Source of the DNA: a virus | Strand: one strand, 5' to 3' | IMG/VR virus record: IMGVR_UViG_3300042549_002930 | Span: 1-35,306 of that record | DNA length: 35,306 nt | Shown: in pieces, positions 1 to 35,306 of the stretch | Layout of the letters: each line of letters starts with the position of its first letter | How positions within the stretch are numbered: position 1 is the stretch's first letter | Position numbers and translations under genes: made by a program | The notes under the pieces: model-generated | The model's input: the letters and a program-made list of their open reading frames with translations, nothing else | Databases searched by the model: none | What the model was told of the DNA's origin: nothing

Positions 1-91
1 AAATTACGCCCAGGATTAAAATAATTGCCATAATACCGAACGCGATAATATTGGCTTTTCTGTTTTCGTTTACTGTAGCTGAATTTTTCAT
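1..91 (-). CDS. 5' part of small membrane protein gene (repeat of 35180-35270)
   Basis: This is the first 30 codons of the 45-residue membrane protein whose full copy lies at 35133-35270. It is seen here only because the circle was opened inside the gene. It is not a second gene. Confidence 0.8.
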   Translation of the reverse strand, partial: MKNSATVNENRKANIIAFGIMAIILILGVI

Positions 92-93
92 AA

Positions 94-127
94 TGAGTGA
101 GTGAGTGAGTGAGTGAGTGAGTGAGTG
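94..127. repeat. Tetranucleotide tandem repeat (TGAG)8.5
   Basis: Eight and a half perfect copies of TGAG start three bases upstream of the start codon (89-91) of the first minus-strand gene, with a putative minus-strand promoter at 140-170 behind them. The repeat therefore lies in the 5' untranslated leader of the first early transcript. The same repeat ends the window at 35273-35306. Short tandem repeats of this kind can change length by slippage. Confidence 0.9.
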
Positions 128-139
128 TTATATGTTATG

Positions 140-170
140 TAAATATATTACAATGATTTGTAAATTGCAA
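140..170 (-). promoter_or_regulatory. Putative early promoter (minus strand)
   Basis: Read on the minus strand, TTGCAATT (TTG at 170-168) is followed 20 bases later by TATATTTA (147-140), close to the Bacteroidota -33/-7 pattern (TTTG...TAnnTTTG). The same arrangement occurs upstream of the gene starting at 33087. It would drive the leftward early genes beginning with the 45-residue membrane protein. The assignment is by pattern only. Confidence 0.5.
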
Positions 171-214
171 GCCTTTGTAATAATATTATTGATTATTTTT
201 TATTTATTTTAGTT

Positions 215-266
215 TACCTTTGGTTTGATTAACCAAAATAAACCTATTTTTTTGTGCATACCTTTG
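215..266 (+). promoter_or_regulatory. Putative promoter(s) for the terminase genes
   Basis: TACCTTTG occurs twice, at 215-222 and 259-266, each an exact match to the Bacteroidota -7 box TAnnTTTG. The second lies only six bases before the terminase small subunit start, which would give an almost leaderless message; the first would give a leader of about 45 bases. No convincing -33 element is visible for the second box. Confidence 0.4.
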
Positions 267-272
267 TAATAT

Positions 273-692
273 ATGGAAAAGAAACAACGAGGAGGAGTGC
301 GACCAAATTCAGGCCGACCGCCTAAGATATTGGAAATCAAGTTGATAGAACAAATGGATGCTATTTGCGTTCCGGATAAAATTTGGGAGGCGCTTTTGTA
401 CAAATGTCAACAAGGCGATACCAACGCGTTAAAACTTTGGCTTTCGTACCGGTTTGGAATGCCAAAGCAACAAATCGACGTGACCAGCAACGGTGATAAG
501 ATCGCGCCGCCTATCCAATGGATCGGCAAAAGAGTTGCGATTGAACAGGCGAAGTTAGTAAGCGACTCGGATCACCAGGACTCGGATCACCTGAGCGTGG
601 ACACGTTGGCCCTCCATGGCTTGGATCACCTGAGCGTAGAAAATTCGGATACCCTGAGCGATCAAAATAATCAATTCGATATTTGGCTATGA
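273..692 (+). CDS. terS: Terminase small subunit (probable)
   Basis: This 139-residue protein begins with a basic stretch followed by GGVRPNSGRPPK (residues 7-18), typical of the DNA-binding N-terminus of small terminase subunits in Bacteroidota phages. It would recognise the packaging site and deliver DNA to the large subunit. The gene sits directly upstream of terL and overlaps it by four bases (ATGA), which supports the role. The last 50 residues are low complexity: a DHLSV-type unit recurs three times, and at DNA level GGATCACCTGAGCGT is repeated exactly at 584-598 and 623-637. That tail is more GC-rich than its surroundings. The function is inferred from position and the N-terminal motif. 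Confidence 0.7.
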   Translation: MEKKQRGGVRPNSGRPPKILEIKLIEQMDAICVPDKIWEALLYKCQQGDTNALKLWLSYRFGMPKQQIDVTSNGDKIAPPIQWIGKRVAIEQAKLVSDSDHQDSDHLSVDTLALHGLDHLSVENSDTLSDQNNQFDIWL

Positions 693-1900
693 TCAACTTG
701 CTAGAAGATTACAAGCCGTTATTCTATGAGCAACCGGATACAAGGTATTATCTTATAACAGGCGGCCGCGGATCGGGTAAATCTTGGACTTTGGCGCTGT
801 TTCTTTTGAATTTAACCTACCAAAAAGGACACGTGATACTTTTTACGCGTTACACCTTAGTGAGTGCATTTATATCCATTATCCCTGAATTTCTAGACAA
901 GATAGAAATCATGGGCAAAGTAAATGACTTTGAAGTAACCCAATCCGAAATCATTAATAAATTGACAGGCTCAAAGATTCTATTTCGTGGAATCAAAACA
1001 AGTTCAGGCGTGAACACTGCAAATCTTAAATCGATCGCTGGTTTATCAACGTGGGTAATTGATGAAGCGGAGGAATTGACAGACCCCGACGTATTCGACA
1101 AAGTGGACTTATCCATACGCGCAAAGGATAACCCAAACCGCGTGATCTTAGTAATGAATCCCGCGTACAAAAGCCATTGGATATATAACGACTTTGTAAA
1201 GAAGAAAAGAGAAGATACTACCTATATTCATACCACATACATAGACAACAAAGAAAATTTATCTGATTCATTTATACAAGCCGCGGAAAAAACCAAAAGA
1301 GAGAATCGCGCGCGATATGAACACCTGTTTTTAGGTACTTGGTTGGACGACGCGGACGGCATGCTATGGAATCGCGCAATAATCGGAAAAGCTAGAATAG
1401 ATGAAGCGCCAAACCTAACAAGGATAATTGTGGCAATCGATCCCGCCGTTACTGCTAATATGCAAAGTGACGAAACGGGCATAATTGTAGTAGGCAAAGA
1501 TAATGAAGGCTTTGGCTATGTTCTCGAAGACCTTAGCGGAAAATATAGCCCGAACCATTGGGCAAAGGTAGCCAACGACGCCGCGTTTAGGTGGAACGCT
1601 GATTGCATAGTAGCTGAGAAGAATCAAGGTGGCGACATGGTAGAAGCTGTATTAAAGTCTCAAGGAATGAATTTTAGGGTAAAGCTAGTAACCGCGACAA
1701 AGGGAAAGTATGTTAGAGCGGAACCCGTTTATTCATTATACGAGCAAGGGCAAATATATCACGTTGGAAGTTTCCCTATCTTAGAATCGCAAATGGTTAC
1801 ATTTAATCCCGACAAGGGAAAATCACCCGATCGAGTAGATGCGCTTGTTTGGGGTTTAACTGAATTAATGGTAAAAAACAATTTTATATTCTCAATATGA
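689..1900 (+). CDS. terL: Terminase large subunit
   Basis: This 403-residue ATP-driven DNA packaging motor binds the portal vertex and cuts concatemers. A Walker A motif GGRGSGKS lies at residues 25-32 and Walker B WVIDEAEE at about 122-129. The C-terminal RNase H-like nuclease shows the expected acidic residues: Asp251 in AIDPA, Glu311 in VAEKN, and Asp381/Asp384 in SPDRVDAL. Length and layout fit the Terminase_3/Terminase_6C families. A TTG at 683 is in frame, but the ATG at 689 forms the typical four-base overlap with terS and is preferred. The stop overlaps the start of the next small gene, again as ATGA. Confidence 0.95.
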   Translation: MINLLEDYKPLFYEQPDTRYYLITGGRGSGKSWTLALFLLNLTYQKGHVILFTRYTLVSAFISIIPEFLDKIEIMGKVNDFEVTQSEIINKLTGSKILFRGIKTSSGVNTANLKSIAGLSTWVIDEAEELTDPDVFDKVDLSIRAKDNPNRVILVMNPAYKSHWIYNDFVKKKREDTTYIHTTYIDNKENLSDSFIQAAEKTKRENRARYEHLFLGTWLDDADGMLWNRAIIGKARIDEAPNLTRIIVAIDPAVTANMQSDETGIIVVGKDNEGFGYVLEDLSGKYSPNHWAKVANDAAFRWNADCIVAEKNQGGDMVEAVLKSQGMNFRVKLVTATKGKYVRAEPVYSLYEQGQIYHVGSFPILESQMVTFNPDKGKSPDRVDALVWGLTELMVKNNFIFSI

Positions 1901-2061
1901 CAAAAGAAACAATTGCCGCGCTTATCTTAATGTTTATCACTTATCTATTGATTGTCTTTGTAACCTTGGATTTTAATCCTCTCACATGGCATTGGAGCGC
2001 TCGCGCTGTTATGGTAGTAGCTTGGTTTTACGGTGTTACATTTTTAGAAAAGAATAAATAA
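1897..2061 (+). CDS. Small membrane protein, unknown
   Basis: A 54-residue ORF starts in a four-base overlap with terL and ends just before the promoter-like unit at 2063. Two hydrophobic stretches (about residues 6-24 and 36-50) are separated by a short polar loop, so it is predicted to cross the inner membrane twice. The position between terminase and portal and the tight coupling suggest it is translated. No family is recognised and no function can be given. Confidence 0.6.
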   Translation: MTKETIAALILMFITYLLIVFVTLDFNPLTWHWSARAVMVVAWFYGVTFLEKNK

Positions 2062-2062
2062 G

Positions 2063-2086
2063 TATATTTGTTAAAACGAATAAGCT
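2063..2086 (+). promoter_or_regulatory. Late promoter plus conserved leader, copy 1
   Basis: TATATTTG (2063-2070) matches the Bacteroidota -7 box and is followed by the 16-base leader TTAAAACGAATAAGCT up to the portal ATG. The same unit with the same 16-base spacing precedes the prohead protease and the major tail protein, and a looser form precedes the lysis genes. Confidence 0.65.
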
Positions 2087-3469
2087 ATGCTATTAAAGGC
2101 TCTAAGGTCATACATTACTCCAACGGTTATTTCGACACCTCAGAAACCCGATGTAAACCTACTCAATCAAATACTTTATGGCCAATTTACGGCCTCCACG
2201 ATGGTAGTTTGGTATGACTCAAACCAGCAAACTTTTATTGACAAGGGTTACAAAGGTAATGCACTTGTTTACTCAATTATTCGAAAGATAGCCGAGAAAG
2301 GCAAGCAATGCCCGACATACGTTTACAAAGAGACTGAATCGGCTAAAAAATACAGAGGCGGAAAATACAACTCGAAGGAATTAAACAGATTGCAAAGCAT
2401 AGCATTTCGTAAGAAGGAACTTGAAGATGTAAGTTATAGTGATCCAGTAAGCCAGTTGATTAAGAACCCTAATCCAATGCAAACTTGGGCGGAGTTTCTT
2501 GATTCTATGCTAACGTGGTACAATACTAGCGGCGAGATATTTGTTTACGGATTCGCTCCACAGGATGGACTAAATAAAGGCAAAATTAAGGAGATGTATA
2601 TTTTGCCGTCTAACTATGTTGAGATTGTGGCTGGTAGTCTCTTTGAGCCTGTGAGAGGTTACAAATTGATAATTGGTGATCAGAACATTGAAATTCCAGC
2701 GAATGAAGTTTTGCATATTAAAACCACGAATCTAACTTGGGATTTAAATGGGGCTCAACTTCGTGGAATGCCTCCACTGTTGGCTGGCTTAACTACGTTA
2801 CAGGCAAATAACGAAGCGACAGAGGCAAAGCAGAAGACTTTCCAGAATGGAGGCGCAAAAGGAATTATTTCTCCGAATATCACAAACCCTGAGTTTTGGC
2901 CATCTCCTGATCAACGCGCTAAGATGGATGAGCGGATAGATGAGAGGATAAACGGTAATAAGAACCTAAATAAGATTGTTGCATCTTCAATTCCTTTGCG
3001 TTACGATGCAATTGGATTGTCGCCAGTTGCGATGGATATTATCAACTCTCAGAACATGGATTTGCAAACTCTTTGCGGTTTGTGGGGAGTTAATCCTGTA
3101 TTGTTTACATCTAACGCTACCTATGCCAATTTGGAAGGTGCACAGAAGGCTTTGGTTACAGATGTCATTATGCCACAGTTGCAAATGATTGAGGAGAAGT
3201 TTACGCAATGGCTAGGCAAGTCTTACGGCATGGATTATGTTTTAGACTTTGATATTTCATCATTCTCGGAGTTACAACCAGATGTGCAGGTTATTTTGGA
3301 TACCTATGGGAAATCTCCATACTTTACGGGTAACGAAGTTAGAAGCCTATTGAACTGGCACGCTAGCGAAGACCCAGCGATGGATGTTCATTGGATTCCT
3401 AACAACGTACTTCCAAGCGATGAGGCACTAGGAAACGCTACAACGGACTTTGTGGATTTCCAAGCATAA
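2087..3469 (+). CDS. Portal protein
   Basis: This 460-residue HK97-type portal forms the dodecameric ring at the head vertex through which DNA enters and to which the tail connector binds. The N-terminal half contains the family pattern NALVYSIIRKIAEKG (about residues 60-75), a central region with PNPMQTWAEFLDSML, and a C-terminal SSIPLRYDAIGLSPVAMDI segment followed by the stem/clip region. The length is normal for the family. It follows terL directly and is preceded by the conserved late-promoter unit. MuF and protease genes follow, as in the standard packaging module. Confidence 0.92.
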   Translation: MLLKALRSYITPTVISTPQKPDVNLLNQILYGQFTASTMVVWYDSNQQTFIDKGYKGNALVYSIIRKIAEKGKQCPTYVYKETESAKKYRGGKYNSKELNRLQSIAFRKKELEDVSYSDPVSQLIKNPNPMQTWAEFLDSMLTWYNTSGEIFVYGFAPQDGLNKGKIKEMYILPSNYVEIVAGSLFEPVRGYKLIIGDQNIEIPANEVLHIKTTNLTWDLNGAQLRGMPPLLAGLTTLQANNEATEAKQKTFQNGGAKGIISPNITNPEFWPSPDQRAKMDERIDERINGNKNLNKIVASSIPLRYDAIGLSPVAMDIINSQNMDLQTLCGLWGVNPVLFTSNATYANLEGAQKALVTDVIMPQLQMIEEKFTQWLGKSYGMDYVLDFDISSFSELQPDVQVILDTYGKSPYFTGNEVRSLLNWHASEDPAMDVHWIPNNVLPSDEALGNATTDFVDFQA

Positions 3470-3472
3470 GAA

Positions 3473-4240
3473 ATGAATAAAATAAATTACTCTAAGGTTA
3501 GAAGGTCGGCGCAAGCGGATTTGAAGAAATACGAACGCCTTGGAGTAAAAATATTTACTGAGGCATTGAAGGAGCAAGCTAAGCCAGTTGTGCCGTTGTT
3601 GCCGATGCAAGATGCTTATGTAAAGTTCTATCAGGCAGTATTTGTTGATTCTGCGACTAAAGAGTTTAATCGGATTCGTCTGGACAATAGAGAGAAGAAG
3701 TTTCTGCCAGATGGTTTTTTTCTTAGCACGTGGCTTGAGTTTATAAAGAATTGGGTAATTGTTAATTTAGGTCAGTTAATATTTGATGTAACGGACACTA
3801 GTCAGAAAAAAGTTAACGAGATAGTTGCTCAAGGTATTGAGGATGGATTAAACCCTAGACAGATTGAAGAGTTGTTGGTTGAGCAGATTCCCGATATAAA
3901 AAGAGCTAGGGCAATTGCTAGGACTGAAGCTACAAGAGCTTACAATGAGGGAAAGAAGCGTTCTGCTCAAGATTGGGCCAATCAGACAGGAACTCAGCTA
4001 TGGAAGATATGGATTCATGGAGGAGCTAAAGAGCCTAGGATTCAGCACATACAAGCACAGAATAAACCGGTAAGATTTGATCAGCCGTTTGTGTTTTTTA
4101 CGAATGGAGTTCAGGTATTGATGGACAAGCCTGGCGATTTAAACGGAGGAGCTGCTCAAACTATAAACTGCTCATGTGTAGTGGTTTACGTTTCAGAATC
4201 CTACGCTAGAAGGTATTTTAAGGATACATTTGTTCTGTAA
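3473..4240 (+). CDS. MuF-like minor head protein
   Basis: This 255-residue protein has the Phage Mu F-like head morphogenesis pattern. An internal helical segment with RAIARTEATRAYNEG (about residues 145-160) is followed by WIHGGAKEPR and a C-terminal NCSC motif (the family's NCxC). It would be a minor head component bound near the portal. The start is three bases after the portal stop, so the two are probably translated together. The N-terminal 90 residues are less conserved-looking. No extra toxin domain, as seen in some MuF proteins, is visible. Confidence 0.85.
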   Translation: MNKINYSKVRRSAQADLKKYERLGVKIFTEALKEQAKPVVPLLPMQDAYVKFYQAVFVDSATKEFNRIRLDNREKKFLPDGFFLSTWLEFIKNWVIVNLGQLIFDVTDTSQKKVNEIVAQGIEDGLNPRQIEELLVEQIPDIKRARAIARTEATRAYNEGKKRSAQDWANQTGTQLWKIWIHGGAKEPRIQHIQAQNKPVRFDQPFVFFTNGVQVLMDKPGDLNGGAAQTINCSCVVVYVSESYARRYFKDTFVL

Positions 4241-4270
4241 GCAGTTTTGTTTGTTAATTTTATTTATTTG

Positions 4271-4294
4271 TATATTTGTCTAAACGAATAAGCA
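4271..4294 (+). promoter_or_regulatory. Late promoter plus conserved leader, copy 2
   Basis: TATATTTG (4271-4278) is followed by TCTAAACGAATAAGCA and the ATG of the prohead protease, matching copies 1 and 3 except for two changed bases near the start of the leader. TTTG-rich sequence about 20 bases upstream could serve as a -33 element. Confidence 0.65.
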
Positions 4295-5317
4295 ATGCTA
4301 GACAAAGCCGAGCAAACGTATTCCGATTATCCCGAGGCGGTTAGAAATAATGCCAAAAGAGTTTTGAAATATGTTGATGAGAACGGATGGGGGCCATGTG
4401 GTACTCCGGTCGGAAAGCAGAGGGCAAATCAGCTTGCAAACGGCGAGGGTATTTCGGTTGATACGATTAAAAGAATGTTTAGCTATCTTAGCAGACATGA
4501 AGTTGATTTAGAATCTTCTTCATCTTATTCTGATGGTTGTGGTCTATTGATGTACGATGCATGGGGGGGTAGGGCTGCTTTAACTTGGAGTAGGAATAAA
4601 TTAAAGGAATTAGAAAAGACTAGCGATATGGGTTTTGTAAAAAAAGGATTAAACCAAGGCTTTACAGATAGTGACATGAAACAAGGGATTGTTTCGGGTT
4701 ACTTTGCTGTTTTCGGTAACAAAGACCTCGATGGCGATATTATTGAGGCAGGAGCGTTTACCAAGACAGTAATGGAGCGTGGCCCTCAAGGAAAGCAGTT
4801 AATCAAGTATTTGCTAGATCACGATAAAAACAAAGTTGTCGCAAAAATCAACAATCTTTACGAAGATAATAAAGGCTTGCGTTACGAGGCTAAAATTGGT
4901 AGCCATGCTGCTGGAGCGGACTTTCAGAAGATGATTGAGAGCGAATTGATAAATCAGCACTCATTTGGATTTAGAACTATTAAAGAGCAGTTCGACCAAC
5001 AGGCAAAAGCCAACCTAATTAAGGAAGTAATGATGTATGAAGGCTCAGCAGTCCAATTCTTGGGTGCTAATCCTGAAACTACGTTTATAGACCTTAAAAG
5101 CGAAGCGGACGCGTTTGAATATCTTGAAAGACTTGAGAAGTTTGTAAAGACGTCAGATGCAACCGATGAAACACTTGAAAAACTAGAAAATCAACTTAAA
5201 TCACTTTTGGAGTTTCTAAAGCCAGCCTCGCCTACTTTGGAGATTAAAGAAGCCGAGCCCGTAGATATAATAACAATTAACGAACTTAAAAAACAATTTG
5301 AATCATGGAAAATCTAA
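4295..5317 (+). CDS. Prohead protease with an extra N-terminal domain
   Basis: This 340-residue protein has two parts. Residues 1 to about 110 carry a conserved-looking domain (YPEAVRNNAKR, VGKQRANQLANGEGIS, TIKRMFSYLSRHE, AWGGRAAL) that I recall fused to or beside capsid proteases in other phages, function unknown. Residues 120 to about 265 form an HK97-type serine protease (peptidase U35): His176 in LLDHDKN and Ser223 in QHSFGFR are the likely catalytic pair. It would remove the scaffold-like N-terminus of the capsid protein during maturation. The last 75 residues are charged and probably helical. The stop overlaps the capsid gene start by 13 bases. A G-tract (4563-4569) lies within the N-terminal domain. 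Confidence 0.88.
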   Translation: MLDKAEQTYSDYPEAVRNNAKRVLKYVDENGWGPCGTPVGKQRANQLANGEGISVDTIKRMFSYLSRHEVDLESSSSYSDGCGLLMYDAWGGRAALTWSRNKLKELEKTSDMGFVKKGLNQGFTDSDMKQGIVSGYFAVFGNKDLDGDIIEAGAFTKTVMERGPQGKQLIKYLLDHDKNKVVAKINNLYEDNKGLRYEAKIGSHAAGADFQKMIESELINQHSFGFRTIKEQFDQQAKANLIKEVMMYEGSAVQFLGANPETTFIDLKSEADAFEYLERLEKFVKTSDATDETLEKLENQLKSLLEFLKPASPTLEIKEAEPVDIITINELKKQFESWKI

Positions 5318-6576
5318 CAATCGACGCCGTAAAGGCAGTCATTGCAGAGGCTGGCGAGGCTCTTAAGGCAAAGGCTAGTAATGCAGAAGTGAAAGCTAAC
5401 GAAGCTTTCGAAAAGGCTGAGAGCTTACTTAAGTCTCTTAGCGGTGTAGTAACTAAGGAAGAAGCTGCTGAGATGCAAAAGCAACTTGACAAGCTTGACA
5501 TTGCAATGCAGAAGAATGCAGTAGAGAAAGAAGTTAGCGGTGAAGATTTCAAGACTGCTTTCATGAAGGCTTATGCTCCAGTACAAGCTGAAATCGAAAG
5601 ATTGAAGTCTGAGCCTAACGCTCGTCTTAAAGCTCCTTTGGTATTTGAAATTAACGAGAAGTCAGTTGGAACCATTACTTTGGCTTCTACAATCGCTAAC
5701 GAAGCGTCTTCTGGACAAGTAACAATCTCCGAGTTTACTGGTGTTGTTTCTCCTATCCGTCAGCGTTTGTTGGTTTACCTTGCTAACGCAAGTGTTGGAG
5801 CAATCGGAACTCAGTATGCAGTATGGGTTGAAGAATACGATCAGCAAGGAACTCCAGTAATGATTGGCGAAGGTGTTGAGAAAACTCAAATCGACGTTCA
5901 ATACAAAGAGCAGAGAGCTAAGGTTGAGAAAATCGGTGTACACATGAAGGTTTCTATGGAAATGTTGGAAGATGCTGCTTACTTGGCTTCTTACATCCAA
6001 ACCAATGGTGTGAAGCGTGTTGAGACTGTAATCGAAAACCAATTGTTTACTGGTAACGGAACTTCTCCACAGCTTGCTGGTTTGCTTTCTAAGTCTACCA
6101 CTTTCACTGGCGGTTCAATGGCTGGTGGTGTTGAGTCTGCTACTAACTGGGATGTTATCCACGGAATTATCGCTCAAGTAAGAGCTGCTAACGGAACTGC
6201 TACAGGAGTATTTGTTGAGACTGGACAGTATCACTTGATGCTTTCTGAGAAGGATGCAGAGAAGCAATATATCTTGCCAGCTGGCGTTACTTTCAACGCA
6301 CAAGGTGGAATTACTGCTTGGGGTGTAAACATTATCCCAACCAACGCTTTGACTGGAACTGCTGCTAACTTTGTAGGTGGTGACCTTTCAGTTATCAACG
6401 TACGTTTGAGAAGCGGTTTGCAGGTAGCTATCGGAGAGTCTGGCGATGACTTCATCGACAACTTGAAGACTGTAAGAATTGAGCAGCGTTTGGTGCAGTT
6501 TATCTCTGCTAACGATACTCCAGTATTGGTTAAAGGAACTTTTGCAGCTGCAAAGGCTATCCTTGAAACTACTTAA
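5305..6576 (+). CDS. Major capsid protein (HK97 fold)
   Basis: This 423-residue shell protein starts with about 110 residues of Ala/Glu/Lys-rich coiled coil that serves as an internal scaffold (delta domain) and should be cleaved by the preceding protease. The mature part begins around residue 115 and shows family segments such as SPIRQRLLVYLANAS, KIGVHMKVSMEMLEDA, and VIENQLFTGNGTSPQLAGLL (the axial/P-loop region). Codon use is strongly biased and less AT-rich than in the next genes, as expected for the most expressed gene. It is followed at once by a strong terminator. Confidence 0.93.
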   Translation: MENLTIDAVKAVIAEAGEALKAKASNAEVKANEAFEKAESLLKSLSGVVTKEEAAEMQKQLDKLDIAMQKNAVEKEVSGEDFKTAFMKAYAPVQAEIERLKSEPNARLKAPLVFEINEKSVGTITLASTIANEASSGQVTISEFTGVVSPIRQRLLVYLANASVGAIGTQYAVWVEEYDQQGTPVMIGEGVEKTQIDVQYKEQRAKVEKIGVHMKVSMEMLEDAAYLASYIQTNGVKRVETVIENQLFTGNGTSPQLAGLLSKSTTFTGGSMAGGVESATNWDVIHGIIAQVRAANGTATGVFVETGQYHLMLSEKDAEKQYILPAGVTFNAQGGITAWGVNIIPTNALTGTAANFVGGDLSVINVRLRSGLQVAIGESGDDFIDNLKTVRIEQRLVQFISANDTPVLVKGTFAAAKAILETT

Positions 6577-6602
6577 TAGTGTTTTGTGTTTGTGTTTAGT
6601 AT

Positions 6603-6634
6603 AAAAGGGCGAGAAATTTTCTCGCCTTTTTTTT
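6603..6634 (+). terminator. Rho-independent terminator after capsid gene
   Basis: A perfect nine-base stem GGCGAGAAA/TTTCTCGCC (6608-6616 with 6618-6626) is followed by eight T residues. It separates the capsid gene from the glycosyltransferase cassette and would let capsid mRNA accumulate. Confidence 0.9.
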
Positions 6635-6679
6635 GTTTAACCTGTTTAAAATCATTTACTTTAAAATAAATAATAAGAT

Positions 6680-6856
6680 ATGGCAAATTTTACAATGTGT
6701 AAGCCTCAAAGATGCAAACTAAAATTATCCTGCCTTCGCTTTACTGCTAAGCCAAGCGAAATACAAGTTTACTTTGGCCAAGAGCCAAGTAATCCAAATG
6801 GGACTTATTGCGAAATGTATTTTAAGAAAAATTGTAAGCCTTGCGGCGAAATCTAA
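6680..6856 (+). CDS. Cys-rich mini-protein, paralogue of 24143-24343
   Basis: A 58-residue protein with six Cys (7, 12, 18, 44, 52, 55). The C-x4-C-x5-C arrangement, the following RFTAKPSE, and a CEMY near residue 44 are shared with the 66-residue protein on the opposite strand at 24143-24343, so the two are clearly homologous within this genome. The cysteines suggest a small metal-binding (zinc-ribbon-like) fold. It opens the methyltransferase/glycosyltransferase cassette, two bases before the methyltransferase start, and is the first gene after the capsid terminator. Its role is unknown. Confidence 0.75.
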   Translation: MANFTMCKPQRCKLKLSCLRFTAKPSEIQVYFGQEPSNPNGTYCEMYFKKNCKPCGEI

Positions 6857-6858
6857 TT

Positions 6859-7398
6859 ATGAAAAAACCTACAAAAAAAACGCTTAATTCAATTGACATG
6901 ATTAAAATCATGGAATCAATTCCAAATGATGACACCAATTTTCAATATATAGATATGAAAGCTGGAGAAGAGCATTATAGATTACTTACCTGGATTGGTG
7001 GCCAGGTAAAAGGTAATATTATGGAATTAGGGACTTTTAGAGGACATTCAGCTCTTTGTCTCTCTAAATCAGGAAACAAGGTATTTAGCTATGATGTTCA
7101 AGATTATATTTCTTTAAATGATAAGCCTGAGAATGTTACGTTTTCAATAATGGAAAATGGTCATAAATTTATTGATGATTCTTTTGATTTATTGTTTATT
7201 GACACAATGCATGATGGAATTTACGAACAGGAAGTATTAAACCATTTAAGAAAAATTAAATGGAAAGGAATAGTTTTAATGGATGATATTGTGCTTTTTG
7301 ATGAGCTTTCTAAACTTTGGGAACAAATTCCAGAACAGAAAGCAGATTGGACAGATATTGGTCATCATTCAGGTACAGGAATAATTTGGTTTAAATGA
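6859..7398 (+). CDS. Class I SAM-dependent methyltransferase
   Basis: A 179-residue protein with a Rossmann-type SAM-binding motif MELGTFRGHSAL (about residues 55-66), an acidic post-motif in SYDVQD (about 77-82), LLFIDTMHDG (111-120) and GIVLMDDI (137-144). This matches Methyltransf_24-like enzymes that often act on sugars or small molecules rather than DNA. The ATG at 6859 follows the previous stop by two bases and is better than the upstream TTG. The end overlaps the first glycosyltransferase by four bases. It probably finishes or modifies a glycan made by the next three genes; the substrate cannot be told from sequence. Confidence 0.75.
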   Translation: MKKPTKKTLNSIDMIKIMESIPNDDTNFQYIDMKAGEEHYRLLTWIGGQVKGNIMELGTFRGHSALCLSKSGNKVFSYDVQDYISLNDKPENVTFSIMENGHKFIDDSFDLLFIDTMHDGIYEQEVLNHLRKIKWKGIVLMDDIVLFDELSKLWEQIPEQKADWTDIGHHSGTGIIWFK

Positions 7399-8705
7399 AA
7401 TTATCAATTTTAGTTCCTTCAGTAGCAGAGCGAAGAAAAACCTTTTTGCCTAAATCATTGGATATGGTTTATGGTCAATTAGAAGCATTGCCAGAGCAAG
7501 ACCAAAAGGAGGTTGAAATTATCTATTTAATTGATAATAAAACGATAATGCTTGGAGACAAGCGAAACCTTTTGGTAGACATGGCAAATGGCGATTACAT
7601 TGCATTTGTTGATTGCGATGATAGGATAAGCTCAGATTATATTTTAAGCCTTTTAGAAGGCATAAAAAGCAATGCAGATGCGATTGTATTTTTAGCCGAG
7701 GTATCATTAAATGGAAATCCGCCAAAGATTTGCAGGTATTCTAAAGATTACATTAGAGACTATAACACCGAAACTGAATATCATAGGTTGCCAAACCATA
7801 TTCCTTGTATAAAAAAGTCAATAAGTAAAAAGGCTTCTTTTCCTTCACTGAAAAGAGCTGAAGACTCAGGCTATGCAAAGTTATTAAGGCCATATATAAG
7901 TACTGAGCATAAGATAGACAAGGTGCTTTATTATTACGATTATAATGATATGACTACCGTCGCTCAAGAGGATATTTTAGAAATTAGACATAAAAAAGCA
8001 AATATGGGAAAAATTGTTGCAGATGTTGTGTTTATAAGCAATGCTCAAAAACTTGGAAAAGATTTTACCCAAATGGCAATAGATACGGCAATTAAAGGTG
8101 CTAATGGATTGAGAATTAATTGCATTGTAATTGAATCAATGCCAAACATATTTTATAAAAACGCAAGTACATATAATCCTGACAAAGATTTTAATTATAA
8201 TTACTATTTAAATTTTGGAGCGGTTCGAGGAAATGCTCCTTGGATTATGTTTTGCAATAATGATTTAATATTCCGAAATGGATGGCTTCACGCTTTAATT
8301 TCAGCAGACTATCCTATAGTAAGTCCAATTTCCCCAAAAGATTTTAGGCAAAAAGATATAACAGAAAATGAAATTGGTTGGCAATGCGGAAGGAATTTAT
8401 CTGGATGGGCATTTATGATGAAACGCGATTTATGGAATCAAATAGGAGGCTTGGACAATGATTTTGATTTTTGGTTTGCAGATAATAGCCTAATTGGTCA
8501 ACTAAAAAAAATAGATTTACCTCCAATGCTTGTGCCTTCTAGTAGAGTTGACCATATTGGAAGCCAGACATTTAAAACAAAAACAATAGACGAAAGGAAT
8601 GATTTAATGTGGTCAAAATTAGATTTATTTAACCAGAAATATAACGAGACTTTATTTAATGATCACCCAAACTTTATACAATGGAAAAAATCGCAATCTG
8701 TATAA
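7395..8705 (+). CDS. Two-domain glycosyltransferase (GT-A fold)
   Basis: This 436-residue protein appears to hold two GT2-like domains in tandem. Domain 1 begins KLSILVPSVAERR and has the metal/nucleotide-binding FVDCDDR (about residues 71-77). Domain 2, from about residue 205, has VVFISNAQKLG, then WIMFCNNDLIF (about 282-292) and an acceptor-side GGLDNDFDFWF-type segment. Each would transfer a sugar from a nucleotide donor. There is no membrane segment, so it should act in the cytoplasm. It overlaps both neighbours, so the cassette is one translational unit. By eye the cassette is more AT-rich than the capsid gene, which may mean a separate origin. Confidence 0.8.
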   Translation: MKLSILVPSVAERRKTFLPKSLDMVYGQLEALPEQDQKEVEIIYLIDNKTIMLGDKRNLLVDMANGDYIAFVDCDDRISSDYILSLLEGIKSNADAIVFLAEVSLNGNPPKICRYSKDYIRDYNTETEYHRLPNHIPCIKKSISKKASFPSLKRAEDSGYAKLLRPYISTEHKIDKVLYYYDYNDMTTVAQEDILEIRHKKANMGKIVADVVFISNAQKLGKDFTQMAIDTAIKGANGLRINCIVIESMPNIFYKNASTYNPDKDFNYNYYLNFGAVRGNAPWIMFCNNDLIFRNGWLHALISADYPIVSPISPKDFRQKDITENEIGWQCGRNLSGWAFMMKRDLWNQIGGLDNDFDFWFADNSLIGQLKKIDLPPMLVPSSRVDHIGSQTFKTKTIDERNDLMWSKLDLFNQKYNETLFNDHPNFIQWKKSQSV

Positions 8706-9376
8706 CTACTAGGAATAGGCATTCTGTTTTAGATTTTTCTTTAGCTGAATGGAAAAAATATAAACCTAAAAATGCTAAAATATTTATTGTTGATGATGCA
8801 TCTACTATACCAGTAAAGAATTCAAGTTTTAGGTTTGATAAGCAGCAAGGCATAGCAAAAGCAAAAAATAAATGCTTGGAATTAGCTGAAGATTTTGATT
8901 TTGTTTTTTTAGCAGACGATGACATTTACCCAAAAATTAAAGGATGGGAAAAACCTTATATTAAATCCAATCTGAATCATTTGGCTTTGACATTTGAAAA
9001 AAATCACAGAAATCAATTTTATAGTCCATCAGTAAGAAAAGAAGGAGAATGGAACGGATTTACAACTTATAAAGCTCCAAATGGATGTTTGCTTTTTTTA
9101 ACACAAAAGACAATCAAAACGGCTGGAGGTATGAGGCCAGAATTTAGCATTTGGGGATTTGAACACGTTGAATATAGTCAAAGGATTAACCTACTAGGAT
9201 TAACTCCCTATCCTTACATTGATTTGCCAAATAGCCTAGATTTATTTCACGTTTGCGATTATTACAATGAGTTTAAAAGTTCAATTCCAATAGATGTAAA
9301 AAGAGAAAGTGGAAAACATAATTTAAAAGTATGGGAGGAGCTTGGAGGTAAACCAGAATTTGTTGCTTACAAATGA
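8681..9376 (+). CDS. Glycosyltransferase (GT-A fold)
   Basis: A 231-residue GT2-like enzyme: N-terminal IAICITTRNRHSVLDFSL, IFIVDDAST (about residues 34-42), the DxD-type FLADDDIY (77-84), and a later GFEHVEYSQRINLLG segment resembling the catalytic-base region of polypeptide- and galactosyl-transferase-like GT-A proteins. It starts 25 bases inside the end of the previous glycosyltransferase. It probably adds the next sugar of a short glycan; donor and acceptor are unknown. Confidence 0.8.
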   Translation: MEKIAICITTRNRHSVLDFSLAEWKKYKPKNAKIFIVDDASTIPVKNSSFRFDKQQGIAKAKNKCLELAEDFDFVFLADDDIYPKIKGWEKPYIKSNLNHLALTFEKNHRNQFYSPSVRKEGEWNGFTTYKAPNGCLLFLTQKTIKTAGGMRPEFSIWGFEHVEYSQRINLLGLTPYPYIDLPNSLDLFHVCDYYNEFKSSIPIDVKRESGKHNLKVWEELGGKPEFVAYK

Positions 9377-9915
9377 AAATATTTTATTCAAATCCTTTCA
9401 GCTTAGACAAAAATATAGGCAAAGCCTACAATGAATACTTGGCCAGTCTAAATGCAAACGACGAGGATTGGATTGTGATGCAAGACGGAGATATTTTGTA
9501 TCTTACTCCTGACTGGGGCAAAAGAATACATGATGCTTTGTCTCTGGATGGAGACAAATTCGGGTTGGTTGGATGTTATACAAATCGTTTAAGATCAAAG
9601 CACCAATTGCATGAGAAAGCTTTTAGCAACGACTTAAACATAAGGAATCATTACAATATTGCCATGTCATACGAGGGGGGTGGGGTAGAAGAAATTAAGG
9701 AATACATTGCTGGATTCTTTATGACTTTTCAGTACAAGACTTGGAAAAAAATTAAGTTTACTGAAAATAGCTTGGCTTTTGATTCCTTGTTTTCTATGAG
9801 AGTTAAGGAGCTTGGATTAAAGGTTGGATTGATTAGGTCACTTTATGTTTTTCATTCCTACCGACCTTGGACTGATTTTGAGCCATGGAATGAGAAAAAA
9901 CATTTAATGAAATAA
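9373..9915 (+). CDS. Glycosyltransferase-like protein (GT-A fold)
   Basis: A 180-residue protein with WIVMQDGDILYLTPDW (about residues 33-48), where DGD is a DxD motif, followed by GLVGCYTNR and a C-terminal segment FDSLFSMRVKELG typical of small GT-A domains. It is shorter than most GT2 enzymes and lacks a clear N-terminal nucleotide loop, so it may need a partner or be a reduced form. It overlaps the preceding gene by four bases and closes the cassette. An internal G-tract (9675-9685) encodes three glycines. Confidence 0.65.
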   Translation: MKIFYSNPFSLDKNIGKAYNEYLASLNANDEDWIVMQDGDILYLTPDWGKRIHDALSLDGDKFGLVGCYTNRLRSKHQLHEKAFSNDLNIRNHYNIAMSYEGGGVEEIKEYIAGFFMTFQYKTWKKIKFTENSLAFDSLFSMRVKELGLKVGLIRSLYVFHSYRPWTDFEPWNEKKHLMK

Positions 9916-9926
9916 ATAGTATCTTT

Positions 9927-10067
9927 ATGATAAAATTATTAGTTGACCTTGCACCCTTTGAGAAAGGCGAAGTAATAAGCGTAGGCAAGACTTACGACAC
10001 TTACCTAGTAGACAAAGGGTTAGCGGTTTGGGTCAAAGTGGACAAACAAGACTATAAAACGAAATGA
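9927..10067 (+). CDS. Small protein before head-tail connector, unknown
   Basis: A 46-residue protein beginning MIKLLVDLAPFEKGE; it looks like a compact beta-rich domain (KGEVISVGKTYD, LVDKGLAVWVK). It overlaps the connector gene by four bases (ATGA), and short proteins of this kind commonly precede gp6-like connectors in head modules. Eleven bases separate it from the last glycosyltransferase, and TATCTTTA just before the ATG resembles a -7 box. Confidence 0.6.
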   Translation: MIKLLVDLAPFEKGEVISVGKTYDTYLVDKGLAVWVKVDKQDYKTK

Positions 10068-10531
10068 GCGTAGTTAGACCCCTCGACATTAGATATTCCT
10101 TTTCGGTTGCTACTGAGCCAATTACTTTGGCAGAAGCTAAGGCCTGGATGCAAATTGATTTCTCAGATTGGGACACGTTAATTACTAACGAGCTTATTCC
10201 AGCTGCTAGAAACGAAAGTGAAAAGGCAAGCGGAATGCTTTATGTTGAAAGAAATGTGGTTATTACGAATAACAAAACAGGCGAGAGAATATATCCAATT
10301 GGCCCTTGGGTCGCGGATGTAACGACTGACGAAACAGAGGTAGAAAATTATACTTACACGGCTGGATTTAATAATTCAAATGCTTTGCCTCAAGACCTTC
10401 ATGTAGCTATGCTTAAAAGAATTGCAACGGATTTTGCTTATCGACAGAACATGATTAGCGTTCAGGAGCAATATGCACAAAAGGCTAGCATTTCAACAGA
10501 GTTAAAATATAGAGCGGACTTATTCGTATGA
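10064..10531 (+). CDS. Head-tail connector (gp6-like adaptor)
   Basis: A 155-residue protein with the gp6-like pattern: EPITLAEAKAWMQID near residues 18-33, then ITNELIPAARNESEKASGM (a helical bundle around 40-58) and a C-terminal LPQDLHVAMLKRIATDFAYR. It would form the ring attached under the portal. It is followed by the other neck genes, each overlapping the next by one or four bases. Confidence 0.85.
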   Translation: MSVVRPLDIRYSFSVATEPITLAEAKAWMQIDFSDWDTLITNELIPAARNESEKASGMLYVERNVVITNNKTGERIYPIGPWVADVTTDETEVENYTYTAGFNNSNALPQDLHVAMLKRIATDFAYRQNMISVQEQYAQKASISTELKYRADLFV

Positions 10532-10854
10532 TAAATTTTGGCAAGTATGATCAAAAGGTTGAGTTTATAACTTTTTCGCCTGTAACAGACGGAGCTGGTG
10601 GAACAATTATAAGTGAATCAACTTCTTTGTCTACGTTTGCATCTGTAAATCAAACAAACGGAGGAAACGCTTTGGAGGCTGGGGAAATGGTTTTGCCAAA
10701 TACTTATACAATTGCAATTCAACATCGAGTTTCTTTTATCCCTAGCGAAAATTATCAGGTATATTATCGTAACCGCTATTACAAAATAATTGGCGTTCAA
10801 TTAGATGATCAACGGCAACACAAAGAGTACATAATTAAAATGATTGGCGTGTAA
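10528..10854 (+). CDS. Head closure / head-tail joining protein
   Basis: A 108-residue beta-rich protein with the SPP1 gp16-like joining pattern: FGKYDQKVEFITF at the start, VSFIPSENYQVYYRNRYYKIIGV in three short pieces near the middle, and a terminal strand EYIIKMIGV. It would plug the connector after packaging and form the tail attachment surface. Size and position (second neck gene) match the family. Confidence 0.85.
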   Translation: MINFGKYDQKVEFITFSPVTDGAGGTIISESTSLSTFASVNQTNGGNALEAGEMVLPNTYTIAIQHRVSFIPSENYQVYYRNRYYKIIGVQLDDQRQHKEYIIKMIGV

Positions 10855-11318
10855 TGGCAGTAACATTTAAAGGGTTAGATCAAGCTTTGGCTTATGTGAA
10901 AAAGAAAGAAACTGCAATGATTGAAGCAGTAAAGGATGTTTTAGCTAATACAGCAACAAATGTCGAGAAGCAAGCAATTACATCTGCTCCAAGTCAATGG
11001 GAGGGGTACCCATTAAACATTAAGCAAAAAATTGATAAAAAATCTTCTAACAATGGATTATTATGGCAAGTTGGTGTAGATGTTCCAACAACTGGTGAAC
11101 AATGGGAGGCTTGGATGGAATTTGGCACAGGATTAAGTGCTGAACAAATATTAAAAAATCCAACCTATTCTGAAGAGGTTCGAACTCTTGCTAGGACATA
11201 TTTTAGAAATGGAAAAGGGCGTATTATTGGACAGCCTTACTTAATGCCAGCATTTTATAGGAATTCGGCTAATTTAGTTAATGATATGGTAGACGAAATA
11301 AATAAAGCTCTAAAATGA
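10854..11318 (+). CDS. HK97 gp10-like tail completion protein
   Basis: A 154-residue protein with MAVTFKGLDQALAYVKKKE (amphipathic first helix), a central WEAWMEFGTG (about residues 83-92) and GQPYLMPAFYRN near the C-terminus, the signature of HK97 gp10/neck type proteins (family pattern: E(Y/F)GT...PF..PA). It sits between the joining protein and the tail terminator. Its start codon overlaps the previous stop by one base. Confidence 0.82.
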   Translation: MAVTFKGLDQALAYVKKKETAMIEAVKDVLANTATNVEKQAITSAPSQWEGYPLNIKQKIDKKSSNNGLLWQVGVDVPTTGEQWEAWMEFGTGLSAEQILKNPTYSEEVRTLARTYFRNGKGRIIGQPYLMPAFYRNSANLVNDMVDEINKALK

Positions 11319-11764
11319 GAGAAATAGCAACTGATATAAGAATTGCGGTAATTAATGCAATCACGCCTCTGACTCTAAGCGGAGTTACTTTGCCAGTTTA
11401 CGACAGTGAATTACCGCCAACAATCAATCCGGCTAATTATGTAAATTCTGCTGCTTTCGTTCTTATAACAGACCAAAACGAAGCAGAAACGACAAACAAC
11501 GATTGCTCAATTAGACAAGATGCAACTATTCAAATTAATATCGTTACAAAGTTTCCACAAGGAAGCGGAGGTAAAAAGCTTTCGGAAAATATTTCCAATG
11601 CTATTCAACAAAAAATGACTTTAGATTATTTGACATTACCAGGCGATTTGCAAGCAATAAACATTAGAAAGAACTTTAGCAGAACTCAAATTGAGCAAGG
11701 TTCTAGTCAAATAGCTTACCAAAAAATATTATCCTATACCTTGGATATTTTCCAAGTGTCTTGA
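11315..11764 (+). CDS. Tail terminator protein (DUF3168-like)
   Basis: A 149-residue protein in the normal tail-terminator position (last before the tail tube). It resembles gpU/gp17/DUF3168 proteins: an N-terminal helix (IATDIRIAVINAI), YDSELPPTINPANYV, AAFVLITDQ and an alternating strand pattern DATIQINIVTK. It would cap the growing tube and join it to the head. It overlaps gp10-like by four bases. Confidence 0.75.
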   Translation: MREIATDIRIAVINAITPLTLSGVTLPVYDSELPPTINPANYVNSAAFVLITDQNEAETTNNDCSIRQDATIQINIVTKFPQGSGGKKLSENISNAIQQKMTLDYLTLPGDLQAINIRKNFSRTQIEQGSSQIAYQKILSYTLDIFQVS

Positions 11765-11780
11765 TAAATAAAATTTTATG

Positions 11781-11804
11781 TATATTTGTTAAAACGAATA
11801 AGCA
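11781..11804 (+). promoter_or_regulatory. Late promoter plus conserved leader, copy 3
   Basis: TATATTTG (11781-11788) followed by TTAAAACGAATAAGCA and the ATG of the major tail protein; 15 of 16 leader bases equal copy 1. A TTG at 11761-11763 lies 17 bases upstream of the -7 box and may act as the -33 element. Confidence 0.65.
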
Positions 11805-12221
11805 ATGGCAACATATCAATTAGGCAATTTCTTTACATTTGAGTGGAACTCTCTTCCAGTCGTTTGTAAAACTTCCGCTTCTGTTTCTATCTCCAACGAA
11901 TCTGTAACCGTTAGAAACGATTGCACCGGAGACTATGGAGTTAGACTTGAAGGCGGAGACAAATCAGGTTCTTTTTCTTTCTCAGGAGACCTAGATTTTG
12001 CATCTACTGGAGTATCTAACCTTTCAGCTTTTGACTTGATGGAAGACATCGGTAAAGTGTTTGAATTGGTTTTTGGAGGTACTGACTCTGGTGACAAAAT
12101 CATTACAGTTGACGCGCAATTAAACTCAATTGAGATTACTGCTGAAAGAAACTCTCAAATTTCATTCTCAGGAACTTTCGATTTTGCTGGCGCTCCTGTT
12201 ATTAGCGTAATACCAACCTAA
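11805..12221 (+). CDS. Major tail protein (tube subunit)
   Basis: A 138-residue beta-rich protein with alternating strands and a predominance of Ser/Thr/Gly: VVCKTSASVSISNESVTV, CTGDYG, and matched strands SGSFSFSGDLDF and QISFSGTFDF. This is the usual signature of siphovirus tube proteins. It has its own late-promoter unit, as expected for a protein needed in many copies. The tail chaperones follow nine bases downstream. Confidence 0.85.
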   Translation: MATYQLGNFFTFEWNSLPVVCKTSASVSISNESVTVRNDCTGDYGVRLEGGDKSGSFSFSGDLDFASTGVSNLSAFDLMEDIGKVFELVFGGTDSGDKIITVDAQLNSIEITAERNSQISFSGTFDFAGAPVISVIPT

Positions 12222-12230
12222 ACAAAATAT

Positions 12231-12557
12231 ATGGCTAAGTACCATTCAGCTCCTTTTAAAGAAGGGGAGATTTTCTTTTACCCAAATTTGGGCGCTTTGG
12301 CGAACTTTGAGGATTTTACAGGATTAGGAATTGCAGAGGCTTTTACTGTCAACGGAGTACCAAAACTAGATTACATTTATTCTTTATTACACGAATGCCA
12401 CAAAGTTGCTTGCTTACGTAAGTCAACAAATCCAGTTGCTTTAGATGAATTAAAAGTATGGATTGAGGGAAAGGATGTAATGAAGTTATTTAACGATGTT
12501 TTGGCCGACTTGCTTTTGGAGTTGGGAATTGGTGAAAGCCAAGAAAAAAAAACATAA
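12231..12557 (+). CDS. Tail assembly chaperone (G-type)
   Basis: This 108-residue product ends GESQEKKT. It lies between the tube and tape-measure genes, where siphoviruses place a chaperone pair expressed by frameshifting. The C-terminal codons contain the slippery heptamer at 12545-12551, and the stop codon comes four bases after it. The chaperone would coat the tape measure during tube assembly. Sequence similarity to known G proteins is not obvious; the call rests on position, length and the frameshift site. Confidence 0.8.
   Translation: MAKYHSAPFKEGEIFFYPNLGALANFEDFTGLGIAEAFTVNGVPKLDYIYSLLHECHKVACLRKSTNPVALDELKVWIEGKDVMKLFNDVLADLLLELGIGESQEKKT
12545..12551 (+). other. Programmed -1 frameshift site A AAA AAA
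   Basis: Nine consecutive A residues (12544-12552) contain the canonical heptamer A AAA AAA in phase with the upstream gene (AAA at 12546 and at 12549). A -1 slip enters a frame that stays open without a stop to 12916. The zero-frame stop TAA is at 12555-12557. This is the standard tail-chaperone arrangement. No clear stimulatory hairpin was identified by eye. Confidence 0.8.
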
Positions 12558-12916
12558 GTGAAGACGAAAGCGAGGATTATTCAGCTCGCGAAAATTTAAT
12601 GTTGCTCGTAGGCCGTACTAAGGTGCCCTATGAGCAACTTTTTTATTTAAATCGTAAAGAGTTAAAGGCATTAGTAAAAGGCCATGAGATTGACCAAAAA
12701 GACATGGTTGAGGCAATGAGAACTCATGCTATAATAGGATTGCAACCACATTTAAAAAAGGGAGCTAACCTAGATATAAAGAAACTTTGGCCATTACCTT
12801 GGGATAACTTTGGCAAGCCATTAGAGACAACACCGCAAGACTTTGCTAAAGCAAAGAAATTGTTGGAAATTGCAAGTAAACTAGAAAGAAATGTCAAATC
12901 CAAGAATAGAAGTTGA
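12551..12916 (+). CDS. Tail assembly chaperone, frameshift extension (T-type)
   Basis: After a -1 slip this frame adds about 121 residues to the 107 residues of the upstream chaperone, giving a fusion of about 228 residues (12231-12916). The acidic linker after the slip reads ISEDESEDYSAREN. An internal ATG at 12599 could in theory start a separate 105-residue protein, but the open frame back to the slippery site and the gene order favour a fusion. Its end overlaps the tape-measure start by 26 bases. Confidence 0.75.
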   Translation, partial: NISEDESEDYSARENLMLLVGRTKVPYEQLFYLNRKELKALVKGHEIDQKDMVEAMRTHAIIGLQPHLKKGANLDIKKLWPLPWDNFGKPLETTPQDFAKAKKLLEIASKLERNVKSKNRS

Positions 12917-14756
12917 CTTTGCTGTAAATGTTGCTGGAGTAGCAAACGGAGTTAGCGCGGCAACATCGCAACTTGATAAATTAGGCAAGGCTGCACAAGC
13001 GACTGCGCCTAAAGTTGAGCAATTAGGAAAAGCTACTAGCAGATATAATGGTATAGGAATTGATTTTGCCAGAGTAATTCAAGATGCTCCTTTTGGAATT
13101 ATTGGTGTTGGTAACAACATTCAACAATTAGCTCAATCATTCTCAAGTTTAGGAAACGCTGGAGATTCAACAATTTCAAAACTAAAAACAGCATTTAGTG
13201 CAATTTTTAGTTCTGGAAATCTTTTGATTTTAGGTGTATCAGCTTTAACTACGGCACTTACTTATCTTAGTCAAAAAGGATTTTTTGATACAGAAAAAGC
13301 TGCAAAAAGTTTAGACGATCAATTAAAAGAATATCAAGATACTTTAGGATCGATTGATAAAGCAACTTTAAAAGGTCTTCAAAACTCCGAGAGTGAGATT
13401 CAAAAATTTAAGAATTTAACTTCTCAAGCTGAAAATCTAAATGTTTCAGATAAAAACAGACTTGCAGCAGTTAATGAATTGCAGAAAAAATATCCTGAAT
13501 ATCTTGGTAATCTTACCAAAGAAGAAATTTTAACTGGAAACGTAGGTGATTCTTACGATGCTTTAACAAAACAAATTATTGCAAATGCTAAGGCTAAAGC
13601 TTTTTCAGACGAAATTACCCTAAATAGTACTAATCTTCGTGCTTTAGAAAAGCAACAATTAGATACCGCAAATCAAATTTTAGCTAAAAGAGTAGAATTA
13701 GAAAATGCTAAGCGTGTTAGTACACAATCCGCTCAAAAAGTAGCTGGTCAATTGGCTGCTACTGATTTAAATGTAGTTGGCATTCAATCGCAATTAAATG
13801 ATTTAATACAGACTCAAATAAAGTCAATTGATGAGTCAAATAAAATTAAAAAAACAAATCTTGAGCTTGATGTATTAATTAATAAAGAATTACAAAACGG
13901 AGCAGTATTTACTAGCAAGAGTACTGATGAAAATAAAAAACTAACTAGGAGTTATGAAGATTTATCTAAAATAACACAATCTTTAACTTTTGCAAGTCTT
14001 GAAAGAGGTGGGAGTTTTTTTGAAGATGTTGAAAAACAACTTATATCTTTGGAATCAGGTGTTGCTACAACAAGAGGTATTTATCAAGAAAATATTTCAG
14101 CAATTACTAAATCAAACCAAGCTTTAGTAAGTTCTCTAAGTGGTAGTGGAATAAGTGTTGAACAATTTTACGCTGCAATCGCAAATGGCGCTGCTGAAGG
14201 CTTTACCTCTTTAGAGACATTTATTGGTAGATTGTCAGAAACTCAAGCTTTTATTAACGAAACATTTGATATTTTAGAAAAAGGCGCTGAAAATACACTT
14301 GGAGATGTAGCATTTTCAATTGGAGATGCTTTGGCGAGTGGTGGAAATGTAATAAAAGCGGCTGGAGCTTCTTTACTTGGTGGTCTTGCTGGAATATTAA
14401 ATCAACTTGGGCAACTTGCAATCGGAGCTGGTTTAGCAATTGAAGGTATTAAAACTGCATTAAAAAGCTTACAACCAGCGGCTGCAATTGCAGCTGGTGT
14501 TGCCTTGGTTGCCTTGGCTGGTTTTGTATCAAATAAGGCTAAAAGTTTGGGAGGTTCAAAAGGTGGAGGCGGAGGCGGTGGAGGGGGCGCATCATCTGTT
14601 GGCAGCTCTGGTGTTGGCGGTGGAACTTCATTTGCTGGAGGTGGACAAGGAGCTTTGTTTCAGCAAAATAAAGACTTAAACGGAGAGCTAGTAGTTAGAG
14701 GTCAAGACTTGATATATGTGTTTTCACAAGCAAACAATAAGATAAATAAAGGCTAA
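12891..14756 (+). CDS. Tape measure protein
   Basis: This 621-residue protein sets tail length and sits inside the tube. It contains QDAPFGIIGVGNNIQQLAQSF (in the N-terminal 85 residues), a pattern I associate with tape measures of Bacteroidota phages, hydrophobic stretches near residues 106-126 and 483-548, long helical Gln/Lys/Asn-rich coiled coil between them, and a Gly-run region near 560-590. At about 1.5 angstrom per residue a tail in the order of 90 nm is expected. Order (chaperones before, tail-tip protein after) supports the call. Confidence 0.9.
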   Translation: MSNPRIEVDFAVNVAGVANGVSAATSQLDKLGKAAQATAPKVEQLGKATSRYNGIGIDFARVIQDAPFGIIGVGNNIQQLAQSFSSLGNAGDSTISKLKTAFSAIFSSGNLLILGVSALTTALTYLSQKGFFDTEKAAKSLDDQLKEYQDTLGSIDKATLKGLQNSESEIQKFKNLTSQAENLNVSDKNRLAAVNELQKKYPEYLGNLTKEEILTGNVGDSYDALTKQIIANAKAKAFSDEITLNSTNLRALEKQQLDTANQILAKRVELENAKRVSTQSAQKVAGQLAATDLNVVGIQSQLNDLIQTQIKSIDESNKIKKTNLELDVLINKELQNGAVFTSKSTDENKKLTRSYEDLSKITQSLTFASLERGGSFFEDVEKQLISLESGVATTRGIYQENISAITKSNQALVSSLSGSGISVEQFYAAIANGAAEGFTSLETFIGRLSETQAFINETFDILEKGAENTLGDVAFSIGDALASGGNVIKAAGASLLGGLAGILNQLGQLAIGAGLAIEGIKTALKSLQPAAAIAAGVALVALAGFVSNKAKSLGGSKGGGGGGGGGASSVGSSGVGGGTSFAGGGQGALFQQNKDLNGELVVRGQDLIYVFSQANNKINKG

Positions 14757-17700
14757 TGGCTAACGATTATAGATTACTCCTTGCAGTTCGAGAAGGTATT
14801 GGAACTATTACGGTTAACGGCGTTACTCCTTTGGAATTCTACACCGAAGGAGCCACGCTTACAATTGCAGTTGCGCCAGGCTCTGGATATCATACCGCAA
14901 TGTGGTATAGCTCTCCAAGCAATACTTTCTTATCTTCTAGTTTGTCTTTTAGTTATACGATGCCAAGTGAGGATGTTAAAGCATACGTTGTTTTAACTGG
15001 CCAAAACGCTCCTGTAAATGATTACGGTCTAAAATATCAGGGGGGGTATGCTACCAACTATGGAGGTAATGCTTGGAACTTGCAAATTTTTAGAACTGGC
15101 TATTCAGGAGCAGTTACTACTTTGCTGATTAACGACATTACCTACAATTGGGGAAATACAGGAAACGACCCATTAGAGACAATAATTGGCTCTTCGGTTG
15201 ACTTTACAATTGCTGGCGAGACTGGAGATTTTAACGAGTTTCTAGTTGGTGGCAATCGGACTTGGAGAGTAGATTTAAATCAAATTGGAGCAAACAATGA
15301 TATTACTGATTGGTTCCCAGTAAACGTAAACGCAGGATTTAGAAAAATTGCCTATGGAAACGGGGTTTTTGTTGGAGGTGATTTTGCGCAAGTTTATTAT
15401 TCTTATGATGGAATAAATTGGACATATACTATTGGCGGAATATACGGTGATAATTTTGTTTATGGTAATGGTTTATTTGTTGCTCTTTCTTTTGCGTCAG
15501 TTGGCTCTCCAGGTGTTGATACATCATTTATAAGTACATCTACGGACGGTATAACTTTTACAAGTAGAACACCTAGTGAAGCAATGTGGTTTCAAGACAT
15601 ATCTTACGGAAATGGATTATTTGTTGCCGTTGCTAGAAGTGGGACTAATAGAATAATGACCTCTCCAGATGGAATTACTTGGACATCAAGAACAACAAGT
15701 GTAAATCCAACATTTACTGGTGTTGCTTATGGAAATGGAATTTGGGTTGCTCTTTCAGATAGCTCACCAGGAGGCACTACTTTTACATCTTACGACGGTT
15801 TAAATTGGGACGAACAAGCTACGGCATTTGGAGGTAATAGTATTATTTTTGCTAATGGTTTATTTGTAACTGGAGCAAAATGGTCTGAAGATGGATTAAA
15901 TTGGAATGACGCAACAAATATTTTTAATCCTAATCAAATTGCATACGGAAATGGATATTTTGTTGGCGTTATAGATTTTGGAACAAATAGAATATATTAT
16001 TCAACAACTGGAAAAAGTTGGACATCAATTCCTGCGGCTTCAATTTCAAATTTTGAAGCTGTTGCTTTTGGAAAAAATAGGTTTGTAATCGGAGGAACAA
16101 TTGGAATACAAGAAATAAATGTTCTTTTATTTGATGGAGTTCAATCTTTCTTTAGCGGCTACATAGCGCCTGACTTTATTACATCGCCATATAAGAGTGG
16201 GCCAAAGCTTTTCTCTTTTACCGCGGTTGATGGATTAAAAGGATTTGATTCTATACGCTCAAATTTTACCTCTTGGCCTGACCCTAGAACTCAAGCCTTA
16301 TCGGCAGTTGTTGGCGCTTTAAATCAATCCTTTGTTGAGCAAAGACCAGTATTTATTGGTTGCGAAATACACGAGGCTAGGATGGACTATGATGAAAGCG
16401 TGTTTCGTCAATTTAATGTGCCGCAAAACGCAATCTTTACCGATGGATTAGACGCTAAATTTAGCAACGGCGTAAGGATTGAAAACGAGCAACTTTACCT
16501 AAAGGATACAATCGAAAGAATGGTTAACCCTTTTCTTTGCCGCGTCTTTTTGTGGAAAAATCAATTTTACGTTGTGAGATTGACCGAGTTAGGCAAGTTA
16601 TCTTATAAGATGTACGAGTTTTTGCCCGACCTAAGTTTAACGGCAACAAGTACAATTGTAAACGGCGACGATTTAAACGCGGATATTAACTCTCCTGAAG
16701 AGACCGCTAGAAGAGTATTTACAGAATTTAACTCTTATTTAAATCTTGGAGTTTTAGATGTAAATAGCCAAGGCGGAATATTTGACGCTAAGTTTGCGAT
16801 TGAGGAGTGGAATTTAAACGGTGTAGGCTCAACTTATAATGGCATTTACCAATTAAAGCTTTGGGATTATCACAAGGCAGTTCCAACTAACCAGCCAAGC
16901 AGCGTTCCAAGTGGAGCAACGGCATTGGTGCAATATGTTTCAGGGGGGGGGGAGTATGTGCAAATATGGACTACAACCACAACTGCTGGAATTGCAGACC
17001 CAAACTTGTCTTGGATTTCAGCAAGCACAAATACAACTGGAGGAGCAATTACAATTGCTGAAGAGACGGCTAACACTATTTCTTTGACCTTTGAATACAT
17101 GGTTGAAAGAGTAAGCACGAGTTATGCGGTTACTCCAGCGGCTCACGCCGTTGGCCTTATGATTAAAATAGGCAATCAATACTTGTCAAGAACTGGAGCA
17201 ACAACCTTTGCTTGGACTGCAACAAGTACGGTCATGGAATTTACGGTTACGGCTGGCTCGGTTTGGAATAGCATTGCAATAAACAATGTATTAGTCCCAG
17301 TTGACGGGGAGGTTGAGATTAGATTGCATCAACTAATTTGCAACGGAGGAACGGCTAACAGATACGTTGTAAGGTATGAAAATCTCTCGCTAAAGATTGA
17401 GAAAACGGATGGCTTATCTTTGTCTAAGTTAGGAGTAAAGGCGGTTACTGGCTCACCTTATGCAAACGTGCATCCTGACTATAACACATACATTGGAGAC
17501 GCAATTACGAGCAACTCAGTTTCAGCAATTAGATTGCTTGATTTTGGCAATGCAGTTTCGACGGATTGGACAAGAGATGGAGTTGAAGAGTTACCTTTGC
17601 TAGACATTATCGTGCAAGAATTAGCTAACTTGAAAGGCCGAACGAATTACAGAGTTTTAGCAACGATTGAGCGAAGACCAATTGACCCTTTTAGGTCATT

Positions 17701-17806
17701 CTTGTTTAACGGACGATATTGGGCGCTAATGAGTTACGAACTTGATTGCAGAAAGGGAACAGCTAGAATTGAGCTTTACGATTTAGGAATAGAACCAACG
17801 ACATAA
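14756..17806 (+). CDS. Tail-tip protein with inserted beta-propeller
   Basis: A 1016-residue protein. Residues 1-80 form a small beta domain. Residues from about 85 resemble the conserved tail protein of Bacteroidota phages (SFFSGYIAPDF, FSFTAVDGLKGFDS). Between RTWRVDL (about residue 178) and FFSGYIAPDF (about 465) lies a segment with seven copies of a YGNG-x-FV...S-DG-x-WTS unit, beginning near residues 199, 235, 283, 324, 365, 398 and 439, most 33-48 residues apart. This looks like a BNR-type beta-propeller placed in a loop. The C-terminal half has a long conserved region plus beta-sandwich-like segments. It probably joins tail tip to host recognition. It overlaps the tape-measure stop by one base. 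G-tracts at 15043-15049 and 16943-16952 fall in Gly codons. Confidence 0.75.
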   Translation: MANDYRLLLAVREGIGTITVNGVTPLEFYTEGATLTIAVAPGSGYHTAMWYSSPSNTFLSSSLSFSYTMPSEDVKAYVVLTGQNAPVNDYGLKYQGGYATNYGGNAWNLQIFRTGYSGAVTTLLINDITYNWGNTGNDPLETIIGSSVDFTIAGETGDFNEFLVGGNRTWRVDLNQIGANNDITDWFPVNVNAGFRKIAYGNGVFVGGDFAQVYYSYDGINWTYTIGGIYGDNFVYGNGLFVALSFASVGSPGVDTSFISTSTDGITFTSRTPSEAMWFQDISYGNGLFVAVARSGTNRIMTSPDGITWTSRTTSVNPTFTGVAYGNGIWVALSDSSPGGTTFTSYDGLNWDEQATAFGGNSIIFANGLFVTGAKWSEDGLNWNDATNIFNPNQIAYGNGYFVGVIDFGTNRIYYSTTGKSWTSIPAASISNFEAVAFGKNRFVIGGTIGIQEINVLLFDGVQSFFSGYIAPDFITSPYKSGPKLFSFTAVDGLKGFDSIRSNFTSWPDPRTQALSAVVGALNQSFVEQRPVFIGCEIHEARMDYDESVFRQFNVPQNAIFTDGLDAKFSNGVRIENEQLYLKDTIERMVNPFLCRVFLWKNQFYVVRLTELGKLSYKMYEFLPDLSLTATSTIVNGDDLNADINSPEETARRVFTEFNSYLNLGVLDVNSQGGIFDAKFAIEEWNLNGVGSTYNGIYQLKLWDYHKAVPTNQPSSVPSGATALVQYVSGGGEYVQIWTTTTTAGIADPNLSWISASTNTTGGAITIAEETANTISLTFEYMVERVSTSYAVTPAAHAVGLMIKIGNQYLSRTGATTFAWTATSTVMEFTVTAGSVWNSIAINNVLVPVDGEVEIRLHQLICNGGTANRYVVRYENLSLKIEKTDGLSLSKLGVKAVTGSPYANVHPDYNTYIGDAITSNSVSAIRLLDFGNAVSTDWTRDGVEELPLLDIIVQELANLKGRTNYRVLATIERRPIDPFRSFLFNGRYWALMSYELDCRKGTARIELYDLGIEPTT

Positions 17807-20773
17807 ATGGAAGACGTAAATATTAGCAAATTTAGAGCGCAAGTTGTTCGATCTGGATCAACTCCAGCCTCTCCAGGCTTTGTTGTTTCCGAGGGACAAA
17901 ATCCAGTCGACCCAAGTGGAAGCGGTCAAATTCACTTGCCCGTAACAATTGCCACGGCCTCAACTGGTTTGTCAATTACTGAGTCTCAAATACTTTCGGG
18001 CGCTGGCTTGGTGTCTCAATACATTCGAGGCGATGGCTCTTTGGCTGACTTTCCAGCAACTACGGGAGGTGGCTCTTCAGTTAGTTACTATTTAAACGGA
18101 TCGGTTAGCCAAGGTACTATTGGAGGTGTTGCTTATAAAGAGCTAAACAAAACGCCAATATTTGGCGCTGGAACTGACATAACCATAAGCGCTGACGGAT
18201 ATATTGCCTCATTTATTACAGATGCTGGCGACCCTAATAAGCTACTTATTCCAGCTGGAAACTGGAACTTAGAAACCTATTTTAGCGCGTCAAGTAATGG
18301 AGGCTCGCCGTCTTTTTACGTTGAGCTTTATAAATACAATGGCACAACCTTTACTTTAATTGCAACAAGTAGCTCAGCGCCTGAATTAATCGCTTTTGGA
18401 ACTAACTTAAACCCATATTTTAGCACGTTAGCAGTTCCCGAGACAGTCCTAGCTTTAACAGATAGGTTGGCGCTTCGATATTACGTTACGCATTCAGGTC
18501 GTACAATCACTTTGCATACAGAAAACAACCATTTATGCCAAGTTATTACCACGTTTACGACTGGTTTAACGGCTTTAAACGGACTTACTAGCCAAGTGCA
18601 ATATTTAACGGTTGGGACTAGCGGAACAGACTTTGCAATTTCTAGCGTAACAGATACTCATACTTTTAATTTACCAACGGCAAGCGCAACAAATCGCGGC
18701 GCTTTAAGCTCGGCGGATTGGACAACATTTAACAATAAAACGTCCAACCTTGGAACGGTTACCTCTGTCGGCTTATCCTCAGCAACTAGCGGCGTTACTA
18801 TTGGCTCAACTCCGATAACAACAAGCGGAACTATTACCTTAGCGATTGCAACGGCTAGCGGCTCGCAAAATGGCTTGTTGTCAAGTACCGATTGGACAAC
18901 CTTTAACAATAAAGCATCGACGGCGGATTTAGCAAATTACTTGCCTTTGGCTGGAGGTACAATGACTGGTCAATTAATATCGTCGTTTAATAATGGCGGA
19001 GAGCCTTATGTAAATGCTGTTTTTAGAGGTGTTGGAGGAAATAACATTGGAGGAATTTTAACAAATGGAACGATTCAGGCTCACATTAGATTTTTAGTAG
19101 GCTCTAATACTTGGGACGGAGCTGGAGCTAAACAATGGCAAATAAGAGTTGGAAACGGTAATTCGGAGGATAATTTAAAAATATATTCTTGGACATACGG
19201 CAACGATGTTGCAACATTTTTGGCAGACGCAACGGTAAGGCTACATAAATACACAACCAATGGTTTTGTAAAATTTGGCTCATCAAATGGGACTTTAGAA
19301 GTAGATACAAATGTTTATTATTTGGCATCTAACCCTAGCGGATTTACAAGTAATACTGGAACTGTTACCTCGGTTGGATTGTCATCAGCTACCAGCGGAG
19401 TTACAATTGGGAGCACGCCAGTAACAACAAGCGGGACTATAACGCTGGCAATTGCAACGGCCAGCGGCTCTCAAAATGGTTTGTTATCCAGTACGGATTG
19501 GACAACATTTAACAGCAAACAAAACGCTTTGACTAACCCAGTCACGGGAACAGGAACGACTAATTATTTGCCAAAGTTTACAGGAGCCAGCTCAATTGGA
19601 AATAGTAATTTACAAGATAGCGGCTCTTTAGTAACGGTTGGAGTTGCAGCTACATTCTTAGCAGGAACTAACAGAATTACTTTAGCTAATAACTTTGCTG
19701 CGACTGGTAACACAAGTAGTCCTAAATTATCATTCTTTAGTTTTGGGGATACTACTACTTATCCTGTTACAGGACCATCAATACAAAAAATAAATACAAG
19801 TTCTTTTGGAGCAGGTAGATTAGCGTTTTTTCAACATGAACCATCTGACTTTACAAATGAAACGGAAGTAGTTTCTATTTTTTCTGATGGTAATTTACTT
19901 ATAGGAACATCTGCAACCAATGCTGGCTTTAAGCTAGACGTTAACGGAACTGGGCGTTTTAGTGGGGCTTTGACTGGGACAAGTGCTATATTTTCAAGTA
20001 GCGTGACGGCTGGTGGAAGTTTTATTTCTTCAATGGGAAATAATGCAACCATTTTCTCTAGTTCAGCTGCAACAACTGGTTATCAAACAATTAGTTTAGC
20101 TAATTCTGGTGCTCAATTAGTTGTGGGAATAAATAATAGCGCTGGTAGTTTCTTAACTAATTCTTTGGCTTATTCTAGTTTTATTACTACTGGTTTAGGG
20201 TCTACTTCTTTGCAACTTGGAACAAACAATTCTATAAAAATGAGCATTCTTTCTGGAGGAAATGTTGGAATTGGTTTAAATAATCCAAGCTCATTACTTC
20301 ATATTTCAGGGCCAAATAATGATGTTTCAGGAAATTATTATTCTCAATTAAAAATAAATGGCACAGGAACATATCCAGATAATATTGCTGGATTATCTTT
20401 TGAAAATGGAGGAGTTCAACAACATATAAGATTTATTGAAAGTGGAGTTCCAAAGCTTCAAATTAGATACAATGCGGGCAATACAATAGATAATAGATTA
20501 AAATATTATTCATTTATCACTAATACTGACTTTATTACATTTAACGGAAATAACGGAAACGTATTAATTGGAACAGATACAGACCCAGGCTACAAACTTA
20601 GAGTTAATGGAACTACTTTTACAAATGATATTAGGACTTTTTTACCTGAAGCCGATAGCGTATCGACTCCTTGGCGTTTTGGAACTGCAAGTATTGCAAC
20701 AATAACACCTAATAGAAGATTAAGAGTAAACGTTGGAGGAGTTGAATATTACATTGGAGCAGTGGAAGTATAA
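17807..20773 (+). CDS. Tail fibre / adhesin
   Basis: A 988-residue Gly/Ser/Thr/Asn-rich protein, typical of trimeric fibres. An N-terminal attachment region (to about residue 80) is followed by a compact domain, then repeats: GLLSSTDWTTFNNK-like units three times, and a longer block GTVTSVGLSSATSGVTIGST... twice (nt about 18757-18909 and 19361-19513) with nearly identical protein but many synonymous DNA differences. The C-terminal half has the KLDVNGTGRFSGAL / KLRVNGTTFTND type repeats common in Bacteroidota phage fibres. No S74 chaperone domain is visible at the end. It starts one base after the tail-tip gene and probably contacts the host surface. Confidence 0.85.
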   Translation: MEDVNISKFRAQVVRSGSTPASPGFVVSEGQNPVDPSGSGQIHLPVTIATASTGLSITESQILSGAGLVSQYIRGDGSLADFPATTGGGSSVSYYLNGSVSQGTIGGVAYKELNKTPIFGAGTDITISADGYIASFITDAGDPNKLLIPAGNWNLETYFSASSNGGSPSFYVELYKYNGTTFTLIATSSSAPELIAFGTNLNPYFSTLAVPETVLALTDRLALRYYVTHSGRTITLHTENNHLCQVITTFTTGLTALNGLTSQVQYLTVGTSGTDFAISSVTDTHTFNLPTASATNRGALSSADWTTFNNKTSNLGTVTSVGLSSATSGVTIGSTPITTSGTITLAIATASGSQNGLLSSTDWTTFNNKASTADLANYLPLAGGTMTGQLISSFNNGGEPYVNAVFRGVGGNNIGGILTNGTIQAHIRFLVGSNTWDGAGAKQWQIRVGNGNSEDNLKIYSWTYGNDVATFLADATVRLHKYTTNGFVKFGSSNGTLEVDTNVYYLASNPSGFTSNTGTVTSVGLSSATSGVTIGSTPVTTSGTITLAIATASGSQNGLLSSTDWTTFNSKQNALTNPVTGTGTTNYLPKFTGASSIGNSNLQDSGSLVTVGVAATFLAGTNRITLANNFAATGNTSSPKLSFFSFGDTTTYPVTGPSIQKINTSSFGAGRLAFFQHEPSDFTNETEVVSIFSDGNLLIGTSATNAGFKLDVNGTGRFSGALTGTSAIFSSSVTAGGSFISSMGNNATIFSSSAATTGYQTISLANSGAQLVVGINNSAGSFLTNSLAYSSFITTGLGSTSLQLGTNNSIKMSILSGGNVGIGLNNPSSLLHISGPNNDVSGNYYSQLKINGTGTYPDNIAGLSFENGGVQQHIRFIESGVPKLQIRYNAGNTIDNRLKYYSFITNTDFITFNGNNGNVLIGTDTDPGYKLRVNGTTFTNDIRTFLPEADSVSTPWRFGTASIATITPNRRLRVNVGGVEYYIGAVEV

Positions 20774-20789
20774 AAAAAACTATAAAAAA

Positions 20790-21074
20790 ATGAAATCAAT
20801 CGAACCAGTAACAATTTGGAAAAACGGCGAAAGCCAAGAGGCTAACTTATTAAACGCCTACATTATTAACGACAACTTGCAATCGTCTTGCTCTTTTTAC
20901 TATTCACTTTGTGCAAGCGGCGAAGGAACAGAGGCAATGCCTTTGGTAATTGGTCAGACGCTTGCAGAGGGAAACGAATCAATGAGCGGCCAAGATTATT
21001 TGGACTGGGATAATTCAAACGATGCCGCCTATGCTTATATTGCAGAAAAATTAAACTTAACACTTATAGCATGA
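20790..21074 (+). CDS. Small protein after tail fibre, unknown
   Basis: A 94-residue protein beginning MKSIEPVTIWKNGESQEAN. The ATG at 20790 is 17 bases after the fibre stop; an earlier in-frame non-ATG start would overlap the fibre gene and is less likely. It may be a fibre-associated or fibre-assembly protein because of its position. No family is recognised. It overlaps the next gene by four bases. Confidence 0.65.
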   Translation: MKSIEPVTIWKNGESQEANLLNAYIINDNLQSSCSFYYSLCASGEGTEAMPLVIGQTLAEGNESMSGQDYLDWDNSNDAAYAYIAEKLNLTLIA

Positions 21075-21358
21075 TTGTAAATTTATCAATTGCCTTAACT
21101 GACATCGAAGGCAACAAAATTAAAAACGAAAAAGGCGAAGACGTTTCTTTGTCAAAAATGGTCGGCAACGCCTTGTTTTCAGCTGAAGAAAAAGAGGACC
21201 CGATTCGACTTTATGAGTTAGCTAAGAAAATTTACTATTCCGAAGGCGAAATGGAAATAAGCAAAAGCGACGCCGATTTAATCAAAGAGAAGGTGAAAGC
21301 CAAAGGCTTTACTGTGCTTGTTTTAGGGCCTCTCTACGAGGCTTTAAAGGAAAAGTAA
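21071..21358 (+). CDS. Small acidic/basic protein, unknown
   Basis: A 95-residue protein (MIVNLSIALTDIEGNK...), predicted mainly helical after an N-terminal strand, with many Lys and Glu. It resembles small proteins found after fibre genes in Bacteroidota phages, where no function is known. It ends ten bases before a strong terminator, so it closes the tail operon. Confidence 0.65.
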   Translation: MIVNLSIALTDIEGNKIKNEKGEDVSLSKMVGNALFSAEEKEDPIRLYELAKKIYYSEGEMEISKSDADLIKEKVKAKGFTVLVLGPLYEALKEK

Positions 21359-21367
21359 GGGTAATAC

Positions 21368-21392
21368 AAGGGCTAAATTTTAGCCCTTTTTT
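21368..21392 (+). terminator. Rho-independent terminator at end of tail operon
   Basis: Stem AAGGGCTAAA/TTTAGCCCTT followed by six T residues, directly after the 95-residue gene and before the promoter-like unit of the lysis genes. Confidence 0.88.
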
Positions 21393-21410
21393 ATTTGCTT
21401 TAAAATGCCT

Positions 21411-21442
21411 TATTTTTGGTAAACGAAAAGCAATTATTAAAA
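21411..21442 (+). promoter_or_regulatory. Late promoter-like unit, variant copy 4
   Basis: TATTTTTG (21411-21418) fits TAnnTTTG, and the following GTAAACGAAAAGCA is close to the late leader TTAAAACGAATAAGCA, but ten further bases lie before the ATG at 21443. It follows the tail-operon terminator, which supports a promoter for the lysis genes. Confidence 0.5.
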
Positions 21443-21637
21443 ATGAATTTATTGAAAAGCGATGAGTTGGGAGTACCGTCTACTTTCCTAGCAATCTTTG
21501 CAAATGTTACGGCCATGGCTGGTCTGCAAATGGTCAACGTGGTTTTTACCTCGGTAATTTCTATTTTATCAATAGTTTATTTGGTTTATAAAATCATAAA
21601 CGAAATCAAGAAGCTTAAAGATAATGGCAAAGGCTAA
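21443..21637 (+). CDS. Small membrane protein, holin candidate
   Basis: A 64-residue protein with two hydrophobic stretches (about residues 12-30 and 33-52) and a charged Lys-rich tail NEIKKLKDNGKG, the general shape of small class II holins. It is the first gene after the terminator and promoter-like unit and stands three genes before the endolysin. The ATG at 21443 is chosen over an upstream non-ATG start because it follows the leader. Holin function is inferred from context only. Confidence 0.55.
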   Translation: MNLLKSDELGVPSTFLAIFANVTAMAGLQMVNVVFTSVISILSIVYLVYKIINEIKKLKDNGKG

Positions 21638-21752
21638 AGCATCAACCAGCGCAATAAAAATAACCTTTGGGACAAGGAGAAACGGCAAAGCCAAAAAAGC
21701 CTATTCAAAAAGCCTAAACAAACCGAAAAAATATAGAGGTCAGGGACGATGA
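21624..21752 (+). CDS. Small basic protein
   Basis: A 42-residue, strongly basic peptide ending KKYRGQGR, overlapping the previous gene by 14 bases and the next by four. The ending resembles short basic proteins in other Bacteroidota phages between holin-like genes, but I cannot name a function. It may bind nucleic acid or a membrane surface. Confidence 0.55.
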   Translation: MAKAKASTSAIKITFGTRRNGKAKKAYSKSLNKPKKYRGQGR

Positions 21753-21979
21753 GAAAGTTTTTTACATGGGCAAAAGGATTTTTATCCGAGCATGGGCAAG
21801 CATCGAGCAAAAGGCTTGTTGGTGTCCTAACTGCGATTGCTCTTTGTTGGACTTTGTATTTTAATCCTAACGACGCTCTTGTTTATTCCGTAGCCGCCTT
21901 ATCCGCGGCCGCTTTAGGTATAACGGCAGCCGAAAAGATATTTAAAAAACCAAATAATGAAAATAAGCCCGAATCTTAA
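21749..21979 (+). CDS. Membrane protein, second holin candidate
   Basis: A 76-residue protein: N-terminal basic/amphipathic part (KRLVGVL), a hydrophobic segment GVLTAIALCWTLYF, a short loop FNPNDALV and a second hydrophobic segment YSVAALSAAALGITAA, then a charged tail. The layout (two membrane helices, cytoplasmic charged tail) and direct overlap with the endolysin gene make it the stronger holin candidate of the two. No experimental family is recognised. Confidence 0.6.
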   Translation: MRKFFTWAKGFLSEHGQASSKRLVGVLTAIALCWTLYFNPNDALVYSVAALSAAALGITAAEKIFKKPNNENKPES

Positions 21980-22418
21980 TTTAGCCGAAATTACCAGGAG
22001 CGACACGGCCAAGCGTCACGGCATTGACAACACGCCAACCGCAGAGCATTTGGAAAATTTTAAGTTACTAGCGGACAAAGTTTTTGAGCCAATACGAGAG
22101 CATTTTAAAACGCCTATTTTTATTTCTAGCGGTTACAGAAGCAAGGCATTAAATGATTTTATAAAAGGAAGCGCAAGCTCCCAACATTGCAAAGGCCAAG
22201 CAATCGACATTGACATGGACGGCAGCAACGGCGAGGTTACCAACCGCATGGTTTTTGATTACATAAAAAACAAGTTAGATTTTGACCAGCTAATATGGGA
22301 GTTTGGAACGGATTTTAATCCTGACTGGGTACACGTTTCTTTTGTAAAGACTGGCAACCGCAAGCAAAAACTTAAAGCAATAAGAACTAGCGGAAAAACA
22401 ACCTATTTAGCTATGTAA
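21957..22418 (+). CDS. Endolysin, peptidase M15 type
   Basis: A 153-residue zinc peptidase (D-Ala-D-Ala carboxypeptidase/L,D-endopeptidase fold) that should cut peptidoglycan cross-links at the end of infection. Zinc ligands are visible: His77 in SSQHCKGQAIDID, Asp84 in the same segment and His126 in WVHVSF. SSGYRS at 57-62 is also typical of M15_3. There is no signal peptide, so export would depend on a holin. The start lies 23 bases inside the preceding membrane gene. Confidence 0.9.
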   Translation: MKISPNLNLAEITRSDTAKRHGIDNTPTAEHLENFKLLADKVFEPIREHFKTPIFISSGYRSKALNDFIKGSASSQHCKGQAIDIDMDGSNGEVTNRMVFDYIKNKLDFDQLIWEFGTDFNPDWVHVSFVKTGNRKQKLKAIRTSGKTTYLAM

Positions 22419-23140
22419 TGGAAGAATTCAGACCAAGATTAAACCGCGAAGAGTGGGAAATTATTCGAGGTATTAGAAATTCAAATAGGGGGGGTGGGGT
22501 CTTAGAAATTGGCGACTTGCACGAACCATTCTGCTTGGACGATTATTTGCCGTTTTGTATTGAACAGAAGCAAAGGTACAAATGCGAAAAAATAGTGTTT
22601 ATTGGTGATGTAATTGACAACCATTACGCAAGTTATCACGAAACAGACCCAGATGGATTAAGCGCGGTAGAGGAGTTAAACATTGCAATAGAGAGAATCC
22701 ATAAGTGGAGGGATGCTTTTCCTGAAGCTGTTGTAATTATTGGAAATCACGACAGGCTAGTAATGCGAAAGGCATTTACTGCTGGTATATCTAAAAAGTG
22801 GATTAAGAGCTACAAAGAAGTATTGGAGACTCCAGGATGGGAATTTACCGAAGAGCATATTTTAAACGATGTTCTTTATGTTCACGGCGAAGGTGGAGGA
22901 GCAATTGCAAGAGCAAAAGCCGATTTAATTAGCACCGTACAAGGACATAGACATACCGAAGCTTACACTAACTTTGTAGTAGGTAAAAACTTTAAAATAT
23001 TTGGCAAGCAAGTAGGTTGCGGAATTGATAAAGATAGCTATGCAATGGCCTACGCTAAGGCTGGTAAAAAGCCAGCGATTGGTTTAGGTGTAACTTTAGA
23101 TTATGGACGATTACCTTTTAACGTAATGATGGATTTATGA
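22418..23140 (+). CDS. Calcineurin-like metallophosphoesterase
   Basis: A 240-residue protein with the full metal-binding set: GDLH (residues 32-35), GDVID (63-67), GNHD (109-112), an HGE at 156-158 and GHRH (176-179). This superfamily hydrolyses phosphomono- or diesters; the phage substrate is unknown (nucleotides, RNA or DNA ends). It overlaps the endolysin stop by one base and lies among lysis genes, an unusual place for a nucleic-acid enzyme. A G-tract (22488-22499) near the N-terminus encodes Arg-Gly-Gly-Gly. Confidence 0.85.
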   Translation: MEEFRPRLNREEWEIIRGIRNSNRGGGVLEIGDLHEPFCLDDYLPFCIEQKQRYKCEKIVFIGDVIDNHYASYHETDPDGLSAVEELNIAIERIHKWRDAFPEAVVIIGNHDRLVMRKAFTAGISKKWIKSYKEVLETPGWEFTEEHILNDVLYVHGEGGGAIARAKADLISTVQGHRHTEAYTNFVVGKNFKIFGKQVGCGIDKDSYAMAYAKAGKKPAIGLGVTLDYGRLPFNVMMDL

Positions 23141-23358
23141 AAGCAATTTTAGAATATTATTTACCTGAAGAAAACGATGATTTTCAAGCGGCAATAAATG
23201 GCCATAACTATAAGAGTGCAATATGGGACTTTGACCAATTGCTAAGATCAGAGATGAAGTACAAAGAATTAACCGATGAAACTTACAAGGCTTATGATTA
23301 TTGCCGTAAGGAATTGCGAAAAATACTAGAACAGGATAATTTATTTATAGAGCAATGA
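23137..23358 (+). CDS. Small conserved phage protein, unknown
   Basis: A 73-residue protein, MKAILEYYLPEENDDFQAAING..., with a later QLLRSEMKY helix. Short proteins of this pattern (a strand ending in LPE, then two helices with LR...K) are widespread in phages of several host groups and have no known role. It overlaps both neighbours by four bases, so it is read with the metallophosphoesterase and the membrane-anchored protein. Confidence 0.7.
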   Translation: MKAILEYYLPEENDDFQAAINGHNYKSAIWDFDQLLRSEMKYKELTDETYKAYDYCRKELRKILEQDNLFIEQ

Positions 23359-23903
23359 ATTTCTCTAACGACAACCAAAAAATAAAAATAGCAACGATAG
23401 CATTTATTGCTGGAATACTTGTTGCGTACATATTTTTCCCAAAGACTGAATCTGAAACCGTTTACAAGTTTGAAAGCGTGACAAAAACGGACACTTTGAT
23501 GATGGTAGTAAAGGACACAGTTTATGTGCCAAAAAAGTGGATAAAATCACAGATTATTAGGGATACAATCCTTGTAGATTATAAGCCTCAAATTAGCCTG
23601 TTTAAGACCTCCATTCCTTCGGAGTATGGAAGTACCAATGTAAGCGGAGAAGTCCTCGGAGAAGTGCTTAAAATGACCGCTACGAATGACTACAAGATAC
23701 CCGTGGTTACAAACACAATAACCGAAACAAAAACGGAAACAATAATTAAAAAGAGCAAAGGAATATATCTAGGCGCAAGCGTAAACTCTTTGTTAGAACC
23801 GAGCGCAAAAGTTTCCTATTTGGATAACAAGTACATCTTTGAGTACCAATACCAACCATTTACTAGGTCTCACCAGATAGGAGTTTCTAAAAAGTTATTC
23901 TAA
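23355..23903 (+). CDS. Membrane-anchored protein, possible spanin
   Basis: A 182-residue protein with one N-terminal hydrophobic helix (about residues 11-29, IATIAFIAGILVAYIFF). A periplasmic-type Thr/Lys/Val-rich stalk with repeated TETKTET pieces follows, and the last 45 residues have alternating beta strands ending in a terminal Phe (GVSKKLF), a feature of outer-membrane beta proteins. As last gene of the lysis block it could link inner and outer membrane like a one-piece spanin. This is inference; there is no lipoprotein box. Confidence 0.55.
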   Translation: MNFSNDNQKIKIATIAFIAGILVAYIFFPKTESETVYKFESVTKTDTLMMVVKDTVYVPKKWIKSQIIRDTILVDYKPQISLFKTSIPSEYGSTNVSGEVLGEVLKMTATNDYKIPVVTNTITETKTETIIKKSKGIYLGASVNSLLEPSAKVSYLDNKYIFEYQYQPFTRSHQIGVSKKLF

Positions 23904-24142
23904 AGGTTAACAAAAGTTCCCAATTTGTAAACTTATAAGTTGTTATTCGGTAAAATTCCGAATTGTTTGTCACTATTTTACATAAATTCGTCCCAAAAAT
24001 CGACAATATTTGTTACCAAATCTATATAGTATTTGTTACCAAATGTCTCCATTTTGTCGACATTTGGCAGCGTTCACGTTACATGAACAGTCAATAAAGC
24101 TGAACTATTGCATGAATTTTTACTAATTGTGGCAGATTCGCC
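23904..24142. promoter_or_regulatory. Convergent intergenic region with operator-like repeats
   Basis: This 239-bp region separates the ends of the two converging transcription blocks. TATTTGTTACCAAAT occurs twice (24007-24021 and 24030-24044), 23 bases apart, and its core ATTTG-ttac-CAAAT is itself an inverted repeat. An exact nine-base inverted repeat CCAAATGTC/GACATTTGG lies at 24039-24047 and 24059-24067, and GTTCA/TGAAC at about 24071-24087. No hairpin with a T-run is visible, so this is not simply a terminator. It may be a protein-binding or replication site. Confidence 0.6.
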
Positions 24143-24343
24143 CTATTTAGGTTTGACTATTTCTTGAAGCTGACCCCAAATAGCTTCGCTTAAATCTCCC
24201 CAATACATTTCGCATTTGCCGTCCTTAAATGGTGGATTGGTAAAATAGGCTTGCATATACTCGCTAGGCTTAGCGGTAAAGCGATAACAACTCTCTTTGT
24301 AGGGACAATTTGTCCCCAGGCACATGGTTATATCTGGACTCAT
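24143..24343 (-). CDS. Cys-rich mini-protein, paralogue of 6680-6856
   Basis: A 66-residue protein with Cys8, Cys13, Cys19 and Cys44; C-x4-C-x5-C, then YRFTAKPSE and GKCEMYW. This matches the 58-residue protein at 6680-6856 in Cys spacing and in the RFTAKPSE and CEMY pieces. A four-Cys metal site is likely. This copy adds a C-terminal helix (LSEAIWGQLQEIVKPK) that the other lacks. It is the last gene of the early block. Function unknown. Confidence 0.75.
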   Translation of the reverse strand: MSPDITMCLGTNCPYKESCYRFTAKPSEYMQAYFTNPPFKDGKCEMYWGDLSEAIWGQLQEIVKPK

Positions 24344-24435
24344 AATTATATGTATTTAGGCATTTTGTGGCACTTTTGTCTGATTTATGCGACATTAAAT
24401 ATAAAAATAGCCGTTAATGCGTAGTATATCTTACA

Positions 24436-24723
24436 TTATTTACCTTTTTGTAAACTATACTTTACATTATCGCTGATCTTCAGCAGGACAAGGTAACCAA
24501 TTAAGTCATTTACCACATCCTCATCATCTTTCTCTAAGCTTCCGTTTTTAATTCTCTTTAGCTTGTCATCAATTCGGATCAGTAGTCCTTCTTTTGCGGA
24601 CAACTGACTAAATACTCCTAGAGGCTCTAATGCAGAGTTTCCGTACTTACGATTCTTTTCAATAAGCATCCTTTGGATCTGCTCTAGAACTTCTTCTACT
24701 TGAATTGCAAATGGTGGTATCAT
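24436..24723 (-). CDS. DUF1599/NMAD1-like protein
   Basis: A 95-residue protein with EKNRKYGNSALEPLGVFSQL (about residues 22-41), LLIRIDDKLKRI and EDVVNDLIGYLVLL. This is the pattern of DUF1599 (nucleotide modification associated domain 1), all-alpha proteins related to MazG-like nucleotide pyrophosphohydrolases. It might act on nucleotides during infection. The AAAAC-type leader TAAAACAAT precedes its ATG. It lies just after the tRNA-like gene in transcription order. Confidence 0.8.
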   Translation of the reverse strand: MIPPFAIQVEEVLEQIQRMLIEKNRKYGNSALEPLGVFSQLSAKEGLLIRIDDKLKRIKNGSLEKDDEDVVNDLIGYLVLLKISDNVKYSLQKGK

Positions 24724-24758
24724 ATTGTTTTAATTGTGGCATTTATGCCGTAATAAGA

Positions 24759-24816
24759 AAGGCTACCTACTAACAACTCACATCCCAATTGTAGGCAGGT
24801 GGGATCGCTTAGCCTT
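24759..24816 (-). other. Potential structured RNA segment between tRNA-like gene and DUF1599 gene
   Basis: Read on the minus strand, AAGGCTA (24816-24810) pairs exactly with TAGCCTT (24765-24759), closing a 58-base element that contains a second stem ATCCCA/TGGGAT and a possible CCTAC/GTAGG pairing. It begins two bases after the tRNA-like gene. It could be a processing signal or a weak terminator (it is followed by TCTTATT). Confidence 0.35.
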
Positions 24817-24817
24817 G

Positions 24818-24926
24818 TAGTCAGGACAGGATTCGAACCTGTATTTATACCACCATACAACTCTCTTTATGGTTGGGCTGTACACACCCTTCGTTATATG
24901 TGCGTTACCAATTCCGCCACCTGACT
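24818..24926 (-). tRNA. tRNA-like gene, 109 nt, anticodon not assignable
   Basis: The minus strand shows a perfect seven-base acceptor stem AGTCAGG/CCTGACT plus a discriminator A, a class II (Leu-like) D arm GTGGCGGAATTGGTAACGC, and a perfect T arm ACAGG-TTCGAAT-CCTGT. Between the D and T arms are about 60 bases instead of about 35-40, with competing hairpins (CACA/TGTG with a 12-base loop; ACCATA/TATGGT). No standard seven-base anticodon loop with T33 and a credible anticodon can be fixed. CCA is not encoded. It may be an insertion-bearing, intron-like or degenerate tRNA. Confidence 0.6.
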
Positions 24927-24944
24927 AGTTACTATACTTTGGCA

Positions 24945-25199
24945 CTAATTCTTACATAGTGCCAAAAATTGCTTAAAGCATACAAACTTCTCTGATTTTA
25001 AATACTGGCTAGTCGTAAACTTAGACCTTCCTTTTTTAATCAGCAAACCTTCTTCAAAAAGAACATAGAATTCGTTTTCAGCTACTACTTGATTGATAGA
25101 AATATATTCTATCCACCATTCCGTAGGCTTGCGGTTTTCATCGAGTACCTTGGTAGCAGATAGGTATCCAAAGGGATTGAGTACTTGAGCTTCTTCCAT
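24945..25199 (-). CDS. Hypothetical protein
   Basis: An 84-residue protein (MEEAQVLNPFGYLSATKVLDE...) with a mixed strand/helix pattern and a basic C-terminus KGRSKFTTSQYLKSEKF. It starts in a one-base overlap with the preceding 63-residue gene, and its stop lies 18 bases before the tRNA-like gene. No family is recognised. Confidence 0.6.
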   Translation of the reverse strand: MEEAQVLNPFGYLSATKVLDENRKPTEWWIEYISINQVVAENEFYVLFEEGLLIKKGRSKFTTSQYLKSEKFVCFKQFLALCKN

Positions 25200-25390
25200 T
25201 ATTTAAACAATCGTTTAATTACACTATCTTTTTGTTCATTATGCAAATATAGTTTTTGCCTTAATATTTCAATAAGCTCTATTGCAACATGGTTTTCTAT
25301 TTCAGCTACGTTTTCAACGTAATCAATAATTAATTTTCCTGTTTCTAAATCAACATGAAAGTCTAGTTCTTCAAATTTATATTTTATCAT
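25199..25390 (-). CDS. Hypothetical protein
   Basis: A 63-residue acidic protein with strands KYKFEELDFHVDLETGKLIID in the first third and a helix IENHVAIELIEILRQKL after it. Overlaps both neighbours (four and one bases), so it belongs to the early operon. Function unknown. Confidence 0.6.
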   Translation of the reverse strand: MIKYKFEELDFHVDLETGKLIIDYVENVAEIENHVAIELIEILRQKLYLHNEQKDSVIKRLFK

Positions 25391-25617
25391 TTGTAGTTGT
25401 GTTGTAAGTGTCTTTGTATAAGTTCAAGTTTTAGAATGTACCTCGGGTTCTGTAGTAGTTCGCTCAGTCTTGGTTCAGAAACACCAGAGAAATAGTTGTA
25501 TAAAATTTCTCCTGCTTGAGGATGGTCTTCCATATCAAGATGTACTTTTAAACCATTGCCTTGACAACATACCGACGATCTAACTGCTCTTTTAATCTGT
25601 TCGTTTGAGTATTTCAT
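25387..25617 (-). CDS. Hypothetical protein
   Basis: A 76-residue protein, MKYSNEQIKRAVRSSVCCQGNG..., largely helical, with a Cys pair at residues 17-18. Its start lies 26 bases inside the end of the small membrane gene 25592-25759, and its end overlaps the next by four bases. No family is recognised. Confidence 0.6.
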   Translation of the reverse strand: MKYSNEQIKRAVRSSVCCQGNGLKVHLDMEDHPQAGEILYNYFSGVSEPRLSELLQNPRYILKLELIQRHLQHNYK

Positions 25618-25759
25618 CTATAGTAACATTTAAATATGTAATCAAAAGACAAAGTAAAAATGCATAAGCCCCTTCAGATTTAGTTATTAAATAAAGGCAG
25701 GTCATAAAACCTAGCGATGTATTTATAAATTTAAGTAAATGCAAAATATGCCTATTCAT
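25592..25759 (-). CDS. Small membrane protein, unknown
   Basis: A 55-residue ORF that fills an otherwise empty 138-bp gap. It begins in an ATGA overlap with the preceding gene (start 25757-25759) and ends 26 bases inside the next. It has two hydrophobic segments (about residues 14-26 and 31-43) with a Lys-Ser-Glu-Gly turn. The perfect coupling and the hydrophobic pattern support it; function unknown. Confidence 0.55.
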   Translation of the reverse strand: MNRHILHLLKFINTSLGFMTCLYLITKSEGAYAFLLCLLITYLNVTIDEILKRTD

Positions 25760-26016
25760 TTTGGAGTAAATTTAATTGCATGTGATATTTCATTTCCATT
25801 AAAGTCTAGCAATTTACCATTCATTTCAAAATGTACTTCCATATGTTTATTTTTATAGTTCTGAATAAGTAACTTGATTTTGTCTTGTACATCTTCCATG
25901 GAGATAAACTCTCCATGTCCGATGTCTTGCCATTCTGTGTATTCGTTCAGCTTATTAATAAACCTACGCTTAAGTATAAATTTAGAATGGGAGGTCGCTG
26001 CTTTCTTTCTCGGCAT
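25756..26016 (-). CDS. Hypothetical basic protein
   Basis: An 86-residue protein with a Lys/Arg-rich start (MPRKKAATSHSKFILKRR), a central helix MEDVQDKIKLLIQNYKN, and C-terminal strands (VHFEMNGKLLDFNGNE). Its start lies 35 bases inside the SSB-like gene. The basic N-terminus could bind nucleic acid. No family is recognised. Confidence 0.6.
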   Translation of the reverse strand: MPRKKAATSHSKFILKRRFINKLNEYTEWQDIGHGEFISMEDVQDKIKLLIQNYKNKHMEVHFEMNGKLLDFNGNEISHAIKFTPK

Positions 26017-26296
26017 ATTGAGCTTTAGATTGATGCGCTTGCTTTTTCTCTACCGCCATCGCTGGTTTGCCATCAGACCAAAATACTTTGCCTGAACCTG
26101 TCCAGAATTTAGGCTTTTTAGCCTCTCTGTCCTCTTTTGTCTGTGAGACATAAGATTGCACATTCTGTCCGTAATCGTTGGCCTCATCGTTCATAGAGAT
26201 GGTTAGAGAGACTCCTTTTAAACCCTTTGCCTTGACGGTGGTAAGTAGGGTTTCTAATGTTTCCTGCTTTAGGAAGATTTCTGATAAATTTGCCAT
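25982..26296 (-). CDS. SSB-like protein with acidic DLPF tail
   Basis: A 104-residue protein that begins MANLSEIFLKQETLETLL and contains GVSLTISMNDEANDYGQN and a Lys-rich KKPKFWTGSGKVFWSDGKP. It ends in EKESSDLPF, which resembles the acidic C-terminal tip of bacterial SSB (DDDIPF) used to recruit repair and replication enzymes. Position between the nuclease and small early genes, and memory of similar phage proteins, support a single-strand DNA-binding role. An OB fold cannot be confirmed by eye. Confidence 0.6.
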   Translation of the reverse strand: MANLSEIFLKQETLETLLTTVKAKGLKGVSLTISMNDEANDYGQNVQSYVSQTKEDREAKKPKFWTGSGKVFWSDGKPAMAVEKKQAHQSKAQYAEKESSDLPF

Positions 26297-26328
26297 TGTT
26301 TTGTTTGTTTTTGGTTTGTCTTGTAATA

Positions 26329-26811
26329 TTAAGTTATTGATTTATTGGATAAAAGAAAATTCTGATATTTTTCATAGAAGTCAGCAAAGTTTTTTACTAT
26401 CCAGTACTGACCACCAGACCTTTCGATAGCTTCTTGGTATATTTTCTGATCATCTGACTGTCTGTCTCTGCCTATCTTTACCTCTATCTTTACCGACCTA
26501 CCAAGAATTGTAGCTGAAATATCCGCTGATCCTTTGGTTGCCGTTGACTTGCCCCAGGTCATAGTTCCAATAGTCTTTGTTCTGCCTACTACATCAGTCA
26601 CTTGCTTCCGATTGTCTATTGGCCTACCCATAGTGTTAATTCGTTCCGCTTGGTATCCACTAAGCTCAAGGAACTCCTTTACGCATTTGGTTAGTCCATT
26701 GGCTGTCTTATCCTCGTACTTTGGCGCTGAAATAGCATACTTGGGCACATTAGGATAGGATTCTAGCATCGACTGTTGCTTGAGTTGTTTAAGAATGTCA
26801 AGTGGTTTCAT
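26329..26811 (-). CDS. VRR-NUC-like nuclease
   Basis: A 160-residue protein whose C-terminal half carries the PD-(D/E)XK pattern of VRR-NUC enzymes: KGSADISATILGRSVKIEVK (about residues 92-111, with Asp at 96 and the E-x-K pair at 109-111) and QKIYQEAIERSGGQYWIVKN. Such nucleases resolve branched DNA in phage replication. Residues 1-60 are less conserved. It overlaps the methyltransferase stop by 14 bases, so the two are coupled, but it is probably not a restriction partner. Confidence 0.8.
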   Translation of the reverse strand: MKPLDILKQLKQQSMLESYPNVPKYAISAPKYEDKTANGLTKCVKEFLELSGYQAERINTMGRPIDNRKQVTDVVGRTKTIGTMTWGKSTATKGSADISATILGRSVKIEVKIGRDRQSDDQKIYQEAIERSGGQYWIVKNFADFYEKYQNFLLSNKSIT

Positions 26812-27679
26812 ATTGTTCGATGGCTTTAAATATCTGATATACTACTTGTGGAACTATTGCGTTTCCTCCGGCTTTGATTGATTCGTTTCTCCATTTAGGA
26901 AAGGTAATAGAGTCCAGTCTGTCGGAAAGCCCATCATCTCCATCACAAATTGGGGAGACAGTTGGGAACATTTGGAAGTTTGTTCTAAATAATTTATTGC
27001 ATCCTTTAAATTGTTGTTTATTGGATTGTGGCCTTTTCTTGGAGAATTCCCCCTCCTGCCCGCTTTCATGTCCATAGCGCAAGGGGTTGGAAGCATTTTG
27101 TTTGTCCATCCAGAGTTGTGTTCCAAATGTCTCAGAGAATAATTCTTTTCTTGAACTGTGCTTACAAAATCCGATGCTTGAGGAGTAGGAAGCATTGTAG
27201 GCAATAAACCAAATTCTATCTCTTCTGTGGGGAGCGTTGACGGCACAAGCTGGAAGTAGAAACGGTGTGACTTCGTAGCCTTGAGTTTCCAGTTCAGCCT
27301 GCACTTCGTCGAATACCAACCCTCCATTCCAATTAGTAAGCCCACGAACATTTTCGCCCACGACCCAACTTGGCTGAATCTCTCGAATTGCTCTAAGCAT
27401 CTCCGGCCAGAGGTGTCTCGAATCCTCTTTTCCAAGTCTCTTTCCTGCGGATGAATAGGGTTGACAAGGGAATCCACCTGTAAGGATGTCAATTGATCCT
27501 CTGTGAATAGTGAAATCTGTCTTTGTGATGTCATGATAAGTTAATGATTTAGGCCAGTAATATTTTAAAACTTTTTGTCCGAATTCATTCCATTCGCAAT
27601 GGAAAACATTTTCCCATCCAATCCACTCCGAGGCTAAATCAAAGCCTCCAATACCTGAAAATAAAGAACCGTGTCTCAT
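26798..27679 (-). CDS. C5 cytosine DNA methyltransferase
   Basis: A 293-residue enzyme that would methylate cytosines in a specific DNA site, probably to protect phage DNA. Motif I LFSGIGGFDLA (residues 6-16), IV GGFPCQPYSSAG with the catalytic Cys72, VI ENVRG (Glu109), VIII RRDRIWF (152-158), and motif X AGGNAIVPQ near 273-281 are present. The target-recognition region (about 165-265) is short and Asn/Gln/Ser-rich. No restriction gene is nearby. A second reading frame inside this gene (26854-27534) also looks like a conserved protein. A G-tract separates it from the previous gene. Confidence 0.93.
   Translation of the reverse strand: MRHGSLFSGIGGFDLASEWIGWENVFHCEWNEFGQKVLKYYWPKSLTYHDITKTDFTIHRGSIDILTGGFPCQPYSSAGKRLGKEDSRHLWPEMLRAIREIQPSWVVGENVRGLTNWNGGLVFDEVQAELETQGYEVTPFLLPACAVNAPHRRDRIWFIAYNASYSSSIGFCKHSSRKELFSETFGTQLWMDKQNASNPLRYGHESGQEGEFSKKRPQSNKQQFKGCNKLFRTNFQMFPTVSPICDGDDGLSDRLDSITFPKWRNESIKAGGNAIVPQVVYQIFKAIEQYETT
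26854..27534 (-). CDS. Overlapping ORF inside the methyltransferase gene
   Basis: A 226-residue frame, +1 relative to the methyltransferase and wholly within it, contains a pattern I recall from many phage proteins: SGRRCLEQFERFSQVGSWAK, MFVGLLIGMEGWYS, FYFQLVPSTLPTEEIEFGLLP, LPTPCAMD and LSPQFVMEMMGFPTDWT. The last motif is also known as a C-terminal feature of some phage C5 methyltransferase proteins. It lies in the part where the methyltransferase frame encodes its poorly conserved target-recognition region, so chance shadowing is unlikely to explain the whole pattern. It may be a real protein, an alternative product or the trace of an ancestral frame. Confidence 0.5.
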   Translation of the reverse strand: MTSQRQISLFTEDQLTSLQVDSLVNPIHPQERDLEKRIRDTSGRRCLEQFERFSQVGSWAKMFVGLLIGMEGWYSTKCRLNWKLKATKSHRFYFQLVPSTLPTEEIEFGLLPTMLPTPQASDFVSTVQEKNYSLRHLEHNSGWTNKMLPTPCAMDMKAGRRGNSPRKGHNPINNNLKDAINYLEQTSKCSQLSPQFVMEMMGFPTDWTLLPFLNGETNQSKPEETQ

Positions 27680-27688
27680 AATAAAATA

Positions 27689-27701
27689 GGGGGGGGGTGG
27701 G
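27689..27701. repeat. G-tract G9TG3
   Basis: Nine G, T, three G on the plus strand, between two minus-strand genes. Identical to the tract at 32530-32542. Confidence 0.9.
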
Positions 27702-27705
27702 TAAA

Positions 27706-27927
27706 TTAGAATGGTAAATCAAAAGCATCTAAATGGTGATGTGGCCAATAATAATCTGTTCCAAACCTGCATAGGTATTCAAATGCAAGTACCCTATTTG
27801 CTTCTCTCATTTTTAGCCAAATCCCTTGGGTGTATGTCTTATCGTAATCTCCAGGTCTTGCTTCATTAAACTTATCCCAGAATACTTCAAATGGAATTTC
27901 GGATATTTCGTCTAGTGCTTCAATCAT
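27706..27927 (-). CDS. Small protein with DLPF C-terminus
   Basis: A 73-residue protein: an acidic start (MIEALDEISEIPFEVFWDKF), a helix QGIWLKMREANRVLAFEYLCRF (given as pieces QGIWLKMREAN and RVLAFEYLCRF), and the end HHHLDAFDLPF. The terminal DLPF repeats the SSB-like tip seen in the 104-residue protein at 25982-26296. It overlaps the primase-helicase stop by four bases (ATGA), so it is probably a replication accessory. Function unknown. Confidence 0.65.
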   Translation of the reverse strand: MIEALDEISEIPFEVFWDKFNEARPGDYDKTYTQGIWLKMREANRVLAFEYLCRFGTDYYWPHHHLDAFDLPF

Positions 27928-30131
27928 TTCTTTAAGTGTTTATAAATCGTTGTTCTACTTACATTTAATAATTCTGCTAACTCAGAGCGGTTAAAATTAG
28001 GAATGGTCCTGTTAATCATCTCAATTTTCTTTTCTATAGACTCATTTTTCATAGACCTAATTATTTCACTAAGCTCATTAGATTCCAAGCTACTTACCTT
28101 AATCTTCTTAGACATTGCAATAAAGTAGTTACTTAACTTCTCTGCCTTCAGCAATGAATCCTTAGTTACAAAATCAAAGTTCTTGCTTGTCTCAAATGAC
28201 CAGAGCGTATTAATCAACAAAGCAAATCTAGGTACATAAGCTTTTTGCTTACTCAACATTGACTTTACATATTCCGATATATCATCCGAGTTCTGCAAGT
28301 CAGTAATGTTGTTAAATATGCGCTCCCATTCAATATCTGCTTGGCTATCAAATTTAATTATTCTACTCTCAATTTCTCCAAACTTATTGTACTGCAATAC
28401 TTGGTTTCTGACTAGGTTATAGAACTGACTAATGTAAGCCTCGTACCAGTCCAATATTTCTTGGTCAATTGAGTTCTTGTTGTAGTGTTCAATCTCCTTA
28501 TCAGGGTAGCTAACAAGTAATCTGTCTAGGAATCCATTGTCTTTGTTTTCCATAGTTGAAATCTGAGAAAATATACCAGGTTGTATACCACCTAGCACAG
28601 GAATCAATGGACTAGCAACAAAGCTACTTTTTGTAGACTTTCTAGTAAGAATTGCTGCTTGGTTTGACCAGCATGAGAGCCAAAACTCGAGATCAGAGCC
28701 AGGCTTATATTTATTCATGTCCTTAATCCAACCGTTCAATTCATCCTTAAATACCGCAATACCTACTTGATTTTCTTCGTGCAAATCCGCTAAGGCTTCT
28801 ACGGTAATGTCATTAACTATCAACTGCTTCCTTACAGGCTCCTTAATTTCCTCTACATCCTTTTTATCCTTTGCAGTCAACTTTTCGTATTCCTTGTACT
28901 TCTTATACTCGTTCTGGTAGTGCTTAATTTCAAAGCTATTCTTCTTAGAAATCGGGAAGATGATGGCATTAATACTAGGTGTTTTTCCTAGTCCAGCCTT
29001 ACCAATTAATCCTATCCAGATGTTGCAAGATTCTCTCCAACCTGTTTTTACCTCTACCTTGCAAGCGTTACCAATGCAAAGAGACAAAAGCCAAAGCAAT
29101 GAACTACCCATGTAGTCAATAGAATGATTAAGTGTTTTCTGATTTAATAGAATATAACTCTGCAATGACTCTGGGAACACATCAATAGGAAATATTAAAT
29201 CCTCCTGTGGAATATCAATCTTCTCAATTTCTACCTTGCGAATCTTCCGCTCTCCATATCCTTCCTTGTAAAGCTCTTTTGCAGCCATTGAGAAGTCTCC
29301 GTTAAAGTACTTGTAAGCATAGATACTAAAAGGAGTTAAAGGTGTCTCATGAGGGTAAATCGTGGCCGTAGTAAAGAGATAACACAATCCGCTATCCTTG
29401 TATATAAATCCATGCAAGGCATCCTTAGAATTAGTTTTTCTTATCACTATGCGATCCGTTAGGTGCTTAACTGCGGTAAACTCATTTGCAATTAAATCTA
29501 GGACTCTGTTTCTATGATTGTAATCTTGCCAAGGTGTTAATCCGCTATACTCTGTATTTTCCACCTTAGCTTCTACCTTGGCTTCATCGTAGTTAAAGTA
29601 CCTGCACAATCCAAAGAGAATCTCTCGCTCCTGCTCTGTAATCTCCTGCACCTGCTCATAAGATAAGTCAGATACTTGATTATCGTAGATGTAGATGTAC
29701 CCACCTGTTCCCCTAGTTTCAATTAACGCTTGAGAATGTCCCTTAAGTGTTGCAAGCTTTCTGTTTCCATCTACCTTAGAGCATCGGTATATTATATGGT
29801 AGCCTGAATTTATAGTCTTATATATTACAAACTTTCTATTAAAGTCATCAATATAATCTGATATAAAAGAAATAAAGTCACTCCAGAACTTCTTTCCGTC
29901 TTGGATCGTTGGAAATACCTTTAAGTCTACATCTATACATTCAACATCGTAAAAACCTGTTATTATACCGTATCCTTTGGTCTTGTGTTCAAGCTTCTCT
30001 AACTCTGACTTTTCTATCTTTTTTGTCTGGTATTCCTTCCATAAAATCAAAGGTTTTTTACCCTCCGATATAGGCATTACGCTGAATCCTGAGTTCAGTA
30101 AATTAATTGCTCTTCCTAGTGTTACGTTCAT
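27924..30131 (-). CDS. Prim-pol / DUF3987 replication protein
   Basis: A 735-residue replication protein. Residues 1 to about 190 form a bifunctional primase-polymerase-like domain (ECIDVDLK acidic metal site at about 64-71; SGYHIIYR at about 108-115; LIETRGTGGYI near 136-146). From about 300 to 560 it is a DUF3987-type ATPase with Walker A GKAGLGKT (about 373-380) and Walker B-like IAVFKDELNGW (about 451-461). The end (NRSELAELLNVSRTTIYKHL) is a helix-turn-helix. It should prime and unwind DNA at the phage origin. The iteron region 30182-30451 lies directly upstream of its start. Confidence 0.88.
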   Translation of the reverse strand: MNVTLGRAINLLNSGFSVMPISEGKKPLILWKEYQTKKIEKSELEKLEHKTKGYGIITGFYDVECIDVDLKVFPTIQDGKKFWSDFISFISDYIDDFNRKFVIYKTINSGYHIIYRCSKVDGNRKLATLKGHSQALIETRGTGGYIYIYDNQVSDLSYEQVQEITEQEREILFGLCRYFNYDEAKVEAKVENTEYSGLTPWQDYNHRNRVLDLIANEFTAVKHLTDRIVIRKTNSKDALHGFIYKDSGLCYLFTTATIYPHETPLTPFSIYAYKYFNGDFSMAAKELYKEGYGERKIRKVEIEKIDIPQEDLIFPIDVFPESLQSYILLNQKTLNHSIDYMGSSLLWLLSLCIGNACKVEVKTGWRESCNIWIGLIGKAGLGKTPSINAIIFPISKKNSFEIKHYQNEYKKYKEYEKLTAKDKKDVEEIKEPVRKQLIVNDITVEALADLHEENQVGIAVFKDELNGWIKDMNKYKPGSDLEFWLSCWSNQAAILTRKSTKSSFVASPLIPVLGGIQPGIFSQISTMENKDNGFLDRLLVSYPDKEIEHYNKNSIDQEILDWYEAYISQFYNLVRNQVLQYNKFGEIESRIIKFDSQADIEWERIFNNITDLQNSDDISEYVKSMLSKQKAYVPRFALLINTLWSFETSKNFDFVTKDSLLKAEKLSNYFIAMSKKIKVSSLESNELSEIIRSMKNESIEKKIEMINRTIPNFNRSELAELLNVSRTTIYKHLKK

Positions 30132-30143
30132 TTTTGTGTTTTA

Positions 30144-30178
30144 CAAAGGTTTATAGAAAAAGGGCATTTTTGGTCAAA
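30144..30178 (-). promoter_or_regulatory. Putative promoter for the replication operon
   Basis: Minus-strand AACCTTTG (30151-30144) is one base from TAnnTTTG, and TTTG (30178-30175) lies 23 bases upstream, slightly long for a Bacteroidota promoter. The leader TAAAACACAAAAATG follows. The nine-base word CCTTTGTAA is shared with 172-180 and 261-269 near the divergent control region. Confidence 0.35.
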
Positions 30179-30181
30179 AAA

Positions 30182-30451
30182 GTGTACACAAGTGTACAGT
30201 TAGTTTACACCTAGTGTAAACCCCCCTAAAGTGCCAATGAGCTTAAATTAGGGGGATTTTAGGCCGTTTTTTGCCATAGGTTTACAAGTTTACACTTTTT
30301 TTTATAATCTATTTTTTTTGGCTAGGTAAATTTTTATTTTTTTTCATTTTTGCCAAAAAGTGTTCAAAGTGTTCACTTATTGTGATTGGAGCCAATGGAG
30401 GCCTATTTTGGTTTACACTTAGGTGTACACTTAGTGTACACTAGTGTACAC
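30182..30451. repeat. GTKTWCAC iteron array around an AT-rich core (origin candidate)
   Basis: Twelve copies or near copies of GTGTACAC/GTTTACAC/GTGTTCAC start at 30182, 30192, 30203, 30214, 30280, 30288, 30360, 30369, 30411, 30423, 30434 and 30444. Within the two main clusters the spacing is 10-12 bases, one helical turn. GTTTACACCTAGTGTAAAC (30203-30221) is an inverted repeat with a three-base spacer, and CCCCCTAA/TTAGGGGG (30222-30229 and 30248-30255) forms a further hairpin. Between the clusters (about 30296-30355) is an almost pure A/T stretch. The array lies between the HTH gene and the replication gene and overlaps the HTH stop codon. Confidence 0.85.
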
Positions 30452-30887
30452 CCTCCTTCCGTGCTTTTCTCACCCAATGTGAGACTTTATTGTAGTCTAA
30501 ATTCATCTCTTTTGCTATGTCGCAAGTCCTTATGTTTTGCGCTACCATGCTCTCTATTTTTCGTACTAATTTTATAGATAGAGGTTCTATTCTTCTACTA
30601 GGTACTAGCTTTATGATTTCGCACAAATGATGGTATTTTACACCAGCTATATACATAATTTGTTTATATGGTAAGCCTTTAAGATATAATTCAATGACTT
30701 GATCGGCATCCTTCATGTAAGAGCAGGTGTTCTTGGCCCTTTCATTGGTAAGCAGATAGTCTTTATATATATAATTATTTACTATGTGCCTACTAATATT
30801 TAAAATAGTTGCTATATTTTTATTCATTACTTTAAGTTTATATAGCCTGACTATCTCGTCTTTTTGTATCTGGTTTAGTGATGTCAT
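30441..30887 (-). CDS. Multi-HTH DNA-binding protein
   Basis: A 148-residue protein with three helix-turn-helix-like segments: IVRLYKLKVMNKNIATILNI (about residues 12-31), VIELYLKGLPYKQIMYIAGV (about 64-83) and VAQNIRTCDIAKEMNLDYNK (about 114-133). It could be a regulator or the protein that binds the adjacent GTKTWCAC repeats, since its own stop codon lies inside that array. No integrase or transposase motif is seen. It is preceded by a G-tract (30897-30910). Confidence 0.7.
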   Translation of the reverse strand: MTSLNQIQKDEIVRLYKLKVMNKNIATILNISRHIVNNYIYKDYLLTNERAKNTCSYMKDADQVIELYLKGLPYKQIMYIAGVKYHHLCEIIKLVPSRRIEPLSIKLVRKIESMVAQNIRTCDIAKEMNLDYNKVSHWVRKARKEGVH

Positions 30888-30896
30888 GATTTAATA

Positions 30897-30910
30897 GGGG
30901 GGGGGTAGGG
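30897..30910. repeat. G-tract G9TAG3
   Basis: Nine G, TA, three G on the plus strand in the short gap between two minus-strand genes. Confidence 0.9.
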
Positions 30911-30912
30911 TG

Positions 30913-31122
30913 TCATTTCTTTCCGTAGGTTTCTTCGTAGTAATTATGACCACTTTCGTAGGTTTTTACTGCATAGAACCAAGCACCTTCTCTATGAGCG
31001 TCTGCAATCTGTTCTCTCTCCTTATACTTAGCTATTTCTAGTATTTCCTTGGAAGACTTACCGTCAAACCAAGTGGAAGTTAATTGCTCATGAATCCATT
31101 CTACTGCCGTCTGCTTTTTCAT
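30913..31122 (-). CDS. Small conserved phage protein, unknown
   Basis: A 69-residue protein, QTAVEWIHEQLTSTWFDGKS..., with EILEIAKYKEREQIADAHREG and the end YYEETYGKK. This AVEWL...QI.DA...YY.ETFG pattern is frequent in small proteins of Bacteroidota phages and has no known function. It overlaps the exonuclease stop by four bases. Confidence 0.7.
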   Translation of the reverse strand: MKKQTAVEWIHEQLTSTWFDGKSSKEILEIAKYKEREQIADAHREGAWFYAVKTYESGHNYYEETYGKK

Positions 31123-31718
31123 ATTCCGATTCCGTTTAAATATTCTCTACATTCCAATACTTTTGCTTTCGCTGTTTCAATTACTTCTGGATCATAATCG
31201 ATATCAAATTCCTTAATTCTGTATTTATTTTCCACGTGCGCGTAGCTTACTGGCTCCTCGTAAGTCAAAAACTCTGGAGTGTCCTGAAGCGTGTAAACCA
31301 ATTTGGCCTTTTTTAAGCCTGTCAGGTGCATATAAACCTGAAGTTGATAGAAGTACCCATTATCAGGCTGATCGTCGAACAGAGGAAAGGTGAAGCAGTC
31401 CCAAGAGGTTTTAAAGTCATAGACTATACCATCGTGGAAACAATCGGGAGTTCCTGTGAAGAAATCATCTTCGAATTTGTCCAGATTTTTAATCATAAAG
31501 TCCTTTTCCATAGCTACCGAGTAAAACTCAATAGCTTGATCTTCCAAAGCCAATCCTTTTTCGATGTACTTGGACTTAATTTGCTTTTTTACGCCGTAAA
31601 TCTGCTCTTTGTACCATTCTTGTAAATAACTTTTTGTCGTTTGAGACAAAGTTTCTGTTTTACTACGTGCGTTAGTCATCAAATGACCAAGGGCGCTTGC
31701 TCTACATTTAAAGTTCAT
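31119..31718 (-). CDS. YqaJ-like recombination exonuclease
   Basis: A 199-residue PD-(D/E)XK nuclease: KGLALEDQAIEFY (Glu of the helix near residues 54-66), FFTGTPDCFHDGIVYDFKTSW with the catalytic Asp in GTPDC and the D-F-K triad near 100-103, and QLQVYMHLTGLKKAKLVY (about 124-141). It would resect DNA ends in the 5' to 3' direction and hand single strands to the annealing protein encoded just upstream in the same operon. It overlaps that gene by four bases and the next small gene by four. Confidence 0.85.
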   Translation of the reverse strand: MNFKCRASALGHLMTNARSKTETLSQTTKSYLQEWYKEQIYGVKKQIKSKYIEKGLALEDQAIEFYSVAMEKDFMIKNLDKFEDDFFTGTPDCFHDGIVYDFKTSWDCFTFPLFDDQPDNGYFYQLQVYMHLTGLKKAKLVYTLQDTPEFLTYEEPVSYAHVENKYRIKEFDIDYDPEVIETAKAKVLECREYLNGIGI

Positions 31719-32248
31719 GATAATAATAGTTTTTCGTTTTGTGATGTTAAAATATAAACCGACTTAATTTGGTCTAGCGTTACTTTTCCACTAGCTAGAG
31801 AATCTTTTGCTCCGTTCCACTTTACGTGCGAAGGATTTAACTCCTCTTTTTTACCGCCGTGATCGTTGGTTGAATCAGGGTCTTTTGTATCATCGATTAA
31901 AAGGAGACCCGAGAGCGCATACTTTCGAGCATAACTTGATGAGCTTCCGAAACTTTGCGCCACATCCATACCCTTGCGGTTGATGTCGATGCCTGCCTGG
32001 GCAGTAACTGCTCTGCCTTCAGTTCTGCCTTCTTTGTCTATCTGTATAGATACAGTACTTTCTATGAATACAATACCACCAACCTCTTTAACCTCATCCT
32101 CGATAGTCAAGGTGCATTCATACTTCAGAAGCAATGGCTTAAGAGCCTCCAGAATGTCCTCGCAGTTGCGATACTTGTACTTGCCAAATGCATTGAATTG
32201 GCTCTTGGGAGCTTTTAGCTCGTTTTGAATTGCAATTAGTTCTTTCAT
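31715..32248 (-). CDS. erf: ERF-family single-strand annealing protein
   Basis: A 177-residue ERF superfamily recombinase. It has the family pattern SQFNAFGKYKYRNCEDILEA (about residues 17-36), LKPLLLKYECTLTI and GMDVAQSFGSSSSYARKYAL (about 93-112), then a charged linker. It would anneal homologous single strands during phage recombination, paired with the following YqaJ-like nuclease. The TAAAAC-type leader precedes the start; a 23-codon ORF ends in an overlap with it. Confidence 0.9.
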   Translation of the reverse strand: MKELIAIQNELKAPKSQFNAFGKYKYRNCEDILEALKPLLLKYECTLTIEDEVKEVGGIVFIESTVSIQIDKEGRTEGRAVTAQAGIDINRKGMDVAQSFGSSSSYARKYALSGLLLIDDTKDPDSTNDHGGKKEELNPSHVKWNGAKDSLASGKVTLDQIKSVYILTSQNEKLLLS

Positions 32249-32316
32249 TTTGTGTTTGTTTTAATTATGTATAATTCTCCAATTAACTGGTCTAGGGTTT
32301 TTACTAAATCTTCCAT
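32245..32316 (-). CDS. Short ORF coupled to erf (possible leader peptide)
   Basis: A 23-codon frame starting at 32316, one base after the stop of the 60-residue gene, ends with TGA overlapping the erf ATG. It encodes an amphipathic peptide MEDLVKTLDQLIGELYIIK.... The tight packing on both sides suggests translation, but the conserved leader TAAAACAAACACAAA also lies inside it, so it may be only a by-product of the leader. Confidence 0.35.
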   Translation of the reverse strand: MEDLVKTLDQLIGELYIIKTNTK

Positions 32317-32317
32317 A

Positions 32318-32500
32318 TTATAGTGTATTTAGGTTATTAAGTAAATCAAGGCTTAGGCTGTACATATCAAAAATTTCCTCTATGTCTTTGCCTCTCCTGA
32401 TTTCCTCGTGAATGTGGATAATAATATCCCGTATTTCTTCTATGTGATAACCTTGCTCTAAAAGATCGTCAATAATCGGATTCTCATTTTCAATTTTCAT
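32318..32500 (-). CDS. Small acidic protein, unknown
   Basis: A 60-residue, Glu/Ile-rich protein (HIEEIRDIIIHIHEEIRRGK), almost certainly all-helical. The TAAAACACGACACAAA leader precedes its ATG. Downstream it nearly abuts the 23-codon ORF and erf. Unknown function; small acidic proteins in early operons often block host enzymes, which is speculation here. Confidence 0.6.
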   Translation of the reverse strand: MKIENENPIIDDLLEQGYHIEEIRDIIIHIHEEIRRGKDIEEIFDMYSLSLDLLNNLNTL

Positions 32501-32517
32501 TTTGTGTCGTGTTTTAG

Positions 32518-32712
32518 TTAGGAAAAAAAGGGGGGGGGTGGGTATTGTTTTAGCGTTTTAATTTCAGCGTATGGGAAATTAAATTGATCCCAGTACAATT
32601 CAAATGTTTTCATTATCTCGATTTTTTCACTATCGGGTAGTATCCCGTAGTTCTCAAGTATCCATTCACTTATGATTTCCTCTACCATTTCCGATCCATT
32701 CATTTGAAACAA
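32518..32712 (-). CDS. Hypothetical protein ending in a poly-Pro run
   Basis: A 64-residue protein (MFQMNGSEMVEEIISEWILENYG...), acidic and helical. Its C-terminus PPPPFFS is produced by the G-tract G9TG3 (32530-32542) read in reverse; a length change of that tract would move the frame and alter the end of the protein. It overlaps the HTH-like gene upstream by 47 bases. Confidence 0.55.
   Translation of the reverse strand: MFQMNGSEMVEEIISEWILENYGILPDSEKIEIMKTFELYWDQFNFPYAEIKTLKQYPPPPFFS
32530..32542. repeat. G-tract G9TG3
   Basis: Identical to 27689-27701. It lies inside the last codons of the 64-residue minus-strand gene. Confidence 0.9.
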
Positions 32713-32863
32713 AAACTACCCATTGATTTCCTAGCTTTCTAGGCGGATACACCCATTCAGGTGGATGAACTCCAGATCGAATAATCTGGTGAACTCTTGT
32801 TGATTTTTCACTAAAGCCACGCAATACTCCGTATTCTGTGGCGGTCATCATTTCGTAAAGCAT
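32666..32863 (-). CDS. Small HTH-like DNA-binding protein
   Basis: A 65-residue protein with TATEYGVLRGFSEKSTRVHQ then IIRSG and RKLGNQWVVFV, which matches the MerR/excisionase-type HTH_17 layout (helix-turn-helix followed by a wing with GN-x-W). It could regulate early transcription or, as the only excisionase-like protein, be a remnant; no integrase is present. It overlaps the gene upstream by 16 bases. Confidence 0.6.
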   Translation of the reverse strand: MLYEMMTATEYGVLRGFSEKSTRVHQIIRSGVHPPEWVYPPRKLGNQWVVFVSNEWIGNGRGNHK

Positions 32864-33087
32864 AATTGTACGTTGGTTTCTAATTGTTCAATAATAAAAG
32901 GGTCAAGAATTGCGCAAACGACTTTGTAATGATCAGAGAATTTTTCTGTTAAACAGTCGTAAAGTTCTAGCGTGAGAGATTTTCCACTACCGAAATAAAT
33001 GTCTAAGACAATTCCTTCGTTCTCGAAAGATTCCAGCTCCAGGCTGAAACCAGATTTCTCATAAATAAATTGGTGATCTTTTAGCAT
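32848..33087 (-). CDS. Hypothetical protein
   Basis: A 79-residue protein (MLKDHQFIYEKSGFSLELES...). The ATG at 33087 is preferred over an upstream ATG at 33123 because the conserved TAAAACAATCACACAAA leader and the promoter-like unit at 33113-33142 end just before it. It contains FGSGKSLTLELYD, a chance Walker-like piece without a Walker B partner. Unknown function. Confidence 0.6.
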   Translation of the reverse strand: MLKDHQFIYEKSGFSLELESFENEGIVLDIYFGSGKSLTLELYDCLTEKFSDHYKVVCAILDPFIIEQLETNVQLCFTK

Positions 33088-33112
33088 TTTGTGTGATTGT
33101 TTTAGTGTGATG

Positions 33113-33142
33113 TAAATGTACAAACTGTTGTATTAATTGCAA
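33113..33142 (-). promoter_or_regulatory. Putative early promoter downstream of the repeat array
   Basis: Read on the minus strand, TTGCAATT (TTG 33142-33140) followed after 19 bases by TACATTTAC (box 33120-33113) matches the early promoter at 140-170 (TTGCAATT, then TATATTTAC). The first unit of the repeat array (33167-33176) lies about 25 bases upstream. Confidence 0.5.
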
Positions 33143-33166
33143 GCGAATTGTAAAATATAATTTCTG

Positions 33167-33605
33167 TTTTCCACTAGCGGTAATTTATTTGTTTGATCGG
33201 TTTTATTTTCCACTACATCCTGGGAAATTATGTTTTCCACTACTGGCGCGATCCAGTTTTATTTTCCACTACTGGTTTTATTTTCCACTACTGGTTTCGT
33301 CTACCGTTTTGCGCTGGTTCTGTTTTCGTCTACTCATTTTGTTTTCGTCTACTGGTTGTATTTTCCACTAGTTATATTTTTTCAGGTCGCGATTTGCGAC
33401 TGCAAATAAATTACATTTGATGACATGGTTTTATTTTCCACTAGGTATATTTTTCCCTTGTATTTTCCACTACTGGTTTGGGTTTCGTTTTTCACTAGGT
33501 TTTATTTTCCACTAGGTATTTGGATTTCGTCTACGGATTTCGTCTACGGATTTGGCCCGCTGTTTTTTACTACGGGTTTCGTCTACTGCTTTTGGTTTCG
33601 TCTAC
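33167..33605. repeat. Two-state 11-bp repeat array TTTTC(CA/GT)CTAC, 18 units
   Basis: Nine exact TTTTCCACTA units start at 33167, 33206, 33233, 33262, 33281, 33361, 33434, 33463 and 33505. Seven units of the second type, (N)TTTCGTCTAC, start at 33294, 33323, 33342, 33524, 33537, 33576 and 33595. Two variants are at 33488 (TTTTTCACTA) and 33563 (TTTTTTACTA). Distances between starts cluster at 13, 19 and 29 bases. CTGG often follows the unit. An inverted repeat GTCGC-gattt-GCGAC (33386-33400) interrupts the array. No credible gene covers it (region 33143-33701). Confidence 0.9.
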
Positions 33606-33701
33606 GCTTTCGCGCTTGGTTTATTAGGCTATTTTTAAGCCAGTAGCAAAGCGATCTTTTTTTATTAGTGGTAATCTATACGGTAAAATTTAAACGTCTT
33701 A

Positions 33702-33723
33702 AACGGGCTAAAATACGCCCGTT
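33702..33723 (-). terminator. Hairpin terminator after gene 33726-33914
   Basis: A perfect seven-base stem AACGGGC/GCCCGTT with an eight-base loop follows the stop codon by two bases on the minus strand. The downstream sequence is T-containing but has no strong T-run, so it may end transcription only partly. It isolates the repeat array from the upstream operon. Confidence 0.55.
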
Positions 33724-33725
33724 AA

Positions 33726-33914
33726 TTACGCGCCATAAATAGGACGAACGCTAATTTTCACGTCGTGGAATTCTATATACCAAACCGAACTTGGGTAAAG
33801 CTTTCTAGCTAATTCTAATTTATCCGGCGTGTTCTCAATATTTGCGCGGAATACAGAAAACGCCCGATTTTCGAGCGCTTTAATTGAATGAATAGTAAAA
33901 TAGGGCTTTCTCAT
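33726..33914 (-). CDS. Hypothetical protein
   Basis: A 62-residue basic protein (MRKPYFTIHSIKALENRAF...) with a C-terminal strand pair WYIEFHDVKISVRPIYG. Overlaps the preceding gene by four bases; ends at a hairpin terminator. No family is recognised. Confidence 0.6.
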   Translation of the reverse strand: MRKPYFTIHSIKALENRAFSVFRANIENTPDKLELARKLYPSSVWYIEFHDVKISVRPIYGA

Positions 33915-34099
33915 TTGTTTATTTTGTTTAAGTTATACGCGACGCAATCTAGGCCGTATTCAATCGAATAACCTATCTTTTTAAGGTCTGTTTCTAGCTG
34001 TATTAAATTACTATAGTTCTGTTCCTTTGCCATGTAACGCGCCAAAATAGCCCGCAAATTAGCGGGCCAGGTTTCGGGATATTCGAATAAATCTTGCAT
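33911..34099 (-). CDS. Small conserved phage protein, unknown
   Basis: A 62-residue protein ending GYSIEYGLDCVAYNLNKINK. Short proteins with LP..V.AIL and a C-terminal GY-x-(F/I)-x-YGLD motif recur in phages of Bacteroidota; no role is known. The TAAAACACTACAGAAATG leader precedes it. It lies after the GP88 terminator and overlaps its partner gene by four bases. Confidence 0.65.
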   Translation of the reverse strand: MQDLFEYPETWPANLRAILARYMAKEQNYSNLIQLETDLKKIGYSIEYGLDCVAYNLNKINK

Positions 34100-34120
34100 T
34101 TCTGTAGTGTTTTAGGTGTA

Positions 34121-34144
34121 TAAAAAAGCCCTAATTAAAGGGCC
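34121..34144 (-). terminator. Rho-independent terminator after GP88-like gene
   Basis: On the minus strand GCCCT-TTAATT-AGGGC is followed by six T residues, six bases past the stop codon of the 34150-34779 gene. Confidence 0.85.
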
Positions 34145-34149
34145 TTATT

Positions 34150-34779
34150 TTAGTGGATAATTAGACCTATTTTGTGGTTTGGCGTGATCCACTTAGTGGC
34201 CACTAAATCTAGATAGCTGGAATCTGTGTAGCCTTGCGCTTGCATTTCTTCAGCTGAATAAAATATTTTTGAATGACGTTCTGTTTCTTGGTTAATTAGT
34301 TCGTCCTTTGTTGATCCTAGGCTAAAAATTAAGTCCATATTCTCAGGCAATTGTATACCACGGATAAACGAATGCGATTTTGTATAGGCATAAAAACGGA
34401 CGGACGGATTAAGTCGCGCAATTTCTAGCCACTTTACAAAGTATGCCGGCGAGTAAAAATCGCCGCTGTCGTGAATTCTAACATAGGTCTGTTTATCTTT
34501 TTTAACCTTTGCGAGTTCGTCCGTAATTGTTTGAACAAAATTTTCTTCTTTGCTAGCCTCATATCTTTTAGTCAATGCGCGTTCCACATTACCAAAGCGA
34601 TACATTCCACGCTTAGCATAGCAAAGTTTTAAACAGCTACCAGCAAAAGGACAAGTTATCTTGCCGCTTTTTTTGTCGTTGCCCGCTGGTATTGAAAAAT
34701 TGAAAATTCGAACGCCAAATTCCTTAGCTGTTTTTACTAGCTTGGTGTTGCCTGTTCCGAGTAAGTTATTAGATTTCAT
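34150..34779 (-). CDS. GP88-like protein (Cys-cluster)
   Basis: A 209-residue protein with the pattern of the phage GP88 family: Cys43, Cys49 and Cys53 in CPFAGSCLKLCYAKRG, followed by YVRIHDSGDFYSPAYFVKW (about residues 98-116), RFYAYTKSHSF and LIFSLGST. The three close Cys and a TIM-barrel-like order of strands suggest a radical-SAM-related or metal-binding fold, but no function is established. The TAAACACCACACGACATG leader precedes its start. It is followed by a strong terminator, so it is expressed with the small genes upstream. Confidence 0.75.
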   Translation of the reverse strand: MKSNNLLGTGNTKLVKTAKEFGVRIFNFSIPAGNDKKSGKITCPFAGSCLKLCYAKRGMYRFGNVERALTKRYEASKEENFVQTITDELAKVKKDKQTYVRIHDSGDFYSPAYFVKWLEIARLNPSVRFYAYTKSHSFIRGIQLPENMDLIFSLGSTKDELINQETERHSKIFYSAEEMQAQGYTDSSYLDLVATKWITPNHKIGLIIH

Positions 34780-34798
34780 GTCGTGTGGTGTTTATGGA

Positions 34799-35017
34799 TT
34801 AAAATAATCTAGGTATAAAATTGTCAATATCGCTTTTTAATCCTTCATAGTCATGTAGTACTGTGGGAACTACCAATCCAGGATTTTTGACATCTAGCAA
34901 AGCTAACTTGCTGTAATAAGGCGCTAATTCCATAGCCATATATACGCAAGCCAAAGCACCTTTTGAAGCCTTAAAATGCTTCTCAATAATGATCAAGGTA
35001 TCTATAAAATTTTCCAT
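34799..35017 (-). CDS. Hypothetical protein
   Basis: A 72-residue, mostly helical protein (MENFIDTLIIIEKHF...) with a mid-region ACVYMAMELAPYYSKLALLD and an acidic C-terminal half. It sits between two tiny membrane genes and the GP88-like gene. No family is recognised. Confidence 0.55.
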   Translation of the reverse strand: MENFIDTLIIIEKHFKASKGALACVYMAMELAPYYSKLALLDVKNPGLVVPTVLHDYEGLKSDIDNFIPRLF

Positions 35018-35026
35018 AGTAATAAG

Positions 35027-35131
35027 TTATTTAAGTAGTGTTAAGCCTAGCAAGTAGCCCAAAAAAAAGATTGGACTAAGTGCAATTATAGTATATAAAA
35101 TTAATCCGAGTACTTTTCTAGCTTTTCTCAT
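35027..35131 (-). CDS. Tiny membrane protein
   Basis: A 34-residue ORF: three basic residues at the start (MRKARK) followed by one long hydrophobic stretch (VLGLILYTIIALSPIFF). The start codon is one base after the stop of the 45-residue gene, so the pair is probably translated together. It would be an inner-membrane peptide; role unknown. Confidence 0.5.
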   Translation of the reverse strand: MRKARKVLGLILYTIIALSPIFFLGYLLGLTLLK

Positions 35132-35132
35132 G

Positions 35133-35270
35133 TTAGTAGTTTTCAGTTAGGTAGAAACTATTTGACAACTGTAGGCCATAAATTACGCCCAGGATTAAAA
35201 TAATTGCCATAATACCGAACGCGATAATATTGGCTTTTCTGTTTTCGTTTACTGTAGCTGAATTTTTCAT
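35133..35270 (-). CDS. Tiny membrane protein, first gene of the early operon
   Basis: A 45-residue protein with a polar start (MKNSATVNENRKAN), one membrane helix (IIAFGIMAIILILGVIYGL) and a short polar end. It is the first gene after the divergent control region; the (TGAG)n repeat lies in its leader and the putative promoter at 140-170 drives it across the circle junction. It may act on the host envelope early in infection. Confidence 0.6.
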   Translation of the reverse strand: MKNSATVNENRKANIIAFGIMAIILILGVIYGLQLSNSFYLTENY

Positions 35271-35306
35271 AATGAGTGAGTGAGTGAGTGAGTGAGTGAG
35301 TGAGTG
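35180..35306. repeat. Terminal direct repeat, right copy (circular overlap)
   Basis: Exact repeat of bases 1-127; see the left copy. Confidence 0.95.
35273..35306. repeat. Tetranucleotide repeat (TGAG)8.5, right copy
   Basis: Second appearance of the repeat at 94-127 due to the circular overlap. The window ends inside it. Confidence 0.85.

Follow-up and report, generated by a model that had tools for sequence, protein, structure and literature searches.

What is the function of 18 short direct repeats lying immediately upstream of an early promoter in a viral genome? The window analysed here, a 35.3-kb virus record taken in full, carries such an array (array 1) between a stem-loop that follows the upstream genes and the promoter of down79 (Table 1). 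Genes from about 24.1 kb to the end of the window lie on the minus strand, and down79 and HTH65 open an early operon that continues with recombination genes (ERF annealase, exonuclease). The initial annotation had offered three ideas for the array: an iteron-type replication site, an operator or enhancer of the early promoter, and a decoy. The second is the best supported of the three, by virtue of a near-fixed distance to the promoter, a single orientation, quasi-helical spacing and co-occurrence with a winged-helix gene, HTH65, which that annotation had already named. We propose that array 1 is a multi-site operator for the down79-HTH65 early operon with HTH65 as its candidate binder, a reading based on sequence comparison, structure prediction and analogy to which we give an even chance.

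Table 1. Coordinates of the features discussed in the text (strand as in the record; a dot marks an element given no strand).
Feature	Position	Strand	Description
Primase-helicase	27924-30131	-	Prim-Pol/DUF3987, C-terminal HTH
Array 2 (separate element)	30177-30451	.	GTGTAAAC/GTGTACAC repeats flanking A/T-rich core, directly before primase-helicase gene
HTH148	30441-30887	-	two HTH motifs
RecE-like exonuclease	31119-31718	-	
ERF annealase	31715-32248	-	
HTH65	32666-32863	-	65 aa; winged helix-turn-helix by prediction; candidate binder of array 1; top match among solved structures, lambda Xis-DNA
down79	32848-33087	-	first gene after promoter, 79 aa, without known family
Early promoter, Bacteroidota type	33113-33142	-	TTG (33142-33140), 19 bp, TACATTTA (33120-33113)
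Array 1	33167-33605	-	18 direct-repeat units nTAG-XXX-AAA(A)CAAAA, read on minus strand
Promoter-proximal block	33167-33290	-	five TGG-type units, TTTTCCACTA at 33167, 33206, 33233, 33262, 33281
ACG-type block	33295-33352	-	three units, TTTCGTCTAC at 33295, 33324, 33343
Second TGG-type block	33361-33514	-	units 33361, 33434, 33463, variant 33488, 33505
Distal ACG-type block	33525-33605	-	units 33525, 33538, variant 33563, 33577, 33596
Stem-loop, terminator-like	33702-33723	-	after upstream minus-strand genes; array 1 boundary

Three other features of the window were recorded. A TGAG repeat of 8.5 copies is found near both record ends (94-127 and 35273-35306), and may represent the terminal overlap of a circular assembly or a repeat-caused break. 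Two long overlapping reading frames on the minus strand, 26854-27534 within 26798-27679, each match a DNA methyltransferase family: PF00145 for the main frame and, with E 3e-20, phrog_1008 for the overlapping one. A nine-C tract (minus strand), preceded by CCCA/CCCT, recurs at 27689, 30897 and 32530, and in two cases a start codon (27679, 30887) follows its end by about 10 bp; similar C tracts precede other genes in relatives, and slippage or a regulatory element is possible.

On the minus strand, along which the early genes are transcribed, the unit of array 1 reads nTAG-XXX-AAAACAAAA; it is about 19 bp long, and adjacent units follow a 19-bp period. The 18 units of the initial annotation were recovered as described, with nine exact CA-type units (TGG centre on the minus strand), seven GT-type units (ACG centre) and two variants, TTTTTCACTA at 33488 and TTTTTTACTAC at 33563, and its positions for the promoter and the stem-loop are also correct. 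In Markov shuffles of the region, CA- or GT-centred units numbered 0.02 (at most 2 in 5000), versus 16 observed, and matches to TTTnnnCTA 0.9 (at most 6), versus 18. Several details had to be revised. The GT type, described as an 11-mer, is a 10-mer whose fourth T is present in only 2 of 7 units, and the conserved unit is longer than either, approximately nTAGxxxAAAACAAAA on the minus strand. The two types, reported as interspersed, are ordered as five CA, three GT, five CA-like and five GT-like units, i.e. 4 runs versus about 9-10 expected, and the supposed two states become five centres across relatives (TGG, TGT, ACG, TAT and AGT). Among the reported spacings, 13, 19 and 29 bp do occur, the first limited to a few GT-type pairs, but the full set in the window is 13, 17, 19, 25-29, 39 and 73 bp. 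The noncoding character of the array was upheld: plus-strand frames consist of the repeats themselves, and in relatives spacer lengths shift out of frame with no reading frame kept, so that a coding reading was rejected. A search for structured RNA at array 1 gave no Rfam match up to E 1. A further unit at 32979, within the down79 codons for GSGKS, is probably a chance match and was not taken as an array member.

Relatives were gathered in scans with the primase, down79, HTH65, ERF and the array unit, and removal of identical sequences left 105 upstream regions from a group of uncultured phages. These stem from one lineage, often from short contigs, with several loci on the same contig and duplicates removed by sequence only, so that counts do not represent independent events. 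Array 1, against which the initial annotation would have counted its absence or a loss of spacing in close relatives, withstood this check, being present at the same place in all 105 distinct upstream regions, with 3-22 units (median 7) as counted by exact patterns, which miss degenerate units. Forward orientation is shared by 950 of 954 units, the other 4 being reverse. Centre triplets on the minus strand are TGG (437), TGT (288), ACG (122), TAT (47) and AGT (38), others being rare; a TAA centre has 33 matches, mostly in a conserved non-array stretch near the stem-loop. As in the window, site classes lie in blocks (mean 4.1 runs versus 7.5 expected). Counted from the promoter, the first two units of every array have TGG or TGT centres, as do units 3-5 with three exceptions, while ACG, TAT and AGT units are placed farther away.

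When the unit is defined strictly, as TAG followed by any of the five centres and AAAA[CT]A, the relatives' records contain 693 copies within the array; in the 858 kb outside it there are 20 forward and 17 reverse copies. One conserved coding position accounts for 14 of these 20 forward matches; the lone unit 455 bp into the operon that 14 relatives share falls within a conserved reading frame and was rejected as an array site. All 17 reverse matches come from two records (L101, L267) of one contig with a second, inverted copy of the region. This contig, IMGVR_UViG_3300020043_006644, contains HTH65 twice and a pair of oppositely oriented arrays, and is probably a chimeric or inverted assembly. 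Searching nine long records for TAGTGKAAAACA returned one cluster, plus one match at a coding position in record G002, and single matches to unrelated viral contigs in the collection scan were set aside as chance. No annotated relatives of the region, HTH65 or down79 were found in the phage collection of 50,697 annotated records.

The geometry relative to the promoter is also largely conserved. In the window the last array unit starts about 34 bp upstream of the promoter TTG. The promoter of the relatives (TTG, 19-21 bp, TAnnTTnn) is conserved together with the leader of the first gene and is close to the Bacteroidota consensus with its TAnnTTTG -7 box (PMC9723704). Most relatives have 88-98 bp between the start of the last unit and the ATG, one clade 78-83 bp; where the last unit is degenerate (8 regions), the distance of 128-131 bp is that of the next unit outward. 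The last gap equals 39 bp in 78/105 regions, and the centre of the last unit falls near -60. Neighbouring units mostly follow one another at 19, 27, 29, 39 or 17 bp, and none one helical turn apart (9-11 bp) were seen in array 1. Independent spacers, i.e. gaps of 22-70 bp counted once per unrelated spacer sequence, favour a periodicity of roughly 9.6 bp (p ~2e-4, or 1.4e-3 if spacers are clustered more strictly). Helical phasing is thereby suggested rather than proved: this value lies close to one helical turn, yet it amounts to half the unit length of 19 bp as well and could in part stem from duplication of units. For the host, the only pointers are the type of promoter and an A-rich leader preceding the ATG; in GTDB no genome encoding a relative of the primase was found and ERF matches remained below 60%, so that the host was not identified through relatives.

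Which protein might read these sites is suggested by co-occurrence. In the set of contigs that include an ERF relative and sufficient upstream sequence, an array of at least four units is present in 89 of the 90 that encode down79 and HTH65, the remaining one having three units, and in none of the 46 lacking these genes, including seven with an ERF at least 80% identical. In one relative, L357, whose ERF and primase are about 71% identical, the promoter is shared (CTTGC...TACTTTTACATCA) but other genes follow it, and both the array and down79/HTH65 are missing. The array and the down79-HTH65 pair thus behave as one module, although within a single phage lineage such co-occurrence does not amount to many independent events. 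HTH65 has no match in Pfam, PHROG or NCBIfam, an HTH_17 match (E = 0.14) appearing in one member only, and 45 sequences show no variation in its helix EKSTRVHxIIRSG or its wing GNQW. The AlphaFold model from these sequences (pLDDT 86) comprises a strand, helices 8-15 and 20-30, a beta hairpin and a helix, and its first PDB match by Foldseek is lambda Xis on DNA (probability 0.96, E 0.13), a weak E-value as may be expected for 65 residues. An earlier model from 10 sequences was poor (pLDDT 73); the matches to RepE that it gave, none of them significant, were discarded.

Xis-like proteins and the 68-aa BldC bind asymmetric direct repeats cooperatively and bend DNA (PMC7498355, PMC5859096), the repeats being 9-11 bp apart for BldC and phage 186 Apl (PMC5859096, PMC7498355), and Apl represses early promoters from seven operators located between them (PMC7498355). 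The genomes checked yielded neither a tyrosine nor a large serine integrase, which fits a regulatory role rather than excision. Taken with the module and the fold match, these points make HTH65 the best candidate for the binder, with down79 next. We infer from them the binding, its cooperativity and the sign of regulation in the following scheme. HTH65 made from the operon would dock on TAG-XXX-AAAA units, one protomer per site, with its recognition helix near TAG and its wing in the A-tract. Further protomers would add head to tail at roughly one helical turn, such that spacings of 19, 29 and 39 bp would hold two, three and four steps, and the resulting filament would end at a set position beside the promoter and tune it. 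Negative autoregulation after build-up of HTH65 appears most likely, activation being about equally compatible with the anatomy. Several points speak against this reading: the E-value of the Xis match is weak and no sequence family confirms HTH65, the units are mostly at least 19 bp apart, versus 9-11 bp for BldC and Apl sites, and up to 22 sites go far beyond the need of simple repression. We also considered, as an idea quite unlikely to be right, that the five ordered site classes constitute an affinity ladder for one small filament-forming protein. Weak distal sites would then fill late, so that the array would measure HTH65 concentration, and with it phage copy number or time, and the recombination/replication operon would be switched at a set point.

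The array could also act as an enhancer-like element for another protein, be it down79, HTH148 or a host factor, which we hold to be possible but rather unlikely. Class I activators follow a distance rule that fits a site near -60, where the proximal unit is centred, and the co-occurrence data are equally consistent with down79, which accompanies array 1 wherever contig ends permit, as strictly as HTH65 does. Yet down79 has no recognisable DNA-binding motif, HTH148 falls to about 50% identity between phages with a common array unit, and sites at further phage promoters, which a host factor should have, were not seen. The clustering of many sites in variable copy number (3-22) might instead point to titration of a host or phage regulator, but titration needs neither ordered classes nor a near-fixed promoter distance; we hold a decoy to be very improbable, and nothing favours the version of the initial annotation, with two related proteins titrated. 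The same promoter distance is left unexplained if the array is a fork roadblock or a nucleoprotein platform from which the ERF and exonuclease of the operon start concatemers. Such a role would resemble that proposed for G38P at SPP1 oriR (PMC6316719) and would suit the strictly directional sites and the presence of both enzymes in the operon; all in all we judge it improbable.

An iteron-type origin, at which an initiator would bind (for instance the primase-helicase, which has a C-terminal HTH), would account for near-helically spaced direct repeats, each about 19 bp, next to a region of 73% A+T, an arrangement with the look of plasmid iterons. The A+T-rich stretch is the promoter itself. 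No TTWTNCACA box lies in or near array 1, and the DnaA-box likeness noted initially is not supported. Silent-site GC skew gave no clear answer on origin placement, with no clean switch at array 1. The primase-helicase gene is 3 kb away, behind a repeat region of its own, array 2, which is far better conserved (85% identity over 66 distinct sequences, versus 43% for 450 bp of array 1), the gene preceding it falling to about 50% identity across relatives. Moreover, L357, with a primase 71% identical, keeps the promoter but neither array 1 nor the two genes. These observations weaken the iteron idea for array 1, and array 2 is judged from its sequence to be the likelier replication origin. Among more distant phages, similar repeats precede the primase in L359, and other repeat words in L357 and L361-L367. 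Five relatives (L361, L362, L364, L365 and L367) combine a related ERF (70-87%) with a different replication module, and clusters of TAATGTAAATG repeats resembling array 2 lie about 3 kb further on. Annotated relatives of the primase in the phage collection are distant only, with about 30% identity or less over at most half the length. In SPP1, two origins have direct repeats and an A/T-rich element (PMC6316719), so that array 1 might conceivably serve as an auxiliary origin or as a barrier to forks; as one of two origins or the only one, array 1 seems to us an unlikely candidate.

With the operator bound by HTH65 as the preferred reading, array 1 offers a regulatory element that is conserved and simple to clone, and for which one protein can be named as candidate, and array 2 a testable candidate replication origin for the same phages. 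If HTH65 binds, the binding mode of excisionases and BldC would extend to long, ordered arrays of graded sites, and it could be tested directly how the number and order of sites serve phages in timing their early genes.

Among known systems, the MerR-like BldC of Streptomyces is a small winged helix without dimerisation domain, with an A/T-rich half-site, that assembles into head-to-tail cooperative filaments on asymmetric direct repeats of variable number at promoters (PMC5859096); HTH65 on array 1 would resemble it in these respects. The BldC repeat is 9 bp with 2-4 protomers per site, whereas the units of array 1 measure about 19 bp, fall into five classes and number up to 22, and no sequence family connects HTH65 to BldC. 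Of the excisionases lambda Xis, 186 Apl and P2 Cox, which bind direct repeats about one helical turn apart, Xis on DNA is the best structural match of HTH65, but array 1 lies upstream of its promoter rather than across it, and neither an integrase nor an attachment site was seen. Iterons of the kind bound by RepE, lambda O and SPP1 G38P are phased direct repeats beside an A/T-rich stretch; array 1, also directly repeated next to such a stretch, differs from them in having no recognised initiator gene or DnaA box and a better origin candidate elsewhere in the genome. The stoperators of mycobacteriophages are also asymmetric sites in one orientation relative to transcription, yet they are scattered over the genome, unlike the single cluster of array 1. 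The pairing of array and protein is new to the collections searched, and the principle of direct-repeat binding by excisionase- or BldC-like proteins is one already known.
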